A DNA stretch of 41,474 nucleotides from an uncultured Bacteroidota bacterium (GTDB lineage Bacteria; Bacteroidota; Bacteroidia; Bacteroidales; 4484-276), in contig CAJATL010000013.1 of the NCBI GenBank assembly GCA_903944895.1, forward strand, positions 1 through 41,474, given 5' to 3'. Each line of letters begins with the position of its first letter. Positions within the stretch are counted from its first letter, which is position 1. The position numbers were made by a program, and so were the translations under genes. The notes beneath the pieces are model-generated. The model was given only the letters and a program-made list of their open reading frames with translations. It searched no databases and was not told where the DNA came from. Below, in pieces: positions 1-41,474 of this stretch.

Positions 1-76
1 ACTTTTTACTAATAATGATTTTACAAACTGCAATCTCGCGGATAGCAATAGCTATGAATAGTTTGCAGCACTTCGG

Positions 77-1291
77 TTATTCGTAAAGTAAAATTTGATT
101 GTTGCGGAATCGCTGGTAAATGTAGTTGAGGTCACCATCGCCTTTGAGCGTTGACGAAACTTCGGAAAGTGGTTGCTGGTGCTTTTTTGTAAGAAATCCG
201 GTGGGCGACCATGATTCGCTGAAAATTTCCCCGTTCAGCCACAGTTGGCCATCACGACCAACGGTTGCATCGAGACGCGGATCAACGTCGCCGGAGGTGC
301 TCCTTTCGAAAGCATCAACCAGACCTTGTGTGGGTGCATTAAAATAGTAGCCGCCGTCGGTGTAAGGCGCAAACCATTGGTTCATACCACTTCCTTCGCC
401 TGGATTCTGGCCGGTAAGATGCTGTATTTCGAAAATAGATTCACTACTGTTTTCGCTGGCAATTTTGAAATTAGACGAATAATCCGGCAAAAGACTGTAA
501 ACGCCCAAAGCTTCAACCTGCTGGAAATATCCGATTGCAATGGTCCAGTTACCCTGATAAAGATTTGCTTTTCCAAGCATGGATAAAGCTGCGCCACGGG
601 TAACACGGCCTAAATCGGCCGAACTGTACGAAACTGGCAAAACAGCGGCGGCATCGGTTAAATCCTGTCCGATCTGCTGATAAATGGCAGTCACCTCGCT
701 CAACGGCACATGGATTGTTTCGGGTGTAAGTTGAGGGAAAAGCTTCAACGGAACTTTCCCGTAAATGTTCACCAGATTAAAATAGCAGTAAGCTCTTAAA
801 AATTTCGCCTCTCCGATAATCTGATTCTTCTTAACCTCATCCATCGGAACACCGGGAACATTTGCAATAACATTATTGGCCCTGGCAATTGCGGCATAAG
901 CAAAAGTCCAGTAATTTCCAATAATTCCGTTGTTGGCATCAGCATCAAATTCGTCAATGTAGGTAATTTCCGACTGGTCTCCGGGGTTTCCGCCTTTTAC
1001 AGCATCATCGCAGGCAATATCGCCAAATACCCAGATCATATTGTCGGAATTAACAAAGGCGATGCCGCTGTAAACGCCGTTAATAGCCTGAATAGCTTGT
1101 TTTTCGGTTTGATAAAAAGTATCCGTCGAAAATGTCCCTTTGAGGTCCTCGGTCAGGAAATCGGTGCAGGAACTCAACGAAATCATCGTGATAACAAACA
1201 CCACTCTGAATGTTCTCAGAAGATTATTTTTCCGGATTTTCTGTTCAATTTGCCTGTTGCGGCAAAAAACACAATTAATTTTCTTTTTCAT
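77..1291 (-). CDS. SusD/RagB-family outer-membrane lipoprotein, C-terminally truncated
   Basis: SusD-like proteins are surface lipoproteins that bind glycans and cap the SusC channel. Residues 1-41 form a long basic and hydrophobic leader ending in a lipobox (LSSC), then the typical 'TDFLTEDLKGTFS' start of a mature SusD. The TPR-like helical region follows (residues about 130-260, including 'GEAKFLRAYCYFNLV' and 'GKANLYQGNW'). The start lies 12 bp past the SusC stop, the usual SusC-SusD coupling. The protein is only 404 residues, whereas family members are usually 450-600. It stops at 'FRNNQILLYE', where full-length members enter the conserved late helix ('..LLMYAEA'), so roughly 100 C-terminal residues are missing. 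Neither other reading frame past the stop restores a SusD-like sequence in the 76 bases left. It is either a broken gene or disrupted just outside the window. Confidence 0.9.
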   Translation of the reverse strand: MKKKINCVFCRNRQIEQKIRKNNLLRTFRVVFVITMISLSSCTDFLTEDLKGTFSTDTFYQTEKQAIQAINGVYSGIAFVNSDNMIWVFGDIACDDAVKGGNPGDQSEITYIDEFDADANNGIIGNYWTFAYAAIARANNVIANVPGVPMDEVKKNQIIGEAKFLRAYCYFNLVNIYGKVPLKLFPQLTPETIHVPLSEVTAIYQQIGQDLTDAAAVLPVSYSSADLGRVTRGAALSMLGKANLYQGNWTIAIGYFQQVEALGVYSLLPDYSSNFKIASENSSESIFEIQHLTGQNPGEGSGMNQWFAPYTDGGYYFNAPTQGLVDAFERSTSGDVDPRLDATVGRDGQLWLNGEIFSESWSPTGFLTKKHQQPLSEVSSTLKGDGDLNYIYQRFRNNQILLYE

Positions 1292-1303
1292 AGCTGCAAC
1301 TGA

Positions 1304-4300
1304 TTAAAAAGTAATATCAATTCCAAACATTATTGTCATAGCCGAAGGATAGGTTCCCCAATCAATTCCACTGGCACGGTCGCCCTCACCTGTGGAGTTA
1401 TCGCTTACGGTCATTTCGGGGTCAAGTCCCGGATATTTGGTAAATGTGAGCAGGTTTGTACCCGAAACGTAAATTCTCGCATTGTTCAAACCGGTTACTG
1501 CCAGTACGCTTTCAGGAATGGTGTATCCTAACTGAAGGTTTTTCAACCGGATGTAGGAGCCATCTTCCAGAAAACGGGATGAAGGCCGGGCGTTGTTCGA
1601 CTTTGCAACCCACGATGCTCTGGGTTGGGTGTTTGAAGTTCCTTCGCCGGTCCAGCGTTCATCAAAATAGCGCTGTGTTACGGTAAATCCGCGGTAATAT
1701 CCTTCGATATCCTGGTTTATCTGTACATAAATTTTATTGCCATAAGCGCCCTGGAAAAACACGCTCACATCAAAGTTATGATAATTGGCCGCCAGGTTGA
1801 TGCCAGCGATGATTTTCGGGATGGCGCTTCCGAGATATTTACGGTCGTTATTGTCGATGTATCCGTCGCCGTTCTGATCTTTGAATTTTACATCACCGGG
1901 TTTAATGTTGTCGCCTTGAAAAGCCGAAAGCAGGATGTCGGTCTGGTTTTGGAAAATGCCTTCCATTTCGAGCAGGTAAAATGCGCCGATGGGCTGTCCT
2001 ACGTCGGTTTTGGTAGCATAAATTCCTGTGTCAACCCTTCCGCCAAAAAGCGGGGCATCTAATTTTAAAACTTCATTGTGTAAAATGGTAAGATTCCCAC
2101 CAACCGAATAGCCCCATTTTTGTTTGGTCTGGCGATAAAGCGCTTCAAGTTCAATGCCTGTATTGAGCACCGATCCGCTGTTAATCCAGGCTGATTCGGC
2201 ATAGCCGACCGATGGCGGATTGGGCGCTTTCACGAGCATATTTTCGGTGACTTTGTAGAAATAATCGAGCGAAAATGAAAGTGCACCTTTCCAGATTTCG
2301 GCATCAATACCGGCATTATACTGGAAGCTGGTTTCCCATTTCAGGTTGTCGTTGCCGAGGGCAGATTGTGCGTAACCGCTGTTGGCAACATTTCCAAAAG
2401 GATAATCATAATATGGCGAAATCCTGTCGCTGTATGCGTAAAGTCCGATTTCCTGGTTTCCGATGGCACCGTAGCCGGCACGAAGTTTAAGATTTTCGAG
2501 CCAGGAAACATCCTTCAGGAAGTTTTCCTTTTTCAGCGCCCAACCAGCCGAAAGCGAATAAAATGTTCCCCACTTGTTATCTCCTGTAAACCTTGATGAA
2601 CCATCACGGCGAAGCGTTCCCGAGAGGTAGTATTTTCCTTTGTAATCGTAATTTATCCTTCCAAAAAATGAGGCCAGGGTAGAGGCGTACTCGCTTTGGC
2701 TGGTAATCTTTGTGCCGAGGCCGTTTCCAATAAAAATCAATTCTTCCTGCTGGATGGGGAAATCCATATCGCTGGAATATAGCGCTTTTCCACTATTTTT
2801 GATGGCTTCAAAACCTGCCATAGCCGACAAATTATGCGATGCTCCAAAATTGGTTTCGTAGTTCAGTAGGTTATTTATTGTCCAGTTTGTGGCACTTTCG
2901 CTGCTTACGTTGAGGCTGTTTACGCCATTAACCCGGTTTGAAGTTCCCCAGGAGCGGTTGAAACGGCGGGTATCGGTATTTCGGTTATCCAAGCCAACAT
3001 TGGTGGTAAATTTTAATTTTTCGGTGATTTTTGCTGTGAGATAGGCTTTACCGAGATAGCTTTTGTCGTTGCGGTTGTTTTCGTTATAATCGGCCATTCC
3101 GATGGGATTATAACCATCGCCGAGAAATGAATCAAAAACCGGGTTGCCAAAATATTCCGATGGGCGGTCAACATAAGTGCCATCATCGAATTTTACCGGT
3201 ATTGCCGGATTCCTGAAAAAGGCATACCGCACCACGCTTCCTCCATTCCCGCCGTAACCGTCACCCGAGCTACCAATCAAATCGTTGTCCGAGACTCCTG
3301 CCAACATGCTCAGCCCGATGGTAAGCCATTTATTGGCTTCAGTATTCACGTCAAGCCGCACAGTTCCGCGGGTATAGCCGGTATTTTGAATAATTCCTTT
3401 CTGGTCGAAAAAAGAGGAAGAAATCATAAAATTGGTCGTTTCGTTTCCGCCTGAAACAGAGAGTTCATGCGAATTTACCGGCGCCGTTTGCAACAATTCA
3501 TTTACATAATTTACATCGTCAAAACGTGCTGCATCTTCGGCGGTAATAAGCGCACGTGGCAAAGTAGGCTGAACGGCATTATCGTTGGCTGCTGCTTCGT
3601 TGTAAATGGTGATATAATCGCCGGTATTCACCATTTTGGTTAATCTTGTGGCTTGCTGGATGCCCGTTTGCCCCCTGTAGGTGATTTTTGTTTTTCCTTT
3701 TACCCCTTTTTTGGTGGTGATAAGAACCACACCATTATTGGCACGTGAACCATAAATTGCCGCCGCAGAAGCATCTTTTAATACGGTGATATTTTCGATA
3801 TCACTTGGTGAGAGAATGTTGAGGGCATCTGCCGCGGGTATCCCGTCAACGATGTAAAGCGGGTTATTGCTCGAATTGATGGAACCGGCGCCACGGATAC
3901 GCACCGAAACTCCTTCACCGGGTGCGCCTGTATTTTGCGTAACCTGCACACCGGCAACACGTCCCTGGATGGCCTGGTCAATCCCGGCCACGGGCATTTT
4001 GGTCAATTCGGCGTTGTTAACTTTGGAAACGGCGCCAAGAACATTGCTCTTTTTGGTGGTTCCATAGCCAACCACCACAAGTTCGTCGAGCACATATTGT
4101 TCGGCCGAAAGTTTAACATCAATCACCGTGCGGCTTCCCGGAGTTATTTCGATGGAAGTGTAACCGATGTATGAATATAAAACAACCGATGACGCGGTTA
4201 ACTTATCCGAAACCAGGCGGTATTTTCCATTGATGTCGGTGGTTGTCCCCGTAGTGGTGCCTTTGATGCTCACTGTAACGCCAATCAGCGTTTCACCGGT

Positions 4301-4393
4301 TTTTGCGTCAGTTACGGTTCCTTCGATGGCTTTTTGAGCGAACAAAAAACCTGCTGTGGTTAAGAACACTAAAATAAGTAAAATTTGTTTCAT
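1304..4393 (-). CDS. SusC/RagA-family TonB-linked outer-membrane transporter
   Basis: A 1029-residue TonB-dependent channel that imports oligosaccharides through the outer membrane with its SusD partner. Residues 1-19 are a signal peptide ending in FAQ. Residues 20-105 are a CarboxypepD_reg-like domain ('IEGTVTDAKTGETLIGVTV'). This is followed by the SusC signature 'LDELVVVGYGTTKKS' and a plug domain (about 115-230, with 'VAGVQVTQNTGAPGEGVSVRIRG' and 'PLYIVDGIP', the hallmark SusC plug motifs). The rest is a large beta-barrel ending in aromatic 'IDITF', as outer-membrane proteins do. Full length for the family. It lies 41 bp downstream of the lipoprotein gene and 12 bp upstream of the susD gene on the same strand, so it is co-transcribed. 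SusC/SusD come last in this operon, whereas they are usually first. Confidence 0.96.
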   Translation of the reverse strand: MKQILLILVFLTTAGFLFAQKAIEGTVTDAKTGETLIGVTVSIKGTTTGTTTDINGKYRLVSDKLTASSVVLYSYIGYTSIEITPGSRTVIDVKLSAEQYVLDELVVVGYGTTKKSNVLGAVSKVNNAELTKMPVAGIDQAIQGRVAGVQVTQNTGAPGEGVSVRIRGAGSINSSNNPLYIVDGIPAADALNILSPSDIENITVLKDASAAAIYGSRANNGVVLITTKKGVKGKTKITYRGQTGIQQATRLTKMVNTGDYITIYNEAAANDNAVQPTLPRALITAEDAARFDDVNYVNELLQTAPVNSHELSVSGGNETTNFMISSSFFDQKGIIQNTGYTRGTVRLDVNTEANKWLTIGLSMLAGVSDNDLIGSSGDGYGGNGGSVVRYAFFRNPAIPVKFDDGTYVDRPSEYFGNPVFDSFLGDGYNPIGMADYNENNRNDKSYLGKAYLTAKITEKLKFTTNVGLDNRNTDTRRFNRSWGTSNRVNGVNSLNVSSESATNWTINNLLNYETNFGASHNLSAMAGFEAIKNSGKALYSSDMDFPIQQEELIFIGNGLGTKITSQSEYASTLASFFGRINYDYKGKYYLSGTLRRDGSSRFTGDNKWGTFYSLSAGWALKKENFLKDVSWLENLKLRAGYGAIGNQEIGLYAYSDRISPYYDYPFGNVANSGYAQSALGNDNLKWETSFQYNAGIDAEIWKGALSFSLDYFYKVTENMLVKAPNPPSVGYAESAWINSGSVLNTGIELEALYRQTKQKWGYSVGGNLTILHNEVLKLDAPLFGGRVDTGIYATKTDVGQPIGAFYLLEMEGIFQNQTDILLSAFQGDNIKPGDVKFKDQNGDGYIDNNDRKYLGSAIPKIIAGINLAANYHNFDVSVFFQGAYGNKIYVQINQDIEGYYRGFTVTQRYFDERWTGEGTSNTQPRASWVAKSNNARPSSRFLEDGSYIRLKNLQLGYTIPESVLAVTGLNNARIYVSGTNLLTFTKYPGLDPEMTVSDNSTGEGDRASGIDWGTYPSAMTIMFGIDITF

Positions 4394-4434
4394 CCTTGCA
4401 AAATTTAAATTTTTGTCAAATCAACCGGGACATA

Positions 4435-6156
4435 TTATCGGAATGAAATTATGGTTCCGTTGGCTTTCAATTTATTGGCTTCTTTGGTCAACTTTGTGCC
4501 CGAAGGCAACTCAACCAAAACACAAGCCTCGCCAGCAGGTATCTTGAGTGCTATTTTTCCGCTTTGAGCTTTCGCTAAATACTTTTTGGAAATAATATCA
4601 AAAAGGTCAATTTCCTTTTCTGATAAATACGTTACTGTTTTCATTTCCCCGAAAGGGTTGTAATACAGGAAAACAGGGTAGGTGTTGTTGGCATAAAAAT
4701 CGGTGGCATTGCAGTCGAGCGCCAGGATTCCTTCCACGTCGGTTGTATGGACGATGGCACCAAAAACGCCAGCAATCGAAGTGCTGTAAAGGCTAAACAT
4801 GGATTCGGCAGGTTGGCCGGCAACCCATTTTGGTCCGTCGCCAATCGAAACAGGCGAAATTCCTTTAAGTGAAGGTTTGTTGTAGTCATCCATCTTCCGG
4901 ACACCTTCGTAGCCGATAATTCCGTTTGTAAGATTTTTCATTTCGGGCAACCACTGGTGCGTGCTGTCAACCTGATCGGGATAGAAAAGGCGTGAGGCAT
5001 TTACTGCGTTGAGCATGTATTTTCCGATTGCTTCGGCGTATTGGGGTTCATATTTTACCATCGGAACCAATGGCCAGGCCATCGCCACAGAGTTCATAAA
5101 AAAGGCATACCCTCCCCCATCGGTAATACTTCCCTGAAGGCCGGAAACATCGTAGTCGCCCCATTTCTCGGCAATCACACCCCAGCCGTAACGTCCTTCT
5201 TTTGCCTGACAGCCATCGAAGGTCCAGTTTAAAAGTTTTGTAACATCATAATTGGTTCCCTCCTCAGCGTTCAAACGGGCAGCGGTGTAGGCGCCAAAAG
5301 GCAGAAGTATTTCGTAAAACCGGCTTTCGGTCTGACTGAGCAAAGCTTCGGTGGCGCTTTTTGCGCCTTTGAGGTAGCGGGCATCTCCAAATTTATCGTA
5401 GGCCGAAAGCAAAACCCAAGCCTGTCCACCGGCAACATCCTGCTGCAAGGGAACATTGTTGCATACACCCTTCATTTGGGCATAATCAAAATATGAGTAA
5501 TCGTAGTTTCCAGCGAGTACCGAATCAGCTTTATAAAACTGGTCAGCGACCGTGCGCTGGATGAGTTCTGTGTTTTCGACATCGGGATAAAGCGCAGCAA
5601 CACCGTAATAAAGAACATTCGGGTAAACATCGTACCACCAATCGCGACCATAGCCGCCACCAGCCATTGCTACTGCCGGGTTTGTGTTATTCATCACGAT
5701 GTTCCACTTTGTATCGCTGTTGAAATAATTCTGTGCCATCTTTACAAAATTGTAGCCGTGCTGGTTAGTCTTATCAACACCCAGCAAACCAGCGCTCACC
5801 AGCGAATTGAGCGAAGTAAGCGCTTCGTGAAATTCGCCGTTATTGATTTTTGGTCCCTGGCGCACATCACCTATTACGGTGTAAAGGCCAAAAGTTACCT
5901 GGTCGAAATTACGGCGGGCGCTGTCGAGCCAGATGAGCGGGCCATAGGTTGCCGTGCTGTTAAAATTGAAGACAAGGCTGTCGAACTGGAGCGCTTTCGT
6001 TTTCCAATCAATAATTTTATAGGGCGCTGGCATATCAGGCATCTGCCCGATGCGGGCGATGGCAGTTTGCTCAACCGGTGTGCCTGAATTGTTTTCGCAT
6101 GAAAACATGGCCAGCATTGCCACAAATATCAAAACCAAGAAACCTGTTTTTTTCAT
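4435..6156 (-). CDS. Lipoprotein of unknown family, probable (alpha/alpha)-barrel glycan-active enzyme
   Basis: A 573-residue protein with a lipoprotein signal peptide (lipobox MFSC, Cys20), so it is probably surface or periplasmic. I do not recognise a named family. The body is helical and rich in Trp, Tyr and Gly motifs ('GGGYGRDWWYDVYPNVLYYGV', 'AGGQAWVLLSAYDKFGDARYL', 'DGGGYAFFMNSVAMAWPLVPM'), with regular helix-pair spacing as in (alpha/alpha)6 toroid glycoside hydrolases and lyases. A beta-rich C-terminal part ('YPVFLYYNPFGEMKTV', 'KIPAGEACVLVELP') resembles the beta-sandwich appended to such barrels. Its start overlaps the transporter stop as ATGA (6153-6156), which shows translational coupling. 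Context suggests it acts on the glycan imported by the downstream SusC/SusD pair. Catalytic function is inference; a non-catalytic binding role is possible. Confidence 0.8.
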   Translation of the reverse strand: MKKTGFLVLIFVAMLAMFSCENNSGTPVEQTAIARIGQMPDMPAPYKIIDWKTKALQFDSLVFNFNSTATYGPLIWLDSARRNFDQVTFGLYTVIGDVRQGPKINNGEFHEALTSLNSLVSAGLLGVDKTNQHGYNFVKMAQNYFNSDTKWNIVMNNTNPAVAMAGGGYGRDWWYDVYPNVLYYGVAALYPDVENTELIQRTVADQFYKADSVLAGNYDYSYFDYAQMKGVCNNVPLQQDVAGGQAWVLLSAYDKFGDARYLKGAKSATEALLSQTESRFYEILLPFGAYTAARLNAEEGTNYDVTKLLNWTFDGCQAKEGRYGWGVIAEKWGDYDVSGLQGSITDGGGYAFFMNSVAMAWPLVPMVKYEPQYAEAIGKYMLNAVNASRLFYPDQVDSTHQWLPEMKNLTNGIIGYEGVRKMDDYNKPSLKGISPVSIGDGPKWVAGQPAESMFSLYSTSIAGVFGAIVHTTDVEGILALDCNATDFYANNTYPVFLYYNPFGEMKTVTYLSEKEIDLFDIISKKYLAKAQSGKIALKIPAGEACVLVELPSGTKLTKEANKLKANGTIISFR

Positions 6157-7406
6157 TTTTCTTCCTGATAAGATTGTTTCATGATATTTTTAGCAAGCGG
6201 GATAGAGAGCATTTGCAGCACTGCTACAATGATGAGCGAATATCGGAGCGCAAAAGTTTCGGAAACATAAAAAGCCAGAAAAATAAACAACCCCAGACCA
6301 ATTACCCTGCCGGCATACAAACCAAATTCGTGGTTAAGAATGTATGCGTATTTGTTGCGGTTTTCGCGTTGCGATACCACGTCGATAACTTTCATCATGA
6401 TGGGATAATAGGCCAGGTCGTGCAATGGCTGAAAGAAAACTTTGCACAGCACAAACACCATCACACCAATCATCGAAAGCTCGATGCCGTTGTAAATGGT
6501 TCCTATCAAAAAGAGTGTAATTCCAAATCCAAAAATGAGTATCCGGTGCTTTGGTTTGGCAAAACGACCCAGAAGATAAATCAGAATTGCGGTCAATCCA
6601 CCGCTGATTCCCTGAATGAGTCCCAATGACCCTTCCTGACCAACATATTTCATGATAAGCATGGCCGGGGCAGTAACCAAAAAACCCTGAACCAGACCTT
6701 TAAGCGCGGCAAGTAAAATCTGTTTATTCCACAACCTGTCGAAGCGGAAGTACAAAAAGTCTTTCTGGATTGGGTTTTCAAACTTACCGCGGGCCAGCGA
6801 AAAACAAGCCAGGATGGTAATTGCAAAAACAATGAGTGTTACAACGCGGTAACCCATGTAAATATCAAAATCTATCCCCAGGAAATTCATCCCGTCAACC
6901 GAAACCAACAAGGCGCCGATGGCGAGCGGTATTCCGATATTTGAAATGGTAAAGAAAAACGATTCAAGCCCGAAAAAGTAGTTGCGGTTTTCATCGGAGG
7001 TGGTATTCAGCGCCATCAGGTAGCGGTTTGTCCAGAAAAAACCAGATGCTGCGCCGATAAGCGTCCCCGAAACAATTAATCCCGGAAGGGCAATGCCTTT
7101 TACAAACATCATCCCGACCATTGATAAACCACTCAGCAAAATTCCAAAACTATAAAGATGGGCTACTTTGAAATTCTTCAATAAAAAACCATTTGTAAGT
7201 GAAGTGATGATGATGCCGGTGTACATGGCCACCTGAAAAATGGCGACATAGCTGGTGTCGGCAAAATAGCGCATGATGTAGGCAGCCATAAAAATCTCAA
7301 CTACCGGCAATACCAAAGCGTACAGCATGTTGGTAATCAAAAGCACCCGCATATTGTGGGGCATCGAAAGGAAAAACCGGAACTCGGTAGTAAGTTTAGC
7401 TATCAT
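6153..7406 (-). CDS. MFS transporter, probable inner-membrane oligosaccharide permease
   Basis: A 417-residue protein with about 12 hydrophobic segments, arranged as two six-helix halves separated by a charged loop near residues 205-225 ('ARGKFENPIQKDF'). This is the major facilitator layout. Its place between a cytoplasmic GH130 enzyme (15 bp upstream) and an outer-membrane lipoprotein plus SusC/SusD suggests that it carries the oligosaccharide from periplasm to cytoplasm for GH130 to cleave. GH130 loci in Bacteroidota often contain such a permease. The substrate cannot be read from the sequence. Its stop codon overlaps the next start. Confidence 0.88.
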   Translation of the reverse strand: MIAKLTTEFRFFLSMPHNMRVLLITNMLYALVLPVVEIFMAAYIMRYFADTSYVAIFQVAMYTGIIITSLTNGFLLKNFKVAHLYSFGILLSGLSMVGMMFVKGIALPGLIVSGTLIGAASGFFWTNRYLMALNTTSDENRNYFFGLESFFFTISNIGIPLAIGALLVSVDGMNFLGIDFDIYMGYRVVTLIVFAITILACFSLARGKFENPIQKDFLYFRFDRLWNKQILLAALKGLVQGFLVTAPAMLIMKYVGQEGSLGLIQGISGGLTAILIYLLGRFAKPKHRILIFGFGITLFLIGTIYNGIELSMIGVMVFVLCKVFFQPLHDLAYYPIMMKVIDVVSQRENRNKYAYILNHEFGLYAGRVIGLGLFIFLAFYVSETFALRYSLIIVAVLQMLSIPLAKNIMKQSYQEEK

Positions 7407-7421
7407 GCGGAGTAACCCTTA

Positions 7422-8465
7422 TTAAATGAGTGTTGAAAGTATTTCTGAAATCGAGAGTTGGGCGCCACAAATTACTTCATCGCTGGCGCCGTAATACATA
7501 AAAATGGTGTCACCTTTAACATAATGGCCGTTTGTAAAAACCACATTTCCAAAAAAACCGGTTTGTTCGTAGGTTTTAACCGGCTCCATGATAGGTTCGG
7601 TGCTTCTGGCAAGTACTTTTGAAGGGTCGTTGATGTCGAGCAACAATGCTCCGAGGCAATAACGGTGTTCGCTGTTGGCTCCGTGGTAAATTTCGAGCCA
7701 GCCTTTTTCGGTACGGATGGGAGCACCACCGGCACCAACGCGTGCCGAATCCCATTTCCCGGGACGAATCGTCGCGATACATTTATGCCTTCCCCAGTGA
7801 ATGAGGTCGGGCGATTCGGCAAGCCAGATGTAGTTTCCGCCAAGTTCGGGACTACTGGGACGGTGCAAGGCAAAATATTTCCCGTCTATCTTTTCTTCAA
7901 ATAAGGCACAATCTTTATTATGAGGTGGGAAAATCATTCCTTCCCGCTCAAAATTCTTCCAGTCGCTGGTTCTGATGAGGCCAACGCCAACGCCAAACTC
8001 CGAAACTTCAGTAAACGTCAGGCTGAAACCATCTTCCATGGTGGCAACGCGGCAATCTTCGATACCAAAAGTTTCGAGTTCACCTTTTCCAAAAATGGGC
8101 GGATAACCTTCGGGTTCATAAAAATAAACGCCATCGTCGCTGCAAACGAGCCGCAGGTAAGAGAGCGTAGTCAGATAATCCTTCTTTTTGTAATTGATCA
8201 CCCGTGGGTCGGACGCGTCAAGGTCGGGATCGTTTTTATCGAAACTGAGGATTTCGATTACACCTTTATTATTATAAACGGGGAAGCTGATTTTGCCTTC
8301 GATTTGTTTAGGTCGCTCGGCAACCCTCAGCAGAAGCCAGGTTTTATTGTTAAACTCAAAAACGCCCGGATTGAGCAGGCAAACAATTTCCATTCCTTCG
8401 ATGCCAGGTTTCAGATCGGCAGGCCGGAGCAGCGGGTTTTCGATAAATCGTTTTGCAATATCCAT
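7422..8465 (-). CDS. GH130 family beta-mannoside phosphorylase or mannosidase
   Basis: A 347-residue protein with no signal peptide, so cytoplasmic. It matches the GH130 five-bladed propeller: 'NPLLRPADLKP' near the N-terminus, 'FGIEDCRV' with the expected catalytic acid Asp137, 'NKDCALFEEKIDGKYFALHRP' (residues 183-203) and 'GAPIRTEKGWLEIYHGA' (248-263). GH130 enzymes cleave beta-mannosides, most by phosphorolysis giving mannose-1-phosphate; one subgroup hydrolyses beta-1,2-mannosides. Lys184, His201, Arg202 and His261 sit in the motifs that carry phosphate-binding residues in phosphorylases, so a phosphorylase is slightly favoured. The subgroup needs an alignment. First gene of the five-gene operon; a TAGATTTG box lies just upstream. 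Confidence 0.9.
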   Translation of the reverse strand: MDIAKRFIENPLLRPADLKPGIEGMEIVCLLNPGVFEFNNKTWLLLRVAERPKQIEGKISFPVYNNKGVIEILSFDKNDPDLDASDPRVINYKKKDYLTTLSYLRLVCSDDGVYFYEPEGYPPIFGKGELETFGIEDCRVATMEDGFSLTFTEVSEFGVGVGLIRTSDWKNFEREGMIFPPHNKDCALFEEKIDGKYFALHRPSSPELGGNYIWLAESPDLIHWGRHKCIATIRPGKWDSARVGAGGAPIRTEKGWLEIYHGANSEHRYCLGALLLDINDPSKVLARSTEPIMEPVKTYEQTGFFGNVVFTNGHYVKGDTIFMYYGASDEVICGAQLSISEILSTLI

Positions 8466-8487
8466 TTTAGTCAGTTTTACGACATTG

Positions 8488-8495
8488 CAAATCTA
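8488..8495 (-). promoter_or_regulatory. Bacteroidota -7 box TAGATTTG before the GH130 operon
   Basis: On the minus strand the sequence TAGATTTG matches the Bacteroidota TAnnTTTG consensus and lies 22 bases before the GH130 start codon, giving a very short leader. No good TTTG -33 box stands 19-21 bases further upstream, so the call rests on the -7 box and position alone. Confidence 0.4.
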
Positions 8496-8579
8496 ATATC
8501 ATGAAACCGAAAACCTGTCCGCCCTGTTCCCGATCTTGTACGGCGGGTTACAAAAAGCGGCTATTCTTGCTCCATTTGG

Positions 8580-8820
8580 GAGAATGGAAGGGGGGAAGGG
8601 TGGAAGAATTCGACAATTTGGTAATTCGACAATTCGACAATTGGAAGAATGGAATGATGGAAGAATGGAGGAATGTGACAATTTGATAATTGGACAATTC
8701 GGCAATGGAAGAATGGAATGATGGAATGATGGAAGAATGGAGGAATGTGACAATTTGATAATTGGACAATTCGGCAATTGGAAGATTGGAATGGTGGAAT
8801 GGTGGAATAATTCGACAATT
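8580..8820. repeat. Degenerate purine-rich tandem array (GGAAGAATGG / GACAATTTGATAATTGG units)
   Basis: The plus strand is a patchwork of 7-12 base units such as GGAAGAATGG, GGAATGATGG, GGAGGAATG, GACAATTTG and GACAATTCGGCAATTGG. One composite unit starting GGAAGAATGGAATGATGG and running through GACAATTCGGCAAT occurs at 8643-8706 and again, slightly expanded, at 8707-8779. Long open frames across it (for example 8499-9008, minus) have Phe-His-Ser-Ile repeats and are artefacts. Confidence 0.85.
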
Positions 8821-9387
8821 TGATAATTCGGCCCCCGATAGCTATCGGGGCGGCAATTAAAAGAATGGAAAATTGGATTGTTGGAATAATGGAAAAATGG
8901 AAAAATGGAATAGAGGAAGATTGGAATATCGAATTTTGATTGATTGAAATTGAAGCGTCGTTTAACATTAAAATTTGCTTCATTTTTCGGATGAATTTGG
9001 GATAACATAGGTCTAAGGTTCGTCTAAGGTAGCTCTAAGCTAAGTCTAAGCAGAATTTGATGAAAACAGAGACATAAAATTTGGAAAAATGGAAGGGTGG
9101 AATAATTCGACAATTTGATAATTCGATCCCCGATAGCTATCGGGGCGGCAATTGGAAGAATGGAAAAATGGATTGTTGGAATAATGGAAAAATGGAATAG
9201 TGGAAGATTGGAATATCGAATTTTGGTTGATTGTAATTGAAGCTACGTTTAACATTAAAATTTGCTTCATTTTTCAAATGAATTTGGGACAACATAGGTT
9301 TAAGGTTCGTCTAAGGTAGCTCTAAGCTAAGTCTAAGCAGAATTTGATGAAAACAGAGACATAAAATTTGGAAAAATGGAAGGGTGG
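8801..9387. repeat. Two tandem copies of a ~290-bp intergenic repeat
   Basis: 8801-9100 and 9096-9387 align almost throughout. Each begins GGTGGAATAATTCGACAATT, then holds the perfect palindrome CCCCGATAGCTATCGGGG (8833-8850 and 9128-9145), a GGAAAAATGG-type stretch, and a segment ending in GATGAAAACAGAGACATAAA. Each also holds four 11-base units based on GTCTAAGGTTC (9011-9054 and 9298-9341). The copies differ at scattered bases, so the duplication is not brand new. No coding capacity is credible. Confidence 0.9.
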
Positions 9388-9399
9388 AAGATTGGAAGA

Positions 9400-10290
9400 T
9401 TGAAGAAAATAATCACTAAGACACAGAGGGCACTGAGAAGGCACTAAGGAGGAAGAATGGAAGGATGGGGATATTGGAAGAAATGGTTTAAAAATATTAA
9501 GTAAAATAAATTCTACTAACCGGGGAAAAATATTCAATCCTCCTGAAACCCTTGATTTCTTTAACCTCTAAGAGGTATTCTTAAATCGGGGGTTTACATT
9601 TTTCTACAATACTTTATCGCCTACGGCGAATTCCGCGTAGCGGATAAAGTATTGTAGAATAATGAGATGTGATAGTCTTAAAAATTCCCCGTAGGGGATA
9701 AACAATTTAGTCGGTCACCAGTGTAAAATGAAATTACAAGCTTTAAAATGTGCAATTTTTTGGTCGTGAATGGGTGTAATAAAATTGATGCTTGCTGTTG
9801 TGTTTTTTGACCGGAAAATGGACAAAAAAGAGGCTGTTTTTTTTCATTTATCTTTCGCTCATCCTATACTCATCCTATACTCAAGATTCGCTGTTCATTC
9901 GCTCAAGATTTTAAGGTGGTTTATTGGTGGTTTTGGTGAGAAATTGGCACTATTTTTTGATGGCAATTGTGCAATTTTGGGGAGGAAGGGAAGAAGGGAA
10001 AAATGGTGTCTTTTAATATTTGATTTACTTTCTTTTGTCTTGACACAAAAGAAAGTAACAAAGAAAAAGTCAAGACTTCATAAAAATTTCCTGTTTTCTA
10101 CGGGTCGGCATAGCCACGCGATACAAGCCGCGCCACCACACTGGCCAACGTTGGCTTCTGTATCGCTTTAAGAGGCCCTTTCGATAAGCCTTCCCTCGAA
10201 AACAATGGAAATTTTTATAAGGTCATCTGGTGGCGGGAGAAATAATCATAGTAATGGCAATCTGGTGGTGTGGTGGTTTTGGTGCAGCCA
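9400..10290. other. Gene-free stretch with dispersed Bacteroidota intergenic motifs
   Basis: No convincing gene. It contains a 'CACTAAGACACAGAGGGCACTGAG' type motif near 9413-9440 and a long perfect hairpin at 9602-9659 (listed separately). The palindrome-bearing motif CTTTTGTCTTGACACAAAAG (about 10033-10052) is followed by AAAGTAACAAAGAAAAAG. A further hairpin has arms GCGATACA (10118-10125) and TGTATCGC (10159-10166) and an inner palindrome GCCAACGTTGGC (10144-10155). The open frame at 9770-10171 (plus) translates across these motifs and looks spurious. Confidence 0.65.
9602..9659. repeat. 58-bp hairpin with perfect 17-bp arms
   Basis: Arms TTCTACAATACTTTATC (9602-9618) and GATAAAGTATTGTAGAA (9643-9659) are exact reverse complements. 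The inside is also largely self-complementary (CGCCTACG against CGTAGCG). No gene end is adjacent, so it is more likely a small palindromic mobile or REP-type element than a terminator. Confidence 0.8.
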
Positions 10291-10461
10291 ATATTACGGT
10301 GCGCTGCACCTTTGAAATCAACTTGCTTAGACTTCTCTATCAATATTACGGTGCGCTGCACCTGTAATTTGTTGTATCATAAAACCGCAAAGCAAGCCAC
10401 AGCGTGGCGAAATATTGATAGCACAAAATCATAGTAGTCGTTTTTTAAGGTGCAGCGCACC
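10289..10461. repeat. Composite palindromic element, copy I
   Basis: The copy contains GGTGCGCTGCACC at 10298-10310 and 10350-10362 and its inverse GGTGCAGCGCACC at 10449-10461. Within it, arms CTATCAATATT (10337-10347) and AATATTGATAG (10410-10420) pair perfectly and enclose two small hairpins, GGTGC..GCACC (10350-10362) and GCCAC..GTGGC (10395-10407). That gives a potential three-way junction. A second copy with the same interior but different arms lies at 11462-11633. Confidence 0.85.
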
Positions 10462-10558
10462 GGAATATGAAATTGGATTGTTGGGAATTGGATTTTACTG
10501 GTGATAATAATGTTTCGCTGCGATGCAGCTTTTAAGAGGAGTGCTGGCTTATTTGCTA

Positions 10559-11214
10559 ATCGGGTAGGAAGCGGCTTGCGCCGCTGTCCCCCCACACCAC
10601 CGGGCATACGTGCTCCGTACCACGGCGGTTTCTATTAACAAACTTTCTTGCTCTGGTAGCGAAGATACTACAGCTCCTGTTTCGATGATGTTGCCAGTTC
10701 CGCCAGCTTCCATCTTCGGCAGGTTTGCCCTTCTTTTTTTGCTGTTTGAGCATCTTTACGCTCCAATCTTGAACATAAAGCTGTTAATAAATTCAGGCCT
10801 TCGATGTTTTGTGAGGCCTCCAACTATCTATGTTGGCTCGTGTCCGCACCTACTATGCCCTCTGCTGACTTCTTTGCGTTTTCGCTTCCCGGTTACCCGC
10901 TCGGCTATCCCTGTTCGGGAGTTGCGCAAAGACCTCCCGGGGTAAGCTGTTACTCTTTCCGATTGACAAGCCGGATTTACTTCTCTTTCCTCCGAATGAC
11001 TTTTGGGCTTCCTGATTCATGGCTCAGTTACCCGGAAAGACAAGCCTTGTATCCGATTTCTGTTCGTCTCATCAATCTTTTGCCTACGGCTGCCTTCAGA
11101 TTCCAGGTCACCCTGGACACCCTTGCTTTCGGCTATAAGATTCCGGTCATTACGGCTCTTTTAGGACTTGGAGTCGCCCCCGCACCTCTTAGATTAACAG
11201 CATGCCCGGCACAC
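10559..11214 (-). mobile_element. ORF-less group II intron (or intron remnant)
   Basis: Read on the minus strand, the 5' end is GTGTGCCGGGCATG at 11214, matching the GUGYG start of group II introns. The following roughly 400 bases contain phrases typical of bacterial group II domain I-III RNA ('AAAGCAAGGGTGTCCAGGG', 'GAATCTGAAGGCAGCCGTAG', 'GAAGTCAGCAGAGGGCATAG'). A 34-nt domain V hairpin follows (10596-10629 region) with ACCGCCG pairing to CGGTGGT across TACG/CGTA, and a CGC triad. Domain VI (GCGGC GCAA GCCGC) and the 3' end CCTACCCGAT at 10559 complete it. There is no room for a reverse transcriptase between domain III and domain V, and no maturase gene elsewhere in the window, so it could only move or splice in trans. 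Open frames on either strand here are products of the structured RNA. The exact 3' end is uncertain by a few bases. Confidence 0.8.
10596..10629 (-). ncRNA. Group II intron domain V hairpin
   Basis: A 34-nt stem-loop on the minus strand: ACCGCCG at the 5' side, CGGTGGT at the 3' side, an inner TACG/CGTA stem and a GAGCA loop. The length and the CGC triad in the 5' strand fit the catalytic domain V. It is followed by GTGTGGGGGGACAG and a domain VI-like hairpin (GCGGC GCAA GCCGC), the order seen at intron 3' ends. Confidence 0.78.
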
Positions 11215-11224
11215 CAAACATTAC

Positions 11225-11283
11225 GGTGCGCTGCACCTTTTGTTCGATGTTTTATTAATCCACAAGGCAAGCCACAGCATGGC
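11225..11283. repeat. Decayed third copy of the composite element, beside the intron 5' end
   Basis: GGTGCGCTGCACC (11225-11237) and GCCACAGCATGGC (11271-11283) match the two inner hairpins of the other copies, but the second has lost one base pair and no outer stem can be drawn. On the minus strand the group II intron begins 10 bases after the GGTGCAGCGCACC hairpin. Confidence 0.65.
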
Positions 11284-11300
11284 ATTTCACAGTTTAAACT

Positions 11301-11421
11301 TTTAAACGCTGACAGGACCTGCGGACGCTGTCAGGTTTTCCCTGATTGGATAAAACCAATTTTTTTATCTCTTTCTGCGACATTTAAACGCTGACAGGAC
11401 CTGCGGACACTGTCAGGTTTT
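11301..11421. repeat. Two direct copies of a CTGACAGG...CTGTCAGG hairpin
   Basis: TTTAAACGCTGACAGGACC... through ...CTGTCAGGTTTT occurs at 11301-11338 and again at 11383-11421, the second with one base changed in the distal part. Each copy folds as CTGACAG / CTGTCAG with an internal ACCTGCGGAC loop. They lie in the gene-free zone next to the intron. Confidence 0.75.
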
Positions 11422-11461
11422 ATAGTAATTGAATGAAGCTAATTTTTTGATGCTTTACCTC

Positions 11462-11633
11462 CATAATGTCGGTGCGCTGCACCTTTGAAATTATCTTGCA
11501 TCTGGTTTTCTACCATAATGCCGGTGCGATGCACCTGTAATGCGTTTCATAATGAAAAAGCAAGACAAGCCACAGCGTGGCGAAATTATGGTAGAAAAAG
11601 CGGACAGACCGGAATTTGGAGGTGCAGCGCACC
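11462..11633. repeat. Composite palindromic element, copy II
   Basis: It has the same organisation as 10289-10461: GGTGCGCTGCACC at 11471-11483, the variant GGTGCGATGCACC at 11523-11535, and the inverse GGTGCAGCGCACC at 11621-11633. Outer arms TTTTCTACCATAAT (11506-11519) and ATTATGGTAGAAAA (11585-11598) pair perfectly over 14 bp, yet differ from the arms of copy I. The inner hairpin GCCACAGCGTGGC (11569-11581) is identical. Confidence 0.85.
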
Positions 11634-11639
11634 GAAATT

Positions 11640-12375
11640 AAAATGGGAATGCTGGTGAATGGGTTTGCAAATGGTCATAGTTTGTGGTGGTTGAAAAAGT
11701 CCGAAGGACTGTAATTTGAATAACCGCCGGTGTAACCGGTGGTAGTGATGGTAAGGGATGTTGACAGCCCTGAAAGGGTTGAATATGTGTTTTTATAGCC
11801 TAAACTGTTCGATCCGCCAATTTATGACCCGCTCAAAAATGCCACCGATGCCGGGTTGGAAAACAGATGAAATTAATTGGAAGTTACCAATTTTAGTTTT
11901 GTTGAATTGCAAATTCAATGGTGTTCAAAGCGGCATTGCAAATGCCTCTTATCCGTGAAATAGCATCAGTTTGGGGGATAGTAGGAGCGGATTATCTAAG
12001 AAATCCGTACCTCCTTTTTTTTTGGTACGTTTGCGCAACGATTTACATTAAAAGTTGCTTTGAAAGCATGATCTCGTGGTATAGTTTTTTGAATACTGAG
12101 AAACAGATTTTTGGGCTTAAAAGTATTTTGAATGGAAATGTATCAACACATAAAATATAAGATATGACACTTATTGCATCGTTCACCACAAAATACAGAA
12201 TAATACAGGCAAGAGATTCAAGCCTTTCCTATCGTGAAGGTAATACAGGTTTTGGCTAAAAAGTATTTCCAATTCCTTATTCGAATGCTTCAAAAGATTA
12301 TTCATATGTATTTTTGTTATGAATTAGGATTCTACGGAATCCAACAGATTAATTGAACTAAAAAATTAGGAAATT
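11640..12375. other. Gene-free spacer with small hairpins and a possible promoter
   Basis: Short inverted repeats AGTCCGAAGGACT (about 11699-11711), ACCGCCGGTGTAACCGGTGGT (about 11723-11743) and CCCTGAAAGGG (about 11769-11779) are typical Bacteroidota intergenic palindromes. Small open frames at 11758-11958 and 11918-12160 show no recognisable domain and are probably chance. TATTTTTG at 12309-12316 fits the -7 consensus for the gene starting at 12376, but the -33 box is poor. Confidence 0.55.
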
Positions 12376-13278
12376 ATGAATTTGATTGGAATTTTAAAAT
12401 ATTTTTTATTTACCGATCTGACGGCAAAGGTCATTGTACCATTTTTAAGTGCTTTTATTGGTTTCCTTGGAGCATTAGCAATCTATGTACTTAGAAATAA
12501 ACATGTACGAAAATCTGAGGAAAGAAAATGCCAACAATTACATTGGGAAAAATTAAAATATTTTTCTGCGCTCCTTTCTGTAATAGTTCAATCTACAAGG
12601 CTTCAAATTGATGAACAGGAAAAGTACATCAAACTATTGGCAGAAAAGCCGTTTGATTTTCACTACTTCAACATCGTGGTTAATGAAAGCTTAAAAAGAG
12701 TATCAGAGCGAACAGATCAAAGTGAGATTTATCATGCAAATTCAGTTTTGCTTGCAAGAGGTAGAGAGGACACACCCATCCTAAAGTGTTTAAGGAGTAT
12801 TGATTTCCTTCACCAGATTTCATATCAAATTAAAGATTATCATCAAAAGAATGCTGCACAAATTGAAATGCTCGAAAAAGAATATCGAGAACTATCTGAA
12901 ACTATTTTGGATAAAACGTCAACCGAAATTCATATTCCAAGATATCAAGGTGGGCTAAAAAATACAGGTTTTGACAAATTTATAAAGAAACTGACGGATA
13001 ATTATTATTCGCAAGTTTTAGGAAAAGAAACAATTGAATTACGGCAAGAGCATTTTATAGAACCATTCATTTCTAAATACCCTGCATACAAAGATGAGTT
13101 ACTTATGAAAGAGGTCGTTGTGGACTTAAAAAATTGTAGACATTTGTACAATGAAATCATTCAATCAGTTGAATTCATTGCAAATACACTCTCAGAGTTC
13201 AAAACAAGACAGAAAGAATCACTAAACAATATTGATAAATATCTTAAAGTATTAAAGGAAAATGGGTTCGGCGCTTAA
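12376..13278 (+). CDS. Membrane-anchored helical protein of unknown function
   Basis: A 300-residue protein that I do not recognise. Residues about 8-40 are hydrophobic ('KVIVPFLSAFIGFLGALAIYVL'), followed by basic residues (RNKHVRKSEERK), so it is probably a single N-terminal anchor with the bulk in the cytoplasm. The rest is predominantly helical and charged, with coiled-coil-like stretches at about 165-185 ('AAQIEMLEKEYRELSETIL') and 245-295 ('SEFKTRQKESLNNIDKYLKVL'). It lies 70 bp upstream of the nuclease-like gene on the same strand, and both are visibly AT-richer than the flanking carbohydrate genes, so the pair may have been acquired together. An anchor-plus-effector pairing is conceivable but is inference only. 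Confidence 0.75.
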   Translation: MNLIGILKYFLFTDLTAKVIVPFLSAFIGFLGALAIYVLRNKHVRKSEERKCQQLHWEKLKYFSALLSVIVQSTRLQIDEQEKYIKLLAEKPFDFHYFNIVVNESLKRVSERTDQSEIYHANSVLLARGREDTPILKCLRSIDFLHQISYQIKDYHQKNAAQIEMLEKEYRELSETILDKTSTEIHIPRYQGGLKNTGFDKFIKKLTDNYYSQVLGKETIELRQEHFIEPFISKYPAYKDELLMKEVVVDLKNCRHLYNEIIQSVEFIANTLSEFKTRQKESLNNIDKYLKVLKENGFGA

Positions 13279-13348
13279 TAGCGTAATGATTGTATGCAAC
13301 AATTTAAAAAGGCTGCACTTTGAAATTTCAATTATCTAAACAAAGCAA

Positions 13349-14722
13349 ATGACCGAAAAAGACATCCAAAAATACATTTGGGATCATAAGAATGATTGGA
13401 AAAGCTTGCTGGTTAATGCCCGTTTCCCAACGAATGAAAAATCCGATAATCCTACGCACTTAACCCCAGCCGAGGCAATGTTTAATCTGGTAGTAGAAAA
13501 AACCAGGATTCTTTACAACTCGCTTGAATATTTGGAATTTTTTGGTTGTGAGGTTCCGCTAAGGAAAAAGGGAAAATCTACAATAAGAGCCGATTTTTTG
13601 GGGATTATGGGCGGTGGAAATGGCATAGCTATTATTGAACTTAAAAAAGGAAAAAAAACCGAAAGGCAATCATTTACCGAGCTCCTGGCATATAGTGGTC
13701 ATTTACGGACTGTATTTGCCCCAATGGGCAAAATGGATATTGTGTATGTTATAATTGCTCCAATGAAGGAACGTATTGTGAGGGAGGCAATTGTAAATTG
13801 TCTTCTCTATGAAAATATGAGGACTATTGCGTTGGTACCGGAATTTGAAAATGATGATGTGAGTACTTTAAAATTGAATCCATGGATTCCTTCATTCAAA
13901 GAAATCGAGCAACTTACTAACAGTTGCTTTTCCGAAAGAAACTTTGATGTTTTTAAAATAACGTGGGAAGCTTTAGAGGGAGAATGGAGTCCGGAAAAAG
14001 GAGTAAAAAATCCCGATGAGCACATGATTGACAGAATGAATGAGGTTTCAGCTATTGCTGCGCAAGTAATGGAAGCAAAAGGAATTAACGGATTTGTGTT
14101 TTCAACACAAAGTTTTTCCGAAACAAGGGAATTGTTACCATTGGCAAATGGTTTGGTTTTATGCGGTTTAAATCCCTATAAAGCAACAAAAAACCGCTTT
14201 CTTAAAACGGAACGGAACCTTTCGGTCAAAGAAGCTGATAATATCGACATTGTAGAGGTAAACCTGCTTGATATCATTCCTGAACTTGAAAAAAGCGCAA
14301 AAAATGAAAATATTGAAACTAATTTTCTCGGTTTTTTATCATTAGCATGGGACAACGAAATGACAGGTATTGGATTTGACATTGTCCAGACACTTACAAA
14401 AAGCCTAGATCAAGAGAGTATTATTACTGATTATGGGGGCTTTAACTGGGACGATTATCAATCAAAATTCCTTGAGGATATTTACTGTCACAATTTTAAA
14501 ATGAGGCTAACAGGTTTGTTAAGAAAATTGTTTTTTGAATACGCAAAATTAGACTACGATTACATCCGTGAATATGGGCATGAAGAACACTTTCAATATG
14601 CAGATGGTGATATTCCAAACTTTCTTGTTGATATATCAAACAGCCAATTCTTTGTAAGAAATTTTATCAGAAGGCTTTTTAATCCCTATTATGAATTTGA
14701 AGATGATTTTGATTTGAGCTAA
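13349..14722 (+). CDS. PD-(D/E)XK nuclease-like protein
   Basis: A 457-residue protein. The N-terminal 125 residues hold a PD-(D/E)XK core: 'IRADFLG' (Asp82), 'GIAIIELKKGK' (Glu97-x-Lys99), then a helix with 'ERQSFTELLAYSGHLR' (Gln107, Tyr115), the spacing and the trailing Q..Y helix seen in nucleases of this fold. Residues 126-457 are unlike anything I can name. They include the beta-alpha pieces 'INGFVFSTQSFSETRELLPLANGLVLCGL' and an acidic C-terminus ('EFEDDFDLS'). It probably cuts DNA or RNA, or binds it if inactive; the substrate is unknown. It follows the anchored protein by 70 bp and ends 75 bp from the convergent FSMP operon, which makes a defence or conflict role worth testing. Confidence 0.75.
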   Translation: MTEKDIQKYIWDHKNDWKSLLVNARFPTNEKSDNPTHLTPAEAMFNLVVEKTRILYNSLEYLEFFGCEVPLRKKGKSTIRADFLGIMGGGNGIAIIELKKGKKTERQSFTELLAYSGHLRTVFAPMGKMDIVYVIIAPMKERIVREAIVNCLLYENMRTIALVPEFENDDVSTLKLNPWIPSFKEIEQLTNSCFSERNFDVFKITWEALEGEWSPEKGVKNPDEHMIDRMNEVSAIAAQVMEAKGINGFVFSTQSFSETRELLPLANGLVLCGLNPYKATKNRFLKTERNLSVKEADNIDIVEVNLLDIIPELEKSAKNENIETNFLGFLSLAWDNEMTGIGFDIVQTLTKSLDQESIITDYGGFNWDDYQSKFLEDIYCHNFKMRLTGLLRKLFFEYAKLDYDYIREYGHEEHFQYADGDIPNFLVDISNSQFFVRNFIRRLFNPYYEFEDDFDLS

Positions 14723-14797
14723 CATATTTCCGTGATTTGCAAGTTTTTAGAAAATAAATGTAAACCTTAAATGACGAACTTAAATACCAAACTAATG

Positions 14798-17251
14798 TTA
14801 TTCAAAAGCCTTTATTTCTTCAAACAAAGATTTTACACAACGAACCGAAAATCCAAAACCTTTATCGATGTTAGAACGGTTTATGAAAGCGTTGTCATGG
14901 TAAAGTCTCCTTGTCCAGGCGTTTGGTGAGGATGACTCAGTGGAACTCCAAAAGTCGGCATAGGTGCCAATGTCTCCGAATGAGCCAAAAGTACTACGCC
15001 AACCTCCTGGAAAAGCTGAGAATTTAAATTCATTATTTCCGCTTTCACTAGGATCCCATCTGGTTAGGCTTTTCATTTTTTTTCCTGCAATTTCATCGCC
15101 CCCTAAAAAACGAACTAATTCAACCCATTCATAATCTGATGGTACATGCCACCCCTCCGGTGCCAGCCCACGTGGATCATTTACAGCATGCCAGTTGTAC
15201 AATTTACAGTAAATCATTCCATTTTCAGGATCATTGTTGTGATTGCACCAGGCCGGCTTACCTTCTTCACCTGCTCTATTCCACTCCTCATTTGTTTTAA
15301 CTTCCGGAATTTGTTCGCCATTGCGGAAATGGCTAACATCCAAGTTTCTTTTCATCCATACTTGACTACCAATAGTAATACATTGCATTTCAACATTAGG
15401 AGTAACTACTACACTACTATTATTAATGATCTCTGTTCTGTGATCTTCATCCTCTCTAAGCGTTCTTGAAAATCCAAATCTTTGAAACTGAGGATTGCCA
15501 TTAAAAAGAACCAATTCCCCAGTCTTTAGATTAATTACCTTCTGTTGATCATTTTTCATTTCCAAGTAAGCATCAACTGCTTGATTTCTATTATCTTCTG
15601 TAAAACTGGAAGATTTTATCAAATTTGCTCCGATAATAGCGATTTGATTAATTGGTGCTGTTTTAAGTTCGTCAAATAAAATAATCTCTTGATTTTCTAG
15701 AATTACCTTATCACTTAGATCCTTGCAAATACAAGCATTTGGATATTTTTTAATAACTTCTTCAACTCTTGCAACAGTTACTCCTAGAGGTACGTCAACC
15801 CAAACCATTCTTTCTTCTACAACCGATTTATGTTCTTTTAAATTATTTTCCTCATTGCCATTTGTTAAATGATTTGTGGGATTAAAGTTTAAATAAGATT
15901 CATAGATTACCTGTTTCAATTTAGCAGTTAAAATTTTAGGATTAAAAGGATGTTGGTCAACTTTTTCTACGGTTACTTCTGAGCGTAAGATTTTGATATA
16001 CCTCAAACAAGGCACACTAAAACCAAGCTCCTTTTTCTCGATGGCCCAGGATATATTGGCATCCCTGCCATGCAGGCTTCGTGTTCGGGAACCCCAAGAA
16101 GGCTTATCGGTAGAATAACACCAGCTACCAACAAAGCCAATTTGGTTGAAACTACCATCGTCGTGACGGTAGCCGCCCGGAAGGGCAGAGAATTCTGCTT
16201 CATCTGTACCATTTCCTGAATATTTCCACCCAGTTTTGCTTTTCAATTTTTCTCCTGCAATTTCCTTACCTCCCAAAAAATCTATTAATTCAGTCCACTC
16301 ATCATCACTGGGTAAATGCCATCCAACCGGCGCTATTCCTCTTGAGTCATTTACGGCAAACCAGTTGTAAAGCTTACCGTAAATCTTACCATTTTCAGGA
16401 TTATTATCGTAATAACACCAGGCAGGTTTTCCTTCTTCACCAGCCTTTTTCCATTCCTCATCTGTTTTGGCTTCGGGTATCAGATCACCATTGCAAAAAT
16501 GGATGACATTCAGGTTTCTTTTCATCCAAACCTGGTTACCGATTTTTACACTTTCATACGGCTTGTGATGCCAATCAGTTGCACAAATAATGGTTTTGTG
16601 ATTTTTTTGTGACTTGCCAATAGCTAATGACGGATAAAAGTTCAATATTCTAATCTTTTTAACAAGAAGTTCAGAAACAGTTGATTCAGGTATGTGCAAT
16701 GATTCTGCGAATTGGAATAACAATAGGGCTTCGTCTTTTGTATGTTTACCGTCAGAAAAGGCAAGTTCAATCTGTTGATTTAGGATTTCCATGCTATCAA
16801 CACTTACATGGTTTAGCTTTTCCATAGGAGTTCCTTCAAACCATCCCAAAGCAAACAAGAAACAATCAACCACATAATCGGCATTATGGTTAAAGGCATT
16901 GTTGTTTCTGAAGTTTTCCTTCAGGGCTGTTATTTTCAGGGTTCTTACAGCATAGGTATCGCTTTGCATATCAAGCAGTTTTGATCCAATACCGTCGTCC
17001 ACCGCCTGACGGAAAATCCTTTGGTGTTTTCGTTCTGCATTGGGCATTAGGTCGGCAATTAATCCCCTAAGCCGAGGTTGGCCAAGCGTATTCCTGCCGA
17101 ATTGCTCTACGATTTCAGATAAAACCTGGTATGGTTCTTTAGGTTTACCAGAAGCTTTTACCTCAAAAATTGGTTCCAAACAAAAAGGGCATTTTGTAAT
17201 CACCACGTTTTTTGGTGGTGTCCATTCGGCGTTACAGGCTTTACATTTCAT
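14798..17251 (-). CDS. Zinc-ribbon/TerB-like protein with two FSMP domains
   Basis: An 817-residue protein with, in order: a zinc ribbon (Cys3, Cys6, Cys21, Cys24); a conserved helical domain (about 38-140, 'LRGLIADLMPNAERKHQRIFRQAV'); a TerB-like helical unit (152-203, 'AFSDGKHTKDEALLLFQFAESL'); a first FSMP domain (about 228-420, from 'YESVKIGNQVWMKRNL' to 'GFSVPCLR'); a linker domain (about 430-610) seen in neither paralogue; and a second FSMP domain (about 620-808, ending 'GFGFSVRCVK'). No signal peptide, so cytoplasmic. FSMP domains adopt a formylglycine-generating-enzyme/C-type-lectin-like fold, and most are non-catalytic binding modules. Last gene of the kinase-vWA-phosphatase operon, 61 bp after its paralogue. 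The first FSMP copy has drifted (VPC replaces VRC), so it is probably the older or relaxed one. Confidence 0.88.
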   Translation of the reverse strand: MKCKACNAEWTPPKNVVITKCPFCLEPIFEVKASGKPKEPYQVLSEIVEQFGRNTLGQPRLRGLIADLMPNAERKHQRIFRQAVDDGIGSKLLDMQSDTYAVRTLKITALKENFRNNNAFNHNADYVVDCFLFALGWFEGTPMEKLNHVSVDSMEILNQQIELAFSDGKHTKDEALLLFQFAESLHIPESTVSELLVKKIRILNFYPSLAIGKSQKNHKTIICATDWHHKPYESVKIGNQVWMKRNLNVIHFCNGDLIPEAKTDEEWKKAGEEGKPAWCYYDNNPENGKIYGKLYNWFAVNDSRGIAPVGWHLPSDDEWTELIDFLGGKEIAGEKLKSKTGWKYSGNGTDEAEFSALPGGYRHDDGSFNQIGFVGSWCYSTDKPSWGSRTRSLHGRDANISWAIEKKELGFSVPCLRYIKILRSEVTVEKVDQHPFNPKILTAKLKQVIYESYLNFNPTNHLTNGNEENNLKEHKSVVEERMVWVDVPLGVTVARVEEVIKKYPNACICKDLSDKVILENQEIILFDELKTAPINQIAIIGANLIKSSSFTEDNRNQAVDAYLEMKNDQQKVINLKTGELVLFNGNPQFQRFGFSRTLREDEDHRTEIINNSSVVVTPNVEMQCITIGSQVWMKRNLDVSHFRNGEQIPEVKTNEEWNRAGEEGKPAWCNHNNDPENGMIYCKLYNWHAVNDPRGLAPEGWHVPSDYEWVELVRFLGGDEIAGKKMKSLTRWDPSESGNNEFKFSAFPGGWRSTFGSFGDIGTYADFWSSTESSSPNAWTRRLYHDNAFINRSNIDKGFGFSVRCVKSLFEEIKAFE

Positions 17252-17312
17252 TCTGTTTTATATTTTAAAACACAATTTTTCAATTTTTACATTAGCTGAT
17301 TAACCTAAAATC

Positions 17313-18851
17313 CTATAACTGCCTTTTCAAACAGCGTACACTATATCCCCAAGCTTTACCTGCACTATAAATTCCTTCAGAATCATTTCTCCATGTAAGT
17401 GAAAGACAAGAAGCAAGTAATTTTGAGTGTTCTTTTTTTGACCACCAATATCCATCCCATCCTTTTTCAAAGAAGTAACCGTTGGCATTGCACCAACCCC
17501 CTGGTAATGCTGTAAAACCACTTTCATTAGTGGCTGTTCCATCCGGCCAACTTACCTTATCCTTCATTTTTATTATTGCAACCTTATCTCCTCCTAAAAA
17601 AACCATCAATCTTGTCCACTCATCTTCACCCGGCAAATACCATTCTTCTGGTGCTAACCCGCGTGGATCGTTTACAGCGAACCAATTATACAATTTACCG
17701 TAAATCTTCCCATTTTCAGATTCATAATTATAATAGCACCATGCAGGTGTATATTTTTTACCAGCTCTTTGCCACTCTTTGATTGTTTTGGCTTCAGGTA
17801 TTGGATCCCCATTTTGGAAATGGCTTACGTCGAGGTTTCTTTTCATCCATACCTGGTTGCCGATTTTAACGGATTCATAAGTTATGCCTGATTTTCTTTT
17901 TTCTTCTAAAGGAGTACTTTTGGTGATGGTATCATTTTCAGTTGCAAATATTTCACCTTTTTTCACCGTTTTCCCTGTTTTTGTAACACCATCATTTTGT
18001 GCTATCCACACAGTATAATCGTGTCCAACAATCAATCCATCTTTTTCATCATTTTCATCAGCTTTATAAGATATGGTTTTCCACCTGACTCGTGCCTCTG
18101 ATGTGGTGCTTTTGGGCTTTTCATTTGAAGAAAAGTGTTTCTCAATTATTTCACTGGATTTTTTTGGTATCCAATCACTCGAAACAATAATGCTTCGTGT
18201 GATATTCAGATCATCGTTTAACGATGCATCAGGAACCATACCTTTTCTCTTAGTATGTTCCATTATTAGATCTATTGTATCCTTTTCCGGAAGATTTAGA
18301 TTATCCGATAACTTGAAAATATGTTTAGACTCATCTTTTGTTAGTAGATTATCTGTAAATGCCATTTCAACTGCTTGTTTCAGGATTTCCAAATTATATA
18401 ACTGAGCCTGGTTACGAATGTCTTTTGGTTCAGCATCCTGCAAACCCAAAGCATACAGGTAACTATCGATTACATAATCGGCAGTATGGTTAAAGGCATT
18501 GTTGTTTCTGAAGTTTTCCTTTAGGGCTGCTATTTTCAGGGTTCTTACGGCAAGAGTATCGCTATGCATTTCCAGCAATTTAGTTCCTACGCCATCATCA
18601 ACAGCCTGTTTCAAAATGCGGAGGTACTTCTTCTCGGTGTTGGGCATCAGGTCTGATATCAGGCCTCTGAGCCGCGTTTCGCCCAGAATTTCGCGGCCAA
18701 ACTGCTGCACAATGCTGTGCAACAATTCATGCAAAGCGGCTTCCTTGCTTGCAAACGTAGCTGCAATAAGCGCTTCCCCACAAAAAGGACAATGGTTAAT
18801 GGTGCGGCCTGCCGGCGGTGTCCATTCTGCTTTACATTTGGAGCAATTCAC
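17313..18851 (-). CDS. Zinc-ribbon/TerB-like/FSMP-domain protein (GTG start)
   Basis: A 512-residue paralogue of its two neighbours. Zinc ribbon (Cys3, Cys6, Cys21, Cys24), helical domain (about 36-140), TerB-like unit (about 152-200, 'AFTDNLLTKDESKHIFKLSDNL'), a linker unique to this copy (about 205-320, rich in Lys, Thr, Asp) and one FSMP domain (about 326-510). The GTG start is chosen because it aligns the CSKC ribbon exactly with the ATG-started paralogue at 20225. The C-terminal variable segment departs strongly from the other copies ('SCLSLTWRNDSEGIYSAG') while the flanks 'LPGGW' and 'GYSVRCL' are kept. Part of the six-gene minus-strand operon, 63 bp after the previous gene. Likely a cytoplasmic sensor or adaptor; the ligand is unknown. 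Confidence 0.88.
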   Translation of the reverse strand: MNCSKCKAEWTPPAGRTINHCPFCGEALIAATFASKEAALHELLHSIVQQFGREILGETRLRGLISDLMPNTEKKYLRILKQAVDDGVGTKLLEMHSDTLAVRTLKIAALKENFRNNNAFNHTADYVIDSYLYALGLQDAEPKDIRNQAQLYNLEILKQAVEMAFTDNLLTKDESKHIFKLSDNLNLPEKDTIDLIMEHTKRKGMVPDASLNDDLNITRSIIVSSDWIPKKSSEIIEKHFSSNEKPKSTTSEARVRWKTISYKADENDEKDGLIVGHDYTVWIAQNDGVTKTGKTVKKGEIFATENDTITKSTPLEEKRKSGITYESVKIGNQVWMKRNLDVSHFQNGDPIPEAKTIKEWQRAGKKYTPAWCYYNYESENGKIYGKLYNWFAVNDPRGLAPEEWYLPGEDEWTRLMVFLGGDKVAIIKMKDKVSWPDGTATNESGFTALPGGWCNANGYFFEKGWDGYWWSKKEHSKLLASCLSLTWRNDSEGIYSAGKAWGYSVRCLKRQL

Positions 18852-18914
18852 GTTTTATCTTTTTGTTCTTGTTCTCGTTGAAAAATCTGATTTTGAAAAA
18901 CCATTTTAAATAAT

Positions 18915-20225
18915 CTAATAGAAAAATAGGCTTATAGTCGCATCCCTCAAACAACGAACTGAAAAACCATAACCCTTATCAAAGTAGTAACGGTAAACAT
19001 TGGCGTAGTTATAGAGCAGGTAGCGGTACCACGCATTTGTTGCCGAGCTCTCGGTAGAACTCCAGAAGTCGCCGCCGTTGCCGAGGCCGTCGAACGTCCC
19101 ATCGGTGTAGCGGTAACCGCCCGGAAGGCCTGAAAAGTCACTACTATTTGTTGTGTCTTGACTAGAGCTGTTCCAGTTAATTGCATCTGTGGTTTTCATT
19201 TTGCCGCCTGCCACTTCCCCTCCTCCCAAATAATTCATCAATTTGCTCCATTCCGCATCACTTGGCACATGCCATCCCTCCGGCGCAAGGCCCCGTGGGT
19301 CATTTACCGCATACCAGTTATAAAGTCTTCCGTAAATCTTACCATTTTCAGGGTCATTGTTATAGAAGCACCAAGCCGGTTTCCCATCTTTTACGGCTTT
19401 CATCCATTCTTCATCTGTTTTGACTTCGGGTATAGGGTCGCCATTGCGGAAATTGCTAATATCAAGGTTTTGTTTCATCCAGACCTGGTCGCCAATTTTA
19501 ACGGATTCATACTTATCAACAACTGTGTCATTAGCCTTCGAAATCCAATTCCGAGATATGATAATCTCCTTTATTGTGCTGTTGGAGTTGTCAAATGGTT
19601 TATCTGCCTTAAATTGGTTCTTTTTTAAATTTTGCACAATTAAGCCCGTAGCATCCTGTTCGGAAATACTGAGTGTTTCAGCCATAGCGAAAATGGATTT
19701 TGCTTCTTCTTTGGTGAACCTGCCATCGGAGAAGGCCATTTGGACTGTATGCTGCAAAATGTTCAGGTTGTTAACCTGTACAAAGTTTTGTTCCTCTTTT
19801 GGAACATCATTTGTCCAGCCCAGGGCATATAATAAGCAATCTATCACATAATCGGCAGTATTGCTAAATCCGTGGTTGTTTTTCAAGTCTTCCTTCAGAA
19901 CGTTGATTTGCAATATACTGCCTGAGTTGTGATTTTTTATTAAACCCATTAATTTAGGGGCAATACTGTCACTCACGGCCTGCCTTAAAATATGGAGGTG
20001 CTTTCTTTCTGTATCGGGTTTAAAATCGGCTAAAAGGCCTATTAGCCTTGCTTCGCCCAGGATTTCCCGGCCAAACTGCTGCACAATGCTGCGCAACATT
20101 TCATGCAAAGCAGATTCCTTATTTGCAAACGTTGTTGCAACAAGCGCCTCCCCGCAAAAAGGGCAGTGGGTAATGGTACGTCCTGCCGGCGGTGTCCATT
20201 CAGCTTTACATTTGGAGCAATTCAT
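18915..20225 (-). CDS. Zinc-ribbon/TerB-like/FSMP-domain protein with Tyr-rich variable C-terminus
   Basis: A 436-residue protein and the shortest of the three paralogues, so it shows the minimal architecture: zinc ribbon (Cys3, Cys6, Cys21, Cys24), helical domain (about 36-140), TerB-like unit (about 150-200, 'AFSDGRFTKEEAKSIFAMAETL') and one FSMP domain (about 238-428). The C-terminal segment between 'TNAW' and 'GFSVRC' carries eight tyrosines in about 22 residues ('YRYLLYNYANVYRYYFDKGY'). In the same segment the other copies have Thr, Arg, His, Ser or Asp. Such a surface suggests a binding face. It starts 39 bp after the PP2C gene in the same operon. Function beyond a ligand-binding, phosphorylation-linked role is unknown. 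Confidence 0.88.
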   Translation of the reverse strand: MNCSKCKAEWTPPAGRTITHCPFCGEALVATTFANKESALHEMLRSIVQQFGREILGEARLIGLLADFKPDTERKHLHILRQAVSDSIAPKLMGLIKNHNSGSILQINVLKEDLKNNHGFSNTADYVIDCLLYALGWTNDVPKEEQNFVQVNNLNILQHTVQMAFSDGRFTKEEAKSIFAMAETLSISEQDATGLIVQNLKKNQFKADKPFDNSNSTIKEIIISRNWISKANDTVVDKYESVKIGDQVWMKQNLDISNFRNGDPIPEVKTDEEWMKAVKDGKPAWCFYNNDPENGKIYGRLYNWYAVNDPRGLAPEGWHVPSDAEWSKLMNYLGGGEVAGGKMKTTDAINWNSSSQDTTNSSDFSGLPGGYRYTDGTFDGLGNGGDFWSSTESSATNAWYRYLLYNYANVYRYYFDKGYGFSVRCLRDATISLFFY

Positions 20226-20264
20226 TTGTCAAGATTAAAAAACTATAATCGGTTTTTCTAAACA

Positions 20265-21710
20265 CTATTCACTATCGGGCTTTGTATTGATTTCCTGTTT
20301 TTCTTCGCACTCCGCCACAGGAAGTGCGGCAACTTCTTCCGGTTTTTCATTTTCCAGGTTTTTCACATCGGCTTGCAAGTCGTTGTATTCGCTGTTCAGT
20401 TCACGAATCTTTTTTTGCAGGTCATCCAGCAGTTTTTGCTCTTTTTCCAAGCCCGCGCGCGTTTTATCAATATCCTGCCCGGTATTAAGGATTTCAACTT
20501 CGATTTTATCCATCTCACTTTTCAGATTTGCATGCCTTCTTTGGGCCTCGGCTTTTCTTTTCTCAGCCTTCAGGAACTCTTTTTCTGCGCGGCTCAGCTC
20601 CGTTTCGGATTCACGGGTATCTTTCTTTTTTTTGTCGAAAACTGATTTTTTACTGGTTATCTGATCATTTAACTGCGAAGAGGTTTTATGCTTTTCTTCC
20701 AGCGCTTTTTCGATCTCAGCAATCTCTTTTTCGGTTTTTTCGATATCTCTGTTGACGAAAATTGGCAAACGGTTTTTTGCCCAATCAAGATCAATCCAAC
20801 CTGCCAGTGACACATCATCACGGGTAACACCCTGCTCACTCAGCTCAGGCAGCATTTCACGGATCTCTGCAACGGTGGCATCGTAGCCTTTACGGGCAAA
20901 ACTTTTGATCACATTTTCATATAACCCGGTCAAGAGAGGCACCGAAAACTCATCTATTGTTCCATAAGCTCCATCCATACCATCGGAACCGATAAACAGG
21001 GCAAAAGGTGTTTTATCATTACCATAGCAGTACCTGAAATTATCGAGGGCAGCGCTATCGCAGATGGAGGTAGTGGTATTGCCGATGCATTGGTCATCCC
21101 AGGGTACAGGTTCCCATCCTTTGACTTCGCCATCGAAAGCTATGCACTTGCCGTCACCTAATTGAAAAGCAAACCAGTAGTTGGGTGTTTGGGTAAAAGC
21201 AATCAATGTACAACCGTAGGCCATTTCAATTTCGCTTCCTGATTGATACGAGCTTATGTATGCATCAGGTACCAGTAAGTCTTTCATTTGGTCAGGAGTG
21301 GGAGTATCATTTTCCCAGTCGTGATGCACAGCTTCGTTCCAAGCAGCAATGATGGCCGAAAATACCCGGCGAAAGGCATCATCCTGAAGTGTAAACTTTC
21401 GAACATTCTGCTGTTGAATTTCGGTTTTTCGAGACGGAATAGCGGTAAATGGCGCAGCAAGCAGTTGTTTATCCAGCTGCCTGATGAAATCGCGAATGGT
21501 GTCGAGGGCAATTTTTACTAAAAATCTGGAACCCCTGTCGCTTCTGAAATATTGTTTACTCCCGTGTCCGTCGCTCACAGCGGCAATAAAAATTCCATTT
21601 TCCCTATCCTCAAAACTCTCTGTCGCATCCTGGCATGGGATGTTTTTTATTCGGTGGCTTTCACCTAAGGCAAATACATGGTAAATCCGTATATTATTCA
21701 TATTGGACAT
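20265..21710 (-). CDS. PP2C-family protein phosphatase with C-terminal coiled coil
   Basis: A 481-residue protein. Residues 1-310 form a PP2C-type serine/threonine phosphatase: 'CQDA' (Gln27-Asp28), 'AVSDGHGSK' (Asp47-Gly-His-Gly, metal-binding), 'AFQLGDGKCIAFDG', 'IGSDGMDGAYG' and 'VTRDDVSLAGWI' (the late Asp pair). All metal ligands seem present, so it should be active and manganese/magnesium-dependent. Residues about 320-465 are a long Lys/Glu-rich coiled coil, and the tail is acidic. It lies 21 bp after the vWA gene and 39 bp before the first FSMP gene. In TerY-P triads PP2C, vWA and kinase occur together and are thought to form a reversible phosphorylation switch. The coiled coil may tether the enzyme to a partner (inference). 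Confidence 0.92.
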   Translation of the reverse strand: MSNMNNIRIYHVFALGESHRIKNIPCQDATESFEDRENGIFIAAVSDGHGSKQYFRSDRGSRFLVKIALDTIRDFIRQLDKQLLAAPFTAIPSRKTEIQQQNVRKFTLQDDAFRRVFSAIIAAWNEAVHHDWENDTPTPDQMKDLLVPDAYISSYQSGSEIEMAYGCTLIAFTQTPNYWFAFQLGDGKCIAFDGEVKGWEPVPWDDQCIGNTTTSICDSAALDNFRYCYGNDKTPFALFIGSDGMDGAYGTIDEFSVPLLTGLYENVIKSFARKGYDATVAEIREMLPELSEQGVTRDDVSLAGWIDLDWAKNRLPIFVNRDIEKTEKEIAEIEKALEEKHKTSSQLNDQITSKKSVFDKKKKDTRESETELSRAEKEFLKAEKRKAEAQRRHANLKSEMDKIEVEILNTGQDIDKTRAGLEKEQKLLDDLQKKIRELNSEYNDLQADVKNLENEKPEEVAALPVAECEEKQEINTKPDSE

Positions 21711-21731
21711 TCAAAGGGTTGAGAAGAATAT

Positions 21732-22466
21732 TTAATCCCAATCATCATTTGGGTCGGGTGCCGGTTTTGCCGCTGAATAGGCACCCTCGGTTTCTTCCAC
21801 GTCCTTTTTAAGCTGTTCAACCACTTGCCCCTGTTTATCCTTGTTGCCGACTGTGCTGCTTTGGCTGCCAATTTGGGAAGCGGTAACCGAAACGGTTCTG
21901 ATGAGTTTTTTCAATGCCTCGATATTATGTACTTCAACCACAGCTTCCATGTTGCCGGTGAATTCTTTTATCAACTCCTCGTTGGCATCATTACCAATAG
22001 CAATGGCAATTTTAATTGCAGCCTTGTACCACCGGTTTTCTTTTAACTTTTTTAGTCCTCCCGGGAAGTCATCTGTCGGCTCTCCATCGGTAAGCAGGAT
22101 AAGCACCGGAGCAAAAGCGCCGGTATCTGTTTTCATAAAAGTATCCCTCGAAAGCTTTCGGCCTAATTCGATGCATGCCTCTCCAAGATCGGTAAGCCCG
22201 CTTGCTTCTCTGTCCTGCCACCGGAATTCTGATGCTGTTTTGGGCTCATCGTAAATCCAGCGGCAACCGCTTGAAAATTCGAGTAAGGCAATTTTGATTT
22301 CTGCATCGGCATTATTTGCTGAAATTTCATCCAGCATCGGCAACACTTCGCGTATTGCCTGATTTACTGCGCCAATTTTACTACCTGTCATACTGCCGGA
22401 GGTGTCAACAATGAAAAACAACACCATTGTTCTTCTTGGCACCGGCGCTGAGTCTAATATTCCCAT
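21732..22466 (-). CDS. TerY-like von Willebrand factor A domain protein
   Basis: A 244-residue protein. The vWA fold occupies residues 10-190 with a complete metal-ion-dependent adhesion site: 'DTSGSM' (Asp21, Ser23, Ser25), 'GLTDLG' (Thr92) and 'LTDGEPTDD' (Asp127). The opening 'RRTMVLFFIVDTSGSMTGSKI' is characteristic of TerY-type cytoplasmic vWA proteins. A flexible acidic tail (about 205-244, ending NDDWD) follows. No signal peptide. It lies between the kinase (49 bp) and the PP2C phosphatase (21 bp), which is the arrangement of TerY-P triads known from comparative genomics of tellurite-resistance (Ter) systems. Probably a metal-dependent scaffold binding phosphorylated or FSMP partners. 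Confidence 0.93.
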   Translation of the reverse strand: MGILDSAPVPRRTMVLFFIVDTSGSMTGSKIGAVNQAIREVLPMLDEISANNADAEIKIALLEFSSGCRWIYDEPKTASEFRWQDREASGLTDLGEACIELGRKLSRDTFMKTDTGAFAPVLILLTDGEPTDDFPGGLKKLKENRWYKAAIKIAIAIGNDANEELIKEFTGNMEAVVEVHNIEALKKLIRTVSVTASQIGSQSSTVGNKDKQGQVVEQLKKDVEETEGAYSAAKPAPDPNDDWD

Positions 22467-22515
22467 GATTTCTGTTTTATTGGTTTAAACTATGATTTGA
22501 TATTTATTTTAATTT

Positions 22516-23781
22516 TCAGATGATTTCCCCTTTTTCGTGTTGTGTGAAATAAATTTTCAGCCCCTTTTCAAGTGGTAAAAACTCAGTTGGATTGATGTCT
22601 TTTAATTTTCCATCAGGTGTTTCGACGATCCATTTGGCTTGTGCAAGATTTTGCATTGCCAATATTTCGGCATTTTTTTTACTGACACGAACTACTGCAA
22701 CCGGTTCTTTGATTTTACCAAGCAAAACTATTTTTTTTGGCGTTAGGGCTAATATTCCATGATCGTTTGTATGCAGCCGATATTTCACTTCAACAGGACG
22801 CCCACAATTGATGCAGGTTGAAACAAAATCCGATCCTGCAAAGGTTTCGTTTTCGCAACTGCTGCATACCACCAGTTGATTGCGTACCTGCCTGATTATT
22901 TTTTCCCACTTCGATTCCATCATTCGTTGTGTGGGATTTTTGATCAAATCCTGGCTAAAAGCTTCGATAAATGCATCCTGCAAAACCTTTGTAAATAAAG
23001 GCCATCTTCTGATCACGTTATGGTGTACACCTCTCACCGGCAAATTCGTCCTGTCGTTTTTATCCAAAATAAAAATTGCTTCACTGCCAAAATGTTTCCG
23101 CTCATTTTCTTCGGTCATGCAAGGGCAACTCACTACTTTTTTCCCTTCAAAGGGATGATTTCCGTAAAAGAGCATAAACAGGATAACAGCCAGGGAGAAA
23201 TAGTCGCTGTATTTATCAGGTTTTTGTCCGGCGATAATTTCGCTGGCCATATAGCGTGCTTTGCCAAGAATGCCTGTGTTTTGCCCCTGAGCGGTTACAT
23301 TGTCGTTATCACAAATCAACACATCGCCAGTATGAGGGTTAATGAAAAAATTGCCGTCGTTAATATCCTGATAACTGAAACCCCTGAGGTGCAAATGGTA
23401 AAAACCATCGCAAATTTGCAATGCCGCCTCTATCATGGCGCTGATGGACTGAAATTTCACTTTAGCGAGCAAGTAATCTCCAAATTCAAAGAAATCTTTT
23501 TTGCGTAATTCCATTGCATATCCGAAGCTACCATTTTGTTTGGTTGTAAGCATTAACGGCCAAAGGAATGCTTTTGAGGGAGCGCCGTGTTGAATGTTTT
23601 CCTTGAGGTTGTTGTAAAAATCGTCGGAATATTTTTGTGTGTACCACTTCAAAGCATAATTATGTCCTTGGTACTCGGATAAATAAACAATTCCCTGGCC
23701 ACCGCGTCCAATTTCCTTTAGTATTTTTAATTTCTCTCCATTTGTGAGGTCGATTTTTAATCCTGGCTCTAATTCTGCCAT
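22516..23781 (-). CDS. Serine/threonine kinase with C-terminal zinc ribbon and FHA-like domain
   Basis: A 421-residue protein. The kinase domain spans about 15-300: glycine loop 'GRGGQG' (25-30), Lys45 in 'ALKW', catalytic loop 'YQDINDGNF' (Asp139, Asn144), metal site 'CDNDN' (158-161, in place of DFG) and 'ARYMASEII' as the activation-segment end. The key catalytic residues are kept, so it is probably active. Residues 306-326 are a CxxC..CxxC zinc ribbon. Residues about 331-421 are beta-rich and resemble an FHA domain ('KYRLHTNDHGILALTPKK'), which would bind phosphothreonine. First gene of the operon. The kinase + vWA + PP2C set marks a TerY-P triad. Confidence 0.92.
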   Translation of the reverse strand: MAELEPGLKIDLTNGEKLKILKEIGRGGQGIVYLSEYQGHNYALKWYTQKYSDDFYNNLKENIQHGAPSKAFLWPLMLTTKQNGSFGYAMELRKKDFFEFGDYLLAKVKFQSISAMIEAALQICDGFYHLHLRGFSYQDINDGNFFINPHTGDVLICDNDNVTAQGQNTGILGKARYMASEIIAGQKPDKYSDYFSLAVILFMLFYGNHPFEGKKVVSCPCMTEENERKHFGSEAIFILDKNDRTNLPVRGVHHNVIRRWPLFTKVLQDAFIEAFSQDLIKNPTQRMMESKWEKIIRQVRNQLVVCSSCENETFAGSDFVSTCINCGRPVEVKYRLHTNDHGILALTPKKIVLLGKIKEPVAVVRVSKKNAEILAMQNLAQAKWIVETPDGKLKDINPTEFLPLEKGLKIYFTQHEKGEII

Positions 23782-23825
23782 TAATTTGATTTTAATTTTA
23801 GTATTTGATACATATTACTCAATTG

Positions 23826-23833
23826 CAAAATTA
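23826..23833 (-). promoter_or_regulatory. Candidate -7 box TAATTTTG for the kinase operon
   Basis: TAATTTTG on the minus strand, 45 bases before the kinase start, matches TAnnTTTG. A TTTG occurs upstream but only 14 bases away, not 19-21, so the -33 element is doubtful. It is the only good -7 box close to this start. Confidence 0.35.
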
Positions 23834-24370
23834 GTAAATGTAGGCAACAAATATTTTAAGAATGATTTTTACCCAATTCTTTTTATTTTTTATTAAATAT
23901 TGGGCTTTTCTCAATTATCATTTCAAATCTATTTCCCTCGCCCTACACCCTATCCGAAAGGTTCCCAAATTCAATTTTCTGGCAATAAAATCGCTGATCA
24001 TTGAACAATAAAATGGAATTTTGGCAAAAGGCATTGGAATATTTGATTTTTTGTTTCGATGAGACTGGTTTAGTTTCAAGAGGTGCAAGTAAACAATAAG
24101 AAGGATGAAAAACAATATATTATTTTAGGTTTTTAGGAGGAAGGGCATAAATGCCCTTAGGAAATTCTTCGTGGCATCATTTATCCCAGGGCTGAAGCCC
24201 TGGGCTATTGAAAATGGTAAACCGAAACCAAAATTCAGGAGGATGAAAATCGTAGTTGGAAACCAAAATTCAGCGGCTAAAACTAACAATTAATGTTTGA
24301 AGATTGGATGGGAGCTGGTGGGATAACTTAATACTGAAAACCAAACATCCATCTAAAAAAATTGACAATT
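23834..24370. other. Gene-free spacer with two perfect palindromes
   Basis: No credible gene. AAGGGCATAAATGCCCTT (24141-24158) and CCCAGGGCTGAAGCCCTGGG (24185-24204) are perfect 18- and 20-base inverted repeats of a kind scattered through Bacteroidota genomes. A phrase close to AACCAAAATTCAG occurs twice (near 24224 and 24261). The small minus-strand open frames here are not convincing. Confidence 0.6.
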
Positions 24371-24377
24371 TAGTAAT

Positions 24378-24476
24378 ATTGAAAATACACTTTTCATGTG
24401 TTTTTGTAATATAGAAAAAACACTTTTCCCATGTTTCTGTAACATAGGAAATACACTTTTCGTAGTTTTTTGTAAA
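24378..24476. repeat. Three tandem 33-bp units
   Basis: Units at 24378-24410, 24411-24443 and 24444-24476 share the frame AtxGaAAAxACACTTTTCx..TTxxTGTAA, and the ACACTTTTC core recurs exactly every 33 bases (24387, 24420, 24453). Because 33 is a multiple of three, a minus-strand open frame (24270-24500) translates it as an 11-residue repeat (YITKTHEKCIF type), but nothing else supports a gene. Confidence 0.75.
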
Positions 24477-24532
24477 ATCTGTTTTCAAAATTATCAGCAA
24501 AACATCTGAAGTTAAACCCAGTCCCTTTTGTC

Positions 24533-24603
24533 TTTTGTGATTTGTCTTTTGTGATTTGTCTTTTGATAATTGTTTTTTGATAATTGTTTTTTGTGATTTA
24601 TTT
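24533..24603. repeat. Short T-rich tandem repeats past the HTCS stop
   Basis: Units TTTGTCTTTTGTGA repeat about three times and pass into TTTTTTGATAATTG repeats, ending at the stop codon of the minus-strand regulator. Simple-sequence slippage is the likeliest origin. Confidence 0.65.
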
Positions 24604-27600
24604 TTAATCTTTCCTTTTCAACCGGTAGTCGGAAGGAGAGCAGCCAAAGGTTTTGTTGAAAAGATCGTAAAAATGTGTGCGGCTGCTAAAACCTGTCTGA
24701 TCAATAATTTCGCTCACGGTTAACGAAGTCGAACCGAGTAAAACCGATGCCTTCCTTACCCTTCGCTGGTTGATCAGCCCATGCGGCGTGGTTCCAAGTA
24801 CTGAGCGGGTTTTGTTGTAAAGTGACGATTTGCTGATGGCGAAGCGTTCGCTCAGTTTATCAGCCGAAAGGGTTTCTTCGTCAATGTTTTCGTCAATATA
24901 ACTGAGCATTTTCTGAAAGAATGGGTCAGGGATTTCCTTGATCAGCAAAACGCTTTCGTCCTGGCTACCAAATTTCTTACGAATATTCTGCCGCAAGGAC
25001 AGAAGTTTTTCGATCCTTATTTTGAGATGATCGGGATGAAACGGTTTTGGGATGTACGAATCTGCGCCAGCCTGCAGGCCTTTTATGCGGTCTTCGATTT
25101 CGACTTTTGCGGTGAGCAGGATTAGAGGCAGGTGGCTGGTGTCGAAGTTTTCCCTGATTTTGCAGCAAAGTTCGATGCCATCCATTTCGGGCATCATGAT
25201 ATCCGAAACCACCAGATCAATTTTTTGTTGCTCCAGAAACTGCCAGGCTTCGGTTCCATTCAGCGCAAAGCAAAGATTATAAAACGGCCTTAGCATATCG
25301 CCCAATAGCGACAGGATTTCCCGATCGTCGTCAACCAAAAGAATGGTTTGCTTTTCGGTAACTGCCTCGTAGGAATTTAAAATACCATCATTATTCGATT
25401 CGTCAATAAAGGTCATTTCGTTGCGCTCGTCGGTTTTTTCGGCGACCAAACCTGTCTGATTTTCCTGATGAATATCGGGGAACCGGCAAATAAAACGGGT
25501 TCCCTGGTTTGGTTTGCTTTCGAAAACAATGGTACCCCTAAGTAATTCGACAATGCCTTTGGTAACTGCCAGCCCTAGCCCTGTTGACCGGTAGCCCGGG
25601 AAACTTCCTTTTTTTACCGCAGAAGAAATGCCAAAAGGTTCGAAAACCTTGTCTCGTAATTCGGGATTTATGCCGATTCCGTTGTCCTCCACCTCGGTAA
25701 TAAATTCGTTTTCACCAAACGAAATCTTCACATGAACAAAACCGCCCGGTTTGTTGTATTTTATGGCATTCGAAACCAGGTTTGTAAGAATTCGCTGGTA
25801 TTTATCGGCATCGGTGTAAACAGCATTGTTTTCAATGTCACAAAAAACTTCACACAAAATTTCCCGCTTTTGAGCCAGCAATTCAAGGTCAGAAATTACT
25901 TCCCTAACCAGCACCTCAGGGTTTACTTTGCTAATGTTGAGCGGCTCCTTGCCTTTCTCCAATTTTCGGAACTGAATAATTTCGAGTACAAGTTTCTGCA
26001 ACTTGATGCTGTTGTTATAAACTTTGAGTAGGCGGGGATTTTCGCTGATGGTTTTAGTTTCTTCGATGAGGGCATGAATGTGTGAAGTTATCAGCGTAAG
26101 CGGCGTCCGGAACTCATGCGCCACATTTGTAAAGAACTCGAGTTTATAGTTTTGAAGTTCTTTTTCTGTTTGCTGCTTAAATTCGATCAGCGCAGCCTCC
26201 TTTTTCCGCGAATCTTTCCGGATGTACGATCTGATTATCAGCAGTTGAATCCCAATAAAAAGTAAAATATAGACCCCAATCGCCCAGATTGTTTTCCAAA
26301 AAGGCGGTTTGATAACGATTTCGACGGATTTAATCTGATCCGACCAGTTACCGCTTTCGTCGCTAACCCGCAACTGTAAAGTATAGTTGCCGGTTTCGAG
26401 GTTGGTAAAACTGATGGCTTGTCCTTGTAGATTGACTACCCAGTTATTGTCGAAATTTAATAACCGGTACGAAATCCGGTGTCGCTCTTTCCCCCAGTAG
26501 GCAAGCGGCGAGACGTAAAATGTAAGCGCGTTTTGGTCGTAATTCAATACGATGCGGTCCTGAAGGTTCATCCGGCTGGTAAGAACGCTGCCTTCGGTGA
26601 TCTCGACAACCTGGTTTTTGATGTACAAATCGTTGATGGCGATAGGTGGGAAGAAGGATGAAAACTTTATTTCGCGGGTTTGGATAATGTCAATTCCCAT
26701 GGTGCCGCCAACATACAACATGCCGGTCGTTTGGTCGAAATAGGAAGCCCCGTCGCTGTATTCAAAATTGATCAGCCCGTCGTTAACAGTAAAGTTTTTT
26801 ACGGTCAGATTTTTCGGATCAACACACGAAAGCCCCTGATTTGTTGTTGCCCAGAGGTTTCCGGATTTGTCTATCTGCATGGTATGAATTGAAGTATTTG
26901 ATAAATCTTCCTGCAGATTCCATCCGGTAATTTTTGCCGGGCCATTAGTTTCGGGCTTTAACGAAAATATCCCCGAACTGCTTCCAACCCAGATATTCAT
27001 CGCCTGATCGGTAAACAAGGCAAGGATATCATCGTTTTTTATCTGACCTGGATGCGTATTTGAATTGAACTGCGAAAGCACGCGCTTTGTAATTGTGTTG
27101 TATTGGTAAACCCCGAAACCACGTGTGCCAATCCAGATAATGCCTGGCTTTTCCTGAGTGATTGCGTAAACGATTTGTTTTTGCTGCCCGCCCGAAATGT
27201 TGTTTTTATCCAAAATTACCTGCTCGCAATACACCGGATTTGAAGGCTGGTTTTTATCAAATTCGATCATCATAACGCCAAAACCGCTGGTGCCCAGATA
27301 CAAACGCTGATCGCTGTCCTCAAGGATGTTGTAAACCGAGCCAAAACCCGGGCAATGGACGTCTTTAAAATCTGCAGGGAAGTTTCTGATTTTCCTAAAA
27401 TCCGCCGAAATTATGTCAATTCCTCCGCCATCGGTGCCAGCCCAGATTGTGCCATCATCCCGCTCAAGGAACGAAAGCACCGAGTTGTTGCTCAGACCGT
27501 CTTTTACAGATATTTGTCGTACGTGGTTGCCTTTCGAATCAAAAACGTCGATGCCTCCTCCCTTTGTCCCGATAAGAAACTGGTTTTTTTGAGTGACGAG

Positions 27601-28659
27601 AATACAGCGGACAATTGGATAGGATAATTGCTTTGATGACAGGCTTTTGTTAGGAAACTCCGAAAGCCTGAGGTTATAAACGCCATTGCCGTCGGTCCCG
27701 ATCCATAAAATATCAGAAGTAGTTTCGCAAATACTTAAAACCCTGGTTGAGATTGGATTATTGACGAAAAGCTCCGAGAGTGCACTTAGTTTTTCAAGCT
27801 TCCCCGAGGCAATACTCAAACTGTAAATATTTCCTTTTTCGGTTCCTGCCCAAAGCCTGTCAGGGTTTGATGATGGTGCAAACGAAGTAATGATGTCGTC
27901 CCCTATCCTGACCTCACTGACCAATTTAGCGCTGATATCAACCAAAACTGCATTTCCGCCACGCTGGGTGATGAGCAGATAAGGACGATTTTGAATCAAA
28001 ACTCCCAAAGATGAAGAAATGGCTGCATCGAGCGGCAAACGAATAATCAGGCTAAGATGATTACCCGAAATTCCGAATAGCAGGTTGTTGGCAGTTATGC
28101 AATAGAATTCCGAACCAATCGAATATAACCGCTTTACTTCCAGGGAAGTCTGCGCAGATCCTCCGGCAAATATTTTCTTAATAAATTGCCTGCTGATGCT
28201 ATCAAAAACAAAAATCCCTTTCCCGTAAACTGCTGCAATTGTTCCAAATTGGTCGGAATGACAAAGCGAAATATCGTTTTCGTAATTTATCTGATCCGAC
28301 TCATCGGTAAAAAATGAATAGAACCTGTTTTGCCGGTTATCATACAAACCAATTCCCTTGTTTGTCAGCATCCAGAGGGGGCCTTTTGCGTCGGGATAAA
28401 GCTCCCTGACGACGTGATTGTGCAAAGAAAATGGCTTGCTTCCGGGCATAAACGACACGATATTACTGCCATCATATCTGTTCAAACCATTCCAGGTACC
28501 AAACCACACATACCCTTCAGCGTCCATAGCAATGGTATTAACAGCTCCATTTGATAGTCCTTCCCGCCGTGAAATCGAATGCACATTAGTTTTGTATTCG
28601 GCACTTAATTGTTGAAAAAACACTAAGCAACAAAACAGGAAAAATATCTTTTTATCCAT
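24604..28659 (-). CDS. Hybrid two-component system regulator (HTCS)
   Basis: About 1351 residues from the ATG at 28659 (MDKKIFFLF...). This start gives a clean signal peptide ending LSA, whereas an upstream TTG start would bury it. The periplasmic half carries repeated two-bladed-propeller motifs ('GYVWFGTWNGLNRYDG', 'ILWIGTDGNGVYNL', 'GTIWAGTDGGGIDI') and a Y_Y_Y domain ('NLETGNYTLQLRVSD'). A membrane helix ('AIGVYILLFIGIQLLII') leads to a HisKA domain ('FFTNVAHEFRTPLTLI'), an ATPase ('LTNLVSNAIKYNK', 'DNGIGI', 'GLGLAV'), a receiver ('DLVVSDIMMPEMDG') and an AraC-type HTH ('SKSSLYNKTRSVLG'). All phosphorelay residues look intact. HTCS proteins sense glycan fragments and switch on polysaccharide loci. 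No SusC/SusD pair is adjacent; the nearest in view is at 77-4393. Confidence 0.96.
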   Translation of the reverse strand: MDKKIFFLFCCLVFFQQLSAEYKTNVHSISRREGLSNGAVNTIAMDAEGYVWFGTWNGLNRYDGSNIVSFMPGSKPFSLHNHVVRELYPDAKGPLWMLTNKGIGLYDNRQNRFYSFFTDESDQINYENDISLCHSDQFGTIAAVYGKGIFVFDSISRQFIKKIFAGGSAQTSLEVKRLYSIGSEFYCITANNLLFGISGNHLSLIIRLPLDAAISSSLGVLIQNRPYLLITQRGGNAVLVDISAKLVSEVRIGDDIITSFAPSSNPDRLWAGTEKGNIYSLSIASGKLEKLSALSELFVNNPISTRVLSICETTSDILWIGTDGNGVYNLRLSEFPNKSLSSKQLSYPIVRCILVTQKNQFLIGTKGGGIDVFDSKGNHVRQISVKDGLSNNSVLSFLERDDGTIWAGTDGGGIDIISADFRKIRNFPADFKDVHCPGFGSVYNILEDSDQRLYLGTSGFGVMMIEFDKNQPSNPVYCEQVILDKNNISGGQQKQIVYAITQEKPGIIWIGTRGFGVYQYNTITKRVLSQFNSNTHPGQIKNDDILALFTDQAMNIWVGSSSGIFSLKPETNGPAKITGWNLQEDLSNTSIHTMQIDKSGNLWATTNQGLSCVDPKNLTVKNFTVNDGLINFEYSDGASYFDQTTGMLYVGGTMGIDIIQTREIKFSSFFPPIAINDLYIKNQVVEITEGSVLTSRMNLQDRIVLNYDQNALTFYVSPLAYWGKERHRISYRLLNFDNNWVVNLQGQAISFTNLETGNYTLQLRVSDESGNWSDQIKSVEIVIKPPFWKTIWAIGVYILLFIGIQLLIIRSYIRKDSRKKEAALIEFKQQTEKELQNYKLEFFTNVAHEFRTPLTLITSHIHALIEETKTISENPRLLKVYNNSIKLQKLVLEIIQFRKLEKGKEPLNISKVNPEVLVREVISDLELLAQKREILCEVFCDIENNAVYTDADKYQRILTNLVSNAIKYNKPGGFVHVKISFGENEFITEVEDNGIGINPELRDKVFEPFGISSAVKKGSFPGYRSTGLGLAVTKGIVELLRGTIVFESKPNQGTRFICRFPDIHQENQTGLVAEKTDERNEMTFIDESNNDGILNSYEAVTEKQTILLVDDDREILSLLGDMLRPFYNLCFALNGTEAWQFLEQQKIDLVVSDIMMPEMDGIELCCKIRENFDTSHLPLILLTAKVEIEDRIKGLQAGADSYIPKPFHPDHLKIRIEKLLSLRQNIRKKFGSQDESVLLIKEIPDPFFQKMLSYIDENIDEETLSADKLSERFAISKSSLYNKTRSVLGTTPHGLINQRRVRKASVLLGSTSLTVSEIIDQTGFSSRTHFYDLFNKTFGCSPSDYRLKRKD

Positions 28660-29212
28660 TACCCAAATAACCCGGATTATTAGCCAGAAACTTGTCAAAG
28701 TTGATGTCCTCCCGATCTGTCTTCTGACTCAAATTGTAACTATCTTCAACTAAACAATTAAACGTGTAAAGATACAGAAAGCCCCAATATCTGCCGTGTT
28801 TTGCGATAAAAGCTTTTTATCGGATAAAACAAATGTTCACTGCAAACATGCCTTAACTAAAGCACATGAGCAGATTTTCTTATCCATCTGGTTTAAAATC
28901 TGATTATTATGATAGTGTTTTAATCATCCGGAATGATTTCCGATTGTTTTGTAAAAGTGATTTTCTCCTGAGGAACAAAAGTTTTTTAATGATTTCTCAA
29001 TGCGCTGAAAAACATCCCAAAATGTAATCCGGACATCCAAAACCTGAAGACATGAAACCTTCATTCACTCTCCGGCCTAAATGTGATTAGTGATTCATAG
29101 CAATTTTAAACTTCAAAATCGGGACTTTTATAAACCGAATTTTCTTTGTATTCTTGCATTAAAATGAGTTTACAATTTTACATGCATCAGGCAAAATACT
29201 TCAGGTAAAATA
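28660..29212. other. Divergent intergenic region between HTCS and the AI-2E transporter gene
   Basis: No gene seen in about 550 bases. The clearest structure is an inverted repeat, CGATAAAA GCT TTTTATCG (28804-28822), which could be an operator or weak hairpin. The region must hold promoters for both flanking genes, but no pair of TTTG and TAnnTTTG boxes with correct spacing stood out. Confidence 0.5.
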
Positions 29213-30307
29213 ATGAACAGAACAACAAAAATTATCACAGGAATCATTGTAGGGTCATTGGTTGCTTTTCTCATCTGGGAGTTTTCAAATATTGTTTTTT
29301 ACATCCTGATGTCGGTTGTGTTATCGCTCATGGGCAAGCCCCTGGTAAAAAAAATAAATTCTGTCAAAATCGGGCGTTTCAGGCTGCCGAATGGAATCAG
29401 TGCTTTTTTAACTTTGCTGATCATCATATTTCTGTTTGGCGTATTTTTCAGCATTTTTGTCCCGCTTGTAGCCCGTCAGGCGTCAGTAATCTCAAACATC
29501 GATCTCAATTCACTAAGTCAATCTATCGAAGAACCCTTGCTTGAAGTTGAGGATTTTCTTCATAATTACGGAATTCTGGGAAAGGAAGAGTCTGTAAAAC
29601 ACGTACTCGAAATCCAGTTTAAATCTATCCTTAACCTCACTTCATTTTCGACTGTTCTGGGTTCGATGGTTGGTTTGACAGGCACAATCTTTATTGCCGT
29701 ATTTTCGATTTTGTTTCTCACTTTCTTCTTCTTAAAGGATGCATTTATCCTTGATGAGCTTGTCGATAACCTCACGCCAATCCAGTATCAAAACGAAGTT
29801 AACCACATCATTAAACAATCCAAACGTTTGCTGGGCAGGTATTTCATCGGCTTAATCATCGAAATCACTGCAATGATAACTTTGCTTACCATTGGTTTAA
29901 CCTTTTTTGGCCTGGAAAACGCTGTGTTAATAGGTTTTTTTGGAGGTATGATGAACATCATCCCCTATCTCGGGCCTTTGATCGGCGCCATCATCGGGAT
30001 AATTCTGGCCATTTCGACAATTTTAAGTACCGGGTATTATTCTCAGATTGTATCGGTTACCATTACGGTACTTGCTGTTTTTGCGTTTGCAAAACTTATT
30101 GATGACTTCATCCTTCAGCCACTGATCTATTCGAACAGCGTGAAAGCCCATCCCGTCGAAATTTTCCTGGTGATACTCATCGCCGGAACAATGGCCGGAA
30201 TAACCGGAATGATCTTAGCCATACCTACTTATACTGTGCTGAGAATTGTTGCCAAAGAATTTCTTAGCCAATTTAGCGTTGTACAAAAACTCACCAAAAA
30301 TATTTAA
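29213..30307 (+). CDS. AI-2E family transporter (UPF0118/PerM type)
   Basis: A 364-residue integral membrane protein with about eight hydrophobic segments and the family pattern: early helices 'IITGIIVGSLVAFLIWEFSNIVFYIL', a cytoplasmic 'VKKINSVKIGRFRLPNG' loop, a central amphipathic region (about 95-160), and the signature 'GGMMNIIPYLGPLIGAIIGI' (about 244-263) with 'ILQPLIYSNSVKAHP' (about 303-317). Family members export small molecules or ions; autoinducer-2 export is established for only a few, so the name says little about the substrate. It is the first of four same-strand genes. Confidence 0.92.
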   Translation: MNRTTKIITGIIVGSLVAFLIWEFSNIVFYILMSVVLSLMGKPLVKKINSVKIGRFRLPNGISAFLTLLIIIFLFGVFFSIFVPLVARQASVISNIDLNSLSQSIEEPLLEVEDFLHNYGILGKEESVKHVLEIQFKSILNLTSFSTVLGSMVGLTGTIFIAVFSILFLTFFFLKDAFILDELVDNLTPIQYQNEVNHIIKQSKRLLGRYFIGLIIEITAMITLLTIGLTFFGLENAVLIGFFGGMMNIIPYLGPLIGAIIGIILAISTILSTGYYSQIVSVTITVLAVFAFAKLIDDFILQPLIYSNSVKAHPVEIFLVILIAGTMAGITGMILAIPTYTVLRIVAKEFLSQFSVVQKLTKNI

Positions 30308-30328
30308 TTATTAAATTCATTTAAATCG

Positions 30329-30359
30329 TTGACATCATTGGAATTTATCCTTAAATTTG
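30329..30359 (+). promoter_or_regulatory. Bacteroidota promoter (TTGA - N19 - TAAATTTG)
   Basis: TTGA at 30329-30332 and TAAATTTG at 30352-30359 are separated by exactly 19 bases. The second is a perfect TAnnTTTG box and the first is close to the TTTG -33 element. It lies about 40 bases before the YtxH start and after the transporter stop, so the YtxH gene probably has its own promoter. Confidence 0.65.
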
Positions 30360-30401
30360 TTGAGCAACTTTTTTAGTAAAAACTATATAAAATTTAGTGC
30401 C

Positions 30402-30641
30402 ATGAAAAATTCAACATCAGGTTTTCTCGTAGGATTGTTAGCAGGTGCTGCAGTAGGAGCCGCATTGGGCATATTATTTGCCCCGGATAAAGGCTCGGTA
30501 ACACGCAAAAAAATCCGCAACAAAGCAGACAAAATCAAAGACGATTTTGAAGAAAAATTTGAAGACGTAAAAACTTACGTAAATGATGCCATTGGCGACT
30601 TAAAAGCCAAAGTCACCAAGGCAAAAGAAAAAGAAGCTTAA
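30402..30641 (+). CDS. YtxH-like small membrane protein
   Basis: A 79-residue protein from the ATG at 30402, chosen because the extension upstream has no ATG in a good context and the promoter above lies inside it. The N-terminal glycine/alanine-rich helix ('GFLVGLLAGAAVGAALGILFAPDKGS') followed by 'TRKKIRNKADKIKDDFEEKFEDVKTY' and a Lys/Glu tail is the YtxH signature: one membrane helix, then a charged amphipathic helix. Family members are linked to general stress in Bacillus; the mechanism is unknown. It precedes a holin-like gene, as is common in Bacteroidota. Confidence 0.88.
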   Translation: MKNSTSGFLVGLLAGAAVGAALGILFAPDKGSVTRKKIRNKADKIKDDFEEKFEDVKTYVNDAIGDLKAKVTKAKEKEA

Positions 30642-30668
30642 TTTGCGGATTTGAATTGTAAATTTTTT

Positions 30669-30774
30669 AAGATTGTCCCGTTTATTAATTTGGTTTAAAA
30701 CAGTTTTATCGGATAAAATTCATTGAATAATTTCGATCAGCAACACCAAAGAGTAAGATTTTCGGGACAATCTT
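30669..30774. repeat. 12-bp inverted repeat enclosing 82 bp upstream of the holin-like gene
   Basis: AAGATTGTCCCG (30669-30680) and CGGGACAATCTT (30763-30774) are exact reverse complements. The enclosed segment contains TTTG (30689-30692) and TAAAATTC (30714-30721), a weak promoter-like pair. It could be a long-loop RNA stem, an invertible promoter or chance. Confidence 0.6.
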
Positions 30775-30799
30775 TTTATTCAAAAAAAAACTTAAAAAC

Positions 30800-31195
30800 A
30801 TGGATACAGAAAAATTCCAGGAAAACCTGACTGAAACAGCCAAAAAAGCCAAAGAAATCGTCGATCTGAAATTAGAACTTTATACGCTGATCCTGATCGA
30901 AAGGGTTTCGAAAGCATTTACTAATTTTCTGGCACTGCTTATTTCGACCATCTTTATCATTTTTTTCCTGATATTTCTTTCATTTGTTTTTGTTGCCTGG
31001 TACGAATCACATTTTGGAACCCGCGTTGAAGGATATTTAATAACTGCAGGGTTCTTCGTTATCCTTGCTGTTACTGTCTTTTTATTAAGAAACTATTTGT
31101 TCCTGAACCCGATGTTGCGGGGATTTACTGAAGCCGCTTTTGAAAAGGAAGAAAATTTAAATAGCCTGAAAAATGACAAAAACACCGATGAATAG
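30800..31195 (+). CDS. Phage-holin-superfamily-like membrane protein
   Basis: A 131-residue protein. A charged N-terminal amphipathic helix ('LTETAKKAKEIVDLKLELYTLILIERVSKAF') leads into two hydrophobic segments (about 42-67 and 79-101), then a short acidic tail. This is the pattern of Bacteroidota proteins named 'phage holin family' (PF07332-like). Despite the name they are chromosomal envelope proteins with no nearby phage genes, and none are seen here. The downstream gene overlaps its end, so the two are co-translated. Confidence 0.82.
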   Translation: MDTEKFQENLTETAKKAKEIVDLKLELYTLILIERVSKAFTNFLALLISTIFIIFFLIFLSFVFVAWYESHFGTRVEGYLITAGFFVILAVTVFLLRNYLFLNPMLRGFTEAAFEKEENLNSLKNDKNTDE

Positions 31196-31448
31196 TATAA
31201 AAAACCTCAACGACCTTCGTTACCGGAAGCTTTTGTTACGGACCGAAATCATGCTCAAAGAAGGTGAGATAAAACGGCAGGTTTTAGATATGAAAACAGA
31301 ACTCGAATCTTCTGATTTCAGAGGTGCAATTTCACAGGCCCTCCTCAGCAATCCGATGCTGGTTATCAATACCGCAAGAATAGCTTATAATCTTGTAAAA
31401 AGCTGGAAACAAAGGAGAAAGAACAAGCAACACAGGAAGAATAGCTAA
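31173..31448 (+). CDS. Small basic protein of unknown function
   Basis: A 91-residue protein overlapping the holin-like gene by 23 bases. An alternative ATG at 31188 would give an overlap of only 8 bases. The sequence is helical and basic ('LNDLRYRKLLLRTEIMLKEGEIKRQVLDM', 'SWKQRRKNKQHRKN') with one weakly hydrophobic stretch ('LLSNPMLVINTARIAYNLV'). No named family is recognised, but such a gene commonly follows the YtxH/holin-like pair in Bacteroidota, so they may act together at the membrane. Confidence 0.75.
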   Translation: MTKTPMNSIKNLNDLRYRKLLLRTEIMLKEGEIKRQVLDMKTELESSDFRGAISQALLSNPMLVINTARIAYNLVKSWKQRRKNKQHRKNS

Positions 31449-31457
31449 GATTTGCAT

Positions 31458-31492
31458 TCACCGGAATAATATTGGAAACCGGTGAGTAAAAA
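31458..31492. terminator. Candidate hairpin between convergent genes
   Basis: TCACCGG (31458-31464) and CCGGTGA (31479-31485) form a 7-bp stem with a 14-base loop, followed by GTAAAAAA. It lies between the small basic protein gene (plus) and pdxH (minus), the right place for a shared terminator, but the T-tract is weak on the plus strand. Confidence 0.4.
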
Positions 31493-31515
31493 ATCCGGAT
31501 ATTTACTGTTAAGAA

Positions 31516-32160
31516 TTATGGCGCCAATCGCGCGATATTCCACTCACCTGCTAAAAATGAATAAACCAGCCTGTCGTGTAGCCGGTTTTCACGTCCATGC
31601 CAAAATTCGATGCGTGAAGGTTTTAGTTTGTAGCCACCCCAGGAATCTGGCCGTTTCAGCTCATCAGCAGCATATTTCGTTTTTAGTATGTTGATTTTTT
31701 CTTCGAGATAATTCCGGCCGGGAATTACCTGACTTTGCGGTGAAACTGCCGCACTGAAGCGGCTTTCGGCAGGGCGCGATCTAAAATATTCGTCCGATTC
31801 GGCATCTGTTAATTTCTCAACGATACCTTCAATTCTGACCTGTCGCTCCAATTCCTTCCAGAAAAAAGTAGCAGCTACCAGCGGATTTTCCCCAATTTGA
31901 CGGCCTTTCCGGCTTTGATAGCTGGTATAAAAATCGAAGCCTTTCTCATCAACACCTTTTAAAAGAACAATACGTGCCGAAGGTTGCAAATCAGCACCCG
32001 TCGTTGCCAAAAACATGGCTGTAGGCTCATCAATACCAGCCGAAACAGCATCATGAAGCCAGATTTTGAATTGTTCGATGGGATCAGGATGAACTGCTTC
32101 GATCTCCAAAACACCATTCAAATAATCCTTCCTGATTGCCGCGATTTTAGATTTTTCCAT
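31516..32160 (-). CDS. pdxH: Pyridoxamine/pyridoxine 5'-phosphate oxidase
   Basis: A 214-residue FMN-dependent oxidase forming pyridoxal 5'-phosphate, the last step of vitamin B6 salvage and synthesis. Diagnostic motifs: 'MFLATTGADLQPSARIVLLKGVDEKGFDFYTSYQSRKG' (FMN-binding Arg/Lys and SRKG), 'FFWKELERQVRIEGIVEKL', 'FRSRPAESRFSAAVSPQSQVI' and the C-terminal 'NRLHDRLVYSF..W.IARLAP' that binds substrate. Length is normal for the family. It stands alone on the minus strand, separated from the upstream dehydrogenase by a repeat array. Confidence 0.96.
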   Translation of the reverse strand: MEKSKIAAIRKDYLNGVLEIEAVHPDPIEQFKIWLHDAVSAGIDEPTAMFLATTGADLQPSARIVLLKGVDEKGFDFYTSYQSRKGRQIGENPLVAATFFWKELERQVRIEGIVEKLTDAESDEYFRSRPAESRFSAAVSPQSQVIPGRNYLEEKINILKTKYAADELKRPDSWGGYKLKPSRIEFWHGRENRLHDRLVYSFLAGEWNIARLAP

Positions 32161-32196
32161 TTTTATTTAAATTAGCAAAGCGATAAGCGCAGAGAG

Positions 32197-32560
32197 CCAG
32201 TTGCCAGTTGCCAGTTGCCAATCGGCAGTCGGCAGTTTTACTTTGAATCTTCCATCATTCTATTCTCCCACTCTCCCTTTCTCCCCTTCTCCAATCCTTC
32301 CACTTTTCCATCATTCCATTCTCCCACTCTCCCTTTCTCCCATTCTCTCCTTCTCCCATCATTCCACTTTTCCATCATTCCATTCTCCCACTCTCCCTTT
32401 CTCCCTTTCTCCCCTTCTCCAATCCTTCCACTTTTCCATCATTCCATCTTTCCATCTTTCCATTCTCCCTTTCTCCCCTTCTCCAATCCTTCCATCTTTC
32501 CATTCCCCCACTCTCCCTTTCTCCCCTTCTCCAATCCTTCCACTCTTCCACTCTTCCCTT
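32197..32560. repeat. Pyrimidine-rich tandem array
   Basis: It starts with about three 7-base CCAGTTG units (32197-32217), then about five degenerate units of roughly 56-64 bases built from CCATCATTCCATTCTCCC, CTCTCCCTTTCTCCC and CTTCTCCAATCCTTCCAC. Plus-strand open frames read it as Ser/Pro/Phe/His low-complexity and are artefacts. It resembles the complement of the array at 8580-8820. Confidence 0.85.
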
Positions 32561-33334
32561 TTACGTCAGTATGTATCCCCCATCCACCGTTATAATTTCG
32601 CCGGTAATATTTTTTGATGCCTGTGTACAAAGAAATAAAACGACATTGGCCACATCGTCGGGTTCGGTTAATTTCTTTAAAGGTGTGCGTTCTTTAACAG
32701 TAAATGCAAGTTCGGGGGCAAATTTCCGAAGGATTTCCGAATTCACAAGTCCGGGAGCTACAGCATTGACGCGGATCCCATCATGTGCAACTTCAGCAGC
32801 AAGCGATCTGGTGTAAGCAATAACCCCACCTTTGGTTGCGTCGTAATGGGCGGTCATTCCAAAACCAGGATGCATCCCGTTGATACTTGCGATATTTACA
32901 ATGACGCCACCGTTAGCCTGTTTCTTCATCTGTTTTATAGCTTCCCGCGAACACAAAAAGAGGCCTTTAAGATTAATATTAAACACCTCATCCCAATCTC
33001 CCGAGGTCAGTTCATCCTGCATCGACAGCCCGAAAACCCCGGCATTATTCACCAAAACATCAATACTGCCAAAATGTTCAGTAACTTTTGCCATTGCCTC
33101 AATAACCCGGGTTTCATTGGTGAGGTCGGCTTGTATCAGCAAATGCCGGCGGCCAGTTTTTGAGAGTTCCCGGAATAATTCTGCTGCCTGAATTTCGGCG
33201 GAATTGTAGATAACAGCAAGGTTAGCCCCGGCGGCAGCGAGTTTAAGGGAAATTCCGCGCCCAATATTTACAGCCCCGCCTGTAACAATGACTACCTTGT
33301 TTTTTAAAGAAAACAGTTTTAGGATTTCTTCCAT
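32561..33334 (-). CDS. Short-chain dehydrogenase/reductase (FabG-like)
   Basis: About 257 residues from the ATG at 33334; a TTG two codons upstream is less likely. Classical SDR features: cofactor loop 'TGGAVNIGRG' (TGxxxGxG), 'NNAG', 'GGVIVNIAS', the active-site 'YDATKGG' (YxxxK), and 'VNAVAPGLVNSE'. The C-terminus 'NITGEIITVDGGYILT' is also typical. It is an NAD(P)-dependent oxidoreductase, close to 3-oxoacyl-ACP or sugar/alcohol dehydrogenases; the substrate cannot be set. The cupin-5 gene ends 10 bp upstream on the same strand, so the two probably form an operon. Its stop lies at the edge of the repeat array. Confidence 0.92.
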   Translation of the reverse strand: MEEILKLFSLKNKVVIVTGGAVNIGRGISLKLAAAGANLAVIYNSAEIQAAELFRELSKTGRRHLLIQADLTNETRVIEAMAKVTEHFGSIDVLVNNAGVFGLSMQDELTSGDWDEVFNINLKGLFLCSREAIKQMKKQANGGVIVNIASINGMHPGFGMTAHYDATKGGVIAYTRSLAAEVAHDGIRVNAVAPGLVNSEILRKFAPELAFTVKERTPLKKLTEPDDVANVVLFLCTQASKNITGEIITVDGGYILT

Positions 33335-33344
33335 GTGCAAAAGT

Positions 33345-33848
33345 TTATGGGTTGGTTAATTGACTGATCAGTGATGAAAATTCGGGGTATTGCAGGATGA
33401 GTTCATCGCGTTCGCCGGCTTCATAATCCTCAAATTCATAGCCCGGCGACATGGTTGTTCCTACGAGCGCGAATTTACCCCCGGAAATAAGTTTCGAACC
33501 TTGCCAAACCTCGCCAGGCACAATAATTTGAGGCACTTGTCCGGCAAGCAGATTATTCCCGATTTCGATAATTTTTCCCGATCCATCAGGAGAAAGTTGC
33601 AATTGTTCGATGGGATCGCCCAGATAAAAATGCCAGATTTCGTCTCCCGGAAGACGGTGTAAAGCCGAAAAACTCTCCGCAGTCATCAGATAATAAATGC
33701 ACGAATAAATTGACTTCCTGGTTCTGATACCACCATTATAAGGCGCTTTTTCGATAATAGTATCACTTCGGTAAGTTTCCCTGTAAAAGCCACCTTCCTC
33801 TTCTAAAGGTATCAGGTTTAAATGCTTAATAATATCTTCGATGTTCAT
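33345..33848 (-). CDS. Cupin superfamily protein (cupin_5, DUF985)
   Basis: About 167 residues from the ATG at 33848. Motifs of the DUF985/cupin_5 family: 'GGFYRETYRS' near the start, 'TRKSIYSCIYYLMTAESFSALHRLPGDEIWHFYLGDP' (central barrel, possible metal-site His and Glu), 'QIIVPGEVWQGSKL' and 'LVGTTMSPGYEFEDYEAGERDELI'. The family is small, cytoplasmic and of uncertain function, perhaps sugar-related. It lies 10 bp upstream of the dehydrogenase gene and probably heads that two-gene operon. Confidence 0.88.
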   Translation of the reverse strand: MNIEDIIKHLNLIPLEEEGGFYRETYRSDTIIEKAPYNGGIRTRKSIYSCIYYLMTAESFSALHRLPGDEIWHFYLGDPIEQLQLSPDGSGKIIEIGNNLLAGQVPQIIVPGEVWQGSKLISGGKFALVGTTMSPGYEFEDYEAGERDELILQYPEFSSLISQLTNP

Positions 33849-33934
33849 TTTAATGGATTTTTTGGTGCATGATAATTTCAAGTAAATTTGACCGAAAATA
33901 GTAAAATTCCTTCACTTCAAATTTGAAACCGAAA

Positions 33935-34603
33935 ATGAAGCCAATAAAACTTGCTAACAAGCGCGAAAGATGGGGACTTACAGGCTGGGGCTGGCTGGCG
34001 GTTCTCTTACTTTTAACCGTCTGGATCTGGGTTACTGCACGAAACATTGTACCATTTCTTTCGAAGGAAGAAACAATTGCTGCCCGGGTAATGGTTTTGG
34101 AGGGTTACGTTCCGGATTATGCTTTCCCGGAGATCATCAGAATTTTTACCGAAGACAATTACGAATTTTTAATCGCCACCGGCACTTCTTACGACCAGGG
34201 TTTTTACATTTCTGGCGTCAGATCATCAGCCGAACTGATTGGTAAATCCCTAAAGAATATTGGTTTTGATACCACCAAAATGGCCGTTGTCCCGGCGTCC
34301 TCCGATGTTTACCGCGACAGGACTTTCTACACCGGGCAAGCCGTAAAAACCTACCTCCAGAAATACCGTCCCGAAGTAAAATCGATAAACCTGGTGTCGG
34401 TGGGTGTTCATGCCCGGCGTAGCCATTATCTTTATAAACTGGCCATTGGATCAGAACTTAAAGTCGGCAATATCGTCATCCCGGACAAAAATTTTAATAA
34501 AAAAAACTGGTACAAATCAAGTGTGGGATTTAGGACAGTAATTTTCGAAATGATAGGCTATCTTTATATTCATTGGATTTTTGCTCCTGAAAAGCAAAAA
34601 TAA
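33935..34603 (+). CDS. DUF218/YdcF (SanA/ElyC-like) membrane protein
   Basis: About 222 residues from the ATG at 33935; a TTG 12 bases upstream is also in frame. One N-terminal membrane helix ('GWGWLAVLLLLTVWIWV', about 15-35) is followed by an alpha/beta domain with DUF218-like motifs ('ARVMVLEGYVPDYAFPEII', 'FLIATGTSYDQG', 'VKSINLVSVGVHARRSHYLYK'). Relatives such as SanA and ElyC act in envelope polysaccharide or peptidoglycan homeostasis, fitting the glycosyltransferase cluster that follows. The family's catalytic status is unclear. Confidence 0.75.
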   Translation: MKPIKLANKRERWGLTGWGWLAVLLLLTVWIWVTARNIVPFLSKEETIAARVMVLEGYVPDYAFPEIIRIFTEDNYEFLIATGTSYDQGFYISGVRSSAELIGKSLKNIGFDTTKMAVVPASSDVYRDRTFYTGQAVKTYLQKYRPEVKSINLVSVGVHARRSHYLYKLAIGSELKVGNIVIPDKNFNKKNWYKSSVGFRTVIFEMIGYLYIHWIFAPEKQK

Positions 34604-34805
34604 CTACTGCGATGAAGGTAATTCCGGAGTTCAGGCACGAGTGATAAAATTATCCCGAAACCTTACATTAAAAATCCCTTCACAATAACTCCATTCTTTT
34701 AAGCAAGAAATTAATATTTTTGCCAGCTTTCGCTAATTTTACGTTTTCGATGCGATAAATTAGTTTGTATGCTGTAATAAATAATTTCAAACATCAAAAA
34801 TTTGG

Positions 34806-35516
34806 ATGAAGCGACTTACTGTTAGTGTGATAATGGTTGTGCAGAATGGTGAAAAATACTTTAAAAGCGCGATCGAAAGTGTTATGAATCAAAGCCATCA
34901 ACCAGATGAAATTATTGTGGTTGATGGTATTTCGACTGACCAGACCGCCATAATTTCACGATCATATTCAAACATTATTTACCTTAAACAGTCAGGAACC
35001 GGCCTGGCAAACGCAAGAAATACCGGAATTGATTTTGCCAAAAGTGATCTTGTTGCTTTTTTGGATTATGATGATTTGTGGACAAAGGATAAATTAAAGA
35101 TTCAAATCGTGGAATTTGAAAATAGTCCTGATAGTCAATACAGTTATGGCAACCTGAAATTCTTTTTGGAACCTGGAAATGAAGCCCGTTATGGATATAC
35201 TTCCTCCTCTTTCACCGAGCCTAAGTTTGGCCTTACACCGGGAACACTGGTGGCAAGAAAATCATTATTTGAAACCATTGGCGGTTTTAAAACTGAATAC
35301 AAAATCGGATGTGATTTTGAATGGTTTACCAGGGCAAAAGACCTGAAAATTCCATTTAGTTTTATTCCTGAAATCCTTTTGCTTAAAAGGGTTCATCAAT
35401 CAAATCTTTCTAATGATGTGGCAACAAACAGAAACGAAATTCTGAAGGTTATTAAGCAATCCCTTAATTCTAAGCGGCAGGAAAAAACCAATGTGGATTT
35501 CGAAAATTTGAATTAA
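34806..35516 (+). CDS. Family 2 glycosyltransferase
   Basis: A 236-residue protein with a GT-A fold: 'SVIMVVQNGEKYFKSAIESVMNQSHQPDEIIVVDG' (nucleotide-sugar binding), 'GLANARNTGIDFAKSDLVAFLDYDDLW' carrying the DxD-type metal motif, then an acceptor region with 'ETIGGFKTEYKIGCDFEWFTRAK'. No membrane segment, so cytoplasmic face. It probably adds a sugar to a lipid-linked surface glycan. It lies 11 bp upstream of the large GT4-GT2 fusion on the same strand, so the two are co-transcribed. Confidence 0.93.
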   Translation: MKRLTVSVIMVVQNGEKYFKSAIESVMNQSHQPDEIIVVDGISTDQTAIISRSYSNIIYLKQSGTGLANARNTGIDFAKSDLVAFLDYDDLWTKDKLKIQIVEFENSPDSQYSYGNLKFFLEPGNEARYGYTSSSFTEPKFGLTPGTLVARKSLFETIGGFKTEYKIGCDFEWFTRAKDLKIPFSFIPEILLLKRVHQSNLSNDVATNRNEILKVIKQSLNSKRQEKTNVDFENLN

Positions 35517-35527
35517 GACGTTAATCA

Positions 35528-37729
35528 ATGGTCAAAATACTTCATATTATTGATAAAATTACAGGCTCAGGGCCAACACGTTCGATAATTACATCCGTAA
35601 AGATTGCTGCTAAACTTGGTTTAATGCAGCAACATCGGATTATTGCATTAAACAGGCAGGCCTATCCGGTCTCGCTTCTTCTCGCCAAACAAGCAGGGAT
35701 CACGATAATCAGAGAACCATCATCACAGGCACAGATGGAAGAAATTGAAAACGCGGATATTGTTCATTTTCATTTCTGGAACAACCCTGATATTTATGAA
35801 TTTCTAAGACCCGATAAGCCTGCGATGCGTTTTTTAACGCATATTCGTATTCATGGGGCTACAGCTCCTCAAATTATTACCCGGAAATTATTGGATTATT
35901 CTGATTTTATTTTAGCCACAAGCCGCTCAACCCTTGATTTACCGGTTTTTAAAAATGTAGACCGCAATTGTACCGATGTGGTTTATGGAATTGCTGATTG
36001 GGATAGATTGAAAAATGTTGTGAAAAAGCAACACGAGGGGTTCAATGTAGGATACATCGGAACGGTGAATTTCGCAAAGTTGCATCCCAAATTTATCCAG
36101 ATGAGTGCATCTGTCGAAATCCCGGATGTAAAATTTTTGGTGTATGGAGGGGGTATTGAAAAGGAGCTCCATAAGCAGGCTGTTGAAATGAATGCCGCAG
36201 GAAAATTCGGGTTTGGCGGATATGTTGAGAATATTAAACCGATTTTGGAAAATCTGGATGTTTTTGGTTATCCATTGTGTGATGGAACTTACGCAACTTC
36301 CGAAAAAAGTTTGCAGGAAGCTATGTATGCCGGGATTCCGCCCGTGGTTTTTCCTTACGGTGGGGTTAAGCATTTGGTTCAAAACAACGAAACCGGTCTG
36401 ATTGTAAATAGTGAAGTTGAATATAAAGAGGCCATCGAATTTCTTTTTGAAAATCCTAACGAACGGTTGAGATTAGGAGAAAATGCAAGGAAATACGCAA
36501 TCAGCCACTTCGACGGTGAACACTGGGTGAGAAAGCAGCAGGATGTTTATGAACAAATGATCAAACTTCCAAAATCCAATCGTTCCTGGAATTTTCCCGC
36601 TGATAGCTCAGAAAAGGAATCTGCTGCTGAGTTATTTATTCAATCTTTGGGAATGTCTGCACCTTATTTTCAAATCAGTTATTCAAGTAGTAACCTTGAT
36701 GAGGTTTTGGCTGCCGATTCGATAATTGCCGACGCTGCTCCTGTATTGGCTGGTGGCGAAGGAGGGATTTTTCAATATCGAAACCATTATTCTGAAGACC
36801 CGCATTTAAGGGTTTGGTCAGGTTTGGTATTGCAAAAAAACGGAAATCATTCCTCCGCAATGAACGAATTTTCTACGGCAATCGAATCAGGGTTTAACCG
36901 GCCGAATGTTTTTTGGCATTTGCATAAATCTGCTATGGTTGTTGGAGATGATGAAACCGCTCTTTCAGCTCTGATAAAGGTAAATGAATTGGCTCCGGAT
37001 TTCGAAGCATCTAAAACAACGCAAAAAAATGGTGAATTTATCGATGCTAAAAATCCCTTGATAAGCATAATAATAGTGGTTTACAACCGCGAAAAATATA
37101 TCCGTGAAGCGATTGAAAGTGTTTTGGCGGATCAGTATTCTCCAAAAGAAATCATTGTTGTTGACGATGGTTCTTCAGATAATACTGTTAAAATAGTTGC
37201 GGATTTTCCGGGTGTTATTCTTATCTGCCAGGAAAACTGCGGTGTGTCTGTTGCCCGAAATGCCGGAATTGAAGCTTCAAAGGGTGAGTATATTACTTTT
37301 CTCGACAGTGATGATATCTGGATGCCGGGAAGAATTGATGCCGGCCTTGACTATTTCAACCGGCAACCTGAAATCAGTTTTATTTTTGGCCAGGAGGTTA
37401 TTTTTCTGGAGGAAGGAGTACAAAAACCAGCTTTGATCCTTCAGGAGTGGATTGAAAAACCAAGGGACGCCAGCAACAACGGGTCAATTATGGCGAAAAG
37501 GTTATGTTATGAAAAAATCGGCCTTTTTAACCCGGAGTATAAAAAAGATGAGGATACAGAATGGAACATCCGGGCATTACAAGGAATGTTGAAAATGATA
37601 AGGATTCCATTTGTCTTTCAACGTCGCAGGATACATGATTCGAATATTTCGTTGGTGCAGGGTGACATCAGAAACAAGAGCCTTCTGAAAATAATGCATG
37701 AATCGATAAAGCGTAAAAAAGAGGAATAA
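35528..37729 (+). CDS. Bifunctional glycosyltransferase: GT4 + TPR-like linker + GT2
   Basis: A 733-residue fusion. Residues 1-345 are a GT-B type GT4 enzyme: 'ILHIIDKITGSGPTRSI' at the start, 'NADIVHFHFWNN', 'GYIGTVNFAKLHPKFI', and 'SEKSLQEAMYAGIPPVVFPYGG' containing the E-x7-E-like donor site. Residues about 365-505 are helical with a TPR-like pair ('RVWSGLVLQKNGNHSSAMNEFSTAIESG'). Residues about 512-733 are a GT-A type GT2 domain ('SIIIVVYNREKYIREAIESVL', 'VDDGSSDNTVKI', 'ITFLDSDDIW'). One polypeptide could add two different sugars in sequence. The GT2 half resembles the separate GT2 just upstream, so domain duplication and fusion is plausible. Confidence 0.92.
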   Translation: MVKILHIIDKITGSGPTRSIITSVKIAAKLGLMQQHRIIALNRQAYPVSLLLAKQAGITIIREPSSQAQMEEIENADIVHFHFWNNPDIYEFLRPDKPAMRFLTHIRIHGATAPQIITRKLLDYSDFILATSRSTLDLPVFKNVDRNCTDVVYGIADWDRLKNVVKKQHEGFNVGYIGTVNFAKLHPKFIQMSASVEIPDVKFLVYGGGIEKELHKQAVEMNAAGKFGFGGYVENIKPILENLDVFGYPLCDGTYATSEKSLQEAMYAGIPPVVFPYGGVKHLVQNNETGLIVNSEVEYKEAIEFLFENPNERLRLGENARKYAISHFDGEHWVRKQQDVYEQMIKLPKSNRSWNFPADSSEKESAAELFIQSLGMSAPYFQISYSSSNLDEVLAADSIIADAAPVLAGGEGGIFQYRNHYSEDPHLRVWSGLVLQKNGNHSSAMNEFSTAIESGFNRPNVFWHLHKSAMVVGDDETALSALIKVNELAPDFEASKTTQKNGEFIDAKNPLISIIIVVYNREKYIREAIESVLADQYSPKEIIVVDDGSSDNTVKIVADFPGVILICQENCGVSVARNAGIEASKGEYITFLDSDDIWMPGRIDAGLDYFNRQPEISFIFGQEVIFLEEGVQKPALILQEWIEKPRDASNNGSIMAKRLCYEKIGLFNPEYKKDEDTEWNIRALQGMLKMIRIPFVFQRRRIHDSNISLVQGDIRNKSLLKIMHESIKRKKEE

Positions 37730-37845
37730 TCTGTTTCTAATAGAACCGCCTTTATCGGAATCATTTATGCAAAATCATTTCAAAATAACTCCAGTCACTG
37801 AACATCTTTTTATTAGCAACTTAAAACACTGCCAGAATCAGGATT

Positions 37846-38673
37846 TTAAATCAGAAATTTTTTTGCTTCATGGATAGAGTCTTCCATGGTTTCGATTAAT
37901 AATTTATGATCGGCAAAAGTGGCTGTTTTTGAGATTTCGAGCGGGTCAGAGGAGTCATTAATCCTGACCCTGTTAACATTTTCAGGTTGAATTCCAACAC
38001 TTTGATAATAATCGAAAAACTTAAAACCGTTGCCAGCAACCCTATCTGAAATTTCGATCCAAACGGCGGGTTTTCCAAAAGCGTGTGCGAAAATTAAACC
38101 ATGAAGCGAAGAAGATAGAATAACCTCGCATTGCTGAATCTTGCGAAAAAACTTTTCGGGAGGAGCAAAGACATCAATTATCTGGAAACCCTGATTTTTG
38201 CAATGCTTTATCCAGACCGAGCCGGCATCGCGGTAGTGAGGAATAATGCCAATTTTATGTTTTTCTTTAAACTGCTTTTTAAATAATAACGGCGCCAGAA
38301 CGCCGGGATCGGCAAAACGGTTTGGTGGCGTAATTCCCTGTTTTTGGAGCAGGGCTGCAGTTAGCGGGCCACGTACACAAACAATGGTTTTTGGCGGAAC
38401 AACGAGTTGTGCATCCGAAAACATAAAACCGGCGCCGCAAATAACGGACTGGCTGTCGGCCCAATGCAGGATGCTTCCCAGCAAAATAAGATTGGTTTCG
38501 CTGACTGGTGCCGGCCTTAACGGAATGATATTTTTTGAGAAATAATGCTCCGCAACAACCCGTGAAAATACATCGCCAACATTGGGGAATTTCTGGAAGT
38601 ATTTTAAACGAATGGCCTTGTTATCACTGCCAGTACTGGCAAAACCATGAAATATATTTTTGAAAAATCCCAT
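37846..38673 (-). CDS. Polysaccharide pyruvyl transferase family protein
   Basis: About 275 residues from the ATG at 38673. Family marks: 'FPNVGDVFSRVVAEHYF' near the N-terminus, 'VCVRGPLTAALLQKQGI', 'FADPGVLAPLLF', 'IGIIPHYRDAG' and the characteristic 'QCEVILSSSLHGLIFAHAFGKPAVWIE' motif. Members transfer a pyruvyl ketal from phosphoenolpyruvate to surface sugars, and some relatives act as glycosyltransferases. Convergent with the GT fusion; a strong promoter stands upstream. Confidence 0.88.
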   Translation of the reverse strand: MGFFKNIFHGFASTGSDNKAIRLKYFQKFPNVGDVFSRVVAEHYFSKNIIPLRPAPVSETNLILLGSILHWADSQSVICGAGFMFSDAQLVVPPKTIVCVRGPLTAALLQKQGITPPNRFADPGVLAPLLFKKQFKEKHKIGIIPHYRDAGSVWIKHCKNQGFQIIDVFAPPEKFFRKIQQCEVILSSSLHGLIFAHAFGKPAVWIEISDRVAGNGFKFFDYYQSVGIQPENVNRVRINDSSDPLEISKTATFADHKLLIETMEDSIHEAKKFLI

Positions 38674-38697
38674 CAAAATCTGTTGTTAATTAACAAT

Positions 38698-38728
38698 CAA
38701 AAGTAAAACAATTGACCCCTCGTCCAAA
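38698..38728 (-). promoter_or_regulatory. Bacteroidota promoter (TTTG - N19 - TACTTTTG) for the pyruvyl-transferase gene
   Basis: On the minus strand TTTG (38728-38725) is separated by exactly 19 bases from TACTTTTG (38705-38698), a full consensus match. The transcript would begin near 38691, about 18 bases before the ATG. The surrounding AATCAAAAGTAAAACAATT (38695-38713) is repeated upstream of the next minus-strand gene. Confidence 0.7.
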
Positions 38729-38786
38729 ATTGCTATCAAAAGCATAGCTGGCTTTCTTAATCCTTATTTACAGTTATGTTGATATA

Positions 38787-40115
38787 TCAACCGGGCGCTT
38801 TTCTCTCTTTTACAAAATTGAAAATCCTGCGCTGAAGTTCAAAAATATCATAATTATCAAGGTCAACAAAAACAAAGTTTTCCGACATCTGATTATTGCC
38901 CAAATAATCATAACTCACCATTTTCTTTCGATAAAGAACAATGCAAAGCGGGCCATCATTCTTGCGGAAATATAGTGCGTAAAGTTTAGGAATCATCCGC
39001 TGCTGGGTTCCGAAAATGACAATATCCGAATTTAAAAATGAATGAACCAGATCGTAAAGTTTTTCGATCTCCTCGCCGATAACCATGTTTTGTTCCAATA
39101 AATCTTCAAATGCTTTAAAAGCCTGCTGGTTGTAGGTAAGTGCCCATTCGTGCAGTTGCTCAACCTGATTTTGCGTAAAATTTAACTTCCGGGTTTTTTC
39201 GAAAAGAATGAAAAAGGAGCGGGCAAATCCATCCGAAAACAGAAGCGTTGATAGCTGCTCCGGATCGAAAACCTGTGCAAGATTATTATAAAACGAATAA
39301 TAATCATCAACCGTAACTATCGAAACATCATTTATTTGATGAATCTGTTTAAACTCGACAAATGAATTTTTTTTTCGACCCCAAACCTGGATAAAAGTAT
39401 TCCAGGGAGTTTTTATAGTTGCTGTATCACCCTGCCTGATGTGTAGTAAACATCTGATTTTACCGCTGTCGAACCGGAGTTGCTGCGGATTTGCTTCACG
39501 GGTTTTGAAATAAATCTGTTTAAAATCAAAATCGGGGGTTTGATTACAAATACCGGCACTTATCCCAATTAAAGCAGGTATTTCGTCCGAAAGTTTGAAA
39601 TTTACCAAAAACACCGGCTTCAATGAGTTCACCGTGCTTTTAAGAATTATCGCCTCCAGGAAACAAATCATTTGATTGAAGTAACTTATTTTAAACTTGT
39701 CAAATTCGGTACTTGTCAAATTTATGTTGATGATTTCCATTTCATCAGCAGTAATCCCCGGATTCATTTCATTAAAACTGGCATTTAGCCCAATAAAATC
39801 GTAAATACTGTAATCTTTGAATTTTGTTGGCTTCCCGGATGAATTGTCAGCTTCCTGATTGGTTTCGATGATTAATGGTTTTGGCTGAAAAGGAATATGA
39901 AAATATCGTAATCCCAGGTATTTACCGATCTTATAAATTGCTGTAAACCGTAATAGTTGGTCACTAAAACCCGCCCTGGTTGGCCGAATAGAAAAATAGA
40001 TTGTCCTGCCTTTTAAAAACCTGCGGAATTTTTTGTCTGTTCGCCGGTGTTTGAAAAAGAACATCCCTCTGGAAACCACCTTTTTTAACCGACTCAATAA
40101 TTTCATGGTATTCAT
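38787..40115 (-). CDS. Putative fucosyltransferase-like glycosyltransferase
   Basis: About 442 residues from the ATG at 40115 (an ATG at 40106 is also possible; the TTG further upstream is unlikely). Basic N-terminus. 'FSIRPTRAGFSDQLLRFTAIYKIGKYLGLRYFHIPF' resembles the N-terminal donor-site motif of GT11/O-fucosyltransferase-type enzymes, and 'CLLHIRQGDTATI' matches their H-x-R-x-G-D motif. 'LLFSDGFARSFFILF' and 'SDIVIFGTQQRMIPKLYALYF' fit the late beta-strand motifs. This points to the fucosyltransferase superfamily, but overall similarity to a named family is weak, so the sugar is open. It lies among other surface-glycan enzymes. Confidence 0.68.
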   Translation of the reverse strand: MNTMKLLSRLKKVVSRGMFFFKHRRTDKKFRRFLKGRTIYFSIRPTRAGFSDQLLRFTAIYKIGKYLGLRYFHIPFQPKPLIIETNQEADNSSGKPTKFKDYSIYDFIGLNASFNEMNPGITADEMEIININLTSTEFDKFKISYFNQMICFLEAIILKSTVNSLKPVFLVNFKLSDEIPALIGISAGICNQTPDFDFKQIYFKTREANPQQLRFDSGKIRCLLHIRQGDTATIKTPWNTFIQVWGRKKNSFVEFKQIHQINDVSIVTVDDYYSFYNNLAQVFDPEQLSTLLFSDGFARSFFILFEKTRKLNFTQNQVEQLHEWALTYNQQAFKAFEDLLEQNMVIGEEIEKLYDLVHSFLNSDIVIFGTQQRMIPKLYALYFRKNDGPLCIVLYRKKMVSYDYLGNNQMSENFVFVDLDNYDIFELQRRIFNFVKERKAPG

Positions 40116-40234
40116 AGTACTGATTCTCAATATTAAATTGCCTTTGCCGGCTGACTATTTACCAGAACAATTGCCGTGAAAACAGGAAGGAAATCACCGA
40201 AAATCGTCATAAACAAATGTTGATGGTTAAAAAT

Positions 40235-40242
40235 CAAAAGTA
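40235..40242 (-). promoter_or_regulatory. Candidate -7 box TACTTTTG upstream of the fucosyltransferase-like gene
   Basis: TACTTTTG on the minus strand, about 120 bases before the start at 40115, sits in AATCAAAAGTAAAACAATT (40232-40250), identical to the sequence at the promoter at 38698-38728. The -33 position reads TAAT rather than TTTG, so the match is partial. Confidence 0.4.
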
Positions 40243-40307
40243 AAACAATTAACCATATTTGATTAATATTGCTGCTTAATTGGTGGATTGATTTAAAAAA
40301 ATACCTC

Positions 40308-41372
40308 ATGCTTCAGCACATCCTGATCACGCCTTTTAGCTATCGGCGAATTGAATATCAGCCCGATAAAATGCCCAATCCTTTAAAATCCGGAATTCTT
40401 AAAAAACGTTTCCGGTTTTTTGAGATGATAACCCTGCCCAGTATTAAAGCTCAGGAAAATAGTGATTTTACATGGATAATTGTGGTTGACCCGTTGCTGC
40501 CTGCGGCTTACCGCAACAAGTTTTCGGTAATCACCACCGGAATGAAGAATGTATTCCTGCATAATTTTACCCCCGAAGTAGCCGCAAACAATACCGGCTG
40601 GCTGAAGCCCTATATTCATCCCGAAACCGGCTATCTTATTATTTCTGAATTGGATGCCGATGACGGGATTTTTAGGGGCTTTACACGCTATGTCCAGGAT
40701 TATTATTCAAATTTAATTGAAAGTGGACAAATTCAGCCAATTCAATTTTTGTCGTGTAAAAATGTATTACAGTGGGATTTTTTCAACACACCAAAAGCGC
40801 CTCTGGGATTTATCAAACCCTGGACAAGAGCAAACACACCAACTGTTGCCGCCGGATTAACAGCTTGTTGCAAATATCCCGAAATGGACTTTTCGATATT
40901 TGGCGTTGGTCATCGTTTGGTCAGTTTGCTTTTTGAAGATAATCCAACAGGCGATTTGGATTCCACGCTTATTTACAGGGTTGAGGAGCTGAGAAATACT
41001 ATAAAAAAGATTGCTGCCAGGAGCGATCTCGCCTTTAATGCAGAAGTATCCAGTGAAAATAATTTTCATCAGATTGCGACAAATGAACCACAAACGCTGG
41101 TAACAAACAACCTGTTAAACATGCGTTTTATAAGGTTTTTTGAAGAACCCGGGAAAAGAATAGTTTTCGATTCGCAAACTTCGGTACCGGGAATTGAAAT
41201 TGATTATGACCTGGCTGCCCGGCTAATAAAGGCAAACCGCAAAATTTTGCCACTGCTTGCAGTGCTTTTATGGAAGTTTTTATTCGAAAAAAACTATGTA
41301 AATATTTCTTCCAAAAAATCGAAACTTACCATGATCAAAAGGTTAATCAGAGGTTTTCGGAATATGAAATAA
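40308..41372 (+). CDS. Putative rhamnosyltransferase (PF11316-like)
   Basis: About 354 residues from the ATG at 40308 (MLQHILITPFSYR...), chosen over the upstream in-frame start because the family begins with this 'hxLITxFSYR' motif. Further matches: 'KKRFRFFEMITLPSIKAQENSDFTWIIVVDP' (the family's R..FE..TLPS...Q....W....D) and 'LIISELDADDGIFRGFTRYVQDY' carrying a DxDD metal motif. It probably transfers rhamnose or a related sugar to a surface glycan. A second gene with the same N-terminus begins 27 bp downstream. Confidence 0.82.
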   Translation: MLQHILITPFSYRRIEYQPDKMPNPLKSGILKKRFRFFEMITLPSIKAQENSDFTWIIVVDPLLPAAYRNKFSVITTGMKNVFLHNFTPEVAANNTGWLKPYIHPETGYLIISELDADDGIFRGFTRYVQDYYSNLIESGQIQPIQFLSCKNVLQWDFFNTPKAPLGFIKPWTRANTPTVAAGLTACCKYPEMDFSIFGVGHRLVSLLFEDNPTGDLDSTLIYRVEELRNTIKKIAARSDLAFNAEVSSENNFHQIATNEPQTLVTNNLLNMRFIRFFEEPGKRIVFDSQTSVPGIEIDYDLAARLIKANRKILPLLAVLLWKFLFEKNYVNISSKKSKLTMIKRLIRGFRNMK

Positions 41373-41399
41373 CCTTAAAAAACCATAACATACAGCAAA

Positions 41400-41474
41400 A
41401 TGATACAGCAAATTATTCTTACCCGGTTTAGTTACCGCGGGAATAACCTTGACCTTAAAAAGGGACAAGATCCG
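41400..41474 (+). CDS. Second putative rhamnosyltransferase, N-terminal fragment cut by the window end
   Basis: An ATG at 41400 opens 25 codons to the window edge beginning MIQQIILTRFSYRG, the same 'LTRFSYR' signature as the preceding gene and the family's most conserved start. It lies 27 bp after that gene's stop, as expected for tandem paralogues in an operon. Nothing beyond the first 25 residues can be seen. Confidence 0.7.
   Translation, partial: MIQQIILTRFSYRGNNLDLKKGQDP

What the first reader, a model, noticed from the sequence alone, without database searches (positions are those of the whole stretch)
14798..23781. TerY-P phosphorylation triad fused by operon to three zinc-ribbon/TerB-like/FSMP proteins
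Seen: six closely spaced minus-strand genes (gaps 21-63 bp) in the order kinase, vWA, PP2C, then three paralogues each with zinc ribbon, helical domain, TerB-like unit and FSMP domain. Known: kinase + TerY-type vWA + PP2C form the TerY-P triad noted in comparative work on Ter stress systems, and FGE/lectin-fold domains serve as antigen-type sensors in some bacterial conflict systems. Inference: the FSMP proteins are the sensors or clients of the triad, with TerB-like and zinc-ribbon parts docking to it. I know of no characterised system with this composition.
Basis: partly seen in the sequence, partly recalled or inferred. Interest (0 to 1): 0.85.

Follow-up and report, generated by a model that had tools for sequence, protein, structure and literature searches.

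The report
Swappable-sensor operon on kinase–phosphatase switch
A bacterial operon joins a known kinase–vWA–phosphatase switch, a kind shown elsewhere to protect against phages, to three proteins that share an unnamed helical 'plug' domain; in related operons the same plug carries many different recognition or nuclease domains, so it looks like an exchangeable-sensor stress or immune system.

Summary
Kinase (C-terminal zinc ribbon), TerY-type vWA and PP2C make a TerY-P triad with conserved active sites. The three FISUMP proteins share zinc ribbon, helical domain ('HEL', my name), TerB-like segment and FISUMP; the last has two. Scanning genomes with the kinase gave 80 related loci. HEL, unmatched in Pfam, NCBIfam and PADLOC, is the constant part: 51 of 66 sufficiently sequenced triads have a HEL gene on their strand, mostly next to PP2C. 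In 26 genomes and 2 plasmids chosen for the kinase, 49 of 51 HEL matches lie within 20 kb of it on its strand; neither HEL nor kinase was found in 394 other genomes sampled from the phylum. HEL is fused to LRR, WG, Sel1, ankyrin, FGE, FISUMP, FtsK, MORN, PIN and helicase-nuclease domains, and partners changed repeatedly on the kinase tree. FISUMP is thus one of many cartridges; the TerB-like part is rare (5 of 84). Some relatives sit with BREX or restriction genes, others with TerD. Best reading: cytosolic, exchangeable recognition subunits plugged by HEL into a phospho-switch acting in phage defence or stress. Function is inferred. The founding TerY-P paper was not readable, so novelty is provisional.

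The parts
22516..23781 (-). Ser/Thr kinase (residues ~10-300) with zinc ribbon (C306, C309, C323, C326) and beta-rich C-terminal domain (~334-420)
   Evidence: Pfam PF00069 E 1.4e-19; K45, D139, N144, D158, C309, C323 invariant in 41 kinases, C306 and C326 in 90% or more; AF2 mean pLDDT 91.9; kinase fold VIA Z 22.0, rmsd 2.8, 256 aligned
21732..22466 (-). TerY-type vWA protein, MIDAS D21-x-S23-x-S25 ... T92 ... D127 (motif recalled)
   Evidence: PF00092 E 1.2e-10; these residues at 97-100% in 79 vWAs; about 31% identical to vWA proteins of enterobacterial plasmids, one of them beside TerD
20265..21710 (-). PP2C phosphatase (residues ~16-300) with C-terminal coiled coil (~315-460)
   Evidence: PF13672 E 5.2e-30; D28, D47-GHG, D186, D243, D299 at 100% in 71 PP2Cs (role as metal ligands recalled); SMC-like coiled-coil matches at 319-459
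18915..20225 (-). F1: zinc ribbon - HEL - TerB-like - FISUMP protein, no signal-like N-terminus
19815..20108 (-). HEL domain of F1 (residues 40-137)
   Evidence: own HMM E 9.6e-26; helical, pLDDT blocks 86-97
19617..19784 (-). TerB-like helical segment of F1 (residues ~148-203)
   Evidence: Pfam TerB E 0.003, below cut-off; own profile finds it in F1-F3, L048, L102
18945..19502 (-). FISUMP domain of F1
   Evidence: PF09603 E 7e-50
17313..18851 (-). F2: zinc ribbon - HEL - TerB-like - insert - FISUMP protein (GTG start)
18441..18734 (-). HEL domain of F2 (residues 40-137)
   Evidence: own HMM E 1.7e-25
17325..17870 (-). FISUMP domain of F2
   Evidence: E 2.6e-37
14798..17251 (-). F3: zinc ribbon - HEL - TerB-like - FISUMP - linker region - FISUMP protein
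16841..17134 (-). HEL domain of F3 (residues 40-137)
   Evidence: own HMM E 2.4e-23
16001..16549 (-). first FISUMP domain of F3
   Evidence: E 4.8e-43
14831..15379 (-). second FISUMP domain of F3
   Evidence: E 1.2e-44

Best explanation
The operon is a TerY-P-type phospho-switch with plug-in recognition subunits. Shown by sequence: kinase, vWA and PP2C with conserved catalytic and metal-site residues, and three apparently cytosolic proteins joined to them by gene order and by a shared ~100-residue helical domain (HEL) that, in the samples searched, is found almost only beside such triads. Inferred: HEL docks each protein onto the triad (most likely on the vWA); the FISUMP domain binds a foreign or damaged protein or glycan in the cytoplasm; docking or binding tips the kinase/phosphatase balance; the kinase then phosphorylates host or invader proteins and stops growth or phage replication, while PP2C resets the switch. 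In related operons the recognition domain is exchanged (LRR, WG, Sel1, ankyrin, FGE), and in a few the HEL protein itself carries a nuclease, so HEL works as a general adaptor of the switch. I rate HEL as a triad-specific adaptor at about 0.9, recognition by the FISUMP part at about 0.6, and anti-phage or anti-invader defence as the purpose at about 0.5.
For: HEL-triad linkage: of 66 triads with 1.5 kb or more after PP2C, 50 have a HEL gene on the same strand and one more, L083, was missed by my overlap rule; in 41 it is the next ORF of 100 aa or more, median gap 26 nt. 49 of 51 HEL matches in 26 genomes and 2 plasmids lie within 20 kb and on the strand of the triad kinase. HEL (E up to 1e-6) and kinase (E up to 1e-60) each in 0 of 394 other genomes of a phylum sample. 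Among 72,556 plasmids HEL queries hit only the two triad plasmids. Exchangeable partners: first 25 of 53 families shown: LRR_5 14, WG 6, Sel1 5, FISUMP 4, FGE 4, Ank_2 3, TPR_8 3, FtsK_SpoIIIE 2 of 84; PIN+Ank, DUF4011-helicase-MTES_1575 nuclease, MORN, weak RES; on the kinase tree 12 partner labels, 'other' included, need 22 changes, FGE at least 3 and LRR at least 3. A vWA-HEL fusion in L097. Cytosolic redeployment: 16 of 16 other FISUMP proteins of this genome with a readable start have a hydrophobic signal-like stretch, the window's three start with a zinc ribbon (crude hydropathy test). Defence setting of some relatives: BREX PglX, PglZ and BrxL directly upstream of a triad with HEL and HEL-FGE genes in L165; PglZ and BrxL before the L068 triad (no HEL there); a type IIG restriction enzyme before the L164 triad with HEL. 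A TerY-P system put alone into P. aeruginosa PAO1 was active against Autographiviridae phages (PMC10889362, passages). The kinase's best PADLOC matches are PD-T4-6 and mad6, tied at E 1.4e-18.
Against: No defence gene was recognised in the window operon: PADLOC gave no hit for F1-F3, the vWA or the two plus-strand neighbours, and only coiled-coil matches for PP2C; there is no obvious effector besides the kinase. Some relatives carry Ter genes (TerD in L108, PRTase_2/TRSP and AIM24 in L104), which fits a stress response as well. 15 of 66 triads have no HEL by my profile, among them the BREX-linked L068 and, by eye, L080, L081 and L114; some have another gene there, such as DnaK in L091. So HEL is not obligatory and most BREX neighbours do not coincide with HEL. 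The kinase-based sampling favours HEL-triad pairs. No ligand, docking site or phosphorylation was tested. FISUMP was not modelled well (pLDDT blocks 32-71).
Confidence: 0.5

Rival explanations
1. A Ter-type chemical or envelope stress response: the triad senses metal, redox or surface damage, and the HEL proteins are scaffolds or clients that deliver the signal; phages are not the target.
For: A Lachnospiraceae-type relative carries TerD (PF02342, E 6.5e-73) just upstream of the kinase (L108) and another PRTase_2/TRSP and AIM24 genes downstream (L104); TerY_C metal-binding proteins stand just before the kinase in L045 and, one HEL gene further, in L057; zinc ribbons in kinase and some HEL proteins; the window's genome has a separate four-TerD cluster.
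Against: TerD in the window's genome lies only on another contig, and L048 shows none by eye; neighbours in other relatives are BREX, restriction and Dpd- or Zorya-like genes; a plain TerY-P triad protects against phages.
Confidence: 0.28
2. The HEL proteins are effectors or substrates, not sensors: the triad senses (through vWA or zinc ribbon), and HEL marks the proteins that the kinase switches on or assembles.
For: Some HEL partners are enzymes: FtsK-like ATPase, helicase-nuclease and PIN domains. CoCoNuT systems pair TerY-P with nucleases (PMC11090510, passages).
Against: Most recognised partners are binding or repeat domains (LRR, WG, Sel1, Ank, TPR, MORN, FISUMP, FGE), although FGE-type domains can be enzymes and 30 of 84 HEL proteins got no label; FISUMP has no known enzymatic activity (recalled).
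Confidence: 0.17
3. The FISUMP proteins are antigen sensors actively diversified by a retroelement (DGR), like the vWA/MoxR systems of Thiohalocapsa.
For: FISUMP (9 proteins) and FGE (42) are listed among DGR variable-protein domains (PMC4159848, passages); the C-terminal loop of the window's four FISUMP domains is 17-25% identical in 5 of 6 pairs (53% in F1 against the second of F3) while the rest is 56-64% identical.
Against: No reverse transcriptase (PF00078) in the window's genome, although the search rang in 3 of 14 controls; the loop is also variable in other FISUMP pairs of this genome (31 domains; mean identity 0.28-0.33, sd 0.06-0.08, at any core identity), so five window pairs are only one to two sd lower.
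Confidence: 0.03

Closest known systems
TerY-P triad (Anantharaman et al. 2012, recalled and not read; described in PMC11090510, passages read)
   Same: TerY-like vWA, PP2C phosphatase and Ser/Thr kinase with C-terminal zinc ribbon, adjacent on one strand
   Different: Here the order is kinase-vWA-PP2C and the operon goes on with HEL-domain proteins; in the fetched stretches of three other triad-type loci (Klebsiella, Nostoc and P. putida plasmids) no HEL was found
TerY-P-like anti-phage system (Gao et al. 2020 as cited in PMC11090510; tested in P. aeruginosa, PMC10889362, passages read)
   Same: kinase, vWA and PP2C
   Different: stand-alone three-gene system, no HEL-type genes mentioned in the passages I read; in the Gao type the kinase carries an OB-fold instead of a zinc ribbon
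CoCoNuT type II/III-A systems with TerY-P (PMC11090510, passages)
   Same: triad placed in a restriction-type operon
   Different: no McrB-like GTPase, helicase or HEPN protein among the nine window proteins scanned
vWA-MoxR ternary systems and GAP1-N2 systems with EAD adaptors (Kaur et al. 2020, PMC7159879, passages)
   Same: small, mostly helical adaptor domain fused to many different domains; a kinase-zinc ribbon-beta domain protein with PP2C and vWA genes is reported in 10% of GAP1-N2 neighbourhoods
   Different: no MoxR ATPase or GAP1 among the nine window proteins scanned; HEL matches no Pfam family; HEL repeats in partner genes, and a copy in the core was seen only once, as a vWA-HEL fusion (L097)
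DGR-diversified CLec antigen sensors (Dore et al. 2024, PMC10907252, passages)
   Same: CLec-type domain as putative sensor in a vWA conflict system (that FISUMP has the CLec fold is recalled)
   Different: no RT in this genome; kinase/phosphatase switch instead of MoxR or NACHT
PD-T4-6 and MADS mad6 kinases (PADLOC)
   Same: kinase domain, both E 1.4e-18
   Different: PD-T4-6 is a single-gene system (recalled); here vWA, PP2C and HEL genes go with the kinase

Membership tests
TerY-P triad | Ser/Thr kinase fused at C-terminus to a zinc ribbon | tested here: met
   PF00069; C306, C309, C323, C326 conserved in 90-100% of 41 kinases
TerY-P triad | TerY-like vWA domain protein with MIDAS | tested here: met
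   PF00092; about 31% identity to vWA proteins of enterobacterial plasmids, in the one opened next to TerD and a TerY-C protein; MIDAS residues conserved
TerY-P triad | adjacent PP2C-like phosphatase with intact metal ligands | tested here: met
   PF13672; D28, D47, D243, D299 conserved in 71
TerY-P triad | TerY_C metal-binding protein nearby (accessory) | tested here: inconclusive
   no match in the window's genome, but the control genomes were silent too; present in L045 and L057
Ter stress system proper | TerD genes in the same cluster | tested here: not met
   four TerD matches in the genome, all on contig C304, none in the window
known anti-phage defence system (PADLOC models) | hits for F1-F3 and for the triad as a system | tested here: not met
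   no hit for F1-F3 or vWA; PP2C only coiled-coil matches; kinase only kinase models of other systems. A 2023 library; no TerY-P model hit
DGR target protein | reverse transcriptase and template repeat in the genome | tested here: not met
   RVT_1: 0 matches in G000, control rings in 3 of 14; template repeat itself not searched; genome is 96.4% complete in 424 contigs
FISUMP (PF09603/TIGR02145) family | full-length profile match over curated cut-off | tested here: met
TerB family | Pfam TerB over gathering score | tested here: not met
   18.3 bits against cut-off 24.4, only in F1
FHA domain (kinase C-terminus) | profile or fold match | tested here: inconclusive
   no Pfam match; no PDB sequence match; fold comparison rows covered residues 8-313 only
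EAD / death-like adaptor domains | profile or fold match of HEL | tested here: inconclusive
   no Pfam, NCBIfam or PADLOC family matches more than one of 46 HEL rows; whether all EADs are in Pfam was not checked; fold search gave no confident match

The most novel reading that the evidence does not exclude
HEL defines an undescribed bacterial immune-receptor architecture: cytosolic receptors in which one adaptor domain plugs interchangeable ligand-recognition domains (LRR, ankyrin, WG, Sel1, C-lectin-type FISUMP/FGE) into a shared kinase-vWA-phosphatase hub, with nuclease and FtsK-like members as effectors; a phospho-signalling counterpart of NLR/STAND receptors, at times built into a BREX operon.
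Probability: 0.33. Interest if true: 0.87.

Novelty: new variant of a known kind. Interest (0 to 1): 0.68.

Why it matters
TerY-P triads are known to act against phages, but in the passages I could read it is not said what they sense (a metal-sensing switch is hypothesised). If HEL proteins are their receptors, each operon names its own sensor domain, and swapping one HEL protein for another should change specificity: a directly testable open question.

Tried and rejected
DGR reading: searched RVT_1 in the window's genome and in four genomes (L048, L102, L066, L069), one plasmid (L045) and one virus record (L165) with HEL-FISUMP or HEL-FGE genes. RTs were found in L048's, L102's and L069's genomes, none in the other three. 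They were not typed. Loop variability: the window pairs dropped out through my duplicate filter and the background still held the window's own copies; the pairs were computed and the background redone without them. Five of six pairs are one to two sd below background, one far above; pairs are not independent and the two alignments differ, so I draw nothing from it.

Full-length N-module search: A2 found only the window's three genes at full length among 395 genomes (seven other genomes have short weak matches) and nothing in genome contigs. Relatives appeared only through the vWA and kinase.

PP2C as probe: 0 of 394 other genomes at E 1e-10, uninformative on neighbourhoods because the triad is rare in that sample. 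In some searches only the best four candidates per genome were scored, at most twelve.

Fold of HEL/TerB: Foldseek had no match at E 0.001 or below; VIA's best Z was 6.3 (3.6 A rmsd, 72 aligned) to a cullin winged helix for residues 147-230, a middling value, not used. PDB sequence search with HEL gave only designed proteins, with the N-module one match at E 0.84 and with F1 none.

Promoter and terminator scans gave no more than shuffles (25 against 24.8; 11 against 10.4), so single-transcript status rests on strand and spacing only.

Redundancy: of the 83 loci, L078/L079 and L110/L111 have (nearly) identical kinases, and L051/L054/L076, L053/L063 and L070/L075 pairs are 95% or more alike; counts are not corrected for this, except that the tree left out L079 (and L084).

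Literature: no paper in the held library holds TerY-P, TerB, vWA and PP2C together, nor PP2C, von Willebrand, kinase, leucine-rich repeat and antiphage; the whole-word search for at least four of PP2C, vWA, kinase, FGE, TerB, Sel1 gave three papers, of which I saw passages of one (Kaur 2020) and only listings of the other two. The founding Ter paper is not held, so I cannot say that HEL was never noted.

Full report
Observation. The six genes exist at the stated coordinates, all on the minus strand with gaps of 49, 21, 39, 63 and 61 nt. Pfam names the domains: Pkinase, VWA, PP2C_2 and Fib_succ_major (FISUMP), the last once in F1 and F2 and twice in F3. F1-F3 are paralogues; F2 and F3 are 52% and 48% identical to F1 in the alignment. 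Each starts with a two-CxxC zinc ribbon, then a helical domain (residues ~40-137), a TerB-like segment (~148-203) and FISUMP. AlphaFold gives residues 1-230 at pLDDT 72-97 in blocks of ten, save one block of 63, mostly helices behind the ribbon; FISUMP was modelled poorly, blocks 32-71.

The triad. [quoted passage not shown] vWA MIDAS residues are conserved at 97-100% in 79 vWAs and the listed PP2C aspartates at 100% in 71 PP2Cs (their roles are recalled). The vWA matches vWA proteins of enterobacterial plasmids at about 31% identity; in the one opened, the gene lies among TerD, TerY-C and PP2C genes. This is the TerY-P triad as defined in PMC11090510 (passages).

Finding the relatives. The FISUMP protein module gave no relatives on its own. 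tblastn of the vWA against plasmids gave a Prevotella plasmid (58.8%) and a Methylomonas plasmid (40.6%) as best hits. Both have the whole triad. In Methylomonas five genes behind PP2C share one helical domain with different remainders; in Prevotella BLASTP joins the window's helical domain to the N-termini of an FGE protein (E 1e-9), an FtsK-like protein (1e-4) and a protein that looks membrane-bound (1e-5). I call this domain HEL.

Scale. An iterated HEL profile finds 84 proteins in 57 of 83 loci (the 80, the window and the two plasmids). Of 70 loci with a complete triad, 66 have at least 1.5 kb after PP2C: 50 have a HEL gene on that strand, 49 of them downstream, and in 41 it is the very next ORF of 100 aa or more, median gap 26 nt. 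L083, scored as lacking HEL, has one that overlaps the PP2C ORF by 140 nt and was missed by my rule, so 51 of 66. Loci without HEL include some with another conserved gene there, DnaK in L091. A few loci are near-copies of each other.

Controls for linkage. HEL in 26 genomes and 2 plasmids chosen because they hold the kinase: 25 of 28 have it, 51 matches, and 49 of 51 lie within 20 kb of the kinase on the same strand; one exception lies 49 kb away on the same strand, one on another contig. Two of the 49 are halves of one domain. In 395 genomes of the window's phylum both HEL (E up to 1e-6) and kinase (E up to 1e-60) appear only in the window's own genome (first-look candidates capped at 12 and 4 per genome). 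In 72,556 plasmid records the window HEL hits only the Prevotella triad plasmid and the Methylomonas HEL only its own. The fetched stretches of three other triad-type loci (Klebsiella, Nostoc, P. putida plasmids) have no HEL. Caveat: the genomes were picked by the kinase, so HEL living elsewhere in unsampled phyla is not excluded. In virus contigs, of five kinase relatives three have vWA and PP2C, and two of these have HEL genes.

What HEL carries. Of 84 HEL proteins Pfam finds BspA-type LRR_5 in 14, WG repeats in 6, Sel1 in 5, FISUMP in 4, FGE in 4, ankyrin in 3, TPR_8 in 3, FtsK_SpoIIIE in 2, and single cases of DUF4011, AAA and MTES_1575 domains, ClpX zinc finger and Tim44 (25 of 53 families shown); Clp_N in one; PIN plus ankyrin, MORN and a weak RES match. 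With my own seed profiles 30 of 84 got no label and 14 share a conserved unnamed extension that I labelled YYP. HEL itself has no family: no Pfam, NCBIfam or PADLOC model matches more than one of 46 rows. On a quick tree of 80 kinases the window groups with L048 (FISUMP) and L049 (contig ends inside the triad) at SH-aLRT 100. Labelling 55 loci by their first recognised HEL partner, 12 labels ('other' included) need 22 changes against a minimum of 11 and a shuffled mean of 35.8, and 15 without 'other': partners are inherited for a while and then swapped. FGE and Sel1 are scattered. One gene in L097 fuses a vWA to HEL, a hint that HEL works with the vWA.

The window's version. Zinc ribbon-HEL-TerB-like followed by FISUMP or FGE is a local architecture: window x3, L048 (FISUMP) and L102 (FGE). 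The FISUMP domain belongs to a family that looks exported elsewhere in this genome: 51 FISUMP matches; of the best 30 loci, 16 other proteins with a readable start all have a hydrophobic signal-like stretch (crude hydropathy test, best value 1.95-3.74 against 1.35-1.56), 11 starts lay outside the fetched stretch (one of them the window's F3 again), and the window's three begin with the ribbon.

Setting. BREX PglX, PglZ and BrxL stand directly upstream of a triad with HEL and HEL-FGE genes in virus contig L165; PglZ and BrxL stand before the L068 triad, which has no HEL; a type IIG restriction enzyme precedes the L164 triad, which has HEL; L080 has a ZorD/DpdE-like helicase before, and L114 a DpdF-like one behind, triad genes without HEL. 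L080, L081 and L114 also show PglZ- and BrxL-like starts, by eye only. Others carry Ter genes: TerD in L108, PRTase_2/TRSP and AIM24 in L104. L108 also has an EssC/EccC-like ATPase, below the models' cut-offs, and L057 a His-Xaa-Ser cassette. A TerY-P system put into P. aeruginosa PAO1 acts against Autographiviridae (PMC10889362, passages); TerY-P islands with type VII-like and restriction genes are described in Helicobacter (PMC4978471, passages).

Mechanism. Shown by sequence: conserved enzymes, gene order, HEL linkage, partner exchange, no signal-like N-termini. Inferred: HEL docks, FISUMP recognises, kinase acts, PP2C resets. That the kinase itself is the output is suggested by its similarity to defence kinases (PD-T4-6 and mad6) and by the lack of another recognised effector in this operon; it is a guess. 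Metal sensing through the ribbons is the main rival.

Novelty. The triad is known; triads with DNA-processing genes are known. A dedicated adaptor domain with exchangeable recognition domains beside the triad was not found in the searches, or in the passages I saw of Kaur 2020, Dore 2024, the CoCoNuT paper and the BREX survey of 2026. Anantharaman et al. 2012 could not be read, so I file it as a new variant of a known kind.

Noticed in passing
window 13349-14722 (+): 457-aa protein convergent with F3, with a motif like a PD-(D/E)xK nuclease (RADFLGI...IAIIELKKGK, by eye, motif recalled); Pfam HSDR_N only at E 0.069, no PADLOC hit. Could be a neighbouring defence gene.
   Followed up: no
window 9000-9412 and 24373-24619: Short tandem repeats: 8-bp TGGAANNN units and a 98% identical 103-bp pair near 9000-9389; 14-bp and 33-bp units upstream of the kinase gene.
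   Followed up: no
L051, L057, L072 (Prevotella-type triad loci): A His-Xaa-Ser cassette sits in the triad operon, in L057 and L072 between HEL genes; in L057 HxsD, HxsB and HxsC pass the NCBIfam cut-offs and an HxsA-like protein does not; L051 and L072 by eye. A peptide-modifying system tied to a kinase switch.
   Followed up: partly
L090, L091, L094: Triads without HEL have another gene right behind PP2C; in L091 it is a DnaK-like Hsp70, the other two have genes of similar length and order.
   Followed up: partly
L175 (G000:C304:6000-21556): The window's genome has a separate cluster of four TerD proteins with a very large uncharacterised protein (1302 aa), and by eye a P-type ATPase, OmpA-like and LD-transpeptidase-like genes.
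   Followed up: no
window genome, PF09603 matches: 51 FISUMP domains in one genome; those with a readable start outside the window look exported; their C-terminal loop is only about 30% identical at any core identity.
   Followed up: partly
L097: Expanded triad locus (record titled uncultured proteobacterium) with two further genes matching the kinase profile, several vWAs, a vWA-HEL fusion and a kinase-vWA fusion.
   Followed up: partly
L115:3289-4722 and L053:13299-20207: HEL fused to PIN plus ankyrin, and HEL fused to a DUF4011 helicase with MTES_1575 restriction nuclease: candidate effectors of the same switch.
   Followed up: partly
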